NCBI RefSeq assembly: GCF_001514145.1
Contig: NZ_KQ948672.1
Coordinates: 62,001-126,000, forward strand
Reading direction: 5' to 3'
DNA: 64,000 bases
Origin: Streptomyces canus
GTDB taxonomy: Bacteria; Actinomycetota; Actinomycetes; Streptomycetales; Streptomycetaceae
Both the position numbers and the translations under genes were made by a program. Positions within the stretch are counted from its first letter, which is position 1. Every line of letters begins with the position of its first letter. Below the pieces are notes generated by a model. It searched no databases. It was not told where the DNA came from and worked only from the letters and a program-made list of their open reading frames with translations. Shown here one piece after another: positions 1 through 64,000 of the stretch.

Positions 1-1054
1 CCGCGCCGAGGTGGTTGGTACGGCGTTCGACGGCGAGGAGGTGGTTGTCGTCGTAGTAGCCGAAGACGGTGGTGCGGCGCAGGACACGGACCTCGGGGGC
101 GGCGTCGAGCTGCTCCGTCACCTCCCGTACCCAGTCCAGGTGTTGGGCCGTGCCGAGGAGGCTCCCGCCGAGTTCCGGCTGGTCGTCGGCGAGGATGACG
201 CGGGCGCCGCTTTTCGCTGCGGCCGCCGCTGCCGCGAGGCCGGCCGGGCCAGCACCGACGATCAGCAGGTCGCAGTGGGCGTGTACGGCGTCGTAGCGGG
301 CGGGGTCCGGTTCGGTGGCGAGGCGTCCCTGGCCGGGGAGGCTGCTCGCGACCAGGCCGTCGTAGAGCTCGACGGTCGTCGCGGGGAGCATGGGCTCCGG
401 GAAGGGTTCCTCGATCTGGACTACCGCGTTGGGTTCTTCGACGCCGGCGGAGAAGATGCCTCGGGGGCGGCCGAGCTTGATGCTGGTGCCGGCCTGGATG
501 ACGCCGTTGGCGAGGAGGGCGGAGGCGAGGGTGTCGCCTCGGTAGCCCTGGTATTCGGTGCCGTCGAAGGTGAAGGTGAGGGGGGTGTCGCGGTCGATGC
601 GGCCGCGGGTGGGGTGGCGGTAAGGACTTTCCTCGCCCCCGCCGCCCCTACCCGTCCCGTCCTGAAGGGGCTCCGCCCCTTCGACCCCGCCAGGGGGCTC
701 TGCCCCCTGGACCCCCGTCGGCCCTGAAGGGGCCTCGTCCTCAAGCGCCGGACAGGCTGCGACAGCCGACCTCGGCTCAACGGGTGCCGGGCGGTTCTCG
801 CCCGACCTGTACACCGTCAGGATCTCGTTCGTCGACGTGTCCCGTACCGCGTTGAACCACCGTCGGCAGCCCGCCGCGTGGCTCCAGCGCTCGGCGAAGG
901 GGCCCTTCGGGTTGTCACGGAAGAAGAGGTAGCGGGCCCACTCCTCGTCGGGGAGGGACGCCGGGTTCTCCGGGTACGGCACGTGGGCCTGGCCGCCGTA
1001 GTGGAACTCGGCCTCGTCGCGGGGCCCGCACCACGGGCAGGGGATCAGCAGCAT
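1..1054 (-). CDS. soxDA: Sarcosine oxidase delta-alpha fusion (SoxD-SoxA), 3' end outside window
   Basis: Subunits of heterotetrameric sarcosine oxidase, which demethylates sarcosine to glycine and passes the C1 unit to tetrahydrofolate. The ATG at 1054 follows an AAGGAG ribosome site and lies 23 bp after soxB. Residues 1-92 are a full SoxD with the zinc-site CPWCG and the HAAGCRRWF end. About 50 residues of Gly/Pro/Glu-rich linker follow, then the SoxA N-terminus (ferredoxin-like part, RGRIDRDTPLTF onward, then the FAD-binding VGAGPAGLAAA motif near residue 265). No stop codon and no in-frame ATG, GTG or TTG lies in the linker, so SoxA cannot easily start on its own. In relatives soxD and soxA are normally separate, adjacent genes. 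The C-terminal folate-binding half of SoxA and any soxG lie beyond base 1. Confidence 0.88.
   Translation of the reverse strand, partial: MLLIPCPWCGPRDEAEFHYGGQAHVPYPENPASLPDEEWARYLFFRDNPKGPFAERWSHAAGCRRWFNAVRDTSTNEILTVYRSGENRPAPVEPRSAVAACPALEDEAPSGPTGVQGAEPPGGVEGAEPLQDGTGRGGGGEESPYRHPTRGRIDRDTPLTFTFDGTEYQGYRGDTLASALLANGVIQAGTSIKLGRPRGIFSAGVEEPNAVVQIEEPFPEPMLPATTVELYDGLVASSLPGQGRLATEPDPARYDAVHAHCDLLIVGAGPAGLAAAAAAAKSGARVILADDQPELGGSLLGTAQHLDWVREVTEQLDAAPEVRVLRRTTVFGYYDDNHLLAVERRTNHLGA
626..772. repeat. GC-rich hairpin repeat forming the SoxD-SoxA linker
   Basis: Two tight hairpins lie in the linker: arms AAGGGGC/GCCCCTT (665-681) and CCAGGGGGC/GCCCCCTGG (690-710), each with a TCC or TCT loop. 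Such elements are usually intergenic in Streptomyces. Here the repeat is translated and supplies the linker residues 95-143. Confidence 0.7.
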
Positions 1055-1077
1055 GTCGTTCGGCTCCTTGAGGATCC

Positions 1078-2310
1078 CTAGTGGGCCACCGCGGCAGCGC
1101 CGTGCTCGTCGACGAGCGCGCCGGTGGTGAAACGGTCGAGCGAGAAGGGGGCGTTGAGGGCGTGCGGGGTGTCGTGGGCGATGGTGTGGGCGTAGACCCA
1201 GCCGACGCCCGGGGTGGCCTTGAAACCGCCCGTACCCCAGCCGCAGTTGAGATAGAGGTTGTCGACGGGGCTGAGCCCGATGATCGGTGAGGCGTCGGGG
1301 CTGGTGTCGACGATGCCGCCCCAGGTGCGCAGCACGTGGGCGCGGGCGAAGACCGGGAAGAGCTCCAGGGCCGCCGCCATCTGCTCTTCGATGATGTGGA
1401 AGGCACCACGCTGGGTGTACGAGTTGTACGCGTCGATGCCCGCGCCCATCACCAGCTCACCCTTGTGCGCCTGGCTGACGTACACGTGGACGGCGTTGGA
1501 CATGACGACCGTGGGGTGCACCGGCTCCAGGAGCTCGGAGACCAGCGCCTGCAACGGGTGGCTCTGGATGGGCAGTTCGATGCCCGCCATGGCGGCGAGG
1601 ACCGAGGTGTGGCCCGCCGAGCAGAGGGCGACCTTGCCGGCCGCGATGGGGCCGAGGTTGGTCTGGACTCCGACTACCCGGTTGTCGACCACGTCGAGGC
1701 CGGTGACCTCGCAGTTCTGGATGATGTCGATGCCGGCGGCGTCGGCCGAGCGGGCCAGGCCCCAGGCGACGTAGTCGTGCTTGGCGATGCCCGCGCGCGG
1801 CTGGTACGTGGCGCCCAGAACCGGGTAGCGCACGTCCTGAGAGATGTTGACGATCGGACAGACTTCCTTGACACCGTCCGCGTCGAGCCACTCCGCGTCC
1901 ACGCCGTTGAGGCGGTTCGCCTCGACCCGGCGCACGCTGTCGCGGACGTCCTGGAGGCTGTGGGCCAGGTTCAGCACGCCACGCTGGGAGAACAGGATCG
2001 GGTAGTCCAGCTCCTCCCCGAGGCCCTCCCACAGCTTGAGCGCGTGCTCGTAGATGCCGGCGCTCTCGTCCCACAGGTAGTTGGAGCGGATGATCGTGGT
2101 GTTGCGGGCCATGTTGCCGCCCGCGAGCCACCCCTTCTCCAGTACGGCGACATTGGTGATGCCGTGGTTCTTCGCCAGGTAGTGCGCGGTGGCCAGACCG
2201 TGTCCGCCGCCGCCGACGATCACCACGTCGTACGACCGCTTGGGCTCGGGATTGCGCCACAGAAAGTCGGGGTGGTCGGGCAGCTCTGCGCCCGGGATGC
2301 GGGGGCTCAT
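1078..2310 (-). CDS. soxB: Sarcosine oxidase subunit beta
   Basis: Flavoprotein beta subunit (410 aa) of heterotetrameric sarcosine oxidase, the catalytic subunit that oxidises sarcosine. The N-terminal dinucleotide motif [18 protein letters not shown] spans residues 29-46. His178 in AKHDYVAWG sits where family members carry the histidine covalently bound to FMN. The C-terminal [15 protein letters not shown] and [13 protein letters not shown] stretches are typical of DAO-fold amine oxidases. The ATG is preceded by GGAGA about 8 nt away. It lies 58 bp after folD and 23 bp before the soxDA fusion, in the order DMGO-folD-soxB-soxDA, so it is part of the dimethylglycine to glycine operon. Confidence 0.95.
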
Positions 2311-2368
2311 CGGACGTCTCCGTCTTCTGAAAGGTGCGGATTCTGCGGGTGCTCGGGGACGTGCGCGT

Positions 2369-3229
2369 TCATACGGCGGTGGCGTTCCTCTCAGCGGCCT
2401 CGACGACGTTGGCCAGCAACATCGCCCGGGTCATGGGGCCCACACCGCCGGGCATCGGCGCGATCCAGTCGGCGACCTCGGCGGCGTCCGGGTGGATGTC
2501 GCCGACCAGGCCCTGGTCGGTGCGGGTGATGCCGACGTCCAGGACCGCGGCGCCGGGGCGCAGCATGTCCTTGGTGACCAGTCCGGGCGAGCCGGCGGCG
2601 GCGATGACGATGTCCGCCTCTCGGGTGTGCCAGGCGAGACCCTTGGTGCCGGTGTGGCACAGGGTGACGGTGGCGTTCTCGGAGCGGCGGGTGAGGAGGA
2701 GGCCGATGGGGCGTCCTACCGTGATGCCCCGGCCGATCACACAGACGCGCGCTCCGGCGAGCGGTACGTCGTGGCGGCGGAGCAGTTCCACGATGCCGCG
2801 CGGGGTGCACGGCAGCGGTGCCTCGACGCCCAGGGTGAGCCGGCCGAGGTTGACGGGGTGCAGTCCGTCGGCGTCCTTGGCCGGGTCCATTCGTTCCAGT
2901 ACGGCGTTTGCGTCCAGGTGGCGCGGAAGCGGGAGTTGGACGATGTAGCCGGTACAGGCAGGGTCGGCGTTGAGCTCGTCGATCGTCTCCTCGACCTGCT
3001 CCTGTGAGGCGTCGGCGGGCAGGTCCCGGCGGATCGAGGAGATGCCGACCTGGGCGCAGTCGCGGTGCTTTCCGCCGACGTAGGCCCGGCTGCCCGGGTC
3101 GTCGCCGACCAGGACCGTGCCGAGGCCCGGCGGGCGGCCGCCCGTGGCCGTCAACTTGGCCACCCGCTCCGCGAGTTCGCGGCGGATGTCGGCGGCGGTC
3201 GCCTTGCCGTCGAGCAGCTGTGCGTTCAC
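2369..3229 (-). CDS. folD: Bifunctional methylene-THF dehydrogenase/cyclohydrolase
   Basis: FolD (286 aa) interconverts 5,10-methylene-THF and 10-formyl-THF. The GTG at 3229 ([16 protein letters not shown]) is chosen because GGAAGG lies about 9 nt upstream; the in-frame ATG at 3247 has no ribosome site. Family motifs are visible: the catalytic YVGGKHRDC lysine region, the GYIVQLPLP substrate loop, the [16 protein letters not shown] nucleotide-binding turn, and [15 protein letters not shown] near the end. It lies between the dimethylglycine oxidase and soxB genes, where it would process the methylene-THF that those enzymes make. Chromosomes usually carry a housekeeping folD elsewhere, so this is probably a pathway-specific copy. 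Confidence 0.95.
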
Positions 3230-3265
3230 CGGCGGTGTTCCTTCCATCGGAGTCGACGCGAGATG

Positions 3266-5779
<2,514 letters not shown>

Positions 5780-5895
5780 TCAATGTGCCTGTCGCGCCGG
5801 TGGGTGTCAAGAGTTGCGGGACCTCGGAAAACGGGCCGGAACACAAGCCGGGACACGCACCGCGACAAGGCCCGTGACAAGGCCTGAACAAGGCG

Positions 5896-5942
5896 ATGCC
5901 CGGCGGGCGGTGCACGTGGTGTGCGCACCGCCCGCCGGGCAT
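5896..5942 (-). terminator. Strong hairpin terminator of the betB-ABC transporter operon
   Basis: A perfect 18-bp stem (5896-5913 with 5925-5942) and an 11-nt loop, 34 bp after the stop of the substrate-binding protein. No T-run follows, as is usual in Streptomyces. Confidence 0.8.
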
Positions 5943-5976
5943 GATCCGACCGGTTTCCTGCTCCCTGGCTCCGGCG

Positions 5977-6939
5977 CTACTTGATCCAGGCGTCCACCTT
6001 GTCGCGGTTGGCCTCCACCCACTTCTTCGCCGCCGCCTCGTCGGACAGCTTGTCCTGCGCGATGTACTTGGCGACCTCGTTCTGGTCGTCGTTCGTCCAG
6101 TTGAAGTTCTTCACCAGGTTGTAGGCGGGGCTGCCGGACTTGGCGAACTTCGCGCTGACGATCTTGTTGAGCTTGTACACGGGATAGTCACAGGCGACCT
6201 TCGCCGCGACGGCGTCACAGCCGTCCTTGTACGCGGGCAGGCTGACCTTCTTCAGCGGGACCTCGGACAGGAACCACTGCGGCTCGTAGAAGTAGCCGAT
6301 CACCCACTTCTTGTTCTTCTCGGCGTCGCGGAAGGCCGTGATGAGGGCGGCCTCACTGCCCGCGTACACCACCTTGAAGTCCAGGTTCAGGTTCTTCACC
6401 AGCGCCGCGTCGTTGGTGACGTACGACGGGTCACCGTCCAGGAGCTGGCCCTTGCCGCCCGACTCCGACGTCTTGAACTTCGACGCGTACTTGTTGAGGT
6501 TCTTCCACTCAAGGATGTCCGGGTGCGCCTTGGCCAGCCACGGCGGCACATACCAGCCGATCAGGCCTTCGTTGCCGGTCTGGCCGGCGTCCACGGCGGT
6601 CTTCTGCTGGTCGATGTACTTCTTCACCAGGTCCGCGTGGCCCCAGTTCTCCAGGACCGCGTCGACCTCGCCGGTGCCGAAGCCCTGCCAGGCGATCTCT
6701 TCCTTCAGGTTCTTCTTGTTGACCGTGCAGCCGAGGTCGTGCTGCGCGACGTACGCGACGACCGCCGCGTCGGCCTCGTAGCCCACCCACGGGTTGATGG
6801 CCAGGTTGAAGGTGCCGCACTTGCCCGAGCTTCCCGAGCCTGCGGAGGAGCTGTCTCCGACCTTCGCCCCGCCGCACGCGGTGAGGGTGAGGCCGAGGAC
6901 GGCCAGGCCGGCCGCGCCGGCTCGCCAGTGTCTTGCCAT
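5977..6939 (-). CDS. Glycine betaine ABC transporter substrate-binding lipoprotein
   Basis: Extracellular receptor (320 aa) of a quaternary-amine importer of the OpuAC/ProX type. The ATG at 6939 follows AAAGGAG. A lipoprotein signal ends in LTLTACGG. The mature part has the tryptophan-containing stretches INPWVGYEA, LENWGHADL and LIGWYVPPW expected for an aromatic cage that binds trimethylammonium groups. It lies 14 bp after the permease gene in the minus-strand order betB, ATPase, permease, receptor. Choline, betaine or carnitine are all possible ligands; the gene neighbourhood favours betaine or choline. Confidence 0.9.
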   Translation of the reverse strand: MARHWRAGAAGLAVLGLTLTACGGAKVGDSSSAGSGSSGKCGTFNLAINPWVGYEADAAVVAYVAQHDLGCTVNKKNLKEEIAWQGFGTGEVDAVLENWGHADLVKKYIDQQKTAVDAGQTGNEGLIGWYVPPWLAKAHPDILEWKNLNKYASKFKTSESGGKGQLLDGDPSYVTNDAALVKNLNLDFKVVYAGSEAALITAFRDAEKNKKWVIGYFYEPQWFLSEVPLKKVSLPAYKDGCDAVAAKVACDYPVYKLNKIVSAKFAKSGSPAYNLVKNFNWTNDDQNEVAKYIAQDKLSDEAAAKKWVEANRDKVDAWIK

Positions 6940-6953
6940 GGTGTCGTGCTCCT

Positions 6954-8953
6954 TTAAGCGCCTGCGCGTCGCGCCGCTGCCTGAGTGATCCGGTCGAACA
7001 TGACTCCGAGCAGTACGATGGCGAGTCCTGCCGCCAGCCCCTTGCCGTACAGCTCTCCCTGCGAGAAACCGGCCACGACGTCGTAGCCGAGGGCGCCCGC
7101 GCCTACCAGGCCGCCCACAACAACCATCGACAGCACGTAGATCAGACCCTGGTTTGTGGCAAGCGTCAGGGCACTGCGTGACATCGGCAGTTGAACCTTG
7201 GTGATGATCTGCCAGGTGTTGCACCCGGCGGAAGTGGCCGCTTCCACGGTGGTCGCGGGCACGGCCCGGATCCCGTCGGCGATGATCTTCATGGCGACGG
7301 GCGCCCCGTAGACGATCGCGGCGACGATGGCCGTGAAGCGGGTGGGCCCGAACAGTGCGAGGAACGGCACGAGGTAGACGAACGGCGGCATGACCTGGGC
7401 CGCGTCCAGGGTGGGCCGGATCATGCGGTCGGCCGTCATGCTGCGGCCCATCCACACCCCGAAGACGATGCCGAGGATCATCACGAGCACCGTCGCGACG
7501 ATCGTCGAGGCCATCGTCGTCATGGCGTCCGACCACACGCCGGTGGCGACCAGCAGGCCCACGCACACCGCCGTGGTGATCCCGGACTTCCAGCCGCCGA
7601 GCACCACCGCCAGTGCGACCAGCACCGCGCCGACGAGCCACCACGGGGAGTCGGTGAGCAGCGTCTGGAACGGGTTGAGCAGGCCGTTGGTGATGGCGTC
7701 GCGGAAGGCGTTGGTCAGGCCCGACAGGTTGTCCTGCACCCAGGTGGCCGCGGTGTCCGTCGCGCTCGCGATATGGCTGCCGACGGTGCCGTCACCGGGG
7801 AAGTCGGCCGCCCACAGGTAGGTGCGCGACAGGTAGATCAGGATCACCGTGACCACGGCGCCGGCGCCGAGCAGGGGCCTGCGCCACTTCTCGAAGCGGT
7901 TCTTGGAGTTGCGTGCGTGCTCCTCGCGTGCGCTGGCCGCGGTCGTGACCCGGTCCAGCACGATCGCCATGATCACGATAGCGAGGCCCGCGTTGAAGGC
8001 CGTGCCGACGTCGAGCGACTGCAGTGCCTGCAGGACGTTCACGCCGAGGCCCGGTGCGTTGATCAGGGCCGCGATGGTCACCATGGCCAGGGCGGCCATG
8101 ATGGTCTGGTTGACGCCCATGACCACAGTCCGCTTGGACATCGGCAGCAGGACCTTCAGCAGCGACTGGCGGCGCGTGGCGCCCAGTGAGTCGGCCGCCT
8201 CGACCGTCGTCCTGGACACGTTGCGGATGGCGTGCGCCGTGATGCGGATCGTCGGCGGGGCCGCGTAGATCACGGTGGCGATCGTGGCGGACGCGCCGCC
8301 GATGAGGAAGAACAGGGTCAGCGGCGCCAGGTAGACCATGGTCGGCATCGTCTGCATGAGGTCCAGGAAGGGCGTCATGAGCCGGTTGAACCGGTCCGAG
8401 AGACCGGCCCACACCCCGAGCGGGATGGCGAACAGCAGGGCCACGAACACCGCGCACAGGATGAGCGCCAGGGTGTCCATGCTCTCCTGCCACAGGCCCT
8501 GCAGCCCGAAGAAGGTGAAGCCGGCCACGGCCAGCAGCGCGACCTTCCAGTTGCCCACGGCCCAGGAGACGAATCCGGCCAGGCCCACGACGCCGAGCCA
8601 GCCGATCTCCGGGACCGGGCGGGCCCCGGACGGCTGGGAGATCAGGTGCTGGACGAACGTCACCAGGTTGTCGATGACCAGCCGGATCTCGTTGAAGAAG
8701 TACAGGAAGAGCGGGTTGGAGTTGCGGTTGGCGCCGATGGAGTCGTTGAAGTCGTTGATCCACCGGTGCAGATCGGTCAGATCGGCCACCGCCAGGGACA
8801 GGGTCTGCTTGCCGCGCAGGAGGGCGAAAAGCACCAGCCAGACGACGAGGATCGCGCCGATCATCACGGGCCGGCTGACCTTGCGCACGCTCTTGGCGGG
8901 CGCGGCCGGTTCCGCTGCCTCTGTTTTCTCGGGTTTCTCCATGACGACGGTCA

Positions 8954-8954
<1 letters not shown>
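6954..8954 (-). CDS. Tandem-domain glycine betaine ABC permease
   Basis: A 666-aa membrane protein with two complete ProW-type permease domains in one chain. The first carries the coupling motif EAADSLGATRRQSLLKVLLP, the second EAATSAGCNTWQIITKVQLP. Ordinary ProW proteins have one such domain and work as dimers, so this is a covalent dimer. Two pairs of hydrophobic blocks are separated by the charged segment REEHARNSKNRFEKWRR. The ATG overlaps the ATPase stop as TGATG, indicating translational coupling. It imports the substrate recognised by the adjacent receptor. Confidence 0.92.
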
Positions 8955-11529
<2,575 letters not shown>

Positions 11530-11552
11530 GCGCCGAGCCTTTCATTGGAATC

Positions 11553-11569
11553 GTTGCGCATCGTGCACC
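11553..11569. promoter_or_regulatory. Near-match GTTGC-N7-GCAAC operator upstream of betB
   Basis: GTTGC-gcatcgt-GCACC begins 24 bp upstream of the betB start codon. It matches the regulon palindrome in the left half and in GCA of the right half. Confidence 0.5.
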
Positions 11570-11714
11570 GTATTGCTTGTGGTGGAACACAGTGGCGAAT
11601 GGACAGACCGGCGTCAAGAGGTTGGCGGATGACGATTTCACCATGCGCAGCTTTACTCGCCCACCCTTGACCACGGGCGACACCGCGCCGACCATGTTGC
11701 GTATCGCTCACCTT

Positions 11715-11731
11715 GTTGTGCAATACGCACC
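11715..11731. promoter_or_regulatory. Near-match operator upstream of purU
   Basis: GTTGT-gcaatac-GCACC lies just upstream of the purU ribosome site. It is nested in a wider inverted repeat, GTTGCGTAT (11696-11704) facing ATACGCAC (11724-11731). Confidence 0.5.
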
Positions 11732-11745
11732 GACGGAGGCCGCAC

Positions 11746-12618
11746 ATGTCCCCTCGCCCGCAACCTGGCCGTGAGTACGTCCTCACCCTCTCCTGTCCTG
11801 ACAGCGCGGGACTGGTTCACGCCGTGAGCGGCTTCCTCGTGAGGAACTCCGGAAACATCCTGGAAAGCCAGCAGTTCGACGACCGACTTCAAGGGCGCTT
11901 CTTCATGCGGGTCCACTTCGACGTTTCCGATCCGAACTTCAAGCTGGAGGTTCTGCGCTCCAGGTTCGGCCCGGTCGCCCAGGCCTACGGCATCTCCTGG
12001 ACCCTGAACGAAGCGGCCACACCGACCCGGACGCTGATCATGGTGTCGAAGTTCGGCCACTGCCTGAACGACCTGCTGTTCCGCCGGCGCACCGGCGCGC
12101 TCAACATCGAGATCCCGGCGATCGTCTCCAACCACCGCGACTTCGAGAAGCTCGCGGAGACGTACGGCGTCCCCTTCCACCACATCCCGGTGACCAAGGA
12201 GACCAAGGCCGACGCCGAGGCACGGCTGATGGAACTCGTGCGCGAACTGGACGTCGACCTGGTGGTGCTGGCCCGCTACATGCAGGTCCTCTCCGACGAC
12301 CTGTGCAAGCAGCTGGAGGGCCGCGCCATCAACATCCACCACTCCTTCCTCCCCAGCTTCAAGGGCGCGCGCCCCTATGACCAGGCGTACCAGCGCGGAG
12401 TCAAGCTGGTCGGCGCGACGGCGCACTATGTGACGTCGGATCTGGACGAGGGGCAGATCATCGAGCAGGACGTGGTCCGGGTGGACCACTCGCTCGACCC
12501 CGGCGACCTGGTCACGGTCGGGCGGGACGTGGAGGCGCAGGTCCTCGCGCACGCGGTGAAGTGGCACAGCGAGAGCCGCGTGATGGTGGACGGCAACCGC
12601 ACGGTGGTCTTCCGCTGA
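11746..12618 (+). CDS. purU: Formyltetrahydrofolate deformylase
   Basis: PurU (290 aa) hydrolyses 10-formyl-THF to formate and free THF. The ATG at 11746 follows GGAGG with 6-nt spacing; an in-frame TTG at 11713 has none. An N-terminal ACT domain (YVLTLSCPDSAGLVHAVSGF) precedes the formyltransferase fold, with INIHHSFLPSFKGARPYDQA and LVGATAHYVTSDLDEGQII carrying the catalytic region. It is divergent from betB. Together with FolD it would release C1 units from betaine methyl groups as formate for the formate dehydrogenase at 22935 and regenerate THF for the oxidases. Confidence 0.95.
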   Translation: MSPRPQPGREYVLTLSCPDSAGLVHAVSGFLVRNSGNILESQQFDDRLQGRFFMRVHFDVSDPNFKLEVLRSRFGPVAQAYGISWTLNEAATPTRTLIMVSKFGHCLNDLLFRRRTGALNIEIPAIVSNHRDFEKLAETYGVPFHHIPVTKETKADAEARLMELVRELDVDLVVLARYMQVLSDDLCKQLEGRAINIHHSFLPSFKGARPYDQAYQRGVKLVGATAHYVTSDLDEGQIIEQDVVRVDHSLDPGDLVTVGRDVEAQVLAHAVKWHSESRVMVDGNRTVVFR

Positions 12619-12620
12619 AC

Positions 12621-12671
12621 CGTATACGAGAAGGGCGGGACCGGATTCCGGTCCCGCCCTTCTCGTATACG
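12621..12671. terminator. Perfect 25-bp inverted repeat, likely bidirectional terminator
   Basis: The arms 12621-12645 and 12647-12671 are perfectly complementary around a single central base. It starts 2 bp after the purU stop and also faces the degraded minus-strand gene. Confidence 0.8.
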
Positions 12672-12693
12672 ACGCCGGGGGCACCGGAACAGG

Positions 12694-13064
12694 TCACAGG
12701 GGCTGCTGGAGAGACGCGATGAGCGCGGCGGGTCGGAAACGCGCGCCGGGGACGAGAGCTGCGAGCTCGCGCCCCTTCACCACCGGGATCCAGGTGTCGT
12801 CCTCGCCCCAGCCGGTACCGCCGGCGGAGGTGACGTACTGAGCACCAGGGCGGCGTGCAGCAGGTGCGCCCGCAACGCGACGGCACCGCCGAAGTCGTGG
12901 GCGACCACGAGCGGGCCACGGCGCGCCAGACGTATGACGAGAAGGGCGTGCCGTGCAGCAGGACGACCGGCGGCCGGCCGGGGTGCCCCAGCCGGTCCCG
13001 GCGGACATCACCCGAGGTGCTGGTGAACGTTCGGGTCAGCTGCCGATTCGGTGTCCGTTGTCAT
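12694..13064 (-). pseudogene. Decayed alpha/beta hydrolase
   Basis: Three pieces of a haloalkane-dehalogenase-like or epoxide-hydrolase-like alpha/beta hydrolase lie in different frames. The first is the N-terminal RPPVVLLHGTPFSSYVWR. The second is LVVAHDFGGAVALRAHLLH, which holds the oxyanion/nucleophile-elbow neighbourhood. The third is the tail GEDDTWIPVVKGRELAALV followed by GARFRP. A start (MTTDTESAADPNV at 13064, after GAGAAGG) reads out of frame after 18 codons. Intact relatives are about 280 aa, so most of the middle is deleted. It lies 12 bp after the MTHFR gene and may once have ended that operon. Confidence 0.7.
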
Positions 13065-13076
13065 CCTTCTCCCGGT

Positions 13077-13913
13077 TCAGCCGTCCACCCGGTCCAGCAG
13101 CGCCCGGCGCCACCGTTCCGTCTCGGCGATCTGGTTGAACGTGAACAGATGCAGCCCGGCCACCCCCGCCGATGGCGCGGTGAGGGCCTCTTCCATGCGG
13201 GACAGCAGCCGCTCGGGCCCATAACCACCGGGGGCCGCGAAACGCACGAACCACGAGGCGTGCCGGGTAAGGAAGCGGGTCGACTCCCCCACCCCGATCT
13301 TCGTGGCCATCGCCAGCAGTTTCGCCCGCTGCACGGGTCCCGCGACGCCTACATGAACCGGCAGGGTGACGTCCCTGCGCCGTATACGACCGAGCCACTC
13401 TCCCAGCACTCGCGGGTCGAAGCACAGGTTGCTCACGATGTACGTGGCGTGCTCGCGCTTGTCCCACATCGCCTGGATGGTGAGGTCGTCGTGGATGAGC
13501 GGATGGCTCTCCGGGTAGCCGGTGACGCCGACCCTGGCGAAGGGCCTGCCCAGCTCGCTCAGCCCACGCAGCACCGGCAGGGCCCCGTCATAGACTCCCG
13601 CCGGCGGGTCGGAGTCGCCGGCGGGGACGAAGACGTCGTCCACGCCGGACTCGCGGAGCCGGGCCGTGACCTCCTTGAGGTGGACGTCGTCCCGCAGCAG
13701 CCGCGCGGGCACGTGCGGGACGACCCGGTAGCCGTGCGCGGCGAGCCGGCCGGCAAGGTCGAGGGTCGGCTCCAGGCCCTTGACCGGCGACGCCGTCACG
13801 GTCACGACGACATCGCGCGGGACATGGGCGAGAACCTTGTCCTCGGTCGACTTCGCGGGCAGCACCTCGTAGCGGACGCTGTTCAGCAGCGCCCGGAGCC
13901 CTGTGGCGCCCAA
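13077..13913 (-). CDS. Methylenetetrahydrofolate reductase family protein
   Basis: A TIM-barrel protein (278 aa) of the MetF family, which reduces methylene-THF to methyl-THF. Visible stretches are RYEVLPAKS, DVVVTVTASPVKGLEPTL, VFVPAGDSDPP, GVTGYPESHP and the C-terminal GLHLFTFNQIAETERW. It resembles the divergent actinobacterial branch of MetF rather than the E. coli flavoprotein (family judgement, not tested). The TTG start at 13913 lies 3 bp after the betA stop, with GGCGGAG inside the betA end as ribosome site; the frame is closed by that stop, so no longer start exists. Coupled to choline dehydrogenase, it could feed betaine-derived C1 units to methionine synthesis. Confidence 0.8.
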   Translation of the reverse strand: MGATGLRALLNSVRYEVLPAKSTEDKVLAHVPRDVVVTVTASPVKGLEPTLDLAGRLAAHGYRVVPHVPARLLRDDVHLKEVTARLRESGVDDVFVPAGDSDPPAGVYDGALPVLRGLSELGRPFARVGVTGYPESHPLIHDDLTIQAMWDKREHATYIVSNLCFDPRVLGEWLGRIRRRDVTLPVHVGVAGPVQRAKLLAMATKIGVGESTRFLTRHASWFVRFAAPGGYGPERLLSRMEEALTAPSAGVAGLHLFTFNQIAETERWRRALLDRVDG

Positions 13914-13916
13914 CTC

Positions 13917-15587
13917 CTACTCCGCCTGCTTCTGGACGTGACTGTGGCGGTAGTACGCGGCCTTCGACGGCGCGAGCGCCTCCTTGCCGAGGATCAGGTC
14001 GGCGGCCTTCTCGGCGACCATCATCACGGGGGCGTAGATGTTGCCGTTGGTGACGTACGGCATCACGGACGCGTCGACGACCCGCAGGCCCTCCACGCCA
14101 TGCACCCGCATGCTGGCGGGGTCGACGACGGACATCTCGTCGGTGCCCATCTTGCAGGTGCAGGACGGGTGCAGGGCCGTCTCGCCGTCCTTGGCCACCC
14201 ACGCGAGGATCTCCTCGTCCGACTCCACGGCCGGGCCGGGCGAGACCTCGCCGTCGTTGTAGGGGGCCAGGGCGGGCTGGTTGAGCAGCTTGCGGGCCAC
14301 CCGGATCGCCTCGACCCACTCGCGGCGGTCCTGTTCGGTGGACAGGTAGTTGAAGCGCAGCGCCGGGTGTTCCCGAGGGTCCTTGCTCTTGATCTTCACC
14401 GAGCCGATGGCGTCGGAGTACATGGGCCCGACGTGCACCTGGTAGCCGTGTCCACCGGCGGGCACGGAGCCGTCGTAACGGACCGCGATGGGCAGGAAGT
14501 GGAACATCAGGTTGGGGTAGTCCACGTCGTCGTTGCTGCGCGCGAAGCCACCCGCCTCGAAGTGGTTGGTGGCTGCGGGGCCCTTGCGGAACAGCCACTG
14601 CAGGCCGATGAAGGGGGCACGCCATTTCGCGAGATACGGCTGCATCGAGACGGGCTGCTTGCAGGCGTACTGGATGTAGACCTCCAGGTGGTCCTGCATG
14701 TTCTCGCCGACACCCGGCAGGTCGTGGACGACGTCGATGCCGAGCGCGCGCAGTTCCCCGGCGTTGCCGACGCCGGACAGCTGCAGCAGCTGCGGGGAGT
14801 TGATCGCGCCGCCGCACAGGATGACCTCTTTGGCGCGGACCTGCTGGAGTGCGCCCCGGCCTCGCCGGTACTCGACGCCGACCGCCCGCTTGCCCTCGAA
14901 CAGGACGCGGGTGACCAGGGAGCGGGTCCTGACGGTGAGGTTCGGCCGCTTCATCGCGGGCTTGAGATAGGCCTTCGACGCCGAGAGCCGGCGACCGCGG
15001 TGGACGTTGCGGTCGAACTTGGCGAAGCCTTCCTGCCGGTAGCCGTTGACGTCGTCCGTTGGGGCGTAACCCGCTTCCTGCGTGGCCTTGAGGAAGGCGC
15101 CGAAGAGGGGGTTGGACGCCGGGCCTCGTTCGAGGACGAGGGGGCCGTCGTGGCCGCGGAACTCGTCGTCCGGATCGGCCGCCAGACAGTTCTCCATGCG
15201 CTTGAAGTACGGCAGACAGTGCGCGTAGTCCCAGCTCTCCATGCCGGGATCGGCGGCCCAACGCTCGTAGTCCAGGGGGTTTCCGCGCTGGAAGATCATG
15301 CCGTTGATGCTGCTGGAGCCGCCCAGCACCTTGCCGCGGGCGTGGTAGACCCGTCGGCCGCCCATGTGGGGCTCGGGCTCGGACTCGTACTTCCAGTCGT
15401 AGAACCGGCTGCCGATGGGGTAAGTCAGCGCCGCGGGCATGTGGATGAAGACGTCCCACGGGTAGTCCGACCGGCCGGCCTCCAGGACCAGCACCCGGTT
15501 GCCCGGGTCGGCGGAGAGCCGGTTCGCCAGTGCACTGCCGGCCGATCCACCACCGACGATGACGAAGTCGTATTGCTGAGGAGCCAT
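13917..15587 (-). CDS. betA: Choline dehydrogenase (GMC oxidoreductase)
   Basis: FAD-dependent GMC-family enzyme (556 aa) oxidising choline to betaine aldehyde. The ATG at 15587 ([19 protein letters not shown]) follows ACGAGG. The FAD motif lies at residues 8-20, the GMC signature in [20 protein letters not shown], and the active-site His in [12 protein letters not shown], a pattern typical of choline dehydrogenases and oxidases. Length matches BetA. It is divergent from the IclR regulator, with a perfect operator palindrome between them, and followed by the MTHFR gene. Choline oxidase (oxygen as acceptor) cannot be told apart from dehydrogenase by sequence alone. Confidence 0.9.
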
Positions 15588-15655
15588 GGTGCCTCGTCTC
15601 GCTCGCTCCGTAGATATGCGAGGCATGCTAAACCCGGTAGCGCCATACGCACCAG

Positions 15656-15672
15656 GTTGCGAAGAGCGCAAC
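15656..15672. promoter_or_regulatory. Perfect GTTGC-N7-GCAAC operator between betA and the IclR regulator
   Basis: GTTGC-gaagagc-GCAAC is an exact 17-bp inverted repeat, 69 bp upstream of betA and 66 bp upstream of the regulator start. It is well placed for control of betA and autoregulation. Confidence 0.72.
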
Positions 15673-15700
15673 TTCAGGATCTTGATTTCGGGAACGTTAC

Positions 15701-15738
15701 TTGCAGCGGTGTTGTTTACTACGAGTATAGTTTCACTG
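15701..15738 (+). promoter_or_regulatory. Probable promoter of the IclR gene, leaderless transcript
   Basis: TATAGT at 15726-15731 is a good -10 box, with TTGCAG at 15701 (19-bp spacer) or TTGTTT as a weak -35. The expected start point, 6-7 nt after the -10 box, falls on the GTG at 15738. No ribosome site precedes that codon. Confidence 0.45.
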
Positions 15739-16535
15739 TGAGCAACTACAGCCCTGACACTGAAACGTCGAATTCACATGCCGGCGGCGTGCAGTCGGTG
15801 GACCGCGCCATCAGCGTCCTGGAAATCCTCGCTCAGCGTGGCGAGGCGGGCGTCAGTGAGGTGGCGGGCGAGATCGAGGTGCACAAGTCGACCGCCTTCC
15901 GGCTGCTCGGCGCTCTGGAGGCGCGCGGTCTGGTGGAGCAGGCCGGCGAGCGCGGCAAGTACCGCCTCGGCTTCGGCATCGTCCGCCTGGCCGGCGCGGT
16001 CACGGGGCGCATCGACATCACTCAGCAGGGCCGCCCGGTGTGCGAGCGTCTCGCCGAGGAGATCGGCGAGACGGTCAACATCGCGGTGATGCAGGAGCAC
16101 TACGCGATCAACCTCTACCAGGTGCGCGGCCCGGGCGCGGTCACCGCACACAACTGGGTCGGCCAACTGACCCCGCTGCACGCGACGTCGAGCGGCAAGA
16201 TCCTGCTGGCGTACCTGCCCGCCAAGGAACGCGCCGCACTGCTGACAGAGGCCGGCCTCAAGAAGGTCACACCGCACACGATCACCTCGAAGGCGAAGCT
16301 CGAGAAGAACCTCGCCGAGGCGCGGGACGCCGGCTACGCCTGGACCAAGGAGGAGCTGGAGCTCGGCCTGCACGCCATGGCTGCACCGGTCCTCGACCGG
16401 GACGGAGAGGCCATCGCGGCGGTCACGGCCTCCGGGCCCGCGTACCGGTTCACCGAGGAGCGGATGCGCGAGCTCGCCCCGGTGCTGATCAAGGGCGCCG
16501 AGGAGATCAGTCACCGGATGGGCTATCTGGGCTGA
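15738..16535 (+). CDS. IclR-family transcriptional regulator of the choline/betaine island
   Basis: A 265-aa IclR protein. The N-terminal winged helix-turn-helix runs from [20 protein letters not shown] through [20 protein letters not shown]. The C-terminal effector domain contains [12 protein letters not shown] and [16 protein letters not shown]. The GTG at 15738 is favoured by the promoter geometry. It is the only intact regulator in the first 25 kb, lies centrally, and divides betA from the Rieske oxygenase. IclR proteins bind short palindromes of about this size, so it is the best candidate for the repeated GTTGC-N7-GCAAC sites. Its effector is probably a pathway metabolite (inference). 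Its stop is one base from the convergent Rieske gene stop. Confidence 0.9.
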
Positions 16536-16536
16536 G

Positions 16537-17667
16537 TCACCCCTGAGGGGTACCCAGGCGCTCGTTCACCCAGTCATGGAAAGCTCCGATGTGGTGCTCG
16601 CTGGGCACCAGCACGCCACCCTTGGCATACATCCGCGAACTCATCCCGGGCTGCGTACGCTCGCAGGCGTCGAAGTCCTGCTGGTTGACCCGGTGGAAGA
16701 GTTCCACGGACCGGCTGACGTCCTTGCCGCTCTCGACGACGTGCGGGAGGTACAGCCAGTCACACTCGACGATCGTGCGGTCCGCGGACACCGGGTACAT
16801 CCGGTGGAAGATCACGTGGTCGGGCACGAGGTTGATGAAGACCTGGGGCCGGACGGTGATCGCGTAGTAGCGGCGGTCCTGGTCGTCGGCGACCCCGGGA
16901 ATGCGGTCCAGCCCCTCCGAGCCGTCGACCGTGAAGCCCTGGACCTCGTCACCGAACTCCGCGCCGTGACCCACGTAGTACTGGGCGGCGTAGCCGTCCG
17001 CGAACTCCGGGAGCACCTCGGTGAGTTCGGGGTGGATCGTGGCGCAGTGGTAGCACTCCATGAAGTTCTCGATGATGAGCTTCCAGTTGGCCTTCACGTC
17101 GTAGACGATCCGCTTGCCGACAGAGAGGTTGTCGATGCCGTAGCGCTCGATCGACTCGACGTCGCCGAGGCGGGCGACGACCTCACCGATGACCTCCTCC
17201 TCGAAGGAGGGCGGGTTCTCCGCGAGACAGACCCACACATAGCCGAGCCACTCGCGCACGGCCACGCTCACCAGTCCGTACTCGGTACGGCCCACGTCGG
17301 GCATCTTGGTGAGGTTGGGCGCCGCGACGAGCTTGCCGTTCAGATCGTACGTCCAGGCGTGGTACGGACACTGGAAGGCCCGCTTGACCTCGCCGGTCTC
17401 CTCGGTGCAGAGCTTGGCGCCGCGGTGTCGGCACACGTTGAAGTACGCACGGATGCCGTTGTCCCGGGCCCGGGTGACGAGGATGCTCTCGCGGCCCACC
17501 TCGACGGTGCGGAAGGCGCCGGGCTTGGCCAGCTCGGAGGCCCGCGCGACGCAGAACCACATGGTCTCGAATATGTGCTCCTGCTCCTGGGCGAAGAACT
17601 CCGGGTCCGTGTAGGAGGACCCGGGGAGAGTGGCGATCAGGCTGTCCGGCAGGCTGGTCGAGGTCAC
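16537..17667 (-). CDS. Rieske oxygenase, probable glycine betaine demethylase
   Basis: A 376-aa Rieske non-heme iron oxygenase alpha subunit, of the GbcA type that removes one methyl from glycine betaine as formaldehyde, giving dimethylglycine. The GTG at 17667 (VTSTSLPDSLIATL) has GAGGAG 6 nt upstream; an ATG 36 bp earlier has none. The [2Fe-2S] ligands are in CRHRGAKLC and CPYHAWTYD, and the mononuclear iron site in NFMECYHCATIHPEL. Neighbours supplying dimethylglycine oxidase and sarcosine oxidase make betaine the likely substrate; stachydrine or carnitine oxygenases are close relatives. Electron donors are encoded by the ferredoxin and reductase genes just upstream. It has its own operator-bearing promoter. 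Confidence 0.88.
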   Translation of the reverse strand: MTSTSLPDSLIATLPGSSYTDPEFFAQEQEHIFETMWFCVARASELAKPGAFRTVEVGRESILVTRARDNGIRAYFNVCRHRGAKLCTEETGEVKRAFQCPYHAWTYDLNGKLVAAPNLTKMPDVGRTEYGLVSVAVREWLGYVWVCLAENPPSFEEEVIGEVVARLGDVESIERYGIDNLSVGKRIVYDVKANWKLIIENFMECYHCATIHPELTEVLPEFADGYAAQYYVGHGAEFGDEVQGFTVDGSEGLDRIPGVADDQDRRYYAITVRPQVFINLVPDHVIFHRMYPVSADRTIVECDWLYLPHVVESGKDVSRSVELFHRVNQQDFDACERTQPGMSSRMYAKGGVLVPSEHHIGAFHDWVNERLGTPQG

Positions 17668-17734
17668 GGTGCACTCCTCGGGAGAACGTCGTGGAGGGGT
17701 CATTCACGCGCCGGGAAGAGCGACTCCGGACGGT

Positions 17735-17751
17735 GTTGTACATAGAGCAAC
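17735..17751. promoter_or_regulatory. GTTGC-N7-GCAAC operator (one mismatch) upstream of the Rieske oxygenase
   Basis: GTTGT-acataga-GCAAC lies 68-84 bp upstream of the oxygenase start. A related half-site, ctatgtGCAACG, follows at 17760-17771. Confidence 0.6.
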
Positions 17752-17814
17752 GCTGCGTGCTATGTGCAACGCAGCATGGGATGCCGCCGGGGCGGTGTCA
17801 AGATGCGGGCCGCG

Positions 17815-18975
17815 TCAGGCTGCTGTGGCGAGCTGCTTGCGCCAGCGTGTGAACAGCCGCGGCTGGTTCATCCCGAGCACGGCGACCGGGTTCCCGGCCC
17901 GCCGGTAGACGGCCAGGACGTCGCGGTGGTCCGCGGTGCCGGCCTCGACGGTGACGGTGTCCGCGCCGACCGCGTAACCCGCGAACTGGATCTTCACGCC
18001 GTACTGGTCGGACCAGAAGTACGGCGGCCGGGGCACCCCCGGATCCACCGCACCGCCCGCCAGCAGGGTGGCGACCGCGGCATCGGGCCGTTCCCGCGCG
18101 CCGGTCCAGTGCTCGATGCGGCGATGGTGACCCGCGCGCGGGTCGTACCAGTTGGCACAGTCGCCGACCGCTACCACGCCGGCCAGGCTGGTGCGGCCGT
18201 CGGCGCCGCACTTGACGCCGTTGTCGAGGGCGATGCCGGAGCCTTCCAACCACTCGACATAAGGGCGTGCGCCCACACCGACGACGACGATGTCGGCGGG
18301 GATGCCGCGGCCGTCCTCCAGCAGGACGGCGTCGACGCGGGTCTCCCCGCTCAGCCCCTTGACGCCCACACCGCACTCCAGCCGTACGCCGTGGTCGGTG
18401 TGGAGAGAGGAGACGATGGCACCCATGGTCTCGCCGAGCGGTCCGGCGAGCGGTGTCGGGGCGGCCTCGACGACGGTCACGTCGAGGCCGAGGGCGTACG
18501 CGGTGGAAGCGACCTCGGCTCCGATGAAGCCTCCACCGATCACCACCAGCCGTCCTCCGCGGGACAGTTCGTCCCGCAGGGCGCGGGCGTCGTCCAGGGT
18601 GCGCAGGGTGTGCACTCCGGCCAGACCCTCGGAGCCGGGCAGTGTGCGTGCCGCGGCGCCCGTCGCGATGACGACGCCGTCGGCCTGCACCTTCCGTCCG
18701 TCGGCGAGCCGCAGGGTGCGCGCCGCGTGGTCGAGTCCGGTGGCACGGACGCCGAGCAGCCACTCCGCCCGGAGGTCCTCGCCGTCGGCCTCCAAGGCGA
18801 GTTCGGCCTCGCCGAGTGTGCCGGCCAGGAACTCCTTGGACAGCGGGGGCCTGTCGTACGGGCGGTGGAGTTCGTCTCCGATGACGACCAGCCGGCCGTC
18901 GTAGCCCTGCTTGCGCAGTGAGCGCGCCGCCGACAGTCCGGCCAGCGAGGCGCCGACCACGGCGACCGTCCTCAC
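17815..18975 (-). CDS. FAD-dependent ferredoxin reductase
   Basis: A 386-aa NAD(P)H:ferredoxin reductase of the oxygenase-coupled (BphA4/putidaredoxin reductase) type. FAD motif VVGASLAGLSAARSL at the N-terminus, the NAD-binding motif VVIGGGFIGAEVASTA in the middle, and AVGDCANW before the C-terminal domain. The GTG at 18975 overlaps the ferredoxin stop as GTGA, so the two are translated together. It passes electrons to the Rieske ferredoxin and so to the betaine demethylase. Pseudomonas GbcAB uses a single fused ferredoxin-reductase; here a three-component chain replaces it (comparison from general knowledge). Confidence 0.88.
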   Translation of the reverse strand: MRTVAVVGASLAGLSAARSLRKQGYDGRLVVIGDELHRPYDRPPLSKEFLAGTLGEAELALEADGEDLRAEWLLGVRATGLDHAARTLRLADGRKVQADGVVIATGAAARTLPGSEGLAGVHTLRTLDDARALRDELSRGGRLVVIGGGFIGAEVASTAYALGLDVTVVEAAPTPLAGPLGETMGAIVSSLHTDHGVRLECGVGVKGLSGETRVDAVLLEDGRGIPADIVVVGVGARPYVEWLEGSGIALDNGVKCGADGRTSLAGVVAVGDCANWYDPRAGHHRRIEHWTGARERPDAAVATLLAGGAVDPGVPRPPYFWSDQYGVKIQFAGYAVGADTVTVEAGTADHRDVLAVYRRAGNPVAVLGMNQPRLFTRWRKQLATAA

Positions 18976-19334
18976 GCGGGACCCCCGGCGAGCCGGGCCG
19001 AGATGCAGGGCGGCAGGTTGGGCGCGTCGGTGGACACGCGGACATAGATCATGCCGTCCTCTACGAGGATCTCGTGCGTCCGGACCGGGAGTTTGGCCGG
19101 CGGGGCGTCGACCGCGCCGGTCCTCAGGTCGAACTTCGAGGCGTGCAGCGGGCATTCCACCTCGCAGCCCTCCAGCCAGCCGTCGGCGAGCGACGCATCC
19201 TGGTGGGTGCAGGTGTCGTCGATGGCGAAGAGTTCGCCGTCGTCGGTGTGGAACACCGAGACCGGCGGATCGATGTCGAGCCGGTGGGCCTCGCCCGGGG
19301 GGAGATCCTCAAGACGGCACGCGGGAATCATCAT
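18972..19334 (-). CDS. Rieske [2Fe-2S] ferredoxin
   Basis: A 120-aa soluble Rieske ferredoxin with cluster ligands in CTHQDASLADG and CPLHASKFD, the spacing of BphF/NirD-like proteins. Two adjacent ATGs (19334, 19331) follow GAGGTG; the second has the better spacing. It is the first gene of a two-gene operon with the reductase. The perfect-core operator at 19363-19379 lies 29 bp upstream. It is the electron shuttle between the reductase and the Rieske oxygenase. Confidence 0.9.
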   Translation of the reverse strand: MMIPACRLEDLPPGEAHRLDIDPPVSVFHTDDGELFAIDDTCTHQDASLADGWLEGCEVECPLHASKFDLRTGAVDAPPAKLPVRTHEILVEDGMIYVRVSTDAPNLPPCISARLAGGPA

Positions 19335-19362
19335 GACACCTCGGGTGCGTATAACGAAACGG

Positions 19363-19379
19363 ATTGCGGTAAGCGCAAC
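19363..19379. promoter_or_regulatory. TTGC-N7-GCAA operator upstream of the Rieske ferredoxin operon
   Basis: ATTGC-ggtaagc-GCAAC has a perfect TTGC-N7-GCAA core. A second cluster of half-sites (GCGTTGCG and GAGCAAC, 19444-19481) lies further upstream. The gap 19335-19551 holds no gene. Confidence 0.7.
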
Positions 19380-19551
19380 ACCAGTCTGAGGTTGGCCTGA
19401 ACCCTTGTCAAGGCATTCAGAGGCCACTCCGAGGCCGTTCATTGCGTTGCGTTATAAAAAACTCAACTCGCATAGAGCAACAGCAGCCCGCCGCATCGGC
19501 TCGCGGCGCGGCGAGCCGAGGGCGGGCGCTCAACAGGTCGCACGGGGGGCG

Positions 19552-20181
19552 TCAGAAGCCGCGGTCGATCCATTCCTGCAGGTGCGGGGCCTCGGCGGCG
19601 ATGCTGGTCGTGTCCCCGTGGCCGGTGTGCACGACAGTGTCCGTGGGCAGCGTCAGCAGCCGGTCCCGGATCGACTCGACGATGGTAGGGAAGTGGCTGT
19701 ACGACCGCCCTGTCGCCCCTGGCCCGCCGGCGAACAGCGTGTCGCCGCTGAAGAGCGCCGCCAGGGCCGGGGCGTACAGGCAGACCGCCCCGGGGGCGTG
19801 CCCCGGCGTATGCAGCACGGTGAGCTCGACACCGGCCACCGCCAGGCCCTGGCCGTCGGTGAGTTCGGCGTCCGGCGCCCGGTCGGGGTGGGTCTGCTTC
19901 CACAGCGGCAGGTCGTCCGGGTGGAGCAGGACCGGGGCGCCCGTGCGCGCCGCGAGTTCGGGAGCGGCGTCGATGTGGTCGTTGTGCGCGTGGGTGCACA
20001 CGATCGCGATGAGGCGCCGGTCACCGACGGCCTCGGCGATGGCGTCGGCATCGTGCGCGGCGTCGACGACGATCGCCTCGCTGTCGTCGCCGACGATCCA
20101 CACATTGTTGTCGACGTCCCAGGTGCCGCCGTCCAGCGAGAACGTTCCCGAGGTGACGAGGTGTTCGATGCGGGCGGCCAT
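19552..20181 (-). CDS. Metallo-beta-lactamase-fold hydrolase, probable S-formylmycothiol hydrolase
   Basis: A 209-aa metallo-hydrolase of the glyoxalase II type. Metal ligands are in CTHAHNDHID, HTPGHAPG, FSGDTLF and VHTGHGDT. The ATG overlaps the stop of the mycothiol-dependent dehydrogenase as TGATG. The same gene pair is linked in mycobacteria, where the hydrolase is thought to cleave the S-formylmycothiol made by the dehydrogenase. Here it would release formate from the formaldehyde produced by betaine demethylation. Confidence 0.8.
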   Translation of the reverse strand: MAARIEHLVTSGTFSLDGGTWDVDNNVWIVGDDSEAIVVDAAHDADAIAEAVGDRRLIAIVCTHAHNDHIDAAPELAARTGAPVLLHPDDLPLWKQTHPDRAPDAELTDGQGLAVAGVELTVLHTPGHAPGAVCLYAPALAALFSGDTLFAGGPGATGRSYSHFPTIVESIRDRLLTLPTDTVVHTGHGDTTSIAAEAPHLQEWIDRGF

Positions 20182-21266
20182 CAGAGGACCACCACCGAGC
20201 GCAGCACGTCGCCGCCGTGCATCCGCTCGAAGGCCTTCTCGACGTCGTCCAGCGCGATCGTCTCCGTGACGAAGGCGTCCAGGTCGAGCCTGCCCTGGAG
20301 GTAGAGGTCGATGAGCATCGGGAAGTCGCGGGAGGGCAGGCAGTCGCCGTACCAGGAGGACTTCAGGGCGCCGCCGCGGCCGAAGACGTCCAACAGCGGC
20401 AGTTCGAGCTTCATCTCCGGCGTGGGAACCCCGACGAGGACCACCGTGCCGGCGAGGTCGCGGGCGTAGAACGCCTGCTTGTACGTCTCCGGGCGGCCGA
20501 CCGCCTCGATGACGACGTCGGCGCCGTGGCCGCCGGTCAGCTCCCGGATCGCTTCCACCGCGTCGGCGTTCTTCGAGTTGACGGTGTGGGTCGCGCCCAG
20601 CTTCACGGCGGTCTCCAGCTTGCGGTCGTCGATGTCGACCGCGATGACCTTCGCCGCCCCCGCCAGGTTCGCCCCGGCGATCGCCGCGGCCCCGACACCA
20701 CCGCAGCCGATGACGGCGACCGAGTCACCTCGCCCGACGTTGCCGGTGTTGATGGCCGCGCCGATGCCCGCCATCACGCCGCATCCCAGCAGACCGGCGG
20801 CGGCCGCCGATGCGGTCGGGTCGACCTTGGTGCACTGCCCGGCAGCGACCAGTGTCTTCTCCGCGAAGGCGCCGATACCCAGCGCCGGCGACAACTCGGT
20901 GCCGTCGAGCAAGGTCATCTTCTGCTTGGCGTTGTGGGTGTTGAAGCAGTACCACGACTCCCCGCGCCGGCAGGCACGGCACTGACCGCACACCGCACGC
21001 CAGTTGAGGATCACGAAGTCGCCCGGCGCGACGTCGGTGACCCCTTCCCCCACCGACTCCACGACACCCGCGGCCTCATGGCCCAGCAGGAAGGGGAAGT
21101 CGTCGTTGATGCCGCCCTCGCGATAGTGCAGATCGGTGTGGCAGACCCCGCAGGCCTCGATCTTCACCAGCGCCTCACCCGGACCCGGGTCAGGCACGAT
21201 GATCGTTTCCAGGCTGACGGGGGCGCCCTTGCCCCGCGCGACGACAGCACGGACCTGGTGCGTCAT
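20181..21266 (-). CDS. mscR: S-(hydroxymethyl)mycothiol dehydrogenase
   Basis: Zinc-dependent class III-type alcohol dehydrogenase (361 aa) oxidising the spontaneous formaldehyde-mycothiol adduct with NAD. The ATG at 21266 follows GAGGAG. Catalytic zinc ligands lie in [15 protein letters not shown] and GHEAAG, the four structural-zinc cysteines in [16 protein letters not shown], and the cofactor turn in [15 protein letters not shown]. The sequence closely follows actinobacterial MscR. It forms a two-gene operon with the hydrolase and removes formaldehyde released by the Rieske demethylase. Confidence 0.92.
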
Positions 21267-21301
21267 GGCCACTCCTCGGCTGGTCGAGACTTGAATCAGA
21301 T

Positions 21302-21318
21302 GTTGCTCATTACGGCAC
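21302..21318. promoter_or_regulatory. Near-match operator upstream of mscR
   Basis: GTTGC-tcattac-GGCAC lies 36 bp upstream of the mscR ATG. The left half is perfect and the right half degenerate. Confidence 0.5.
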
Positions 21319-21435
21319 ACATCTCACGTGTCGCAACACAGCATCGTTGAGTGCCGACCGGGGGTCAAGCAGCGCGACAAGGTTCCCGCAGCCGGTCGGG
21401 ATCGCGGCCGGAGCAGCACGAACGCCCGGCGGGGC

Positions 21436-21672
21436 TCAGGGAGCGGAGGTGGAAGTGGACTGCGTAGGTTGTGTGGACTGCTGCGAGTGGTCGGCCTCCG
21501 TGCCATCGGAGGGCGCGCAGGGACCGATGCGGAGTTCGAAGTCGCCGTCGTACTTCTCATGGCCGGCGATGACGGCAGATTCGATGGCTTCCTCGCCTAT
21601 GGGCCCGCGGATGATGAGCGGATCCTGGCGCAGATCTCGGGTGTGTGCGATACACAGGCCGACCATCACCAG
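21436..21672 (-). CDS. Small hypothetical protein
   Basis: A GTG-started reading of 78 aa (VMVGLCIAHTRDLRQDPL..., tail rich in Ser/Thr/Gln). The middle, RGPIGEEAIESAVIAGHEKY, looks conserved-protein-like, with acidic and basic residues interspersed; the tail is low complexity. An upstream stretch in another frame encodes the hydrophobic AAFVVFWGVLND, so the gene may be a truncated or frameshifted longer membrane protein. I do not recognise a family. It lies between the broken pabB and mscR on the same strand. Confidence 0.4.
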   Translation of the reverse strand: MVMVGLCIAHTRDLRQDPLIIRGPIGEEAIESAVIAGHEKYDGDFELRIGPCAPSDGTEADHSQQSTQPTQSTSTSAP

Positions 21673-21756
21673 GGTGAAGGGGGCTGCCGGGAGAATCGTT
21701 CAGCACGCCCCAGAAGACGACGAAGGCAGCGAGACAAGACCCGGCAGGGAGGGCAG

Positions 21757-22864
21757 TCAGCAGCCTGCGCGCGAGGGCGTTCCGGGGCTGGGCAGATACC
21801 CGCCCGACGCCACCCCCAGCAACCGCCGGGCTTTCAGCTGCGTCTCGGCCCACTTGCGCTCGGGGTCGGAACCCCAGGTGATCCCCGCCCCGGTGCCGAA
21901 GCGCAGTGACGGGCCGCCGACAGCAGCGCGGTCGATCCAGAACGTGCGGATACCGACGGCGAGTTGAGCCGTGGAGCGGTCGGCGTCGACCCAGCCGACC
22001 GCACCGCAGTACGGGCCGCGCGGCGCGGTCTCCAGCGCCGCGATGATGCGCAGCGCACTGGACTTGGGGGCGCCCGTGACGGAGCCGGGCGGGAAGGTTC
22101 CCGCGAGCAGCTCCGGCCATCCGGCGTGGTCGGCGAGTTCGCCGCGCACGGTGGACACCAGGTGCACCAGGCCGGGGTGCTCCTCGACGGCGCACAGGTC
22201 GGGAACGGTCACCGAGCCGGTGGCACACACACGTCCCAGGTCGTTGCGGACCAGGTCGACGATCATGACGTTCTCGGCGTGGTCCCTCTCCAGAAGGTCC
22301 GCGGCGGTCCGGCCGGTGCCCTTGATGGGGCCCGACTCCACCGTACGGCCGTCGCGGCGGAGGAAGAGCTCGGGCGAGGCCGTGGCGATCTCCACACCGT
22401 GCGCCGGAAGGCGGACCGTGCCGGCGTAAGGCGCCGGGTTGTCCCGGGCCAGTAACGCCGTGAGAGCGTCGGCGTCCGCCCGTTCCGGGTCGGGCAGCGG
22501 CGCGGACAGGACCCGGCACAGGTTCGCCTGGTACACCTCACCGGCCGCGATGTGCTCGCGGCAGCATCGATTATGCGGCTCCGCCGCGGGGCCGGACCCC
22601 GGCGATGCAGGCGGTCCGGTCGAGGGAGGACGTCCAGGTGTCCGGATGCGGGCCGCGCCACGCCGCGGGCTCGGCGGCGGGCACGGGCGCACGGCGTACG
22701 TCCCCGAAACGCGCGCACACCAGGCGCCCCTCGAAGTCGGCGACCACGGCCCAGAAACCGGTGGAGTCCAGGGCCGCGGGATCGCTGGTCACGTCCCGGA
22801 GATCGGTGGCGAGGAGGTCGCCGAAGCGGGCCATCGGGGCAGGGTCGTACAGCGGGCCGATCAT
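21757..22864 (-). pseudogene. pabB: Aminodeoxychorismate synthase component I, disrupted
   Basis: PabB makes aminodeoxychorismate for folate synthesis. The N-terminal part (from MIGPLYDPAPMARFGDLLA, 22864) reads to a TAA at 22571, after TACIAGVRPRGGAA. The catalytic chorismate-binding part resumes in another frame from about 22570: REHIAAGEVYQANLCRVL, then ASPELFLRRDG, SGPIKGTGRTA, NVMIVDLVRNDLGRV and FPPGSVTGAPKSSAL. The C-terminal part is intact to 21757. About 25 extra nucleotides carrying a GCGGC-TCC-GCCGC hairpin at the junction cause the shift. It lies 70 bp after the formate dehydrogenase gene. Confidence 0.8.
22575..22587. repeat. Short GC hairpin at the pabB frameshift
   Basis: GCGGC-TCC-GCCGC, the same design as the hairpins in the soxD-soxA linker, lies within the extra bases that break pabB. 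Confidence 0.55.
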
Positions 22865-22934
22865 CGGTCACCGCCTCTCCGGCAGGGAACGGTCGGCCGG
22901 CGGGCCGATGCACATCCGCCGGGCGAGAAGTGGG

Positions 22935-25235
22935 CTATGAGTCGGCGGATCGCGGTTCCAGCCGGACGACGACGGACTTCGACGTGGGGGTGTTGCTGAT
23001 GGCCGCCGTGGAGTCCAGCGGTACGAGGACGTTGGTCTCGGGGAAGTAGGCGGCACAGCACCCTCGGGGCGTCGGGTACGACACGGTCCGGAAGGCGGGC
23101 GCCCTGCGCTCCACGCCGTCGCCGTACTCGCTGACGATGTCGACGAGGTCCCCGTCGGCGAGGCCGCGCTCGGCGAGGTCGTCGGAGTGCAGGAAGAGGA
23201 CCCGGCGGCCCTGGTGGACACCGCGGTAGCGGTCGTCCAGGCCGTAGATGGTGGTGTTGTACTGGTCGTGGGACCGGAGCGTCTGCAGCAACAGCCGGCC
23301 CGGCGGGACCTTGGGGCTCTCCAGCGGGTTGGCGGTGAAGTTGGCCAGGCCGGTGGCGGTCGTGAACCGGCGCTCGTCGCGGGGCGGGTGCGGCAGGGCG
23401 AAGCCGCCCGGCTGCCGTACCCGGGTGTTGAAGTCCTCGAAGCCGGGGATCACGCGTTCGATGCGGTCGCGGATGCGGTCGTAGTCCGACGCGAAGTCGC
23501 CCCATGGCATCTGCGGACCTGTTTCCCCGAGGGTGGCCGCTGCCATCCGGCAGATGATCGCGACCTCGCTCAGCAGGTGCTCGGACGCGGGCGCGAGCCG
23601 CCCTCGCGAGAGGTGCACCATGCCCATGGAGTCCTCCACCGTGACCAGTTGGGGCCCGCTGGGCCGCAGGTCGGCTTCGGTCCGTCCGAGGCACGGAAGG
23701 ATGAGGGCCTGCTCTCCGGCGATGACATGCGAGCGATTGAGCTTGGTCGAGATCTGGACGGTGAGGCGGCAACGGCGCAGCGCCTGCTCGGTCAGCTCGG
23801 TGTCGGGGGCCGCGGCGACGAAGTTGCCGCCCAGCGCGACGAAGACCCGTACGTCACCGTCGCGCATGGCGCGGATGCTGTCGACGGCGTCGTGCCCGTG
23901 GTGCCGCGGGGGCGTGAACGCGAACTCGGCGCCGAGCGCGTCCAGGAACGGGTCGTCCGGCTTCTCGTAGATGCCCATCGTGCGGTCGCCCTGCACATTG
24001 GAGTGGCCGCGCACCGGGCAGAGGCCGGCGCCGGGGCGACCGATGTTGCCGCGCAGCAGAAGGAAGTTGACGACGTCGCGGATGGTGGGCACGGAGTGCT
24101 TGTGCTGGGTGAGTCCCATCGCCCAGCAGACGACGATCTTCTCGGCGGCCAGCACGTGGTCGAACGCTTCCCGGATCTCCGCCTCGGGCAACCCGGTGGC
24201 CTGAAGGATCTCGTCCCACGACGCCTTGCGGGCGTGCTCGGCGAACTCCTCGAAGCCATGTGTGTACCGCTCGATGAAGGAGGCGTCCAGGGTGCCGGGC
24301 GTCTCGTCCTCCGCCTCCAGCAGCATGCGGTTGAAAGCCTGGAACAGCGCCTGGTCGCCGCCCAGCCTGATCTGGAGGAACTGGTCCGCCAGCTTGGTGC
24401 CGCCGCCGATGACACCGGAGGGCTTCTGTGGGTTCTTGAACCGGATCAGTCCCGCCTCGGGCAGCGGGTTGACGGCGATGACGCGGGCACCCTGCTGCTT
24501 GGCCCTCTCCAGCGCGGAGAGCATCCGGGGGTGGTTCGTGCCGGGGTTCTGGCCCACCACGAGGATGAGATCGGCCTCGTAGAGATCTTCCAGGCTGACG
24601 CTGCCCTTGCCGATGCCGATGGTCTCCACAAGGGCCGAGCCGCTGGACTCGTGGCACATGTTGGAGCAGTCCGGCAGGTTGTTGGTACCGAAGGCGCGCA
24701 CGAAGAGCTGGTAGAGGAACGCGGCCTCGTTGCTCGCCCGTCCGGAGGTGTAGAAGGCGGCCTGGTCCGGATTGTCGAGCGCGTCGAGTTCGCGGGCGAT
24801 CACGGCGAACGCGTCGTCCCAGGAAATCGGCCGGTAGCGGTCGGCGCCGGCCGGGCGGTACATGGGGTGGGTGAGACGTCCCTGCTGCCCGAGCCAGTAG
24901 TCGCTGCGCGGAAGCAGATCCTCCAGGGTGTGCTCGGCGAAGAAGTCCGGGGTCACCCGGCGCACGGTGGCCTCCTCGGCCACCGCCTTGGCACCGTTCT
25001 CGCAGAACTCCGCCCTGTGCCGGTGGTCGGGCTCGGGCCAGGCACAGCCCGGACAGTCGAAGCCCTGCTTCTGATTGACCCGGAGCAGAGTGAGGAGGCT
25101 GCGACGGGCCCCCATCTGTTCGCCGGCATGCCGCAACGAGGAGGTGACCGCGGGGAGACCGGCGGCGTACTCCTTCGGCGGGCCGACCCGCAGTCGGGCG
25201 TCGCCGGGGTCCTCGGCAGGTGGCTTGCGAGTCAT
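22935..25235 (-). CDS. FdhF/YdeP-family molybdopterin oxidoreductase, probable formate dehydrogenase
   Basis: A 766-aa bis-molybdopterin-guanine-dinucleotide enzyme. The N-terminal cysteine region DCPGCAWPEPDHRHRAEFC marks this subfamily. SNMCHESSG, VVGQNPGTNHPRML, GLTQHKHSVPTIRDVVN and GHSNVQGDRTMG are typical of its catalytic domain, and the C-terminal beta-barrel has LRSHDQYNTTIYGLDDR. The ATG at 25235 is preceded by GGAG at a longish distance. An operator near-match lies about 100 bp upstream. In this island it most likely oxidises formate from PurU and the formaldehyde route to CO2. The electron acceptor and any accessory subunit are not encoded here; YdeP proteins of other function exist. 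Confidence 0.82.
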   Translation of the reverse strand: MTRKPPAEDPGDARLRVGPPKEYAAGLPAVTSSLRHAGEQMGARRSLLTLLRVNQKQGFDCPGCAWPEPDHRHRAEFCENGAKAVAEEATVRRVTPDFFAEHTLEDLLPRSDYWLGQQGRLTHPMYRPAGADRYRPISWDDAFAVIARELDALDNPDQAAFYTSGRASNEAAFLYQLFVRAFGTNNLPDCSNMCHESSGSALVETIGIGKGSVSLEDLYEADLILVVGQNPGTNHPRMLSALERAKQQGARVIAVNPLPEAGLIRFKNPQKPSGVIGGGTKLADQFLQIRLGGDQALFQAFNRMLLEAEDETPGTLDASFIERYTHGFEEFAEHARKASWDEILQATGLPEAEIREAFDHVLAAEKIVVCWAMGLTQHKHSVPTIRDVVNFLLLRGNIGRPGAGLCPVRGHSNVQGDRTMGIYEKPDDPFLDALGAEFAFTPPRHHGHDAVDSIRAMRDGDVRVFVALGGNFVAAAPDTELTEQALRRCRLTVQISTKLNRSHVIAGEQALILPCLGRTEADLRPSGPQLVTVEDSMGMVHLSRGRLAPASEHLLSEVAIICRMAAATLGETGPQMPWGDFASDYDRIRDRIERVIPGFEDFNTRVRQPGGFALPHPPRDERRFTTATGLANFTANPLESPKVPPGRLLLQTLRSHDQYNTTIYGLDDRYRGVHQGRRVLFLHSDDLAERGLADGDLVDIVSEYGDGVERRAPAFRTVSYPTPRGCCAAYFPETNVLVPLDSTAAISNTPTSKSVVVRLEPRSADS

Positions 25236-25332
25236 CTGTAGCGCTACTCCGCGGTAATAGGGGAAACAGAGCCATTCCATCGCCGGGCATCGCGGCCGCC
25301 GTTCGGGGAGCCGCCCCACCAGAGATAGGCCT

Positions 25333-25349
25333 GTTGCTAATTACACAAC
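25333..25349. promoter_or_regulatory. GTTGC-N7-GCAAC operator (one mismatch) upstream of the formate dehydrogenase
   Basis: GTTGC-taattac-ACAAC is followed by a further half-site, GATACGCAACAG (25358-25369). This is the outermost member of the regulon set. Confidence 0.62.
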
Positions 25350-25369
25350 AGTATCTTGATACGCAACAG

Positions 25370-25634
25370 CCCTAAGGAAGCCCGACCCGCGGGCCCCCTG
25401 TCAAGGCCACCGCTCTGCCGATTCGAGGCGGCGCCCGGCTTGCACACCGCCCTCGTCGCGGCAGACACCGAAGGTGCGATTGACTGTGCGCCCGGCCAGG
25501 CGGAACTACCTTCCAGCCCTGGACAACGCCCGCACACGCAGCGCGAGGCCCGGGTTGCGTCCATGGAGATGGTGTACGGGTTCGACCTGATCCGGGGGTT
25601 TGCTCCGGCGTCAGGATGATGCCCGCATAGATGA
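25370..25634. other. Intergenic junction between catabolic island and mobile DNA
   Basis: No convincing gene is visible. The open frames here have atypical codon use and match no family I know. The left end of the IS256-family element lies somewhere between about 25560 and 25635. Confidence 0.5.
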
Positions 25635-26952
25635 ACGGCCACCGGCTGATCTTCGAGGTGTCGAAGCCTCGAAGGAGATCAGCACGATGACCGCACCCGA
25701 CAGTCTGCCCCTGCACGCCCTCGCCGAGGACAACCTCGCCGCGGCGAGTCCCGATCTGCTGCGCGCGATGATCAAGACGTTCGCCGATGCCCTCATGTCC
25801 GCCGAGGCCGACGCTCTCTGCAACGCCGAATACGGGCAGGTCAGCGACGAGAGGGTCAACCACCGCAACGGATATCGCCCGCGCGAGTGGGACACGAGGG
25901 CCGGCACCGTCGAACTCGCCATCCCCAAGCTCAGGAGCGGGAGTTACTTCCCGCACTGGCTTCTGGAACGACGTCGCCGAGCCGAGCAGGCCCTCATCTC
26001 GGTGGTCGCCACCGCCTACCTGCTGGGCGTGTCCACCCGCCGTGTCGAGAAGCTCGCCGAGTCGCTCGGCGTCACTCAGCTGTCCAAGTCGCAGGTCTCG
26101 GCGATGGCCCGGCACCTCGACGAGCAGGTCGCTGCCTTCCGCAACCGGCCCCTGGATCAGGGCCCCTACGCGTTCGTCTGGGTCGATGCGCTGACCCAGA
26201 AGGTCCGCGAGGGCGGCCGGATCATCAACGTCCACGCCCTGATCGCGGTCGGTGTCAACGCCGACGGTCACCGCGAGATCCTCGGCATCGACGTCGCCAC
26301 CGCCGAGGACGGCGCCGGCTGGCTGGCCTTCCTGCGCTCTCTGATCGCCCGCGGCCTGTCCGGCGTCCAGCTGGTCATCTCGGACGCGCACGCCGGCCTG
26401 GTTGACGCCATCGGCGCGGTCCTGCCCGGAGCAGGATGGCAGCGATGCCGCACTCATTACGCCCGCAATCTGCTCAGCCAGGTCCCGAAATCGGCCCAGC
26501 CGTGGGTGGCCACGCTGCTGCGGACCGTCTTCGAACAACCCGACACCGACGCCGTGAAGGCCCAGATGCAGCACGTCCTGGACGCACTGGAGGCCAAGTT
26601 TCCCAAGGCCGCAGCCCACTTGGACACCGCCCAGCACGACCTGCTGGCCTTCACCGCGTTTCCGCGTGAGATCTGGCGGCAAATCTGGTCGAACAACCCG
26701 CAAGAGCGCCTGAACAAGGAAATCCGCCGCCGCACCGACGTGGTCGGCATCTTCCCCGACCGTGCCGCCGTTATCCGCCTGGTCGGCGCCGTGCTGGCCG
26801 AGCAGAACGACGAGTGGACCGAGGCCCGCCGCTACATGGGACTCGACCAGCTGGCAAGGCCCGCCTCCACCCGATCGAGTCAGAAACCAACGACACCACC
26901 CTGCCCACCGAACTCACCGCATAGCCTCAAAACGAGATCACCGAGTGGCCGT
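25635..26952 (+). mobile_element. IS256-family insertion sequence, ends approximate
   Basis: The left subterminal sequence ACGGCCACCGGCTGATCT (25635-25652) is matched in inverted orientation at 26935-26952, with 3 differences in 18. The transposase gene lies between. The true outer ends may extend some tens of bases further; no target-site duplication could be identified. Confidence 0.65.
25687..26924 (+). pseudogene. IS256-family transposase, frameshifted near its C-terminus
   Basis: DDE transposase of the mutator/IS256 type. The ATG follows GAAGGAG. The three catalytic acidic residues are visible in FVWVDALTQKV, QLVISDAHAGLVDAI and NNPQERLNKEIRRRTDVVG. One base is missing around 26850, in DQLA. 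The old frame would continue KARLHPIESETNDTTLPTEL and stop at 26924, whereas the present frame runs on to 27411 with meaningless sequence. The catalytic core is intact, so partial activity is conceivable, but the native tail is lost. Confidence 0.85.
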
Positions 26953-27021
26953 CGATACACCACTTCCGCGGACGTGACCGAGGCCCGCCGATCAGCACCA
27001 GCACCTGGCTCAACTACGCGT

Positions 27022-27460
27022 CAGGTCAGCGTTCACCCGGGCCGCCATCAAACCCGCGAAGCTCCGCGCAAGCGACTGGGCTTCGGGAGGACCTGCCCAA
27101 CCTGGCCTGACCAAGGGTCAGAAGAGTCGGCAAAGGTCAGCGAGAGGTCTGCCACAGCTGCCCGCGGCCGCCCTCCAGCAGGCGGCCGACAACATCCGCG
27201 CAGGTCAGCGCACCCTCCCCCGCGGCTTCAACGGCAGGGGCGGAAGTTCCGGAGCGGGCAGCGGATCACCGTCGTACCCCTTCACCTCACCGAAGCGGGA
27301 ACCCGACATCCAGTCCGCCCGCGCCTGTTCGATCTCTTCCTGGGACCGCCCGATCCAGTTCCAGAACATAGCTGGCCCTGTGCGCATATTCGCAGGTCAG
27401 CAACGATCTGAGGCTCTGGCGGTCAGCAAACTGTCAGCATCGGGCGTATGGGGTCAGCAG
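27022..27460 (+). repeat. Scattered direct repeats AGGTCAGC
   Basis: AGGTCAGCG occurs at 27022, 27134 and 27202, and GGTCAGCA at 27395, 27421 and 27452, all on the plus strand. Shorter relatives are at 27116 (GGTCAG) and 27432 (TGTCAGCA). The set surrounds the pirin fragment and ends at the 5' end of the broken integrase, like arm-type binding sites of a tyrosine integrase. Confidence 0.55.
27205..27378 (-). pseudogene. C-terminal fragment of a pirin-family protein
   Basis: About 57 residues match the end of pirins: GPAMFWNWIGRSQEEI, then ARADWMSGSRFGEVKGYDGD and the proline-rich tail PAPELPPLPLKPRG. The cupin core (normally about 250 preceding residues) is absent. The fragment lies between two clusters of AGGTCAGC repeats and next to an integrase relic, so the gene was probably cut by element insertion or deletion. 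Confidence 0.75.
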
Positions 27461-27463
27461 GTC

Positions 27464-28782
<1,319 letters not shown>

Positions 28783-28798
28783 GAGGAGGTCCTTCACG

Positions 28799-29339
28799 TG
28801 ATCGGCTTGATGCATTACGGCACCGTCAGTGCACACACCGCCCTGCGGATCCTCACCATCAACGGCAAGCCCACCAGCCTCGGAACAGCGATCATCGCCT
28901 TCGGACGCATCGCGAAGACCCGCCATGCTGGGCCTCTACGACAACCCCGATTTCCGGCGGCGGATCGAGGCCCAGAGCCGCCTTCACTATGAGCGCCACG
29001 AACCCGCCAAGCGCATCTGCCACGACTCGACGGCCCCTTCCCCGAGTACTAGCCGGGCCTCGAAGACCGGCTCGGCGCCCTGGGTCTCATGCGCAACTGC
29101 GTGGCCATCTTCAACACGACTACATCCAGAAGATCATCGCCAAACTCCGCGCGCAGGGTCAGGTCATCTCCGAGAACAAGCTCTGCCAGCTTTCCCCGCT
29201 GATTCACCGCCACATCAACATGCGCGACCAGTTCCGCTCCGAGTTGACCACCGAGAGCATGTTCGTGATCCCCGACCCGGGCCCCGTCGCCACCACTGAC
29301 GGCATCTCCATCAACGGGCCCGGCGTAGAAGGCCGCTGA
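28799..29339 (+). pseudogene. Tn3-family transposase C-terminal relic
   Basis: The last roughly 180 residues of a Tn3-type TnpA lie in shifting frames. The order is HYGTVSAHTALRILT, AIIAFGRIAKTRH, MLGLYDNPDFRRRIEAQ, LEDRLGALGL, then YIQKIIAKLRAQGQVISENK and LCQLSPLIHRHINM, to the stop at 29339. At least three frame changes and an in-frame TAG make it non-functional. A GTG with a good ribosome site at 28799 looks like a start but falls inside the relic. Terminal repeats were not found. Confidence 0.78.
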
Positions 29340-29704
29340 GCAGCATCCTCCTCCCCCCTACCCGGGCTGGCGCCTCCCAGAGGCGCCGGCTCCCTCATGC
29401 CAGCCCATGGCCGTGTGACCCGCAAGGCGGTGCTGTTCGCGCCAACGCCACGTCATCTTGTCACCGAGCCGCGAAAGCACAGCCTGACGAGGATCCGCCG
29501 GAACGAAGTCTTCAAGACCAGCCAGCCAAGGCGCCTCCCGGCGACATGCGTCCAGTAGCCCGCTCACGGTCACAGCCTTGGCGGAAGGCCACCCGGTTGA
29601 CGGCACAGCCAGCAGCTGCTGAAGGACGTCGCCGACCGACGCCCATCTTGCACCGGCGGGCCGCCCCTTTTGCCGGGACTGTTCCTGGGTCGGCGGCGAC
29701 TTCC
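29340..29704. other. Unassigned stretch within the mobile-element graveyard
   Basis: A minus-strand open frame (29358-29708, about 116 aa, containing VLQQLLAVPSTGWPSAKAV and LLDACRREAPWLAGLEDFV) is present. I recognise no family; it has no clear ribosome site and may be a leftover of a larger gene. Confidence 0.3.
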
Positions 29705-30036
29705 TCAACCGGCGTCCATGACCTCCTCACCGATGCTCATCCCGGCGGCGTCATGATGGACCCGGGCGGTGGTGCAGCTCGCACTGACCAGAGACAAGTC
29801 CGTCTTCCTCTGGCGGTCGGCCTCGGCGATCACGCCTTCCAGCAGTGCGGTGCAGACGCCGGCGTCCCTCCAGGCCCGGAAGCGGCCGTAGACCACAGGC
29901 CGAACTCGCCCGGCATCTCCCGCCACTGACTACTGCAACGGAACCGCCGGATCACCCCCACGAACTGCTCCCACAACCGTCCGAGGTACGGGCCGTACTC
30001 GCCGATCGGCAGAGAACGGCTCGATCAACCTCCACT
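29705..30036 (-). pseudogene. IS5-family transposase N-terminal relic
   Basis: Pieces of the common Streptomyces IS5-type transposase appear across two frames: PIGEYGPYLGRLWEQFVGVI, RFRCSSQWREMPGEFG, then GRFRAWRDAGVCTALLEGVI, ADRQRKTDLSLVSASCTTAR and VHHDAAGMSIGEEVMDA. The first catalytic Asp of the normal VDSTTARAHHDAAGM motif is replaced (ASCTTARVHHDAAGM), and the C-terminal catalytic half is missing. Confidence 0.75.
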
Positions 30037-30113
30037 GCCTGCCGGTGAATTGCCTGCCTCACGCGAACCCTTGACGCTGAACCGTTTCATTGCTTCTCTC
30101 GAAAGGCTGCTTC

Positions 30114-30127
30114 TGGGAGCGCTCCCA
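30114..30127. promoter_or_regulatory. Perfect CebR-type operator
   Basis: TGGGAGCGCTCCCA is the exact 14-bp palindrome known as the CebR box of cellobiose/cellulose-utilisation genes in Streptomyces. It lies 22 bp upstream of the esterase start, downstream of a TTGACG hexamer at 30071-30076, where a bound repressor would block transcription. Confidence 0.85.
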
Positions 30128-30149
30128 TCCCACGCCGAAAGGGACCCCT

Positions 30150-32147
30150 GTGCAGACCACCCCCCACGCCACCTCCTTACGCCGCCTCGCCCGTACCCTC
30201 GCTGCGCTCGTCACGGCCGTTCTCATCGCCTGCCTGCTGTCCTGGACGGGGAGCTCCCCCGCCCAGGCCGCGCCGGGTGACGGCTCGGTCTCCGACCCCA
30301 ACATCGTCTACGTCGGGCGCTGGGACACCAGCGCCGGCACGGCGGCGGTGCCCTCCTGGACCGGCGCCTACCTGCAGACCGCCTTCACCGGCACCACGGT
30401 GAAGGTCAAGGCGAGAGACGCGGTCAACCTGTACGCCGGCATCGACGGCGGCCCCGACGTCTTCCACCCCGGCGTGCGAGGCACGGTGAACCTCACTCCC
30501 CAGCCGTTGTCCGCCGGCACCCACACCCTGCGCATTGCGTACCGCTCCGGCGACACCGTCTTCCAGGGCCTGGTGCTGGACCCCGGCGCGCACACGGTCG
30601 CGCCGAACACCCCGTCCCGGCTCGTCGAGTTCGTCGGCGACTCCATCACCGCCGGCGCCCTCACGGACCGACTCGCACTCGACTCGTACGCCTGGAAGAC
30701 CGGCGAGCATCTGGGGGCGCGCCACACCCAGATCGCCCGATCCGGCCACTGCCTCGTCGCCCAGTCCGGATGCACGGGCCTGAGCACGCAGTTCTTCAGG
30801 ACGGCGAGCACGGGCGGCCAGAACTGGGACTTCTCCCGCTACCGGGCGGACGCCGTCGTCATCAACCTGGGCACCAACGACATCGGCCACGGCGTGACCG
30901 GCGCCGCCTTCCGGTCGGCGTACACCACCTTCCTCGCCGACCTTCGCGCCACCTACCCGAACGCACAGCTCTTCGCCGTGCAGACGCTCAAGAAGCGCTA
31001 CGTCACCGAGACCAGGGCGGCCGTCACCGCCCGCGCCGACGCCGGTGACAGCAGGGTGCACTACGTCGACACCACCGGCTGGCTGACCGACGGCACCGAC
31101 TACGAGGACGGCAACGGGCACCCCAACGAGGCGGGCCACACCAAGTTCGCGAACCGCCTCGCCCCCGTCATCGCCGCCCGACTCGGCGACCCTGCATCCA
31201 CCCTGGCGGCCGCTCCCGGCCAACCCGGCGACCCGAACATCAAGTTCGTGGGCCGCTGGGACACCAGGACCTCCACCGCCTACACCCCGTACTGGGCCGG
31301 CGCCTACTACCGGGTCGGCTTCACCGGCCGGACCGTCCAGCTCAAGCAGCGCGGGACGATCGACTTCTGGGCGCGGATCGACAACGGCCCGGTGAAGTTC
31401 TACGACGACGTCAAGGGGACGGTGAACCTGACGCCCTCCCCGCTGTCCGCCGGCAACCACACCCTGCAGGTCAACTACCAGGTGGTCGCCGGTTCCTACC
31501 GGGGTGACGCCGTCTTCCAGGGGCTGGTCCTCGACAGCGGCGCCACGACATTCGCACCGTCGGCGCCCGGCAAGCTGATCGAGTTCGTCGGCGACTCGAT
31601 CACGGTGGGGACGACGTCGTCGCAGAACGCCCGCACCGCGTACGGCTGGCTGATCGGGGAACGGCTCGGCACCGAGCACACCCAGATCGCCCAGGGCGGC
31701 GCCTGCCTGGTCGCCGCGGCGGACGGATGCGTCGGCCTGGAACGGCAGTTCACCAAGCTCAACCCGAACGCGGCCACCCCCGACTGGGACTTCTCCCGGT
31801 ACCAGGCGAACGCCGTCGTCATCAACCTCGGCACCAACGACGTGGGGCACGGGGTCAGTTCCGCGCAGTTCCAGACGGCGTACACCAGCCTGCTGCGCAA
31901 GGTCCGCGCCGCGTACCCCCAGGCGTGGATCTTCGCGTTGGAGACCTTCCGCGGCCGGTACGTCCCGCAGACCCAGGCGGCGGTCAAGGCGGCCGTCGAC
32001 GGCGGCGACTCCCGGGTGTCCTTCGTCGACACCACCGGCTGGCTGGGTTCGGGCGACCTGACGGACTCGGTCCACCCCAACGACCAGGGGCACCGCGTCA
32101 TCGCGGACCGGCTTGCGCCGGTGATCGCGGCGCGGCTCGGTATGTGA
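30150..32147 (+). CDS. Secreted double-domain SGNH/CE2-like carbohydrate esterase
   Basis: A 665-aa exported protein. The GTG at 30150 follows AAAGGG. The signal peptide is RRLARTLAALVTAVLIACLL, then SPAQA, with cleavage near residue 40. The mature protein is a tandem duplication of a jelly-roll plus SGNH hydrolase unit of CE2 type (about residues 48-350 and 358-665). Both copies keep the catalytic blocks: FVGDSIT (near 163 and 479), INLGTND (near 238 and 558) and the HPNEAGH or HPNDQGH catalytic histidine (near 322 and 640). It is likely an acetylesterase acting on plant polysaccharide, perhaps acetylated xylan or glucomannan. The CebR box suggests induction with cellulases. Confidence 0.88.
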   Translation: MQTTPHATSLRRLARTLAALVTAVLIACLLSWTGSSPAQAAPGDGSVSDPNIVYVGRWDTSAGTAAVPSWTGAYLQTAFTGTTVKVKARDAVNLYAGIDGGPDVFHPGVRGTVNLTPQPLSAGTHTLRIAYRSGDTVFQGLVLDPGAHTVAPNTPSRLVEFVGDSITAGALTDRLALDSYAWKTGEHLGARHTQIARSGHCLVAQSGCTGLSTQFFRTASTGGQNWDFSRYRADAVVINLGTNDIGHGVTGAAFRSAYTTFLADLRATYPNAQLFAVQTLKKRYVTETRAAVTARADAGDSRVHYVDTTGWLTDGTDYEDGNGHPNEAGHTKFANRLAPVIAARLGDPASTLAAAPGQPGDPNIKFVGRWDTRTSTAYTPYWAGAYYRVGFTGRTVQLKQRGTIDFWARIDNGPVKFYDDVKGTVNLTPSPLSAGNHTLQVNYQVVAGSYRGDAVFQGLVLDSGATTFAPSAPGKLIEFVGDSITVGTTSSQNARTAYGWLIGERLGTEHTQIAQGGACLVAAADGCVGLERQFTKLNPNAATPDWDFSRYQANAVVINLGTNDVGHGVSSAQFQTAYTSLLRKVRAAYPQAWIFALETFRGRYVPQTQAAVKAAVDGGDSRVSFVDTTGWLGSGDLTDSVHPNDQGHRVIADRLAPVIAARLGM

Positions 32148-32172
32148 GGGAGGGCCGGGGCCGCCGGGCACC

Positions 32173-32203
32173 CGCGCAGGCGGGCGCCTCCGCCGCCTGC
32201 GCG
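32173..32203 (+). terminator. Hairpin terminator after the esterase
   Basis: An 11-bp perfect stem (32173-32183 with 32193-32203) with a 9-nt loop, 25 bp after the stop. The remainder of the gap to 32482 shows no recognisable gene. Confidence 0.7.
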
Positions 32204-32482
32204 TACCTGCGCGGTCGCCCCTAGGGCCCCGGCTCCGGCTCGACGGCGAGACCGCCGCCCCCGGTGCCGACCAGGTCGGGGCAGGCTTGCGAGCCACTGT
32301 GGATCTCCCACTCCTGCCGGCAGCGAGCGGTTGTTCAGTACCCAAGGTCATCCGTCGGCGGGCCACCTCGGTGTCCGTGGGTACGAGGGCCGCCGTCGGC
32401 AGCCCAGTCGCCCACGGCGCCGACGGTCGCAGCCCTTTGACGATTCCGAGTCAGGCGGGAACTCCCGCCCGGCGGGGAATGC

Positions 32483-34189
32483 TCAGGCAACCGTGACCTT
32501 GATCGTGTGCCGGCCGGTCGCCCCGTCGGGCAACGGCTCGTGCACCTGTCCTGTCTGCACCTGGCCGGTGTTGTCGGTGGCGCGTACTTGCAGCCGATGC
32601 TCGCCGGGCGTCGCCTGCCACGGCCAGCTCCACTGCCGCCATGTGTCCACCGACGGCACCGCCGCGAGCTGTGCCCACTGCCATGGCCCGTCATCCACAC
32701 GGACCTCCACCGCGGACACCCCACGATGTTGCGCCCATGCCACCCCGGCCACCACCACCAGACCTTCCTTCAGACGCCTGCCCGCGGCCGGTGTGTCGAT
32801 CCGCGACTGTGTCTTCACCGGAGCCAGCGCCGCGTAGTCCCGGCGTACCCAGTAGGCGCTGAAGTCCGAGAAACGACTCAGCTCCAGCTCCGTCAGCCAC
32901 TTCGTCGCCGATACGTACCCGTACAGCCCGGGCACCACCATCCGGACCGGAAATCCGTGCTCGATGGGCAGTGGCTCCCCGTTCATGCCGACCGCCAGCA
33001 ACGCGTCTCGCCCGTCGCGCAACGCTGCCGTCGGTGTGCCGGCGGTGTAGCCGTCCACGGAACGGCTCACCACCTGATCCGCGCTGTCAACAGGATCGAC
33101 TTCATCCAGCAGATCCTTGATCGGTACCCCCAACCACCGCGCGTTGCCGACCAACTCGCCGCCGACCTCGTTGGACACGCACGCCAGCGTGATGTAGCGC
33201 TCCACCATCGGCCGTGCCAGCAATTGCTCGTACGTCAGCGTCAGCGGCCGTTTCACCCGGCCATGAATCCTCAGCCGCCAGTCCTTCGGTTCCATCTGCG
33301 GCACCGTCAAAGCGGTGTCGATCCGGTAGAAGTCCGCGTTCCTGGTCACGAACGGATCCACCCCAGGCACGCCGACGGAGACCTTGGCGGGCAAGGGTGC
33401 TGCCGGGCTCGACGGCGTCGGGAGAACCACCGCGGCCCGGGCCGCGGCCACCCGCTGTGCCCAGAGCCGACGTCCGCCCGGTACGGCCACCGCGGCCGCG
33501 CCGATCGCCCCGACCGCCAGCGCGAGAAACCGTCGTCGGCCCGGTGGCTGTCCCGCGCAGTCCAGCACTGACTTGCCGGTGTCCGACGACGGTGAGCCGG
33601 CTCCCCGCACGGGGGTGTGGGTTCCCTGTGCCGCCACGTCCGTATCCGGGCCGGTGTCGTCCCCCAGGCCGGTGTCGTCCCCCAGGTCCTGCGCCGATAC
33701 CGCGGCACGGCGCGGCAGGGTCCGGCGCAGCAGCACCAGAAGGCCGGCAGCGGCCAGTGCACCGGCCACTGTCGGCAGCGGGTACGCCCACGTGGCGCTG
33801 GGCCGGGTGGCTGACGCGAGTACACCGATCATCCCGAACACGGCGACGCCGGCCAGCCCGTACCAGAGCCGGCGCATGGCCAGTACACCGATGAACGCGG
33901 CGAACACCGCCAACACCAGCACGATTCCCGCCTGCAGTGCCAGCTTGTCGTACGTGTAGAACACCGCGACGGCGAACTCCTTGACCGGGGTCGGCGCTGC
34001 GTTCACGGCGACGCCCCCCACCGCCACCAGGGGCGCCGAGGGCCCACCCGTCGCGGCTGCCACCAACTCACCGAGGCCCAGGGCGAGTGCGGTGGCCGCG
34101 ACGCCGGCAAGCTCGCCGTACCACTGCTTGGGCGGTCTTCCCGGTGCCGGCCGATCTGTCTTCCGCGTCTCCATGTCGATACCGGACAT
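32483..34189 (-). CDS. Membrane-anchored sulfite-oxidase-family molybdopterin oxidoreductase
   Basis: A 568-aa protein. The N-terminal 170 residues hold four or five hydrophobic helices. An acidic linker (LGDDTGLGDDTGPDTD) and a twin-arginine-like GRRRFLALAVGAIG segment follow. The rest is the sulfite-oxidase-fold molybdopterin domain (FYRIDTALTVPQ, WRLRIHGRVKRPLTLTYEQL), with the Mo-ligating cysteine in YITLACVSNEVGG, and a C-terminal dimerisation domain (VEVRVDDGPWQWAQL). The start may be the ATG at 34189 or 34174; neither has a strong ribosome site, suggesting coupling to the small gene 11 bp upstream. The physiological substrate is unknown. Confidence 0.88.
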   Translation of the reverse strand: MSGIDMETRKTDRPAPGRPPKQWYGELAGVAATALALGLGELVAAATGGPSAPLVAVGGVAVNAAPTPVKEFAVAVFYTYDKLALQAGIVLVLAVFAAFIGVLAMRRLWYGLAGVAVFGMIGVLASATRPSATWAYPLPTVAGALAAAGLLVLLRRTLPRRAAVSAQDLGDDTGLGDDTGPDTDVAAQGTHTPVRGAGSPSSDTGKSVLDCAGQPPGRRRFLALAVGAIGAAAVAVPGGRRLWAQRVAAARAAVVLPTPSSPAAPLPAKVSVGVPGVDPFVTRNADFYRIDTALTVPQMEPKDWRLRIHGRVKRPLTLTYEQLLARPMVERYITLACVSNEVGGELVGNARWLGVPIKDLLDEVDPVDSADQVVSRSVDGYTAGTPTAALRDGRDALLAVGMNGEPLPIEHGFPVRMVVPGLYGYVSATKWLTELELSRFSDFSAYWVRRDYAALAPVKTQSRIDTPAAGRRLKEGLVVVAGVAWAQHRGVSAVEVRVDDGPWQWAQLAAVPSVDTWRQWSWPWQATPGEHRLQVRATDNTGQVQTGQVHEPLPDGATGRHTIKVTVA

Positions 34190-34200
34190 CTGATCGGCGC

Positions 34201-34404
34201 TTATCGGCTCACCCGGCGCAGCCGGGCGAGGCCGACACTCAGCACGACCAGACCGACGATCGCCACGACCGGCCCGACGACCGCCCACAGCGTCACGCCG
34301 CTCATCGCCGAGCCCTTCATGACATCGAGTCCCTGCAAGGTCCAGCCGACGCCGACAAAGGCAAGCAGTGCGCCGAGGCCGAGGACGAACCAGTTCTTCT
34401 TCAT
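34201..34404 (-). CDS. Small two-helix membrane protein
   Basis: A 67-aa protein with two hydrophobic segments (FVLGLGALLAFVGVGWTL and VTLWAVVGPVVAIVGLVVL) and basic ends. The ATG follows GGAG at 7 nt. It is the first gene of a two-gene minus operon with the membrane molybdoenzyme, so it may help assemble or anchor it. No family name is assigned. Confidence 0.75.
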   Translation of the reverse strand: MKKNWFVLGLGALLAFVGVGWTLQGLDVMKGSAMSGVTLWAVVGPVVAIVGLVVLSVGLARLRRVSR

Positions 34405-34600
34405 GGGGTATCTCCAGGTGTGGAGCCGAAGTGCTCGACATCGAGCGTGACGGCTCTGTGGCCGCGGCGGCGACAACGCTTGGTTGGACCCCGTCGTCAA
34501 CCGATCGACGTACCCACGGCTCCACTGGTGCGTGGACGCTCCTCGGCACCGAGTCGGGCACTGTGGATCCGGGCGCCCGTAGACTGGCGGCCAGATCTCG

Positions 34601-35869
34601 GTGGGCGAAGGTGGGCAGGTCGTGGCAGTGCGCAGCACCGTCGACTTCGGACACCGCTACCGCGTCGGATGGCATGTCCTTGTCGGCGCCGTCGCTATAC
34701 CGCTTGCCGTCGCCATAGCGGCCGACGTCTCGGTGGCGCTCGGACAACGCCTGCTGGCCCTCGGCACCCTCGCTGTCATCGTCGCCTGCTACGCCCTGGT
34801 CGCTCCGCGGGCCATGGAAAACCGCGACGAGCGTTGGGGTGCGGCCTATTTCGCCGTCCTGGCGGTCGCGTTCCCGCTCCTGCTCGCCATCGCCCCGATC
34901 GCCGGCGCACTGCTGTTCGCGCTCTGCCCACAGCTGTTCGTGATGGTCGCAAGGTGGCGGGTGCGCCTACCGCTGTTGTTGGTCCTCTACGCCGAGCTCG
35001 CCTGGGCCATGGTGGCGCGGGCGGGAGTCAGCCGCTACACGCTGGCGATGGTCGGCGTGACCGTTCTGGTACCCATGGCCGTGACGATCCTCGTGGGCGC
35101 CTATTTGACCGGCATCCGCGAGCAGAACCGCAAGCGGGCCGCGCTGATCGAGGAACTGACCCGGACGCGGGCCGCACTGGAACGTGCGGGCCACGAGGCA
35201 GGCGTCCATGCCGAACGTGAACGTCTGGCTGCCGAGATCCACGACACCCTGGCACAGGGCTTCACCAGCATCCTCATGCTCGCCCAGGTCGCACGGACGA
35301 CCCTGCTCCGTGATCCGACGGCCGCCGACGGCCAGCTCGACATCCTGGAGAAGACCGCGCGCGAGAACCTCGCGGAGGCACGCTCGCTGATCGCCGCATC
35401 GGCCCCGGTCGACCTGACCGGCCGCGGGCTAGCGGATGCGCTGGACCGGCTCGCCGCCCGGCATGCTCGCGACACGGGTACGCGCGTCGAGGTCTCGATC
35501 GTCGGTGAGCGGTCCGGCACATCCACCGGCATCGACATCGCCCTGCTGCGCACCGCGCAGGAGGCCCTGGCCAACGTCGCCAAGCACGCCGCCGCGACGG
35601 CGGTGCGGATCGAGCTGCGCCAGGATCCCGACCTCATGGCGCTGGCGGTGACCGATGACGGCCAGGGCTTCGACCCGGCCACCGTCCGGGGCGGATACGG
35701 CCTGCTCGGCATGCGCACCCGCGCCTCCAGCCTCGGCGGAACCTGCACGGTGCGATCGGTTCACGGCCAGGGCACCACGGTGCGGGTCGAGCTGCCGCCG
35801 GCACCGGCCGAGCAGGCGGCGCGTAGCCTGCAGCCTGTGCTTGATCTCAGCTCCACACCCGACCACTGA
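34601..35869 (+). CDS. NarL-type sensor histidine kinase
   Basis: A 422-aa kinase. Five or six membrane helices (about residues 25-168) are followed by a coiled linker, a HisKA_3 dimerisation domain with the phospho-accepting His in AAEIHDTLAQGFTSIL (near residue 214), and an HATPase domain with AQEALANVAKHAAAT, DDGQGFDP and GGYGLLGMRTRA. The start could be the GTG at 34601 or the GTG at 34622; the ribosome site is unclear. It is followed 18 bp later by its response regulator and is divergent from the molybdoenzyme operon, which it may control. No dedicated sensor domain is visible outside the membrane. Confidence 0.9.
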   Translation: MGEGGQVVAVRSTVDFGHRYRVGWHVLVGAVAIPLAVAIAADVSVALGQRLLALGTLAVIVACYALVAPRAMENRDERWGAAYFAVLAVAFPLLLAIAPIAGALLFALCPQLFVMVARWRVRLPLLLVLYAELAWAMVARAGVSRYTLAMVGVTVLVPMAVTILVGAYLTGIREQNRKRAALIEELTRTRAALERAGHEAGVHAERERLAAEIHDTLAQGFTSILMLAQVARTTLLRDPTAADGQLDILEKTARENLAEARSLIAASAPVDLTGRGLADALDRLAARHARDTGTRVEVSIVGERSGTSTGIDIALLRTAQEALANVAKHAAATAVRIELRQDPDLMALAVTDDGQGFDPATVRGGYGLLGMRTRASSLGGTCTVRSVHGQGTTVRVELPPAPAEQAARSLQPVLDLSSTPDH

Positions 35870-35887
35870 GCGGGCGGAACCGGCTCG

Positions 35888-36523
35888 ATGACTGTCCAGA
35901 TCCTGATTGTCGATGACCATCCCGTCGTACGCTTCGGCCTCCGCGGCATGCTCGAGGCCTACGACGACCTGCGGGTCGTCGGCGAGGCCGGCTCCGGCGA
36001 CGAGGCGATCGTCCTCGCCGCCGCGATGCGCCCGGACGTCGTCCTGATGGACCTGCGGATGCCCGGTACCGACGGCACCACCGCGACGGCGCGCATCCGT
36101 CAGGAGCATCCCGGCATTCGCGTGCTCGTGCTCACCACCTACGAAGGTGACGCCGACATCCTGCCCGCGATCGAGGCCGGCGCCACCGGCTACCTCCTGA
36201 AGGACACCCCGATCGGTACCCTGACCGACGCGATCCGGGCGGCGGCCCGCGGTGAGACCGTCCTCGCCCCGCCGGTGGCCGCCCGGCTGGTGACTCACCT
36301 TCAGGCTCCGGCCGGGGAGCAGCTGACCCCACGCGAGGTTCAGGTACTCGGCCTCGTCGCGCGGGGTCTGTCCAACGCCGAGATCGGTCGGCAGCTGTAC
36401 ATCGGCGAGGCGACGGTGAAGACGCACCTGCTGCGAACCTTCGTCAAACTGGGTGTCAACGACCGCACCGCTGCCGTCACCGTCGCCCTGTCACGCGGCG
36501 TCCTCACCTCCCCTCAACGGTGA
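35888..36523 (+). CDS. NarL/FixJ-type response regulator
   Basis: A 211-aa protein. The receiver domain has the acidic pair in LIVDDHPVVRFGL, the phospho-acceptor Asp55 in VLMDLRMPG, and the lysine in YLLKDTP. The LuxR-type helix-turn-helix follows (LTPREVQVLGLVARGLSNAE to IGEATVKTHLLRTFVKLGV). It forms an operon with the preceding kinase. Confidence 0.95.
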   Translation: MTVQILIVDDHPVVRFGLRGMLEAYDDLRVVGEAGSGDEAIVLAAAMRPDVVLMDLRMPGTDGTTATARIRQEHPGIRVLVLTTYEGDADILPAIEAGATGYLLKDTPIGTLTDAIRAAARGETVLAPPVAARLVTHLQAPAGEQLTPREVQVLGLVARGLSNAEIGRQLYIGEATVKTHLLRTFVKLGVNDRTAAVTVALSRGVLTSPQR

Positions 36524-36760
36524 TCGCCGCATGCCGGCCATCGCGTACGTCGGGCGACTCGCGCCCCTTGGATTCAACCTCTCCGAGTTGCGGTCCCGGG
36601 GTGTGGACGGCCGCGCGGTCGCCGACACCCTCGGGAGACCGAGTACGAACAGGATGGGAAGCCAACAGGGTTCCTGCGTTGATGAGTTGAGACCTCTCGG
36701 ACTCCAGATGAGCGACGGCCGGTCATCTGTTGCGTTCCCGACGGCAGGCCCACGCCGTGG

Positions 36761-37009
36761 TCACTGCCCAACGCCGCTCATGATGGCGTTGACGATGCCC
36801 GGTTGGGTCACGGTGTAGGAACGTCGGTCGAACAGGCCGAACCCGTACTGTCCGTTCGCACCGTTGTCCCAGTAGACGCTGACTTCTCCGTACTTCTTGG
36901 CTGTGGCCGCGACGGTGTGCGCGAAGTCAGCACGATATCCGTTGTTCGCCGAGTCGAACGACGACTTGTCGATCGCTCCGTTCGCACCTTCTGTGATCGG
37001 ATCGATGAT
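36761..37009 (-). pseudogene. C-terminal fragment of a GH5-like endoglucanase
   Basis: Residues resembling the end of family 5 cellulases are visible: YGEVSVYWDNGANGQYGFGL, FDRRSYTV and PGIVNAIM. Upstream the frame continues as unrelated sequence without a signal peptide or catalytic domain, so only about 80 residues survive. The family assignment rests on the WDNG...FGLFDR ending and is moderate. It lies beside a broken LacI gene and an operator-like palindrome, suggesting the remains of a glycan-degradation locus. Confidence 0.6.
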
Positions 37010-37278
37010 CGAGCGCGCCGACCGGAGCCGGGAACGGTGCGCGTGACGCGAGGGCCAATCGAATTGAATTCGACGGCCGTGAGATGGTGAGCCATTCCGC
37101 TCCCTAAGCGCAGATATGGCGAGCGCGTTTGTCGAATTTCCCGTCGAAGCGTTTCGACGGAAAATTCGATGATCTGGTTCCGCTTCTTCCAGACGAGAAG
37201 ATAAAGTCATGCCGCAGCCATGACAACAGGCGCCAGGCTAAAAAATTGATGTCCCACCAAGGGCTTGTGAAGACGGCA

Positions 37279-37292
37279 CGTTAACGTTAACG
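37279..37292. promoter_or_regulatory. LacI-type palindrome CGTTAACGTTAACG
   Basis: A perfect 14-bp palindrome with the central CG typical of LacI-family operators. It lies between the GH5-like fragment and the LacI relic and probably served both. The rest of 37010-37360 shows no gene. Confidence 0.6.
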
Positions 37293-37360
37293 CTCCTCGA
37301 CCTGGTGCCGGATCCGACGCGAACGGCATCCCGTCGTCCGCCACGGCCAGTGACCGACCG

Positions 37361-38050
37361 GTGGTGATCGGCGAGGTGGCACGGCGAGCGGGTGTCTCGG
37401 CGATGACCGTCTCCCGCGTACTGAACGAGCGGCCCGGGGTCGGGGACGACACCCGCGTCCGCGTGTTCGCCATCGCAGCCGAACTCGGCTACCGACCCAA
37501 CAGGCTTGCGCACGCACTGGTGACCGGCAGGTCGCAGGTGCTGTCGGTGGTGAGTTTCGACACCGCCCAGTACGGTTCCGCGGCCACGGTCTTCGGCGTC
37601 GAACAGGCGGCGCGCCAGGCCGGCTACGCCGTGCAGATCACCACGTTGCGTTCCAGCGACCCGTTGCCCGCCCGAGCCGTCGTGGAGGGGCTCGTCTCCC
37701 AAGCAGTCGCCGGCCTCATTCTCGCTCGCGGCGCGGCACGACTGGACCGCACAGGCATGGCGGCACCTTCCCGCCGACCGGCCCGCGGTCGCACTCGACG
37801 TCGGCATCGAGCAGGAGGGCGGCCCGGTGATCGGACTCGAACAGACGACAGGAGCACGCCAGGCCACGGAGCACCTGCTTGCTCTCGGCCATGACACCGT
37901 GTGGGACGTCGCAGGGCCGAGCGACCAGCCATCGGCCCGAGCCCGCGAACGCGCCTGGCGAGAGGCCCTGGTCGCCGCCGACCGAACGCCATCCTGGTCG
38001 CGCTGCGGCCCGAACTGGTCGTGCGGGGCAGCAGCGGCCCTCCTCCCTGA
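37361..38050 (+). pseudogene. LacI-family regulator, frameshifted with internal deletion
   Basis: The N-terminal helix-turn-helix (IGEVARRAGVSAMTVSRVLN) and the start of the periplasmic-binding-like domain read to about 37740. The next part, DRPAVALDVGIEQEGGPVIG then LLALGHDTVWDVAGPSDQPS, continues in another frame. After ALVAADR the sequence jumps directly to a typical LacI C-terminal tail in a third frame (LVALRPELVVRGSSGPPP, stop at 38048-38050). About 120 residues of the effector domain are deleted. An intact protein would be about 340 aa. Confidence 0.8.
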
Positions 38051-38199
38051 CGGCGGAGCGGAACCTGCGGTGCGGGCACGGCCCGGCGAACCGGCCAGAG
38101 TCGCAGCAGCTGTTCACATCGGGTCCACGCGGCGGCCGCCCGTCCGGGTCGGCTGGGGCCTGGGAGTGCCATCCGCCTCTGCAGGGCATGGCCCCACCC

Positions 38200-39135
38200 T
38201 CATTCCGGCGGAGGGGACTGCGCAGGCCGACCGGCCTCCATCATCTCGGCGACCCGGGCCATCGTCTCCCGCAGCCACATGTGCGCCGCGTCGTGCATGT
38301 GGACCGGATGCCACCACAGGGCCTGCTGGATCGGCACGGCGTCATAGGGCGGTTCCATGATGCGGACGTGTGCGAGTCCGTCCAGCTCGTCGGCGAGACG
38401 CCTCTGAAGGAGAGCTACCCGGCGGGTGCCCGCGACCAGAAGTGGCATCAGCTGGAAACTGTCGACGGAGACCGCCACGCGCGGCTCGATGCCGAGCATG
38501 GCGATCTGGCGGGCAGCAGGGGCGTCGTAGGCCCGTTGGTACGTCACCCAGGGCATTCGGGCCAGGTCGTCGAGGGTGAGCCGCTCGCCGACCTCCGGGT
38601 TGTCGTCCGCGACGAGGAAGACCCAGCTGTCCTGGTAGAGCTCGACCATGGGGAAGCCACGAATGATGCCGTGGGGCAGCAGCAGCCCGTCCACGGTGCT
38701 GAGCAGCGACCCGGTGTCATCGATGATTTCGTTCGGTACCTGTTTGAACCTGAGCCGGATGCCCGGTGCCTCGGCTTGGATGGTGCGGGCGAGCTCGGTG
38801 CCGTAGACGGCGACCGCGTAGTCCGAGGCGATCAGCGTGAACTCGTGTTCCTCGCGGGAGGGGTCGAATTCTGCCTGACTGGCGAAGACGCGCTCCAGCA
38901 GGTCGCACGCGGTGGTGGTCCGGTCGAGGAGGGCCCGCCCGAGGGCGGTCAGTTCGTACCCTCCGCCCACCCGGGCGAGCAGGTCGTCGTCGAAGTGGCG
39001 GCGCAGCCGGGCCAGGGCCGCGCTCATCGCGGGTTGACTGAGCCCGATGCGCTGGCCGGCCCTGGTGACGTTGCGCTCCTGCAGGAGGGCGCGCAGGGCA
39101 ACGACGAGGTTGAGGTCCAGGCTGGCCAAGTTCAC
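38200..39135 (-). CDS. LysR-family transcriptional regulator of the aromatic operon
   Basis: A 311-aa LysR protein, divergent from the ring-degradation operon it presumably activates. The helix-turn-helix is at the N-terminus (LDLNLVVALRALLQERNVTR, AGQRIGLSQPAMSAALARLR). The effector domain is of the NodD/NahR-like group (HGIIRGFPMVELYQDSWVFL, VSVDSFQLMPLLVAGTRRVA). The GTG at 39135 gives the usual LysR start spacing; an ATG 30 bp earlier is possible. The inducer is probably an aromatic acid or ring-cleavage product (inference). Confidence 0.9.
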   Translation of the reverse strand: MNLASLDLNLVVALRALLQERNVTRAGQRIGLSQPAMSAALARLRRHFDDDLLARVGGGYELTALGRALLDRTTTACDLLERVFASQAEFDPSREEHEFTLIASDYAVAVYGTELARTIQAEAPGIRLRFKQVPNEIIDDTGSLLSTVDGLLLPHGIIRGFPMVELYQDSWVFLVADDNPEVGERLTLDDLARMPWVTYQRAYDAPAARQIAMLGIEPRVAVSVDSFQLMPLLVAGTRRVALLQRRLADELDGLAHVRIMEPPYDAVPIQQALWWHPVHMHDAAHMWLRETMARVAEMMEAGRPAQSPPPE

Positions 39136-39196
39136 GAAGCATCCCAATTCCGGAGCCGGCACCATCGGTATTCACCGGCTGGATTCACCTATACAT

Positions 39197-39250
39197 GAAA
39201 TCGATTTCCCTGATTGCAATCTACCGGGCCAGATTAGTGGCACCGCAATC
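39197..39250 (+). promoter_or_regulatory. Probable LysR binding region and operon promoter
   Basis: A perfect palindrome GAAATCGATTTC (39197-39208) is followed by inverted GATTGC (39212) and GCAATC (39245). It lies in the 129-bp divergent gap just upstream of the FAH ribosome site GGAGGAAA. Confidence 0.45.
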
Positions 39251-39264
39251 GGGAGGAAATCTCC

Positions 39265-40269
39265 GTGACATCCGCAGCCACGTCGGCACCCTTCACCCCC
39301 TTCTCCGGACCGTTCGCCATCGGCACCCTTTCGGCACCGGGCGGGACCAGGTTCCCGAGCCTCGTGACACCGGAGGGCCGAGCACTCGATCTGCGCACGG
39401 CACTGGACGCACCCGCGTTGACCACGCTCACGCTCCTGGAGCGCTGGGACGAGGAGCTGCCGCGGCTGCACACCCTCGCCGGGGACCCGACGCGCGACTG
39501 GCGGCCGCTGGCGGAGATGACGGTGCACGCGCCCGTCGAGCCCCGGCAGATCTTCCAGTCCGGCGCCAACTACCGGCAGCACGTGATCGACCTGGCGGTC
39601 GCGCACCGCGCCCCGGACGCCCCGGGCACCGTCGAGGAGGCCCGCGCCGAGGTCGCGGCGGTCATGGACAAGAGGGCCGCCGAGGATCTGCCGTACGTCT
39701 TCATCGGTCTGCCGACCACGATCAGCGGCCCCTACGACGACGTCGTGCTGCCCGCCTGGGCCGAGAAGCCCGACTGGGAGCTGGAGGTGGCCGCGGTGAT
39801 CTCCCGCCCCGCCTACCGGGTCACCGTGGAGGAGGCGCTGGAGCACGTCGCGGGCTACACCATCGCCAACGACCTGACCGACCGCGCGAGTGTCTTCCGC
39901 CGGGACATGCCCCCGATCGGCACCGACTGGCTGCGCAGCAAGAACGCCCCCGGTTTCACCCCGCTCGGCCCGTGGATCGTCCCGGCCGGCTCCATCGCCG
40001 ACCCGTCCGACCTGCAGGTCACACTGAAACTCAACGGCGAGACCATGCAGGACGAGTCCACCAAGGACATGATCTTCGGTGTCGCACGGTTGGTCTCGTA
40101 CATCTCCCAGGTCGCCCGGCTCCTCCCCGGCGACCTGGTTCTGACCGGCAGCCCGGCCGGCAACGGCATCCACTGGGGCCGGCTGCTGCGCGACGGCGAC
40201 GTGATGGACGGGTCGGTCACCGGGCTCGGCGCCCAGCGCACCCGCTGTGTCACGGAGGTGGCCCGATGA
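39265..40269 (+). CDS. Fumarylacetoacetate hydrolase-family protein (first copy)
   Basis: A 334-aa FAH-fold hydrolase or decarboxylase, the class that splits ring-cleavage products. The GTG follows GGAGGAAATCTCC. The core shows IFQSGANYRQHVID, DWELEVAAVISRPA (metal-binding Glu), GYTIANDLTDR and LLPGDLVLTGSPAGNG. First gene of the operon; its stop overlaps the next start (ATGA). A second FAH-family gene at 44589 is only distantly similar, so they likely act on different intermediates. Confidence 0.9.
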   Translation: MTSAATSAPFTPFSGPFAIGTLSAPGGTRFPSLVTPEGRALDLRTALDAPALTTLTLLERWDEELPRLHTLAGDPTRDWRPLAEMTVHAPVEPRQIFQSGANYRQHVIDLAVAHRAPDAPGTVEEARAEVAAVMDKRAAEDLPYVFIGLPTTISGPYDDVVLPAWAEKPDWELEVAAVISRPAYRVTVEEALEHVAGYTIANDLTDRASVFRRDMPPIGTDWLRSKNAPGFTPLGPWIVPAGSIADPSDLQVTLKLNGETMQDESTKDMIFGVARLVSYISQVARLLPGDLVLTGSPAGNGIHWGRLLRDGDVMDGSVTGLGAQRTRCVTEVAR

Positions 40270-41255
40270 GCCAGATCAGCCAGATGAGCGCCGACCGTAT
40301 CGACCGTACGGATCCCGAGGCGGCGATCGCCGATGCCGCGAAGGCGTACTCGAACTGGGGCCGCTGGGGCGAGGACGACGTGCTCGGCACGCTCAACTTC
40401 CTCGACGAGGCCAAGCGCCGCGAGGGCGCGGCCCTGATCCGCGACGGCATCAGCTTCTCCTTGTCACAGGCCTTCGACATGGACGGCCCGCAGAGGGGCT
40501 GGCGGCGGCGTACCAACCCGGTGCACACGATGCTCGCCACCGGCACCGACGCGGCTCTGGGCGGCCAGGGCTTCCCGCACGGTTTCGGTGGCGCCGACGA
40601 CGTAATCGCCATGCCCCTGCAGTGCTCCACCCAGTGGGACGGGCTCGGGCACATCTTCGATCACGGCAAGGCGTGGAACGGCCGCCCGGCGGAGAAGGTC
40701 GTCACCTGCGAAGGCGATCTGGTCACCGGCATCGAGCGCATGGCGCCGCACGTCGCCGGGCTAGGCGTCCTCCTCGACGTGGGCCTGGTCATCGGCCAGG
40801 ACGGCGAACTGCCCGACGGCTTCGCCATCACCGAGGAGCACCTGACCGCAACAGCCGAGGCGCACGGCGTGACCGTCGGGCGTGGTGACCTGGTCCTCGT
40901 GCGCACCGGACGGCTGGCCCGCGCCCGCCACGAAGGCTGGGGCGACTACGCGGGCGGACCGGCGCCGGGGTTGAGCTTCAGTACGGCCGGCTGGCTGCAC
41001 CGGAGCGAGATCGCCGGGATCGCCACCGACACCTGGGGCTTCGAGGTGCGGCCCAACGAGTTCGACCACGCCTTCCAGCCGCTGCACCAGGTCGCCATCC
41101 CCCACATCGGCCTGCTCATCGGTGAGATGTGGGACCTCGACGCCCTCGCCGCACATTGCGCCGGGGACGGCCGGTACGCGTTCTGGCTCACCGCCGCGCC
41201 GCTGCCCATCACCGGGTCCGTCGGCTCACCGGTTAACCCCATCGCCGTCAAGTAA
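40266..41255 (+). CDS. Cyclase-family metal-dependent hydrolase
   Basis: A 329-aa protein of the cyclase/kynurenine-formamidase-like family. The metal-site region reads CSTQWDGLGHIFDHG in place of the classical HxGTHxDxxxH, as in the longer members of this family. RGDLVLVRTGRLARAR and HQVAIPHIGLLIGEMWDL follow. It is translationally coupled to the FAH gene by a 4-bp overlap. Relatives hydrolyse cyclic or N-acyl amide bonds or lactones, so the operon may include a lactone, isatin-like or formamide intermediate. The exact reaction is unknown. Confidence 0.82.
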   Translation: MSQISQMSADRIDRTDPEAAIADAAKAYSNWGRWGEDDVLGTLNFLDEAKRREGAALIRDGISFSLSQAFDMDGPQRGWRRRTNPVHTMLATGTDAALGGQGFPHGFGGADDVIAMPLQCSTQWDGLGHIFDHGKAWNGRPAEKVVTCEGDLVTGIERMAPHVAGLGVLLDVGLVIGQDGELPDGFAITEEHLTATAEAHGVTVGRGDLVLVRTGRLARARHEGWGDYAGGPAPGLSFSTAGWLHRSEIAGIATDTWGFEVRPNEFDHAFQPLHQVAIPHIGLLIGEMWDLDALAAHCAGDGRYAFWLTAAPLPITGSVGSPVNPIAVK

Positions 41256-41368
41256 CGCCCTGGACGGCCGGGCGGGCCGCGGCCGGACGGCTACGCCACC
41301 CTCGCCCGCCCGGCCCGCGACACCCCCTTGCCGCTCGCAGTCGCGCGGCACCATCTCAGGGAGAACCC

Positions 41369-42508
41369 ATGAACGACCCCCGTCCCCCGACCGTCCTCGT
41401 CATAGGCGGCGGCGCATCCGGCAACGCCGTGACCGTGCTGCTGCGGCGGGCGGGCATCGCTGTGGAACTGATCGAGGCCAAACCCGACTGGAACGTGCTC
41501 GGCTCCGGCATCACCCTCCAGGGCAACGCGCTGCGCGTACTGCGCGAAGTGGGCGTATGGGACGAGGTCCGGGAGAGCGGTTACGCCGTCGACGCCGTCG
41601 GCATGGCCGCGCCCGACGGGACCGTGTTCCACGTCCAGCAGGACTTCCGCACCGGTGGGGACGACCTGCCCTCGATCTTCGGCATGCAGCGGCCCCGGCT
41701 GCAGGAGATCCTGTGTGAGGCCGTTCGCGAGAGCGGCGCGGTGGTACGCCTCGGCACCACCGCCGAGGAACTGGTCCAGGACGCGTCCGGCGTCACCGCC
41801 CGGTTCAGCGACGGCACCGAGGGCCGCTACGACCTTGTCATCGCCGCCGACGGCGTCGGCTCCCGCACGCGCGCGATGATCGGCATCAGCGACAAGCCCG
41901 AACCGACCGGCATGGCCATCTGGCGCGTCCCCGTGCCCCGCCCCGACAGCGTGGAGCGCATGACCCTGGCCTACGGCGGTCCGTGCTACATCGCCGGCTA
42001 CTGCCCGACCAGCAAGAACACCATCTACGCCTACCTCGTCGAGGCCAACCGCGACCGCGCCTCCATCGACCCGGCCTCGTACGCGGACGAGATGCGACGG
42101 CTGGCCGCGCCCTACGGGGGTGCGTGGCCGGAGATCGCCGCGAGCATCACCGACACCGCCAAGGTCAACTACACCTGGTTCGACCGGCTGCTCGTCGAGG
42201 GTTCCTGGCACCGCGGGCTGGTCGTCCTGATCGGTGACGCGGCCCATGTCTGTCCTCCCACGCTCGCCCAGGGCGCGGCCATGTCGCTGGAAGACGCCTC
42301 CGTACTGGCCGAGATGCTGAGCCAGGAGCAGGACTGGAGTTCCCTCGACGCCCTGCTGACCGGCTTCTACGAACGCCGGATCAACCGTGTCCGCATGGTG
42401 GTCGAGGCATCCGTGCAACTCGGTCAGTGGCAGCTGGACGGCGTCCGTGACGCCGACGCACCCGGTCTGATGAGCCGCACGATGTCCGCCCTGCAGGAGA
42501 CCCCGTGA
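41369..42508 (+). CDS. FAD-dependent aromatic monooxygenase (first copy)
   Basis: A 379-aa class A flavoprotein hydroxylase of the PHBH/salicylate hydroxylase type, adding one oxygen to an aromatic ring with NAD(P)H. The ATG follows GGGAG. The three diagnostic motifs are VIGGGASGNAVTVLL (dinucleotide), VIAADGVGSRTRAM (DG) and VVLIGDAAHVCPPTLAQGAA (GD). It overlaps the next gene by GTGA. A 113-bp gap precedes it, carrying an 11-bp inverted repeat (41266-41276 with 41305-41315). Confidence 0.92.
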   Translation: MNDPRPPTVLVIGGGASGNAVTVLLRRAGIAVELIEAKPDWNVLGSGITLQGNALRVLREVGVWDEVRESGYAVDAVGMAAPDGTVFHVQQDFRTGGDDLPSIFGMQRPRLQEILCEAVRESGAVVRLGTTAEELVQDASGVTARFSDGTEGRYDLVIAADGVGSRTRAMIGISDKPEPTGMAIWRVPVPRPDSVERMTLAYGGPCYIAGYCPTSKNTIYAYLVEANRDRASIDPASYADEMRRLAAPYGGAWPEIAASITDTAKVNYTWFDRLLVEGSWHRGLVVLIGDAAHVCPPTLAQGAAMSLEDASVLAEMLSQEQDWSSLDALLTGFYERRINRVRMVVEASVQLGQWQLDGVRDADAPGLMSRTMSALQETP

Positions 42509-43533
42509 ACCCCGTGAGTCACCAGAACAGCGCACCCACGATCGACGTCCACGCGCACGTCCTGCTCCCTCAGGTCGAGGACGCCGTCGCCGGGCACCCC
42601 GGTCTGGCCGCGGCCCGCGATCTCGACGCCCGCCGCAACGGCCCCGAGGCCATCGCCGTCAGCGGCCCGATGTTCCGGGACTGTTTCCCGAGGCTGACCG
42701 ACGTCAAGGCCCGGCTCGCCGCGATGGACGCCTCCGGGGTCGACGTCCAGCTGGTCTCGCCGTCTCCCTCGCACTACCACTACTGGGCCGACGAGGACCT
42801 GGCCCGTACGGTGTGGGAACTGGCCAACGAAGGCACCGCCGCGCACGTCGCCCAGGCTCCGCAGCGGCTGCACGGCCTCGGCCTCGTCCCGCTCCAGCAT
42901 CCGGGCCTCGCCGTCGAAGCCCTCGATCACGCCCTCGGCCTGGGCCTGCGCGGTGTCGAGATCTCGAGCCACGCGCCGGGAGGCGAACTGTCGGACCCCG
43001 CGTACGAGCCGTTCTGGGCCCGGGCCGAGGAAACCGGCGCGATCCTCTTCCTGCATCCCTTCGGCTGCACGCTCGACGAGCGCCTCAATCGGTGGTACCT
43101 GTCCAACACCGTCGGCCAGCCGACCGAGAACGCCGTCGCGCTGTCCCATCTGATCTTCTCCGGAGTCCTGGACCGGCACCCGGGGTTGCGTATCGTCGCC
43201 GCCCACGGCGGCGGCTATCTGCCCACCCACATCGGCCGCTCCGACCACGCCTGGCTCGCCCGCACCGACACCCGCGGCTGCGCGCACCCGCCCAGCAGCT
43301 ACCTCAAGCAGCTGTACTTCGACTCCCTCGTCCACGACCCGGACGTGCTGCGCGAACTGATCCGGGTGGCCGGCCCCGACCGGGTCCTGCTCGGCTCCGA
43401 CTTCCCCTTCGACATGGGCACCGACGACCCGCTCGGCGCTCTGCGCGACGTCACGGACCTGCCCGCCCCCCACTTCCACGCCGTACGCGGCGGCAATGCG
43501 GCAGCGCTGCTCCGCCTTGTCGGAACCGTCTGA
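42505..43533 (+). CDS. Amidohydrolase-family decarboxylase/hydrolase (ACMSD-like)
   Basis: A 342-aa TIM-barrel amidohydrolase related to ACMS decarboxylase and gamma-resorcylate decarboxylase. Metal-binding residues are seen in IDVHAHVLLP, ILFLHPFGC, RIVAAHGGGYLP and LLGSDFPFDM. The GTG overlaps the preceding stop. In such operons members remove a carboxyl group from a ring-cleavage product or a hydroxybenzoate, or hydrolyse it. Which applies here depends on the unknown substrate. Confidence 0.88.
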   Translation: MNPVSHQNSAPTIDVHAHVLLPQVEDAVAGHPGLAAARDLDARRNGPEAIAVSGPMFRDCFPRLTDVKARLAAMDASGVDVQLVSPSPSHYHYWADEDLARTVWELANEGTAAHVAQAPQRLHGLGLVPLQHPGLAVEALDHALGLGLRGVEISSHAPGGELSDPAYEPFWARAEETGAILFLHPFGCTLDERLNRWYLSNTVGQPTENAVALSHLIFSGVLDRHPGLRIVAAHGGGYLPTHIGRSDHAWLARTDTRGCAHPPSSYLKQLYFDSLVHDPDVLRELIRVAGPDRVLLGSDFPFDMGTDDPLGALRDVTDLPAPHFHAVRGGNAAALLRLVGTV

Positions 43534-43557
43534 ACCTCACAGAGGAGAACCCCCACC

Positions 43558-44496
43558 ATGAGCACACGTCTGCTCACCCACCTTCGCCACGTCGACCTCG
43601 CCGTGCCGGACTACGACAAGCAACTCGACTTCTACGCCGGCGTCTGGGGCCTGACCAAGGTCGCCGAGGACTCCGGCATCTCCTTCCTGGCCGCCGAGGG
43701 CTCCCCCGAGCAGTACATCGTCCGGCTCCGCAAGGCCGAGGAGAAGCGCCTCGACCTCATCTCCTACGGCGCGGCGAACCCCGCCGACGTGGACACGCTT
43801 GCCGAGCAACTCCTCGCAGGTGGGGTGCAGTTGATCTCCCAGCCGGGCAAGGTCGACACCCCCGGCGGCGGCTACGGCTTCCGCTTCTTCGACATCGACG
43901 GCCGCACCATCGAGGTCTCGGCCGACGTCGAGGCGCGCCGGCACCGTCGTATCGAGGAGAAGGAGTCCATCCCCGTCCGTCTCTCGCACGTCGTCCTGAA
44001 CTCCCCCGACATCAACGCCACCCGTGCCTGGTACGAGCAGCACCTCGACTTCCGGCTGTCCGACACGATGACCTTGCCGCACATGGGCGACGTCATGCAC
44101 TTCATGCGGATCAGCAACCAGCACCACTCCATGGCCATCGCCAGCGGTCCGCACACCTCCCTGCAGCACCTCTCCTTCGAGATGCGCGGCATCGACGAGT
44201 ACATGCGCGGCTCCGGCCGCGTGATGCGCTCCGGCGCCCGCAAGATCTGGGGCCCCGGGCGGCACATGGCGGGCGACAACACCTTCACGTACTTCCTCGA
44301 CCCGCACGGCAACACCGTGGAGTACACCACCGAGCTCGAACAGCTGGACGAGGACACCTGGCACCCGCACATCTACGACCTGACGAAGCCCGAGAACGCC
44401 GACCAGTGGGGCACGTCCAACCCGATGAACGAGATGGTCGCCAAGGAGATGCTCAACGACGTCGACCGCGGCGTCTTCGTCGCTCCGCCGGTCTGA
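43558..44496 (+). CDS. Extradiol ring-cleavage dioxygenase (VOC type)
   Basis: A 312-aa two-domain type I extradiol dioxygenase. The iron ligands are most likely His144 (RLSHVVLN), His204 (SLQHLSFEM) and Glu255 (GNTVEYTTE). GRHMAGDNTFTYFLDPHGN resembles the family signature. The N-terminal copy of the fold (LRHVDLAVPDYDKQLDFYAG) lacks the metal residues, as expected. The start follows AGGAGA. It cleaves a catechol-type intermediate made by one of the monooxygenases, probably meta to the hydroxyl pair. Confidence 0.9.
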   Translation: MSTRLLTHLRHVDLAVPDYDKQLDFYAGVWGLTKVAEDSGISFLAAEGSPEQYIVRLRKAEEKRLDLISYGAANPADVDTLAEQLLAGGVQLISQPGKVDTPGGGYGFRFFDIDGRTIEVSADVEARRHRRIEEKESIPVRLSHVVLNSPDINATRAWYEQHLDFRLSDTMTLPHMGDVMHFMRISNQHHSMAIASGPHTSLQHLSFEMRGIDEYMRGSGRVMRSGARKIWGPGRHMAGDNTFTYFLDPHGNTVEYTTELEQLDEDTWHPHIYDLTKPENADQWGTSNPMNEMVAKEMLNDVDRGVFVAPPV

Positions 44497-44588
44497 CCCC
44501 CTGACTCCGGGGGCTCGGCGTACTCCCCCGCCTGCCATGCCGCCGGGCCCCCGGCCTGTGTCAACCCACCCAGCAGCCTAGGAAAGCC

Positions 44589-45554
44589 ATGCGTTTCGCC
44601 ACGTACGAACAGCACGGCCGCAGCCGTCTCGCCACCGTCGAGGACGACGGCACCCTCTACCCCTGCCCCGTCACGGGGACACTCCTCGACCTGATCCAGG
44701 CCGGTCCCGAGGCACTGCGCGAGGCGGGCAACGCAAGCCTGGACGTGCCGCGCGGGCCGCACGTCTCCCAGGTGCGACTGCTGCCGCCGCTCCAACCGCC
44801 GTCCGTACGCGACTTCGTCACCTTCGAGGAACACGTCGAGGGCGTACGACGCAGCATCGACGGAGTCCCGGGCGCCCCGGACGCCTGGTACGACGCGCCC
44901 ACCTTCTACTTCACCAACCCCTACGCCGTCATCGGCGCCCACGACGACGTCCCCGTGCCGCCCGGCAGCCAGGCACTGGACTTCGAACTCGAAGTCGCCG
45001 CGGTCATCGGACGCGAGGGCCGCGACCTCACCCCCGAGCAGGCCCGCGACCACATCATCGGCTACACGATCTTCAACGACTGGTCCGCGCGCGACCTCCA
45101 GTCCCGCGAGATGCAGGTCCACCTCGGCCCCTGCAAGGGCAAGGACACCGCCACCACCCTCGGCCCCTGCCTCGTCACCGCGGACGAACTGGAGCCCTAC
45201 CGCGACAGCGACGGATTCCTCCGCCTGGCACTGACCGCCGAGATCAACGGCGAGGTCGTCGGCAAGGACCTGCTGTCCAATATGAGTTGGACCTTCGAGG
45301 AGATGGCCGCCTACGCCTCCAGGGGCACTTACGTACGCCCCGGCGACGTACTCGGCTCCGGCACCTGCGGCAACGGCGGCTGCCTCGCCGAACTCTGGGG
45401 CGTACGCGGCCGCCAGGACCCGTCACCGCTCAAGCCCGGCGACACCGTCACCCTCACCGTCGAGGGCATCGGCACCGTCTCCAACACTGTGGTACCGGGT
45501 GCCGAACCGGTGGCCGTCCCTCGTGCCCGTACGCGCCCGCGAACGCGCCCGTGA
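44589..45554 (+). CDS. Fumarylacetoacetate hydrolase-family protein (second copy)
   Basis: A 321-aa FAH-fold hydrolase. The ATG follows AGGAAAG. Core motifs are VRDFVTFEEHVEGVRR, LDFELEVAAVIGREGRDLTP, GYTIFNDWSARDLQSREMQV, CKGKDTATTLGPCLVT and GDVLGSGTCGNGGCLAELWG. It is closer to the C-terminal fumarylacetoacetase/acylpyruvase type than the first copy, so a final C-C bond hydrolysis (acylpyruvate-like) is plausible. It ends in a basic Arg/Pro tail of low complexity. Confidence 0.9.
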   Translation: MRFATYEQHGRSRLATVEDDGTLYPCPVTGTLLDLIQAGPEALREAGNASLDVPRGPHVSQVRLLPPLQPPSVRDFVTFEEHVEGVRRSIDGVPGAPDAWYDAPTFYFTNPYAVIGAHDDVPVPPGSQALDFELEVAAVIGREGRDLTPEQARDHIIGYTIFNDWSARDLQSREMQVHLGPCKGKDTATTLGPCLVTADELEPYRDSDGFLRLALTAEINGEVVGKDLLSNMSWTFEEMAAYASRGTYVRPGDVLGSGTCGNGGCLAELWGVRGRQDPSPLKPGDTVTLTVEGIGTVSNTVVPGAEPVAVPRARTRPRTRP

Positions 45555-45660
45555 ACCGCGCACACCCCAAAGCTTCCTGGCCGGGCACCGGCCCTGTACG
45601 GGAGAAGCCCGCCCCTCATCAACCACCAGGTCAACGACGACCAAGGCTGAGGAATCCACC

Positions 45661-46938
45661 ATGAAGAAGCTTCCCGCCCAGCGCGGCCGCGTCGCCGTCA
45701 TCGGCGCCGGACCCGGTGGCATGGCCGCCGCGCTGTCGGTCCATCAGGCCGGCCACGACGTCGTACTGTTCGAGCGCTATCCGCAGGCCAGACCCGCCGG
45801 CAACATCCTCAACCTGTGGCCGCCCCCCATCAAGGCACTCGGGCTGCTCGGAGTGAACACCGAGGACCTGGGTGCGCCCTGCACGTCCGAGTTCCGCAAC
45901 GCCCGCGGCCGCCGCCGGGTCCGCGCGACCCTTCCGGAGCAGGTTGTCCGCGACTACGGCGGCGGCTTCGTCGGCCTGCTGCGCCCCGAGTTGTACGAGC
46001 GGCTGCTCGACGCGCTCCCCAAGGGAGTCCTGCGGGTCAACCACACGGTGGAGCGCGTGGAACAGGACGAGAGCGGTGTTCGACTGCACCTCGCGGACGG
46101 ACGAGTCCACGAGGCGGACCTCGTGATCGGCGCGGACGGCATCGATTCCCTGGTCCGCCGCACCCTGTGGGGCGACAGCCCCAAGCGCGAGCACAACCTG
46201 CACATCTTCGGCGGCTACACCTTCGACCACAGCGTCGAGACCGAGCCCGGGATGTGCGTCCTCTCCCACACCCGCACGGTGCAGGGCAGTTGGACCTCCA
46301 TCCGCGACAAGGGACGTGACGGCCACCAGTGGTGGGTACTCGAAGCGTTCGACGCAAGCCGGGAATTCACCGGGGACCTGCACTCGACCGCGACCATCCT
46401 CGGTCAGGCCTTCGCCCCTCCGCTCCCCCAGCTGATCGCCGCGACCGACCCCGCACACGTTCAGCGCTGGGTGATCCGCGACCGCAAGCCGCTGAAGCAG
46501 TGGTCCAAGGGCCGCGCCACCCTTGTCGGCGACGCCGCTCATCCCACCTCCCCGTACGCCGGGTACGGCGCCGGTATGGCCACCGAGGACGGCTATTTCA
46601 TCGGCCGCCGACTGGCAGGGGTCGACCTGAGCGACCACGTCGCCGTCCGCCAGGCACTCGACGCCTTCGAGGCCCCCCGCAAGCCGCACACCGCCCGGCA
46701 GTCCCAGCACGCCTACGCCCTCGGGCAGGTCTTCCATCACGCGCCGCGCGCTCTGCAACCGATCCGGGACGCGATCCTGGACCGCACCCCACTGATGCAG
46801 AAGGTGGTCGGTGACTCCACCCCCGTATCGATCCTCACTCAGCTCGGTGAGATCGACCGGGCCGAAGCCCGCTTCACCGCGCTTCTCGGCCTCGGCCTCG
46901 GCCTCGGCGAGACACATGACACCGACACCGCTTCCTGA
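45661..46938 (+). CDS. FAD-dependent aromatic monooxygenase (second copy)
   Basis: A 425-aa class A flavoprotein monooxygenase, last gene of the operon. The ATG at 45661 follows GAGGAAT. Motifs: VAVIGAGPGGMAAALSVHQA, LVIGADGIDSLVRRTLW and ATLVGDAAHPTSPYAGYGAG. It differs clearly from the first monooxygenase (only motif-level similarity), so two separate hydroxylations are expected. The C-terminus carries a GLGLGLGE run encoded by a tandem CTCGGC hexamer repeat. Confidence 0.9.
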   Translation: MKKLPAQRGRVAVIGAGPGGMAAALSVHQAGHDVVLFERYPQARPAGNILNLWPPPIKALGLLGVNTEDLGAPCTSEFRNARGRRRVRATLPEQVVRDYGGGFVGLLRPELYERLLDALPKGVLRVNHTVERVEQDESGVRLHLADGRVHEADLVIGADGIDSLVRRTLWGDSPKREHNLHIFGGYTFDHSVETEPGMCVLSHTRTVQGSWTSIRDKGRDGHQWWVLEAFDASREFTGDLHSTATILGQAFAPPLPQLIAATDPAHVQRWVIRDRKPLKQWSKGRATLVGDAAHPTSPYAGYGAGMATEDGYFIGRRLAGVDLSDHVAVRQALDAFEAPRKPHTARQSQHAYALGQVFHHAPRALQPIRDAILDRTPLMQKVVGDSTPVSILTQLGEIDRAEARFTALLGLGLGLGETHDTDTAS

Positions 46939-47081
46939 ACCACGTGGCAGGTCAGCGCATCGCTGGGTCCGCTCGGAGGTGGCCGAGCGCGGCCCCCAGG
47001 CGAGTTGTCGGCGGCAAACCCCGGGGCAGCCACGGTGGAGCGCGTCGCAGTGGCTCCAGGAGGCCGGGGGCCCTGGTGAAC

Positions 47082-47705
47082 CTATTCCGTCAGCGTGTCC
47101 ATCGCGCGGTCGAGCAGGACGGCCAGGGGCACGGCGCCCTCGCAGGCCACCCAGCCCGTCGCGGCCGCATCCAGGCAGGCGAGCGCGGCTCCGGAAAGCG
47201 AGTTCGGCCCGACCTCCTCCGGCTGGTCGGCGCTGACGCCCAGCCGCCGGGCGATCTCCGGCTCCAGCATCGCCTGCCAGCTCAACTGCTTCTCGAAGTG
47301 CCGGGCGCGCAGTGACGGAGTCTCCTGGAGCATGCGCAGGTAGGCGAGTGTCTGCTCGGGAGCCTGCTCGTTCGCCTGCGTGAGGACGTCGAACGCCCTG
47401 CGCAGCGCCTCCCAGGGACGCTCAGTGTCGGGGCGGGCGGCGAACGCCTCCGCGATCTGAAGGCCGGTCTCCTCCAAACCCTGCAGGACCATGTCTTCTT
47501 TGGTGCCGAAGTACCGGAACAGGCTGGCACGCGACAGCCCGACCTCACCGGCGATCTGGTCGACGGTCGTCCCGTCGAATCCCTGCTCGATGAAGAGCCG
47601 GAGCGCGACCTCGACGACTTCCTTCCGGACCGTCGCACGCATACGCTCCCGCAGGCCGGGCGGCTTGGTCGCGGACTGGGCGGAGGCGCGGGCAGAGTCG
47701 GTCAT
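47082..47705 (-). CDS. TetR-family transcriptional regulator
   Basis: A 207-aa TetR protein. The N-terminal helix-turn-helix is ALRLFIEQGFDGTTVDQIAG then EVGLSRASLFRYFGTKEDMV. The C-terminal ligand domain ends GWVACEGAVPLAVLLDRAMD. It converges on the aromatic operon. No strong ribosome site precedes the ATG at 47705. An imperfect palindrome 28 bp upstream suggests autoregulation. Whether it also acts on the aromatic operon is unknown. Confidence 0.9.
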   Translation of the reverse strand: MTDSARASAQSATKPPGLRERMRATVRKEVVEVALRLFIEQGFDGTTVDQIAGEVGLSRASLFRYFGTKEDMVLQGLEETGLQIAEAFAARPDTERPWEALRRAFDVLTQANEQAPEQTLAYLRMLQETPSLRARHFEKQLSWQAMLEPEIARRLGVSADQPEEVGPNSLSGAALACLDAAATGWVACEGAVPLAVLLDRAMDTLTE

Positions 47706-47732
47706 GAGTAAAGAATACAGCAGCGGCTCAAT

Positions 47733-47749
47733 CTGATACTGAGCATCAG
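47733..47749. promoter_or_regulatory. Candidate TetR operator
   Basis: CTGATactgagcATCAG is a 17-bp inverted repeat with 5-bp arms, just upstream of the TetR start. Confidence 0.5.
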
Positions 47750-47764
47750 AAGGACGGGATCCCG

Positions 47765-48115
47765 GCAGCTGCACTGCAGTTTGCGCAGGAGACGTCAGCT
47801 TCAGGGTGGCCACGGCCTGTTCGCCGACGGCGCGGATGTGCGCGCGGGCGACATTGACGGCCTGGTGACCGACAGAAAGGTCGCGGAGTCTGCCGCGGAA
47901 GGGCACGCGTAGACGTCGATGACGCCGTGGGTGCGGGCCGCGTTGATGTCGCGTACGACACCGGGCAGGGCGGCGGAGGCCCACGGCCTCGCGGATGCAG
48001 CGGTAGACCGTGGCGGCCACGCCTGTGCCGAAGGAGGCCGCGAGCCGGTGCAGGTGTCACCGCAGCGCGAGTGTCAGCTGGACAGGTCGATAGCGGACGA
48101 GTAGGCAAACACGAC
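47765..48115 (-). pseudogene. DDE transposase relic (IS5-related, HARBI1-like)
   Basis: Fragments of a common Streptomyces DDE-type transposase occur in several frames: VFAYSSAIDLSS, then RCGDTC, AASFGTGVAATVYRCIREAV, AARTHGVID, VPFRGRLRDLSVGHQAVNVA and RAHIRAVGEQAVATLKL. Large parts, including most of the catalytic core, are deleted. No functional gene lies in 47706-48192. Confidence 0.65.
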
Positions 48116-48192
48116 GACGCCCTTGGTCAAGCGAGTGTTCTCTGGCGCCGGCTGCGGTGAGATGGGCTGCACCCGGATGACGCAGGTATCGA

Positions 48193-49035
48193 TCAATCGT
48201 CGTTGGGCCGCCACAGCCAGCGCAGCGCGTCCGGCAGCAGGACGCCACCGTGGTTGGGGCTGTGTCCGCCGTCTCCCAGGACAAGGCGGAAGTCGTAGCC
48301 CGCTTCGGCGAGAGCGGCTGCCACGCGCAGGTTTTCGGCGAGCCAGTTCCACTGTGGCTCGTTCCAGTGCAGGTCGCGGTGGCCGCCTTGCATGAAGATG
48401 CGCAGCGGCTTGCGAGGCACGCGGGAGATGAGGTCCGGATAGGGGTTGCCGTCCGGCATCTGCGCGAAGCTGGACAGGTACCCGATGACACGGCGGAACT
48501 TGTCCGGCCGCAACCACGCGGCGGTAAAGGCGCAGTTGCCGCCGCTGCTCCCGCCGCAAATGCCCCACCTTTCGGGTGACTGGGTGATGGTATAGCGCTC
48601 CGCAACCTGCGGGATGATCTCGGTGAGGAGGAAGGTGACGTACCGGTCGTCGAAGGCGTCATACTCGTTGTTGCGGTTCTTCGGGTTCTCCGCATCGGTG
48701 AAGGTGCCGGGATCGACGAACACGCCGATGGTGACGGGGATGTCGCCGCGGTGGACGAGGTTGTCCAGGACGATCGCGCCGCGTACGTCCCCCGCGGGGT
48801 CCAGGTACCACCACCCGTCCTGGAACACCATCAAGGATGCCGGTTCCGCCGGGTCGTACTGTGCAGGCACGTGTACCCAGAACTTCCGGAAGGTTCCCGG
48901 GTAGACCTCGCTGTCCCTCCACTCGAACTCGACCGTCTCACCAGCGGGCACACCCAGCTGTGGTGCGGAATCGGGTCCGTGGAGGTAGCGCACGTCGGAC
49001 TGGTCGATCGGAAGTGGCCGGTAGGGCATCTCCAT
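48193..49035 (-). CDS. Alpha/beta-hydrolase esterase (enterochelin esterase/CE1-like)
   Basis: A 280-aa cytoplasmic esterase; no signal peptide. The jelly-roll-like N-terminal part (VEFEWRDSEVYPGTFRKFWV) precedes the hydrolase fold. The nucleophile elbow is WGICGGSSGGNCAFTAAW, an acidic residue is likely near RIFMQGGHRDLHW, and the catalytic His is in DGGHSPNHGG. Length and order match the enterochelin-esterase/feruloyl-esterase-like branch. The ATG at 49035 gives a normal length; upstream in-frame codons exist and the ribosome site is uncertain. It is isolated between relics. Confidence 0.8.
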   Translation of the reverse strand: MEMPYRPLPIDQSDVRYLHGPDSAPQLGVPAGETVEFEWRDSEVYPGTFRKFWVHVPAQYDPAEPASLMVFQDGWWYLDPAGDVRGAIVLDNLVHRGDIPVTIGVFVDPGTFTDAENPKNRNNEYDAFDDRYVTFLLTEIIPQVAERYTITQSPERWGICGGSSGGNCAFTAAWLRPDKFRRVIGYLSSFAQMPDGNPYPDLISRVPRKPLRIFMQGGHRDLHWNEPQWNWLAENLRVAAALAEAGYDFRLVLGDGGHSPNHGGVLLPDALRWLWRPNDD

Positions 49036-49354
49036 GGTCACGGGGAGCAACCGTAGAGCGATCACCTCCCTTGGTCGCAAGGGATTTTCGCTCAGACGCT
49101 CCACCTCGCAGCGCGTCAGCGATGCGAGGTGAGGTCCACTTGCCCCGGAGGACCTGCTCGGCCGCACCCAGTCCGTCCTCGCGGACGGCAGCGCTTACGA
49201 AGAGGTCGCCGGCGACGCCGGCACCTGCCCCGAAAGGTTGACCCTTCTCGTACGCACGGTCTGAGGCGCAGGTTCGCTCCTGCAGTGCTCCGCAGGCAAG
49301 AAGCACGCGCCCGTGAAGTCGTGGCCGACGTCCTCGACGAACAGGCCACTCCCG
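49036..49354. other. Gene-poor stretch with degraded coding remains
   Basis: A short plus-strand frame containing EDLLGRTQSVLADGSAYEEV ends at a TGA near 49264. I do not recognise a family. The stretch leads into the P450 fragment. Confidence 0.3.
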
Positions 49355-49564
49355 ATGGCCTTCGGCCACGGCATCCACAGCCGCCTCGGCGCACCACTGA
49401 CCCGGTTGGAGTCCCGCCTCGTCCTGGAACAGCTGCTGGGGCGCTTCCCCGAACCGCGGCCCGCTCGCGGCTATCGCTCTGAGCCCGCTCCGGACCGGGT
49501 CATGGTCTGCCGCCCGGCTCGGCTACACGTCGTGCTCTGGTGTGAGCGGGATTTCTCCGGATGA
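49355..49564 (+). pseudogene. Cytochrome P450 C-terminal fragment lacking the heme cysteine
   Basis: The segment AFGHGIHSRLGAPLTRLESR then LVLEQLLGRFPE matches the P450 heme-binding loop (FGxGxHxCxGxxLAR) and L-helix. The rest of the roughly 400-aa protein is absent. The axial cysteine position is arginine (IHSRLG), so it could not bind heme. The final part (DRVMVCRPARLHVVL) corresponds to the usual C-terminal strand. Confidence 0.7.
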
Positions 49565-49696
49565 CGGCGCCGTGCTCATCGGCTACGGCGCGCTCGGCAT
49601 GCCGGAAGACCGTCGCCGGCCACGAGGGTGTCGGCCGGGTCGCGGAGCAGCTCAGGGCCGGACAGCCGACGCTCACCGCGCGAAAAGCCGGCACGG

Positions 49697-50767
49697 TCAT
49701 CGAGGGGGTGTGCTTGCCCGCAGAACGACGTTCGTGGCGACCGGTACGATCCGCGGGGCGTCGTCGTCGGAGAGCGCGAGCTCCATCGCACGGAGCCCGA
49801 CGTGCTGCAGAGGAACGGTCACGGACGTCAGCTCCGGGACGACGTCCACCGCCGGGCCGATGTCGTCGAAGCCGGCGACGGCGATGTCCCGGCCAGGGAC
49901 AAGCCCCGCGTCACGGAATGCGGTCATCACACCGATCGCCATGACGTCGCTGACCGCGAAGACGAGTTCCGTGCCGTCCAGTCCCCGCCGGACGAGCTCC
50001 CGGGCCGCCTCACACCCTCCTCGGCGACTGAGCTCGGCATCGACCACCAGCCGCTCGTCGACGTCGAAGCCGAACTCGCGCAGGCCCTCCACGAAACCGC
50101 TGCACCGGTCACGGGAGGTCCTGAGGTGGGTCCCCGCCCGGACCACCGCGAACCGGCGGTAGCCGAGCCCGACCAGCGCGCGGGCAAGCTGCCGCGCTCC
50201 ACCGTAGTTGTCGATGCTGACGGTGTGGAACGGCAGGTCGTGCTGGCTGATCAGGACTACGCTGCCGCCCGCTTCCCGGTAGGCCTGGAGCTCCTCGACG
50301 AGTGCGTCGCGGGCATCGGCCCCGTCGACGCGGCTGCCAGTCAGGATGATGACGCGGGGGCGCATGCCGCGCAGCGTCCCGACGATCTGGAGTTCCCGCT
50401 CCGGGGAGCGGTCCGCGACCGCCATGGTCACGATGAGTCCGGCGGCCTCGGCCGCCTGCGTCACGCCTGCCGCGATGGAGGAGAAGTACGGGTCGTCGAC
50501 ACCGCTGACGACCAGCGCGGCGATGTTCGTCGAACCCCGCGCGATCGCCTGGGCGGACAGGTGCGGTGCGTAGTCCAGTTCCGCGGCCGCGGTGAGCACA
50601 CGGTCGACGTTTTCCTGCCGGACGTTGCGGACGCTGCCGTTGAGCACGCGCGACGCCGTCGCCTGTGAGACGCCCGCTGTCCGCGCCACATCGTGCAGGG
50701 TCACCTGACGCCCCTCGGATACGGCCTCCCCGCGACGCCCTGCAGGCGCTGCCGCTCCATCTTCCAT
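49697..50767 (-). CDS. LacI-family transcriptional regulator
   Basis: A 356-aa LacI protein. The helix-turn-helix and hinge are VTLHDVARTAGVSQATASRV then LNGSVRNVRQENV. The sugar-binding-like domain follows (ALVVSGVDDPYFSSIAAGVT, FAVSDVMAIGVMTAFRDAGL, VAGFDDIGPAVDVVPELTSV). The ATG at 50767 (MEDGAAAPAGRR) has no ribosome site; translation could be leaderless. It is divergent from a second LacI gene to which it is similar throughout, pointing to an old duplication. Confidence 0.9.
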   Translation of the reverse strand: MEDGAAAPAGRRGEAVSEGRQVTLHDVARTAGVSQATASRVLNGSVRNVRQENVDRVLTAAAELDYAPHLSAQAIARGSTNIAALVVSGVDDPYFSSIAAGVTQAAEAAGLIVTMAVADRSPERELQIVGTLRGMRPRVIILTGSRVDGADARDALVEELQAYREAGGSVVLISQHDLPFHTVSIDNYGGARQLARALVGLGYRRFAVVRAGTHLRTSRDRCSGFVEGLREFGFDVDERLVVDAELSRRGGCEAARELVRRGLDGTELVFAVSDVMAIGVMTAFRDAGLVPGRDIAVAGFDDIGPAVDVVPELTSVTVPLQHVGLRAMELALSDDDAPRIVPVATNVVLRASTPPR

Positions 50768-50890
50768 GCCGCACATTGTGCCCCGAGCCGCCCAGCGCGC
50801 AAGGCGTGTGCGACGCAGCAGCGCACCGGCCCAGGGAGTGACCGTCGGGACGGAATCCAACCGGGCCGACGGGACCACCTACCAGCCGGG

Positions 50891-50963
50891 CGACCGTATC
50901 CCGAGACGGTCCGAGCGACCGTGCCCCACCACTCGGTCCGGCCGACCGTGTCCTGAGTCGGTC
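50891..50963. repeat. Three tandem imperfect palindromes between divergent lacI genes
   Basis: Copies starting at 50891, 50916 and 50943 follow the pattern CGACCGTRYCC-N-CGGTC. Each is an inverted repeat of GACCG/CGGTC, spaced 25 and 27 bp. It is probably an operator array for one or both regulators. Confidence 0.55.
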
Positions 50964-51059
50964 ACCGGCACCTTCGTCCACGCCTCGGCGGCCTGGCCGG
51001 GGACATCCTCGGGTAGCGTCGACGGCGGCTCGTTTTCGTGGTGCGGGAGGGACGGCGCG

Positions 51060-52094
51060 ATGCCCCATTCAGCCAGGCCGACCGTCACCCTGCGTGACGT
51101 GGCGGCGGCCGCCGGTGTGTCGGTCTCGACCGCGTCGCGAGTGCTGGGCGGCAGTTCCCGGACGGTCGCGGAGGAGTACCGGCAGCGGGTCGTCTCCGCC
51201 GCGGCCGCGTTGCGCTACACCGCGGACGCCGCGGCCCGGGCGATGCGGCGCGCGAACGACTCGATCGCGGTCGTCGGCGACGATCTCACGACCCCGTCGA
51301 TGGGATTGGTCGCCGCGGCGATGGAACGGCGAGCGCGCGACGCAGGTGCGTTCGTGACCGTCTCGTCGACCCACGGCACCGCCGAGCGCCAGCTCGAAAC
51401 CGTCCGGTTGCAGCGTGCCCTGCGGCCGCGTGCGCTCATTCTGACCTCGAGCCGCCTCGACACGAAGGCCCTCGGCGGGCGCCTGCTCGACGAGTTGCTC
51501 GGCTACGAACGCGAGGGCGGCCGGGTGGTGATCGTCGGTGACACCGACATGCCGTTCGACTCCATCAGCTTCGACAATCACGGCCCTGCGAAGGAGTTGG
51601 CCACCTACGTCGCCGGGGCGGGGCACCGGCACGTGACGATCCTCGCCGGGGCGCGCAGGCAGGGGAACGTCTCGGCCCGTACCGCGGGCTTCATCGCGGG
51701 TCTCCGCGACGGCGGCGTCGAGGAGCGGCACATCCGGGTCTCACACTGCACGGTGAGCCGCCAGGGAGGGTTCGACGCGGCGCGGCGGCTGGTCGCCGAG
51801 GGGCTGGAGCCGCCCCACGCGGTCCTCGCCGCCAACGACACCATCGCCATCGGCGCGATGTCCGCCTTCCGTACTGCCGGGGTGGCAGTACCGGACGAGG
51901 TATCGGTGACCGGTTTCGACGACATCGAGCTCGCGACCGACGTGACACCACGGCTGACGACCGTGTCGTTGCCGCTTGCGCAGGCAGGTGCCGAGGCGGT
52001 CCGCCTCGCACTCGCGGACCGTACGGAATCAGAGCATCTGATGATGCGCGGCCAGGTCGTGGTGCGCGACAGCACCGCGATCCGCGTCGTCTGA
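51060..52094 (+). CDS. LacI-family transcriptional regulator
   Basis: A 344-aa LacI protein. The ATG at 51060 follows GGGAGG. Helix-turn-helix VTLRDVAAAAGVSVSTASRV then LGGSSRTVAEEYRQRV; effector domain with LILTSSRLDTKALGG, ILAGARRQGNVSARTAGFIA and VTGFDDIELATDVTPRLTTV. It lies immediately upstream of the secreted GH59 gene and is the nearest candidate to bind the operator-like element in that promoter. Confidence 0.92.
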   Translation: MPHSARPTVTLRDVAAAAGVSVSTASRVLGGSSRTVAEEYRQRVVSAAAALRYTADAAARAMRRANDSIAVVGDDLTTPSMGLVAAAMERRARDAGAFVTVSSTHGTAERQLETVRLQRALRPRALILTSSRLDTKALGGRLLDELLGYEREGGRVVIVGDTDMPFDSISFDNHGPAKELATYVAGAGHRHVTILAGARRQGNVSARTAGFIAGLRDGGVEERHIRVSHCTVSRQGGFDAARRLVAEGLEPPHAVLAANDTIAIGAMSAFRTAGVAVPDEVSVTGFDDIELATDVTPRLTTVSLPLAQAGAEAVRLALADRTESEHLMMRGQVVVRDSTAIRVV

Positions 52095-52190
52095 ACCGCC
52101 CTGAGCCAGTCACTCCCGCCGACGCGCACGGCGCCTTCGGGCAACAGAACCTGCCACGTCAAAGCCGCATTTTTTACCCGCTGACCGACG

Positions 52191-52240
52191 CTTGACGCCT
52201 CCGATCACGGACGGGCACACTGCGCGGAATACGATTTCCC
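52191..52240 (+). promoter_or_regulatory. Promoter/operator of the GH59 gene
   Basis: TTGACG (52192-52197), an 18-bp spacer and CACACT (52216-52221) are followed by the operator-like GGAATACGATTTCC. The block matches 55071-55120 at 43 of 50 positions without gaps. Confidence 0.7.
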
Positions 52241-52355
52241 ACTGAGAAAAGACGCCTCCACCAGGCGGGCCCCCTCTGCGATCCACGCGACAGGTCGCAC
52301 CGAGTCTCAGTGCAAGCCGCACCCACACCCGCACTCCCTCCCAGGAGGATCTCCC

Positions 52356-54836
52356 GTGCACCACGTCATTGGCCTGCCTGACAGGCACTTCAGACGGTTG
52401 GCGGCCCTGGCCGCCCTGCTCATGGGACTGGCCCTGCTGACCGGCCGAGCACTGTCGCCCGCGTACGCCGTCACCAACACGGCGATCACCATCGACGGCA
52501 CCAGCGCAGGACGCACCTTCGACGGCGTCGGCGCGATCAGCGGCGGCGGTGGCAACACCCGCCTCCTGGTCGACTACCCGGCCACCCAGCGCAACCAGAT
52601 CCTGGACTACCTGTTCAAGCCCGGTTACGGCGCCGCCCTGCAGATCCTCAAGGTCGAAGTCGGCGGCGACGTCAATTCCACCGACGGCTCCGAGATCAGC
52701 TTCGAGCACACGAAGGGCGACATCGACTGCGACGCCGGCTACGAGTGGTGGGTGATGGAGCAGGCCAAGGCCCGTAACCCCAATCTCAAGCTCTTCGCCC
52801 TGGCCTGGGGCGCCCCCGGCTGGATAGGGAACGGCAACTTCTACTCGACGGACGGGATCAACTACCTGATCGACTGGATGGGCTGCGCCAAGCAGCACGG
52901 CCTGAGCATCGACTACCTCGGCGGCCAGAACGAGAAGACGTACAGCGCCTCCTTCTACGAGAACCTGAAGTCGGCCCTGACGGCGAACGGCTACACCTCG
53001 ACCAAGCTGGTCGGCAGCGATGAGACCAACTGGAACATCGCCACCGCCATGAAGACCGACAGCGCCCTGAACAACGCCGTGGACATCGTCGGCGCGCACT
53101 ATCCCTGCACGTACGCGTCCGCGATGACCACCTGCTCCTCCTCCGCCGACGCCCAGTCGCTGGGCAAGCCCATCTGGGCCAGCGAGAACGGCTCCGAGAA
53201 CGCCGAGACGGGGGCCGGTCCGGTCGCCCGCGCCATCAACCGCGGCTACCTCGACGCCAAGATGAGCGCGTACATCAACTGGCCCATGCTGGCCTCCGAC
53301 TACCAGAACCTCTTCTTCCACGACCAGGGCCTGATCACCGCCAACCAACCCTGGTCCGGCGCCTACAGCGTGTCCCGCACCGCCTGGTCCATCGCCCAGA
53401 CCACGCAGTTCACCTCGCCCGGCTGGAAGTACCTCGACACCGCCTCCGGCTACCTCGGCGGCGACCGTGCCAACGGCAGCTACGTCAGCTACGCCGCGCC
53501 CGACAAGAGCGCCTGGAGCACCGTCTTCGAGACCATGGACGCCACCGCGTCCCAGACGGTCACCCTCGGCATCGCCAGCGGCCTGCCCGGCGGCACCCTG
53601 CACGTGTGGTCCACCGACCTGTCACAGCCCGGCGGCGCCACCCCGCGCATGGTGCAGAACAGTGACCTGACCGCCAGCAACGGCACGTACACCCTCACCC
53701 TGGACCCCGGTCACGTCTACACCGTGACCACCACCACCAGCCAGGGTGCCGGAACGGCCACCTCGCCCGCGCGCAACCGGCTCGTCATGCCCTACTCGGA
53801 CTCCTTCGCCGGCTACAGCACCGGGCAGGAGGCGAAGTACTTCGCCTCCATGAACGGCGCGTTCCAGGCCGCCCCCTGCACCGGCGGCCGCACCGGCCAG
53901 TGCCTGCGACAGACCGCACCCCAGAAGCCGATCGTCTGGTGGTATCCGGCCACGAATGCCCTCCAGCCCTACACCCTCATGGGCGACGTCGGCTGGAGCA
54001 ACTACACGGTCAGCTCCGACGTCCTGCTGGAGAAGAGCGGCAGCTCCGCAGAGCTCCTCGGCCGTGTCGGCACCCAGACGAAGTTCAGCGCCGGGGGGAT
54101 GAACGCCTATCACCTGCGCCTGTCCGACACCGGATCCTGGTCGCTGTTGAAGACCGACACCGCCGGCAACAAAGCATGGAACTGGACCACCCTTGCCAGC
54201 GGTACCGTCACCGCTCCCGACACAGGCACCTGGCACAACCTGTCGCTGACCTTCCAGGACAGCACCATCATCGCCAAGATCGACGGAAACACCGTCGGCA
54301 CGGTCACCGACACGAGCTACGGTGCTGGCCTGGCCGGCCTGGGCACCGCCGGCTACTACCCCGTCGAGTACTCCAACTTCTCCGTCACCCACGAGCCGGT
54401 CAGCGACCTGTCCGGCACCTACAAGATCATCAGCGCCAGCACCGGCAAGGTGCTCACCGCCTACAACGGTGGAACCAACGACGGCACGCCCGTCGTTCAG
54501 AAGACCGACGGGAACAGCGGCAGTCAGCAGTGGAAACTGGCCTACACCAACGGCGGCTACCTCACCGTCACGGGTGTCACCAGCGGCAAGTCCCTCGACA
54601 TCAACGCGGCTTCGACCTGGCCCGGCACCCAGTTGCAGCTGAAGACCCCCAGCGGGAGCGTCAGCCAGCAGTGGCTGATCTCCCCGGGCGACAACGGCAG
54701 CTACACCATCGAGTCCCGGTCGAACGGCTACAAGGTGGACGTGTACAAGGGTGGGACCACCGACAACACCCCCATCGACCAGTGGTACACCAACGGCGGC
54801 AGCAACCAGCGCTGGAAGCTGGTCAAGGTGGCATGA
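52356..54836 (+). CDS. Secreted GH59 beta-galactosidase/galactocerebrosidase-like enzyme with ricin-type lectin domain
   Basis: An 826-aa exported enzyme. The GTG follows AGGAGG. The signal peptide ends near residue 38 (SPAYA). The GH59 TIM barrel starts at ITIDGTSAGRTFDGVGAISG; the acid/base is likely Glu193 (LGGQNEKTYS) and the nucleophile Glu277 (IWASENGSEN). A beta-sandwich region (about 470-690) contains a lectin-like part (VGRVGTQTKFSAGGMNAYHL). The last 135 residues are a ricin-B-like carbohydrate-binding domain with QxW repeats (SQQWKLAYTNGGY, SQQWLISPG, NQRWKLVKVA). Animal GH59 acts on galactosylceramide; bacterial members probably hydrolyse plant galactosides. Confidence 0.88.
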   Translation: MHHVIGLPDRHFRRLAALAALLMGLALLTGRALSPAYAVTNTAITIDGTSAGRTFDGVGAISGGGGNTRLLVDYPATQRNQILDYLFKPGYGAALQILKVEVGGDVNSTDGSEISFEHTKGDIDCDAGYEWWVMEQAKARNPNLKLFALAWGAPGWIGNGNFYSTDGINYLIDWMGCAKQHGLSIDYLGGQNEKTYSASFYENLKSALTANGYTSTKLVGSDETNWNIATAMKTDSALNNAVDIVGAHYPCTYASAMTTCSSSADAQSLGKPIWASENGSENAETGAGPVARAINRGYLDAKMSAYINWPMLASDYQNLFFHDQGLITANQPWSGAYSVSRTAWSIAQTTQFTSPGWKYLDTASGYLGGDRANGSYVSYAAPDKSAWSTVFETMDATASQTVTLGIASGLPGGTLHVWSTDLSQPGGATPRMVQNSDLTASNGTYTLTLDPGHVYTVTTTTSQGAGTATSPARNRLVMPYSDSFAGYSTGQEAKYFASMNGAFQAAPCTGGRTGQCLRQTAPQKPIVWWYPATNALQPYTLMGDVGWSNYTVSSDVLLEKSGSSAELLGRVGTQTKFSAGGMNAYHLRLSDTGSWSLLKTDTAGNKAWNWTTLASGTVTAPDTGTWHNLSLTFQDSTIIAKIDGNTVGTVTDTSYGAGLAGLGTAGYYPVEYSNFSVTHEPVSDLSGTYKIISASTGKVLTAYNGGTNDGTPVVQKTDGNSGSQQWKLAYTNGGYLTVTGVTSGKSLDINAASTWPGTQLQLKTPSGSVSQQWLISPGDNGSYTIESRSNGYKVDVYKGGTTDNTPIDQWYTNGGSNQRWKLVKVA

Positions 54837-55070
54837 CCGACTGAGCAACCGAGCCCTTGGGTGGGGCAGGCCCGAACCCCCGGCCTGCCCCCCGTGCGCC
54901 GGGGGCCATGAGATCCGCCTGCGCTGCTGGCCCCCGCCGGGCGACGGGTTGAGCAGCCAGTGACAAGCGCCTTACCGAAGCAGCCGGGCTGCCGCACGGC
55001 TCGCTGTCGCATGGCGCCGTCGGTTTTCCGGCAGGGGCCTCTACAACGCTGACGTTCATCTGCTCGAAAC

Positions 55071-55120
55071 CTTGACGCACTCGATCACCGCTGGGCACAC
55101 TGCGCGGAATACGTTTTCCC
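55071..55120 (+). promoter_or_regulatory. Promoter/operator of the beta-helix gene
   Basis: TTGACG (55072-55077), CACACT (55096-55101) and the near-palindrome GGAATACGTTTTCC. Twenty-one consecutive bases from 55093 are identical to the GH59 promoter. It leaves a leader of about 280 nt. The gap 54837-55398 otherwise holds only the small upstream frame at 55184. Confidence 0.7.
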
Positions 55121-55183
55121 GATGCGGCCCCGAGGGGCAGGCATGACGTTCGCGAAAGCCCGCTGCACATCCGGGAGGGCACT

Positions 55184-55402
55184 GTGACATCGGAAGCACG
55201 ACTCTTGGAACCGCCGCCGAGCTCAGCCCCCGATGGGGCGTGTCCGGCCGGACCAGTGCCCATGTCGTCGCGCACCCGTTGGTGCGTCCACCGTACGGTC
55301 CCGAGCCGCCGGCGCCCCGAATCGTTACGCGACGTCTCGGCTGGAGGCGTCACGACAGGAGCCGGTACCTCACCACCACGGACGACAAGAAGAGGACAAT
55401 GA
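55184..55402 (+). CDS. Possible upstream small ORF, coupled to the beta-helix gene
   Basis: A 72-codon frame begins with GTG (MTSEARLLEPPPSSAPDGA). GGGAGGG lies directly upstream, and its TGA overlaps the next start as ATGA. Its composition (Pro/Arg/Ser-rich, third positions not strongly GC) does not look like a folded protein, so it may be a leader ORF or chance. Confidence 0.3.
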   Translation: MTSEARLLEPPPSSAPDGACPAGPVPMSSRTRWCVHRTVPSRRRPESLRDVSAGGVTTGAGTSPPRTTRRGQ

Positions 55403-57672
55403 CCGTAAACCGAAGACTTGTGTCACGAGCGACAGCCGCCGCACTGTGCGCGCTGGCAGTCGTGCTCGCGTCGATCGTGCTCATCCCCGCGCAGCGGGCC
55501 TTCGCCGCGAGCACCACGTACTTCGTGAGCACGAGCGGCAGCGACAGCAACGCCGGAACCAGCAGCAGCGCGCCCTGGCGCTCGCTGAGCAAGGTGAACG
55601 CGACGACGTTCCAGCCCGGCGACACGATTCGCTTCGAGGCCGGTGACAGCTGGACCGGCCAGCTCTGGCCGAAGGGGTCCGGCGCCGACGGCGCCCCGAT
55701 CGCCATCGACAGCTACGGAACGGGCGCCAAGCCGAAGATCGCCGGTCAGGGGGCGGTCGGCGACGCGGTGCGGCTGAACAACCAGCAGTACTGGGAGATC
55801 CGCAACCTCGACGTGTCGAACGCGGTACCCACCGGGACGACAGACGGGTCGAAGCTCGGCGACTTCCGCGGCATCGGCGTGCACGGTGACAACGGCCAGA
55901 CCCTGCACCACTTCGTGATCGAATCGGTGGACGTGCACGACGTCACCGGCGAGGTCAAATGGGTCGGCGGCAGCACCGCCGACAACAAGCCGGGCATCAC
56001 CTTCGCGCAGGGCTGGGACCGCTCGAAGGACACCGGCGGCATCGCCTTCCTCACCGGCGTCCAGGACATCACCGCGCCCGGCGCCCCGACGGTCCTCGAC
56101 GGCATCACCGTGGAGAACTCCACCATCAAGAACACCTCGTTCAGCGGGATCGTCACCAAGCAGTACGCTGGTGACGCGCCCGGTGCCGTCTTCACCGGCT
56201 GGGGCAAGCGCGCCACGGCCACCGACCCCGCCTACACGCCGTACACCGACGTCACGTTCCGCGGCAACTACATCACGCAGGCGAACACCCCCTACGGCTG
56301 CAACGGCATTTACCTCACCGGCGTCCGCGGCGGACTCGTCGAGGGCAACGTGATCGACCGGGTCGGCGTCTCCGGCGTCGAGACCAACATGGCCGACAGC
56401 GTCACCGTCCAGCACAACGAGATCATGGGCACCCACCTCTCCTCGGGCGGTGCCGACCAGAACGCCCTGGACCCCGACATCGGCACCACCAACCAGGTGT
56501 TCCAGTACAACTACCTTCACGACAACGGCGACGGCATCCTGCTGTGCGCGTGCAACTCCGCGGTCAAGTTCGGCAGTGTGGTGCTCCGCTACAACGTCAT
56601 CACCGGCAGCACGCGGTGGAACATCCACATGTCGCAGCAGAGCGGCACGGTGGCGAACATCTACAACAACACCATCGCCAACACCAATTCGCAGAACATG
56701 GTGACCGGCGGTGTCTCCGGCAAGGCCACCTTCACCAACAACCTGTTCGTCTCCAGTCAGTCCGCGCCTCAGTTCATACAACCGTCGAGCATCACCTACA
56801 ACAACAACGGATACTCGTCCAACCTGACGACTCGGCCGGCGTCGGACTCGAACGCCGTGGTCGGCGCTCCGCAGTTCGTGAATGCCTCCGTCACGGGGCC
56901 GTACGGCGACGAGAACGGCCCGAGGCTCGGCACGGCGGCGAACTTCGCCCTCCAGTCGGGATCGGTGTTCGTCGACGCCGGAGCCACAGTCACCGGCAAC
57001 GGCGGCCTCGACTACGCCGGGGCAACCACGCCGATCGGCAACGGTCCGGAGATCGGCGCGTTCGAGCGCGGCGCGCCCGACATCGCGTTCACGGACACGT
57101 TCGACGGCCTGGCAACCGGCGCGCTCGCCAACGGGACGAACGGATGGCGAGTCATCTCGACCAACAACGACGTCTCCGTGGTGGAGACGCCATCCGCCAC
57201 CGACAAGAGCGTCCGGCTCACCCGCACCATCGAAGGCGGTGGGACCGACGGGACCAACCTCGCCCGCCTCTTCAGCACCCCGCTCCAGGGCGTGGTGACC
57301 ATCGACACACAGGTGATGCGCAACGACACACAGGCCGGCTGGTTCGGGCTGCCCTACCTGTACAACGCCTCCGGTACCCCAGCCGTCAGCGTCGCCTTCG
57401 CCCGCGGCCAGATCCACGCGTACAAGGGGACCACGGACACGGTGCTCGGTACGTACACCAATGGACAGTGGTACCGGGTCACGCTCACCGTGGACACCGT
57501 GAACCAGCGCTTCGACCTGGATATCGACGGACACCGTGTGCTGAACGACGCGGCGTTCCGCACCTCGATGCCGGGGATCGCGAAGGTCGCGTGGTACTCG
57601 AACGGGGGTGAGCGCGGGGCGGTGCACGTGGACGACGTCCGGATCTCGCGCGGCACCGGATTCGGCCAGTGA
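55399..57672 (+). CDS. Secreted right-handed parallel beta-helix protein (pectate-lyase-like fold)
   Basis: A 757-aa exported protein. The ATG at 55399 follows AGAGGA; signal peptide ATAAALCALAVVLASIVLIP then AQRAFA. TTYFVSTSGSDSNAGTSSSA begins a beta-helix of polysaccharide lyase/hydrolase type, with repeated rungs such as GITVENSTIKNTSFSGI, VTFRGNYITQANTPYGCNGI, NVIDRVGVSGVETNMADSVT and VLRYNVITGSTRWNIHM. A C-terminal beta-sandwich (about 610-755, IAFTDTFDGLATGALANGTN) follows. It is probably an extracellular pectin- or galactan-side enzyme; catalytic residues could not be fixed. It shares its promoter block with the GH59 gene. Confidence 0.82.
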   Translation: MTVNRRLVSRATAAALCALAVVLASIVLIPAQRAFAASTTYFVSTSGSDSNAGTSSSAPWRSLSKVNATTFQPGDTIRFEAGDSWTGQLWPKGSGADGAPIAIDSYGTGAKPKIAGQGAVGDAVRLNNQQYWEIRNLDVSNAVPTGTTDGSKLGDFRGIGVHGDNGQTLHHFVIESVDVHDVTGEVKWVGGSTADNKPGITFAQGWDRSKDTGGIAFLTGVQDITAPGAPTVLDGITVENSTIKNTSFSGIVTKQYAGDAPGAVFTGWGKRATATDPAYTPYTDVTFRGNYITQANTPYGCNGIYLTGVRGGLVEGNVIDRVGVSGVETNMADSVTVQHNEIMGTHLSSGGADQNALDPDIGTTNQVFQYNYLHDNGDGILLCACNSAVKFGSVVLRYNVITGSTRWNIHMSQQSGTVANIYNNTIANTNSQNMVTGGVSGKATFTNNLFVSSQSAPQFIQPSSITYNNNGYSSNLTTRPASDSNAVVGAPQFVNASVTGPYGDENGPRLGTAANFALQSGSVFVDAGATVTGNGGLDYAGATTPIGNGPEIGAFERGAPDIAFTDTFDGLATGALANGTNGWRVISTNNDVSVVETPSATDKSVRLTRTIEGGGTDGTNLARLFSTPLQGVVTIDTQVMRNDTQAGWFGLPYLYNASGTPAVSVAFARGQIHAYKGTTDTVLGTYTNGQWYRVTLTVDTVNQRFDLDIDGHRVLNDAAFRTSMPGIAKVAWYSNGGERGAVHVDDVRISRGTGFGQ

Positions 57673-57781
57673 CAGCCGGCGCCAGGGTGGTGGCGGGAGC
57701 ATTTCGGCAAGCTTTCCGACCTAGTAAGCGCTTCCTCGTCCGCCATGATTTTCAGCTCTGGATGACGTCACGATAAAGAGG

Positions 57782-57823
57782 AATCGGAGCTGCCTGGCCG
57801 ATATCGGCCAGGCAGCTCCGATT
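57782..57823. terminator. Perfect 42-bp palindrome, bidirectional terminator
   Basis: Two 21-bp arms without a loop between the converging beta-helix and SGNH genes, ending 9 bp before the SGNH stop. Confidence 0.85.
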
Positions 57824-57832
57824 GCCGACTGG

Positions 57833-58477
57833 TCAACGTGATGAAATCTGATACAGCGTGGCACTCAGCACCGGCACATAGAAAGTGGTGATACCGGCTT
57901 CGTTGGGATGCGTTCCCGATCCCTCTGTGCCAGGGAAACCGTTGACCAGGTCGTCGAAAGTGTATTTCGCACGCTGGATGTCGTCGCGCGTGTCGAACGT
58001 CGTCTCTCCGAAGACATCGGCAACGGCGACGTCCCGCTTGCGGCAGGCTTCCAGGGTCGCCTCGCGCAGCGCCACCTGCGTGTCCCAGTCCCGCGATCCG
58101 AGCTTGTGGGCGGCGACGTACACGATGCGGGCGGTCGGCCACTTCCGCTCCATGGCGTGCAGCGTCTTCTCCAGCTCTTCGGCATAGGCGCCGAGGGTGT
58201 ACGCGCGGTCCCGGAAGATGGACTGCGCGTCGTTGGTGCCTCCGTCGAAGATGACGAAGTCCGGCGCGACGTCGGTCGCCTGCTCGACCTGCGTGAGTAT
58301 CCGTCCTCCGGAAGCATGGGGATCGACGCCTATGGTCGCGCCGTTCCGGGCGAACTTGGTGAGGGCCATGCCCTCGCGCTCTGCGACTACGTCCACGAAA
58401 CTGTGCGGATACACGTGTCCGTACACAATGCTGTCGCCGAAGGCATAGACACTCTTGCCTGCCAACGCATTTTTCAC
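57833..58477 (-). CDS. Intracellular SGNH/GDSL hydrolase
   Basis: A 214-aa esterase with no signal peptide. SGNH blocks: YAFGDSIVYGHVYPHSF (Ser), RNGATIG (Gly), FDGGTNDAQSIF (Asn) and GSGTHPNEAGI (Asp/His region, here Thr-His). GAGGAGGG lies upstream of the ATG. Divergent from a cupin gene. It probably deacetylates oligosaccharides taken up by the cell, complementing the secreted enzymes (inference from neighbours). Confidence 0.87.
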   Translation of the reverse strand: MKNALAGKSVYAFGDSIVYGHVYPHSFVDVVAEREGMALTKFARNGATIGVDPHASGGRILTQVEQATDVAPDFVIFDGGTNDAQSIFRDRAYTLGAYAEELEKTLHAMERKWPTARIVYVAAHKLGSRDWDTQVALREATLEACRKRDVAVADVFGETTFDTRDDIQRAKYTFDDLVNGFPGTEGSGTHPNEAGITTFYVPVLSATLYQISSR

Positions 58478-58606
58478 ATCGCCCTCCTCGCAACTTCACC
58501 ATTCGGGTCTGAGTTTAGACAGAACATTGACCGGTTGGGCGATCGGCGCGTAAATCAAGAGAGATAGAAAGCGATTACTGAACACACCTGGAAAGTTGAC
58601 ACACGC

Positions 58607-59317
58607 ATGAACACAACCAACACCGGATTGCCCGGGGGCGTCGCCATCTCGCATCTGTCGGTGTACGACTGGCCTGCCGCCGACGGGGCATGCGGCGGCA
58701 CGCCTCACATGCACCTGGCGTGTTCAGAGGCTTACGTCGTCACCGGCGGACGCGGGGCCGTGCAGACGCTGACCTCTTCCGGGTACAAGGTCACCCCCCT
58801 CCAGGCCGGCACGGTCGCCTGGTTCACGCCGGGCACCATCCACCGGCTGGTCAACGAGGGCGATCTGCGGATCACCGTTCTGATGCAGAACAGCGGACTG
58901 CCGGAGGCGGGGGACGCGGTCCTCACGCTGCCCCCGGAGTACCTGACCGATCCGGAGACGTACGCCCGCGCCACCGCCATCCCGGCCGACGCGCCCGAGG
59001 AGGAGCAGGAGCGCGTCGCCCGGGCCCGGCGGGACCTCGCTCTGGAGGGCTACCGTGCACTTCGGGAGGCCGACGGGCCACAGGCCCTGGCCGCGTTCCA
59101 CCGTGCTGCCGCCGCGCTCGTACGGCCCCGCATCGCCGAGTGGCGCGAGCGGTGGCGACACGGCGCCGAGGCCTCCGCCGCGGCCACCGGGGCGCAGCTC
59201 GACTGGCTGGAGCGGGGGGATTCCCCTCACCTCGCAGATGCCGCCGTGAGGTCTGAACAGCCCGCTGCCCGTGGGAAGTTCGGGATGTGCGGCCGGCTTG
59301 ACGTCTACGCGAACTGA
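58607..59317 (+). CDS. Cupin-domain protein
   Basis: A 236-aa protein. The N-terminal half is a single cupin barrel with THMHL-like metal ligands (GGTPHMHLACSEAYVVTGGR and TPGTIHRLVNEGDLRITVLM). The C-terminal half is helical and charged (PEEEQERVARARRDLALEGY). It may be a sugar isomerase, lyase or ligand-binding accessory. It lies in the glycan locus between SGNH and LacI genes. No specific function can be assigned. Confidence 0.75.
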   Translation: MNTTNTGLPGGVAISHLSVYDWPAADGACGGTPHMHLACSEAYVVTGGRGAVQTLTSSGYKVTPLQAGTVAWFTPGTIHRLVNEGDLRITVLMQNSGLPEAGDAVLTLPPEYLTDPETYARATAIPADAPEEEQERVARARRDLALEGYRALREADGPQALAAFHRAAAALVRPRIAEWRERWRHGAEASAAATGAQLDWLERGDSPHLADAAVRSEQPAARGKFGMCGRLDVYAN

Positions 59318-59453
59318 GGGCGATGCGCACCTGATGACGCGCGGTGTTCGCGGCCGGTTCGGCCCGCACCCAAGGCTGGGCCGGATGGGCGGTACAGGCG
59401 CAGCGGACGGGCACGGTCCGCCTGCTCCGCGCCCACCCCGGCGGCGGCGCTGG

Positions 59454-60488
59454 TCACCGCCCGCGGCTGAGACGCCCTGTCGCAGGCGGCTCGGCCGTCG
59501 ACTCCCGCCAGATGATCCGGAACAGGGAGCCCTCAGTCGTCTCGGGCGCACTGTCTCTCAGACCCGCGATCAGCTTGGCCATGGCCGTACTGCCCAGTTG
59601 TTCGAGCTCCACGTCGACAGTGGTCAGAGACGGGGTCATGAACTGCCCGACCCCGGCGTTGTCCCAACCGGTCACGCTGAGGTCGCCGGGCACGTCCCAG
59701 CCGCGCTCGCGGGCGCCCCGGACGACACCGGCGGCGACGAGGTCATTGGCCGCGATCACCGCGGTCGGCCGCGCATGGCTCGGGAGCGACCGTATCGCCT
59801 CGATGCCGGACTCTCCCGACCAGTCTCCGTCAAAGACCCCGACGGACTCGACCCCGAGGCGTTCGACGGTCTCCAGATAGCTCTGCTTGCGCGCCCTCGC
59901 GGAGGCGAACTGGGCGTCGCCGGCCACATGGAGGAACCGGGAGTGACCGAGCGCCGCCAGGTGCTCGATCATCCGCACCAGGGGCGTGGCGTCGGCCAGT
60001 TGACCGATGCCGCGCATCTCGTCGTCGAAGTCGGCCGAGATCACCACGGTCGTCCTCTGGTGCAGTTTGCTCTCCACGGCGGGAAGCACGGGAGCGAGGG
60101 AGAGGATGCCCTCGTACTGTCCCGAATCGGCGAGCTCCAGCAGGCGGTCGCTCCTGGCACGTACGCCGCCCCCGGCGCTCACGACATCGACGAAAAACCC
60201 TGCGTCCTGCGCCGTCGCACCGGCACCCGCCAGCATGCGAGAGGGGTTGAAGGCCATCGCGGGCATGAGGATCGCCAGGCGGCCGGTTTTCCGTGTGCGC
60301 ATCGACCGCGCCACCAGGTTGGGACGGTAGTCCAGCTCCCGTATGGCCTTCTCCACGCGTTCCAGGGTCGCCGGCTTCAGTCCGCCGTTGAACCGCAGAT
60401 ACCGCGACACCGTCTGGGGTGACACACCGGCGAGCCGCGCCACATCAGTGATCGTAGGCCGTCGTCGCGCCGTGTCAGCGCCGTCCAT
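59454..60488 (-). CDS. LacI-family repressor of the sugar ABC transporter
   Basis: A 344-aa LacI protein. The ATG at 60488 (MDGADTARRR) follows GGGGAAG; a TTG 24 bp earlier lacks a site. Helix-turn-helix PTITDVARLAGVSPQTVSRY, effector domain with LMPAMAFNPSRMLAGAGATA, AVIAANDLVAAGVVRGARER and VTGWDNAGVGQFMTPSLTTV. It is divergent from the ABC transporter, with a double palindrome in the gap. Its inducer is presumably the imported oligosaccharide. Confidence 0.92.
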   Translation of the reverse strand: MDGADTARRRPTITDVARLAGVSPQTVSRYLRFNGGLKPATLERVEKAIRELDYRPNLVARSMRTRKTGRLAILMPAMAFNPSRMLAGAGATAQDAGFFVDVVSAGGGVRARSDRLLELADSGQYEGILSLAPVLPAVESKLHQRTTVVISADFDDEMRGIGQLADATPLVRMIEHLAALGHSRFLHVAGDAQFASARARKQSYLETVERLGVESVGVFDGDWSGESGIEAIRSLPSHARPTAVIAANDLVAAGVVRGARERGWDVPGDLSVTGWDNAGVGQFMTPSLTTVDVELEQLGSTAMAKLIAGLRDSAPETTEGSLFRIIWRESTAEPPATGRLSRGR

Positions 60489-60541
60489 CCGCTTCCCCCA
60501 CCCTTCCGCCAACGTTCGGTGAAGTCAGAGACTACACACTC

Positions 60542-60600
60542 TTGACGCAAAAAGTGATCGTTCACTATGGTCCTCGCAACCCACAAAGTGAACGATCACT
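60542..60600 (+). promoter_or_regulatory. Promoter with double LacI operator for the sugar transporter
   Basis: TTGACG (60542-60547) and TATGGT (60566-60571) at 18-bp spacing. AGTGATCGTTCACT (60553-60566) fills the spacer and AGTGAACGATCACT (60587-60600) follows 34 bp later. Each operator is a near-palindrome, and the two are exact reverse complements. Confidence 0.82.
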
Positions 60601-60673
60601 TTTCGGTTGACGCGTGGCCCGGGACGGGCCCGCACCACTGTGTGCCGATGCCGCCGCTCAAGGGAGCAGTGCC

Positions 60674-61594
60674 GTGAGCTCCATCAACGAACTACGCCGG
60701 CTGCGCGGGTCCCAACGGGGCGCGCGACAGCAGAACAAGGCGGCGTTCTTCTTCCTACTGCCCTGGTTCGTCGGGCTCTTCGGGATCACTCTCGGCCCGA
60801 TGCTGGCCTCGCTCTACCTCAGCTTCACCAAGTACAACCTGTTGCAGCCGCCCCAGTTCAACGGAGCCGAGAACTGGACGCGCATGCTCGACGACGAGCG
60901 TCTGCACAAGTCGCTCGAAGTGACGTTCAGCTACGTCCTCGTCTCCGTCCCGTTGCAGCTGGCGATGGCCCTCGGGCTCGCCCTCGTGCTGGACAAGGGA
61001 GTACGGGGTCTTGCCTTCTACCGCTCCGTCTTCTATCTGCCGTCACTGATCGGCGGCAGCGTGGCGATCGCCGTACTGTGGCGCGCGATGTTCGGGACCA
61101 ACGGCCTCGTCAACGAGGCCCTGGCCCTCGTCGGTGTCCAAGGACAGGGGTGGATCTCGGAGCCGGGAACGGCTCTGTCGACCCTCGTCGTCCTGAACGT
61201 CTGGACCTTCGGCTCACCCATGGTGATCTTCCTCGCCGGGCTGCGGCAGATTCCGACCTCCCTCTACGAGGCAGCCTCCGTCGACGGCGCGAAGCGCTGG
61301 CGCCAGTTCCGCAGCATCACCATTCCGCTGCTGACGCCCATCATCTTCTTCAACCTGGTGCTGCAGATCATCCACGCCTTCCAGACCTTCACCCAGGCCT
61401 TCGTGGTCTCCGGCGGTACCGGAGGGCCCGCCGACTCCACCCTCTTCTTCTCGCTGTACCTGTACCAGCGCGGGTTCGGCCACTTCGACATGGGATACGC
61501 GTCAGCGCTCGCGTGGCTCCTGCTCCTCATCGTCGCGGCCTTCACCGCCGTCAACTTCTGGGCCTCAAAGTACTGGGTGTTCTACGATGACTGA
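60674..61594 (+). CDS. Sugar ABC transporter permease (MalF-type)
   Basis: A 306-aa carbohydrate permease of the CUT1 family. The GTG at 60674 (VSSINELRRLRG) follows AGGGAG. Six transmembrane helices are predicted, with FFFLLPWFVGLFGITLGPML first. The coupling loop EAASVDGAKRWRQFRSITIP is the EAA motif. First gene of the operon controlled by the LacI double operator; its end overlaps the next permease by 8 bp. Confidence 0.94.
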   Translation: MSSINELRRLRGSQRGARQQNKAAFFFLLPWFVGLFGITLGPMLASLYLSFTKYNLLQPPQFNGAENWTRMLDDERLHKSLEVTFSYVLVSVPLQLAMALGLALVLDKGVRGLAFYRSVFYLPSLIGGSVAIAVLWRAMFGTNGLVNEALALVGVQGQGWISEPGTALSTLVVLNVWTFGSPMVIFLAGLRQIPTSLYEAASVDGAKRWRQFRSITIPLLTPIIFFNLVLQIIHAFQTFTQAFVVSGGTGGPADSTLFFSLYLYQRGFGHFDMGYASALAWLLLLIVAAFTAVNFWASKYWVFYDD

Positions 61595-62483
61595 CCGCAC
61601 CGAAGCCGTACCCCCCTCGCTGCCCGCCCCCCGCCCGCCCGCGATACGCCGGGTCAGGCGCGCCGTGCGCGCCCCTCTCAAGCACTGCCTATTGGCCCTC
61701 TGCGCCCTCACGATGCTGTACCCCGTCCTGTGGATGGTGGTCAGCTCGCTGCGTCCCAACAGTGAGATCTTCCGCAGTGCGGGACTCGCCCTGACGCACC
61801 CGCGCTTCGAAAACTACAGCCACGGCTGGAACGCCTTCTCCCAACCGTTCAGTCACTACATGATCAACTCGGCGATCGTCGTCACCGGCGCGATCCTCGG
61901 GAACCTCCTCGCCTGCTCCCTGGCCGCGTACGCCTTCGCCAGGCTGGAATTCCGGGCGAAGCGCGTGTGGTTCGCCATCATGCTCGTCACCATCATGCTG
62001 CCGATCCACGTGATCATCGTGCCCCAGTACGTCCTCTACTCGGAGCTCGGCTGGGTCAACACGTTCCTGCCCCTGATCGTGCCGAAGTTCCTGGCGACCG
62101 ACGCCTTCTTCATCTTCCTCATGGTGCAGTTCATCCGTGGCATCCCGCGCGAGATCGACGAGGCGGCGCGGATCGACGGCGCCGGGCATGCGCGGATCTT
62201 CTTCCACGTCATCCTGCCGCTGATGGTCCCGGCCCTGGCAACCACCGCGATCTTCACCTTCATCTGGACCTGGAACGACTTCTACACCCAGCTGATCTAC
62301 CTGACCGACCCGGACATGTACACCACGCCTCTCGCGCTGCGCACCTTCGTCGACCAGCAGAGCGCGACGGACTGGGGCTCGGTGTTCGCCATGAGCGTCG
62401 TGTCGCTCGTTCCCGTCTTCCTCGTCTTCCTCGCCGGGCAGCGCTTCCTGCTGCGAGGCATCGCGACCACCGGCGGCAAGTAA
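61587..62483 (+). CDS. Sugar ABC transporter permease (MalG-type)
   Basis: A 298-aa CUT1 permease with an arginine-rich N-terminus. Six helices, and EAA loop EAARIDGAGHARIFFHVILP. ENYSHGWNAF and MINSAIVVTGAILGNLLACS are typical of MalG-like proteins. It starts inside the end of the preceding permease gene, indicating coupled translation. Partner permease of the same importer; the ATPase is probably the shared MsiK encoded elsewhere (general knowledge of Streptomyces). Confidence 0.94.
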   Translation: MTDRTEAVPPSLPAPRPPAIRRVRRAVRAPLKHCLLALCALTMLYPVLWMVVSSLRPNSEIFRSAGLALTHPRFENYSHGWNAFSQPFSHYMINSAIVVTGAILGNLLACSLAAYAFARLEFRAKRVWFAIMLVTIMLPIHVIIVPQYVLYSELGWVNTFLPLIVPKFLATDAFFIFLMVQFIRGIPREIDEAARIDGAGHARIFFHVILPLMVPALATTAIFTFIWTWNDFYTQLIYLTDPDMYTTPLALRTFVDQQSATDWGSVFAMSVVSLVPVFLVFLAGQRFLLRGIATTGGK

Positions 62484-62585
62484 CCGCGGGGGCTACTGCC
62501 GGACAAGCGGAGGCGACCGAGTCATGGCCGTTCGGGCGCACCGCAGCAACCGATCCGACCCACGTATCAGCCACAGGAGAACCAC

Positions 62586-63890
62586 ATGAACCCCAGCCCC
62601 TTCAGACGCGTCGCGATCGGGGCGGTCGCCTCACTCTCGCTCGTACTGACCGCTTGCAGCGGCGGCAGCAGCGGCTCCGCTCCCGAGCTCGGCGACAAGC
62701 CGGTCACCATCCGTGCCACCTGGTGGGGTGCGGACGCCCGCGCCCAGCTCACCGACGAGGTCATCAAGGCGTTCGAGAAGAAGTACCCCAACATCACGGT
62801 CAAGGGCCAGTACAAGGACTGGAACGGCTACTGGGACGCGCTCGCCACGACGACCGCGGCCAAGGACTCCCCCGACGTCGTCCAGATGGACGAGCTGTAC
62901 CTCGCCTCGTACGCCGACCGCGGAGCGCTGTACGACCTCGGCAAGGCCAAGAAGATCCTCAGCTCCTCGCAGTTCGACGACCAGGCTCTGGCCACCGGAC
63001 AGATCGACGGAACGCAGTACGCGCTTCCCGTCGGCGTCGGCGTCATGTCCGTCCTCGTGAACACCGACCTGTTCAAGAAGTACGGCGTGCAGGTTCCCGA
63101 CGACAAGACGTGGACGTGGGACGACTACGCCAAGACCGCCAAGGAGCTGACGGACAAGAGCGGCGGCAAGATCCACGGTGCGGCCGGCGCGCCCGGCTTC
63201 TCCGCCGGCGATGTCAAGTACTGGGCTCGTCAGCACGGTGAGAACCTTTTCGACAAGGACGGCAATGTCTCCCTGAAGCCCGAGACGCTCGCCGGCATGT
63301 GGAAGTACGGCCTGGGCCTGCTCTCCTCCGGGGCCAGCGTCAACACGTCGACGATGGTCGAGGACCTGACCGCGGGTGTCACCGCCGGCAGCTTCGCCAC
63401 CGGCAAGGCGGCCATGATGGGGGCGTACAACACCCAAATCACCGCCATCCAGCAGGCCGCGGGCGCCCATGTGCAACTGCTGCAGATGCCTCGTGTCGGC
63501 GACACCAAGGCGAACTTCTTCAAGCCCTCCATGTACTGGGCGGTCTCGAGCCAGAGCGCGCACCCGGCCGAGGCGGCCGCGTTCATCAACTTCATGCTCA
63601 ACGACCCCAAGGCCGCCGACATCCTCAAGACGGAGCGCGGCATCCCCGCCAACAAGGCGATGCTGAAGCACCTCCAGCCGACTCTGGCAGGGACCGACAA
63701 GGCGGCGGCCGACTACATGAACGCCGTGACCCCGGGTGAGTCGCCGGTCGTGACCCCCAACGGCGGAAGCGGCATCGAACCGGAGCTGCAGCGCTACAGC
63801 CAGGAGGTCTACTTCAAGAAGACCTCGCCCGAAGCCGCCGCGAAGGCCTTCATCAAGGAGCTCCAGGGCGAGATCGACGCGGCCAAGTGA
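62586..63890 (+). CDS. Sugar-binding lipoprotein of the ABC transporter
   Basis: A 434-aa extracellular solute-binding protein, family 1. The ATG follows AGGAGA. The lipobox is LSLVLTACSGGS. The mature protein shows VTIRATWWGADARAQLTDEV, a central SPDVVQMDELYLASYADRGA and YALPVGVGVMSVLVNTDLFK, the usual hinge and sugar-contact regions. It lies third in the operon, after a 102-bp gap. The sugar is unknown; the surrounding galactoside- and pectin-type enzymes suggest a plant-wall oligosaccharide. Confidence 0.93.
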   Translation: MNPSPFRRVAIGAVASLSLVLTACSGGSSGSAPELGDKPVTIRATWWGADARAQLTDEVIKAFEKKYPNITVKGQYKDWNGYWDALATTTAAKDSPDVVQMDELYLASYADRGALYDLGKAKKILSSSQFDDQALATGQIDGTQYALPVGVGVMSVLVNTDLFKKYGVQVPDDKTWTWDDYAKTAKELTDKSGGKIHGAAGAPGFSAGDVKYWARQHGENLFDKDGNVSLKPETLAGMWKYGLGLLSSGASVNTSTMVEDLTAGVTAGSFATGKAAMMGAYNTQITAIQQAAGAHVQLLQMPRVGDTKANFFKPSMYWAVSSQSAHPAEAAAFINFMLNDPKAADILKTERGIPANKAMLKHLQPTLAGTDKAAADYMNAVTPGESPVVTPNGGSGIEPELQRYSQEVYFKKTSPEAAAKAFIKELQGEIDAAK

Positions 63891-63894
63891 CCTC

Positions 63895-63933
63895 CTGCCG
63901 GGGGCCGTCGCCGCTGCCCGCGGCCCCCGGCAG
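63895..63933 (+). terminator. Hairpin after the sugar-binding protein gene
   Basis: A 13-bp perfect stem (63895-63907 with 63921-63933) and a 13-nt loop, 4 bp after the stop. Because another start follows at 63977, it may act as a partial terminator or mRNA 3'-end protector rather than a full stop. Confidence 0.6.
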
Positions 63934-63976
63934 CCCCACGAGACGTGGGTCAGGAACCAAGAGAGAGAAAACACCC

Positions 63977-64000
63977 ATGCCCAGCCCCCGGCCGCCGTAC
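63977..64000 (+). CDS. Start of the next gene, 3' part outside window
   Basis: An ATG with AGAGAG upstream opens MPSPRPPY and runs off the end. It is on the same strand as the transporter operon, where a glycoside hydrolase or similar often follows. Nothing more can be said. Confidence 0.4.

Follow-up and report, generated by a model that had tools for sequence, protein, structure and literature searches.

The delta and alpha subunits of the heterotetrameric sarcosine oxidase SoxBDAG (1vrq, 2gag) are separate chains, whereas in Streptomyces canus both are read from one frame of 1080 codons, across DNA that belongs to a dispersed repeat. The locus raises the questions of whether a single protein is made, how the two genes were joined, and what part the repeat had in the joining. 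The stretch analyzed, here called the window, is 64,000 nucleotides long (contig NZ_KQ948672.1, positions 62,001 to 126,000), and comes from a draft genome of 78 contigs and 11.6 Mb. In the explanation favored here, given a probability of roughly 0.85 when taken whole, SoxDA would be one polypeptide in a three-chain sarcosine oxidase, with an element-derived linker and a fusion led by insertion of the element. What the sequences show directly is the open frame and its conservation, the repeat within it, the overlap of the two genes where they are not fused, and the constraint on net frame. We infer all three of the main components of the explanation: one stable polypeptide, a linker serving as spacer, and the repeat as first cause.

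The fused gene and its neighbors

1-1054, minus strand: soxDA fused gene, the 5' part of a 1080-codon frame running past the left edge of the window
797-1054, minus strand: SoxD (delta subunit) part, residues 1-86 (Pfam SoxD 3-83; alignment to 2gag_D and 1vrq_D)
608-796, minus strand: linker of 63 codons, residues 87-149, with no start codon in frame
1-607, minus strand: SoxA (alpha subunit) part, residue 150 onward, continuing outside the window (Fer2_4 157-238, start of the FAD/NAD-binding region)
1078-2310, minus strand: soxB (beta subunit), directly upstream of soxDA (DAO domain, 410 aa; named from its operon position)

One open frame occupies positions 2-1054 of the minus strand, starting with the ATG at 1054. 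A sequence-only reading of the window had SoxD running into SoxA without a stop, and had placed the gene at 1-1054. The fused frame is confirmed; the span describes a real gene, cut by the window edge. In the genome the whole soxDA has 1080 codons (L181 2813-6055) and ends with a complete SoxA, the order of Pfam domains being SoxD 3-83, Fer2_4 157-238, Pyr_redox_2 262-519, SO_alpha_A3 599-681, GCV_T 696-961 and GCV_T_C 986-1072. In sequence alignments the SoxD part matches residues 1-90 of the 1vrq and 2gag delta chains, and the SoxA part is aligned from residue 12 or 13 of the alpha chains (12 in 2gag_A). Residues C6, C9, H59 and C63, which we take to be the zinc ligands of the delta subunit, are present in SoxDA and invariant in all 24 aligned fused proteins of relatives.

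The delta and alpha domains are those of SoxBDAG, and so is the gene order: soxDA sits between soxB, upstream, and soxG, downstream, the SoxG domain lying at L181 2218-2820. SoxDA, SoxB and SoxG would assemble into an enzyme of three chains, not four. Upstream genes encode a FolD-type protein and a protein with DAO, FAO_M and GCV_T domains, putatively named DMGDH-like. A pterin-binding, FolP-like enzyme (L181 1199-2098, minus strand) and an IclR-type regulator (337-1134, plus strand) are found near soxG. Together with the FolD- and DMGDH-like genes, these two look like part of a cluster for one-carbon metabolism and betaine breakdown.

The linker and its repeat element

628-759, minus strand: 132-nt dispersed repeat element, forming 44 linker codons, with further copies in the same genome and in other genomes of the genus
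690-710, minus strand: hairpin 1 of the element, CCAGGGGGC-AGA-GCCCCCTGG (RNA fold)
664-682, minus strand: hairpin 2 of the element, GAAGGGGC-GGA-GCCCCTTC (RNA fold)

The linker had been described as a repeat of roughly 50 residues. It is indeed made largely of a repeat, yet it measures 63 residues, 44 of which are encoded by the element. The absence of start codons holds: ATG, GTG, TTG, CTG, ATT, ATC and ATA are all missing in frame from the window linker. Both hairpins are perfect in the RNA fold. The RNA of the whole element is no more stable than its shuffles (z-score -0.89; 38 of 200 shuffles equally stable). A search for an Rfam family returned two matches far under the gathering score, which were taken as chance.

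About 78% of linker residues are P, G, A, E, R, T or S, and judged by composition the linker is probably disordered. AlphaFold2 models of 24 fused proteins (mean pLDDT 42.8) were too poor for judging disorder, and were not used. The linker would act as a flexible spacer encoded by a repeat that is dispersed in Streptomyces genomes, mostly between genes.

Distribution of fused and two-gene loci

Matches at E <= 1e-20 were found in 42 of the 150 genomes of a genus sample, assigned to Streptomyces through named loci nearly identical to it. Rows being judged by reading, the fused type is present in 26 of these (20 as a single piece, 5 as one open frame matched in two pieces, plus G106) and the two-gene type alone in 15; G099, interrupted by a contig end, was left unclassed. 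Junctions were parsed in 14 of the 21 two-gene loci of this sample. Six genomes (G001, G033, G063, G104, G108 and G125) have both types, with SoxA proteins about 60-65% identical. The G106 locus, L030, is a member of the fused clade in which soxD is frameshifted (SoxD start near 1289, WFNA motif near 1507) and the linker is in frame; the cause is either an error in the draft or decay of the gene.

In a sample of the family, 43 of 150 genomes match, and 12 further genomes are fused, eight of them in other genera. At class level matches occur in 14 of 148 genomes, and only four are fused, all Streptomyces already present in the other samples. The best 80 of 560 loci in a named collection are without exception fused, with matches spanning residues 1-350 or 1-351; taking the best favors matches in one piece, a bias absent from the genus and family samples. 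Plasmid records with matches number 90, of which 11 have a query coverage of 80% or more; these 11 are among the 12 best-placed records, all of which match in two pieces, and correspond to two genes where features are listed. On the evidence of these samples, the fusion is a conserved trait of a clade of Streptomycetaceae, not unique to the S. canus genome.

Frame constraint across linkers

The frame was monitored in 181 sequences (180 loci and the window). In 168 of them both genes lie close together, fused in 119 and not fused in 49; the remaining 13 are repeat or paralogue loci. The 119 fused rows reduce to 107 distinct linkers, 114-342 nt long, the shortest, of 38 residues, being those of L124 and L127. 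All 107 have a length which is a multiple of three and are devoid of in-frame stops, stops occurring in the other two frames of 24 and 87 linkers, respectively. Linker length is far from constant, with 39 distinct lengths and at least 86 changes by parsimony (FastTree, 146 rows).

That the same fusion recurs in 107 distinct linkers from many assemblies, complete records L038 and L078 included, refutes an error of sequencing or assembly at the repeat. Such an error might have been suspected in a 78-contig draft, the more so as three of ten copies of the element taken from one other draft genome lie at contig ends.

Most linkers recognizably contain the element: 93 of 107 match the element set, vs. 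none of 107 mononucleotide-shuffled linkers. The 14 which do not match are L023, L024, L059, L103, L109, L112, L114, L116, L117, L120, L121, L123, L126 and L127. The L123 linker has partial matches elsewhere in a related genome, 80% identical over about 100 nt.

SoxA might alternatively be started separately, the open linker frame being a by-product of GC-rich, stop-poor DNA. In the forward direction the window element is open in two of three frames, and 62 of 107 linkers contain an in-frame ATG, GTG or TTG, so that separate starts are conceivable in some species; a start-type codon falls within the last 15 codons in 17 of 107. But 45 linkers, that of the window included, have none of the three codons in frame. 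A separate start moreover predicts free length, against 107 of 107 linkers of triplet length and free of stops, with stops in the other frames. We regard this alternative as very improbable. If SoxA can be produced solely via read-through, the linker total would be kept at triplet length and without stops, and we take the pattern as a sign of strong selection for translation that continues from soxD into soxA.

Within the linkers the frame is less rigid. Hairpin 1, found in 63 linkers, is read in phase 2 in 36, in phase 0 in 24 and in phase 1 in 3. Because the phase varies, linker motifs SGPTGVQGAEPP and VQAEGGSGGAAP are related DNA translated in different frames. Blocks at the element borders hold one phase in all linkers where found (81/81, 53/53 and 66/66). 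In 57 well-aligned sox linkers, 181 indels relative to the window element are not multiples of three, and 13 are; the non-triplet indels are read as compensated internal frame changes. Indels were also considered as a test of coding, and discarded: the dispersed copies of the same genome show non-triplet indels likewise, each of the six differing from the sox copy by at least one, and coding cannot be separated from non-coding in this way. As far as alignments tell, selection is maintaining read-through and a net open frame, not a linker peptide.

A peptide which varies freely and is probably disordered by composition is perhaps accessible to proteases, and one frame could be translated into a product that is cut in the linker, releasing SoxD and SoxA with the repeat peptide as a disposable spacer. 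No motif common to the 107 linkers was seen by eye, which speaks against a cleavage site, and we consider this outcome rather unlikely.

Origin of the fusion

The 49 unfused rows comprise ten second views of the same loci, L030, and 38 distinct junctions. In all 38 soxA is offset by 2 relative to soxD, the genes overlapping as ATGA (34), GTGA (3) or TGATG (1). The sequence-only reading had suggested that insertion of a repeat removed the soxD stop and the soxA start while keeping frame. This does not fit the unfused relatives, whose genes overlap in different frames: a net change of frame was needed. Where the genes overlap at ATGA, the soxD stop does not lie in the soxA frame, and fusion requires no stop to be destroyed.

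The proposed ancestor would have had soxD and soxA overlapping at ATGA and in different frames. A change of length upstream of this overlap, in the simplest case an insertion of the element, would make the soxD frame run into soxA; with 3n+1 inserted bases upstream of ATGA, the soxD stop would be bypassed out of frame. The former soxA start codon would have decayed later. Unfused L129 has a SoxA starting with MTPQPFR, and fused proteins read E-T-T-Q-P-F-R or similar at this place, mostly without Met. Frequent changes in length and internal frame would have followed, the net frame being held by selection.

The fused rows group together: over a tree of 146 rows, 3 changes suffice when L030 is counted as fused. 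In an 86-row tree one clade of two genera holds most of the fused rows, along with L030, and L120 and L121 fall amid unfused relatives; the AU test does not reject a single origin for the fused rows as a whole (p 0.22). L120 (G282) and L121 (G181) come from other genera and carry no recognizable element, and could be independent fusions of the same pair.

That insertion of the repeat caused the fusion, as the sequence-only reading supposed, is possible, and it has to be weighed against fused L120, L121, L126 and L127, all without recognizable element. The fusion may be older than the repeat, or may have arisen more than once. In the former case an indel at the ATGA overlap would have given a plain linker, and repeats would have entered the tolerant spacer afterwards, repeatedly. 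The genomes of the four element-free linkers (G282, G181, G229 and G253) hold no copies of the window element. The L124 linker, from another genus, closely resembles several dispersed copies of its own genome (94% identity over 89 nt, 97% over 71 nt), as expected of late entry or exchange. On the other side, L126 and L127 stand on the tree beside element-bearing L122 and L124 (support 88), loss of the element being equally likely; the L120 genome has 10 matches of the related L124 element; the branches placing L120 and L121 are not starred; and the flanks of the element are in one phase wherever found, as from a single old insertion. We rate the chances that the fusion preceded the repeat as about even.

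Identity between the window element and the sox elements of relatives is 97, 96 and 95% in three cases, and reaches 90% (92% for a partial one) for the dispersed copies of its own genome; dispersed copies in two of the three relatives' genomes also reach 95% to the window element. The closest sequence to the L118 element is the sox copy of a relative (90% over the whole length). In the window and L118 lineages the element was likely inherited with the sox locus, and in other lineages exchange between sox element and dispersed copies is possible.

The fused loci provide a natural series of more than 100 linkers, with the overlapping genes of unfused relatives at one end and the fused gene at the other. 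The series suggests that a single insertion could fuse overlapping genes of an operon, and that protein can arise from a dispersed bacterial repeat with the peptide sequence hardly mattering. For annotation, SoxA is to be expected without a start codon of its own in fused species.

Other copies of the element

At least six other places in the window genome carry the element (140-base query, E <= 0.001; 40 of 47 candidates scored), and a different query adds a partial one on contig C9. The linker had been attributed to a repeat normally located between genes. This describes most copies, five of the six lying outside genes as far as seen, but not the sixth, which is found in frame at 2202-2279 within a CobB/CbiA-type gene (L187 1469-3022, minus strand). 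Here the opposite strand of the element is read, between the CbiA (59-244) and GATase_3 (370-552 of the translated stretch) domains. A second CobB-type gene, in genome G009 (L229 401-2224, plus strand), has the same element between its two domains, again on the opposite strand; the two proteins are 78% identical. These two genes show that a protein unrelated to sarcosine oxidase tolerates the element in frame in its linker.

An element residing in an interdomain linker in two genomes, with no gene fusion involved, is what late entry into a tolerant spacer would look like. This copy lifts the odds that the fusion came first from slightly below even to even, and lowers somewhat those, already doubtful, of a more elaborate history. 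In the latter, a gene suture, the repeat would have been inserted just upstream of ATGA and joined the frames in one step; the junction would have been re-supplied by host copies, the net frame alone being selected. Were this tentative reading true, the element, with its copy in the CobB-type linker, would represent a Streptomyces repeat family that generates protein linkers.

Parallels exist in other bacteria. Rickettsia palindromic elements (RPE; Ogata 2000) are small hairpin repeats found in frame in protein genes, according to PMC10969869. The sox element is similarly a dispersed, hairpin-forming repeat read in frame, here in two unrelated genes, soxDA and the cobB-type gene. RPEs, as described there, occupy many unrelated genes and encode a conserved peptide; most other copies of the sox element examined are in contrast non-genic, and its reading differs in frame and in strand from place to place. 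Enterobacterial RU/ERIC units are described in PMC2759123 as intergenic repeats joined in frame to genes, one apparently removing the normal stop. The cases described are located near protein ends or in small ORFs, whereas the sox element joins two subunits of one enzyme clade-wide. A small repeat read in different frames within coding sequences is mentioned in PMC2267715. Titles and abstract openings, subscription journals lying mostly outside coverage, mentioned neither a fusion of SoxD with SoxA nor the sox element; sequence databases may already carry a fused SoxDA product.

The abundance of the element varies among genomes. Matches were found in 26 of 34 genomes, at least 33 in one of them; the 34 were picked from earlier matches, and per-genome counts are lower bounds. 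Copies outside sox loci were collected from nine genomes (40, three of them at a contig end), and with the six of the window genome 43 could be inspected. An open frame with a coding-leaning codon pattern on both sides was found in five of the 43. Two, those of L187 and L229, lie between Pfam domains of one protein, the Pfam search having covered a minority of the 43. Open frames through the copies in L226, L228 and L236 have no Pfam match, look like non-coding or antisense reading, and were rejected as genes; the L212 copy precedes the domains of a BTAD regulator, and was excluded from the coding count.

A coding filter accepted 100 of the 107 sox junctions in the correct frame, and 8 in a different one. 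None of 14 copies located outside sox junctions in the loci of 80 relatives and the window (929,441 bases) passed it, a weak result, as a similar, laxer filter misses the CobB copy of L187.

Two further situations were observed. At L185 2332-2452 a copy is flanked by an RpiB-type gene and by an Fpg/Nei domain, which begins after the copy; the Fpg/Nei frame is open upstream through the copy, and an N-terminal extension of the Fpg/Nei protein is possible. A related element gives more than 40 matches each in G244 and G169, from another genus of the family.
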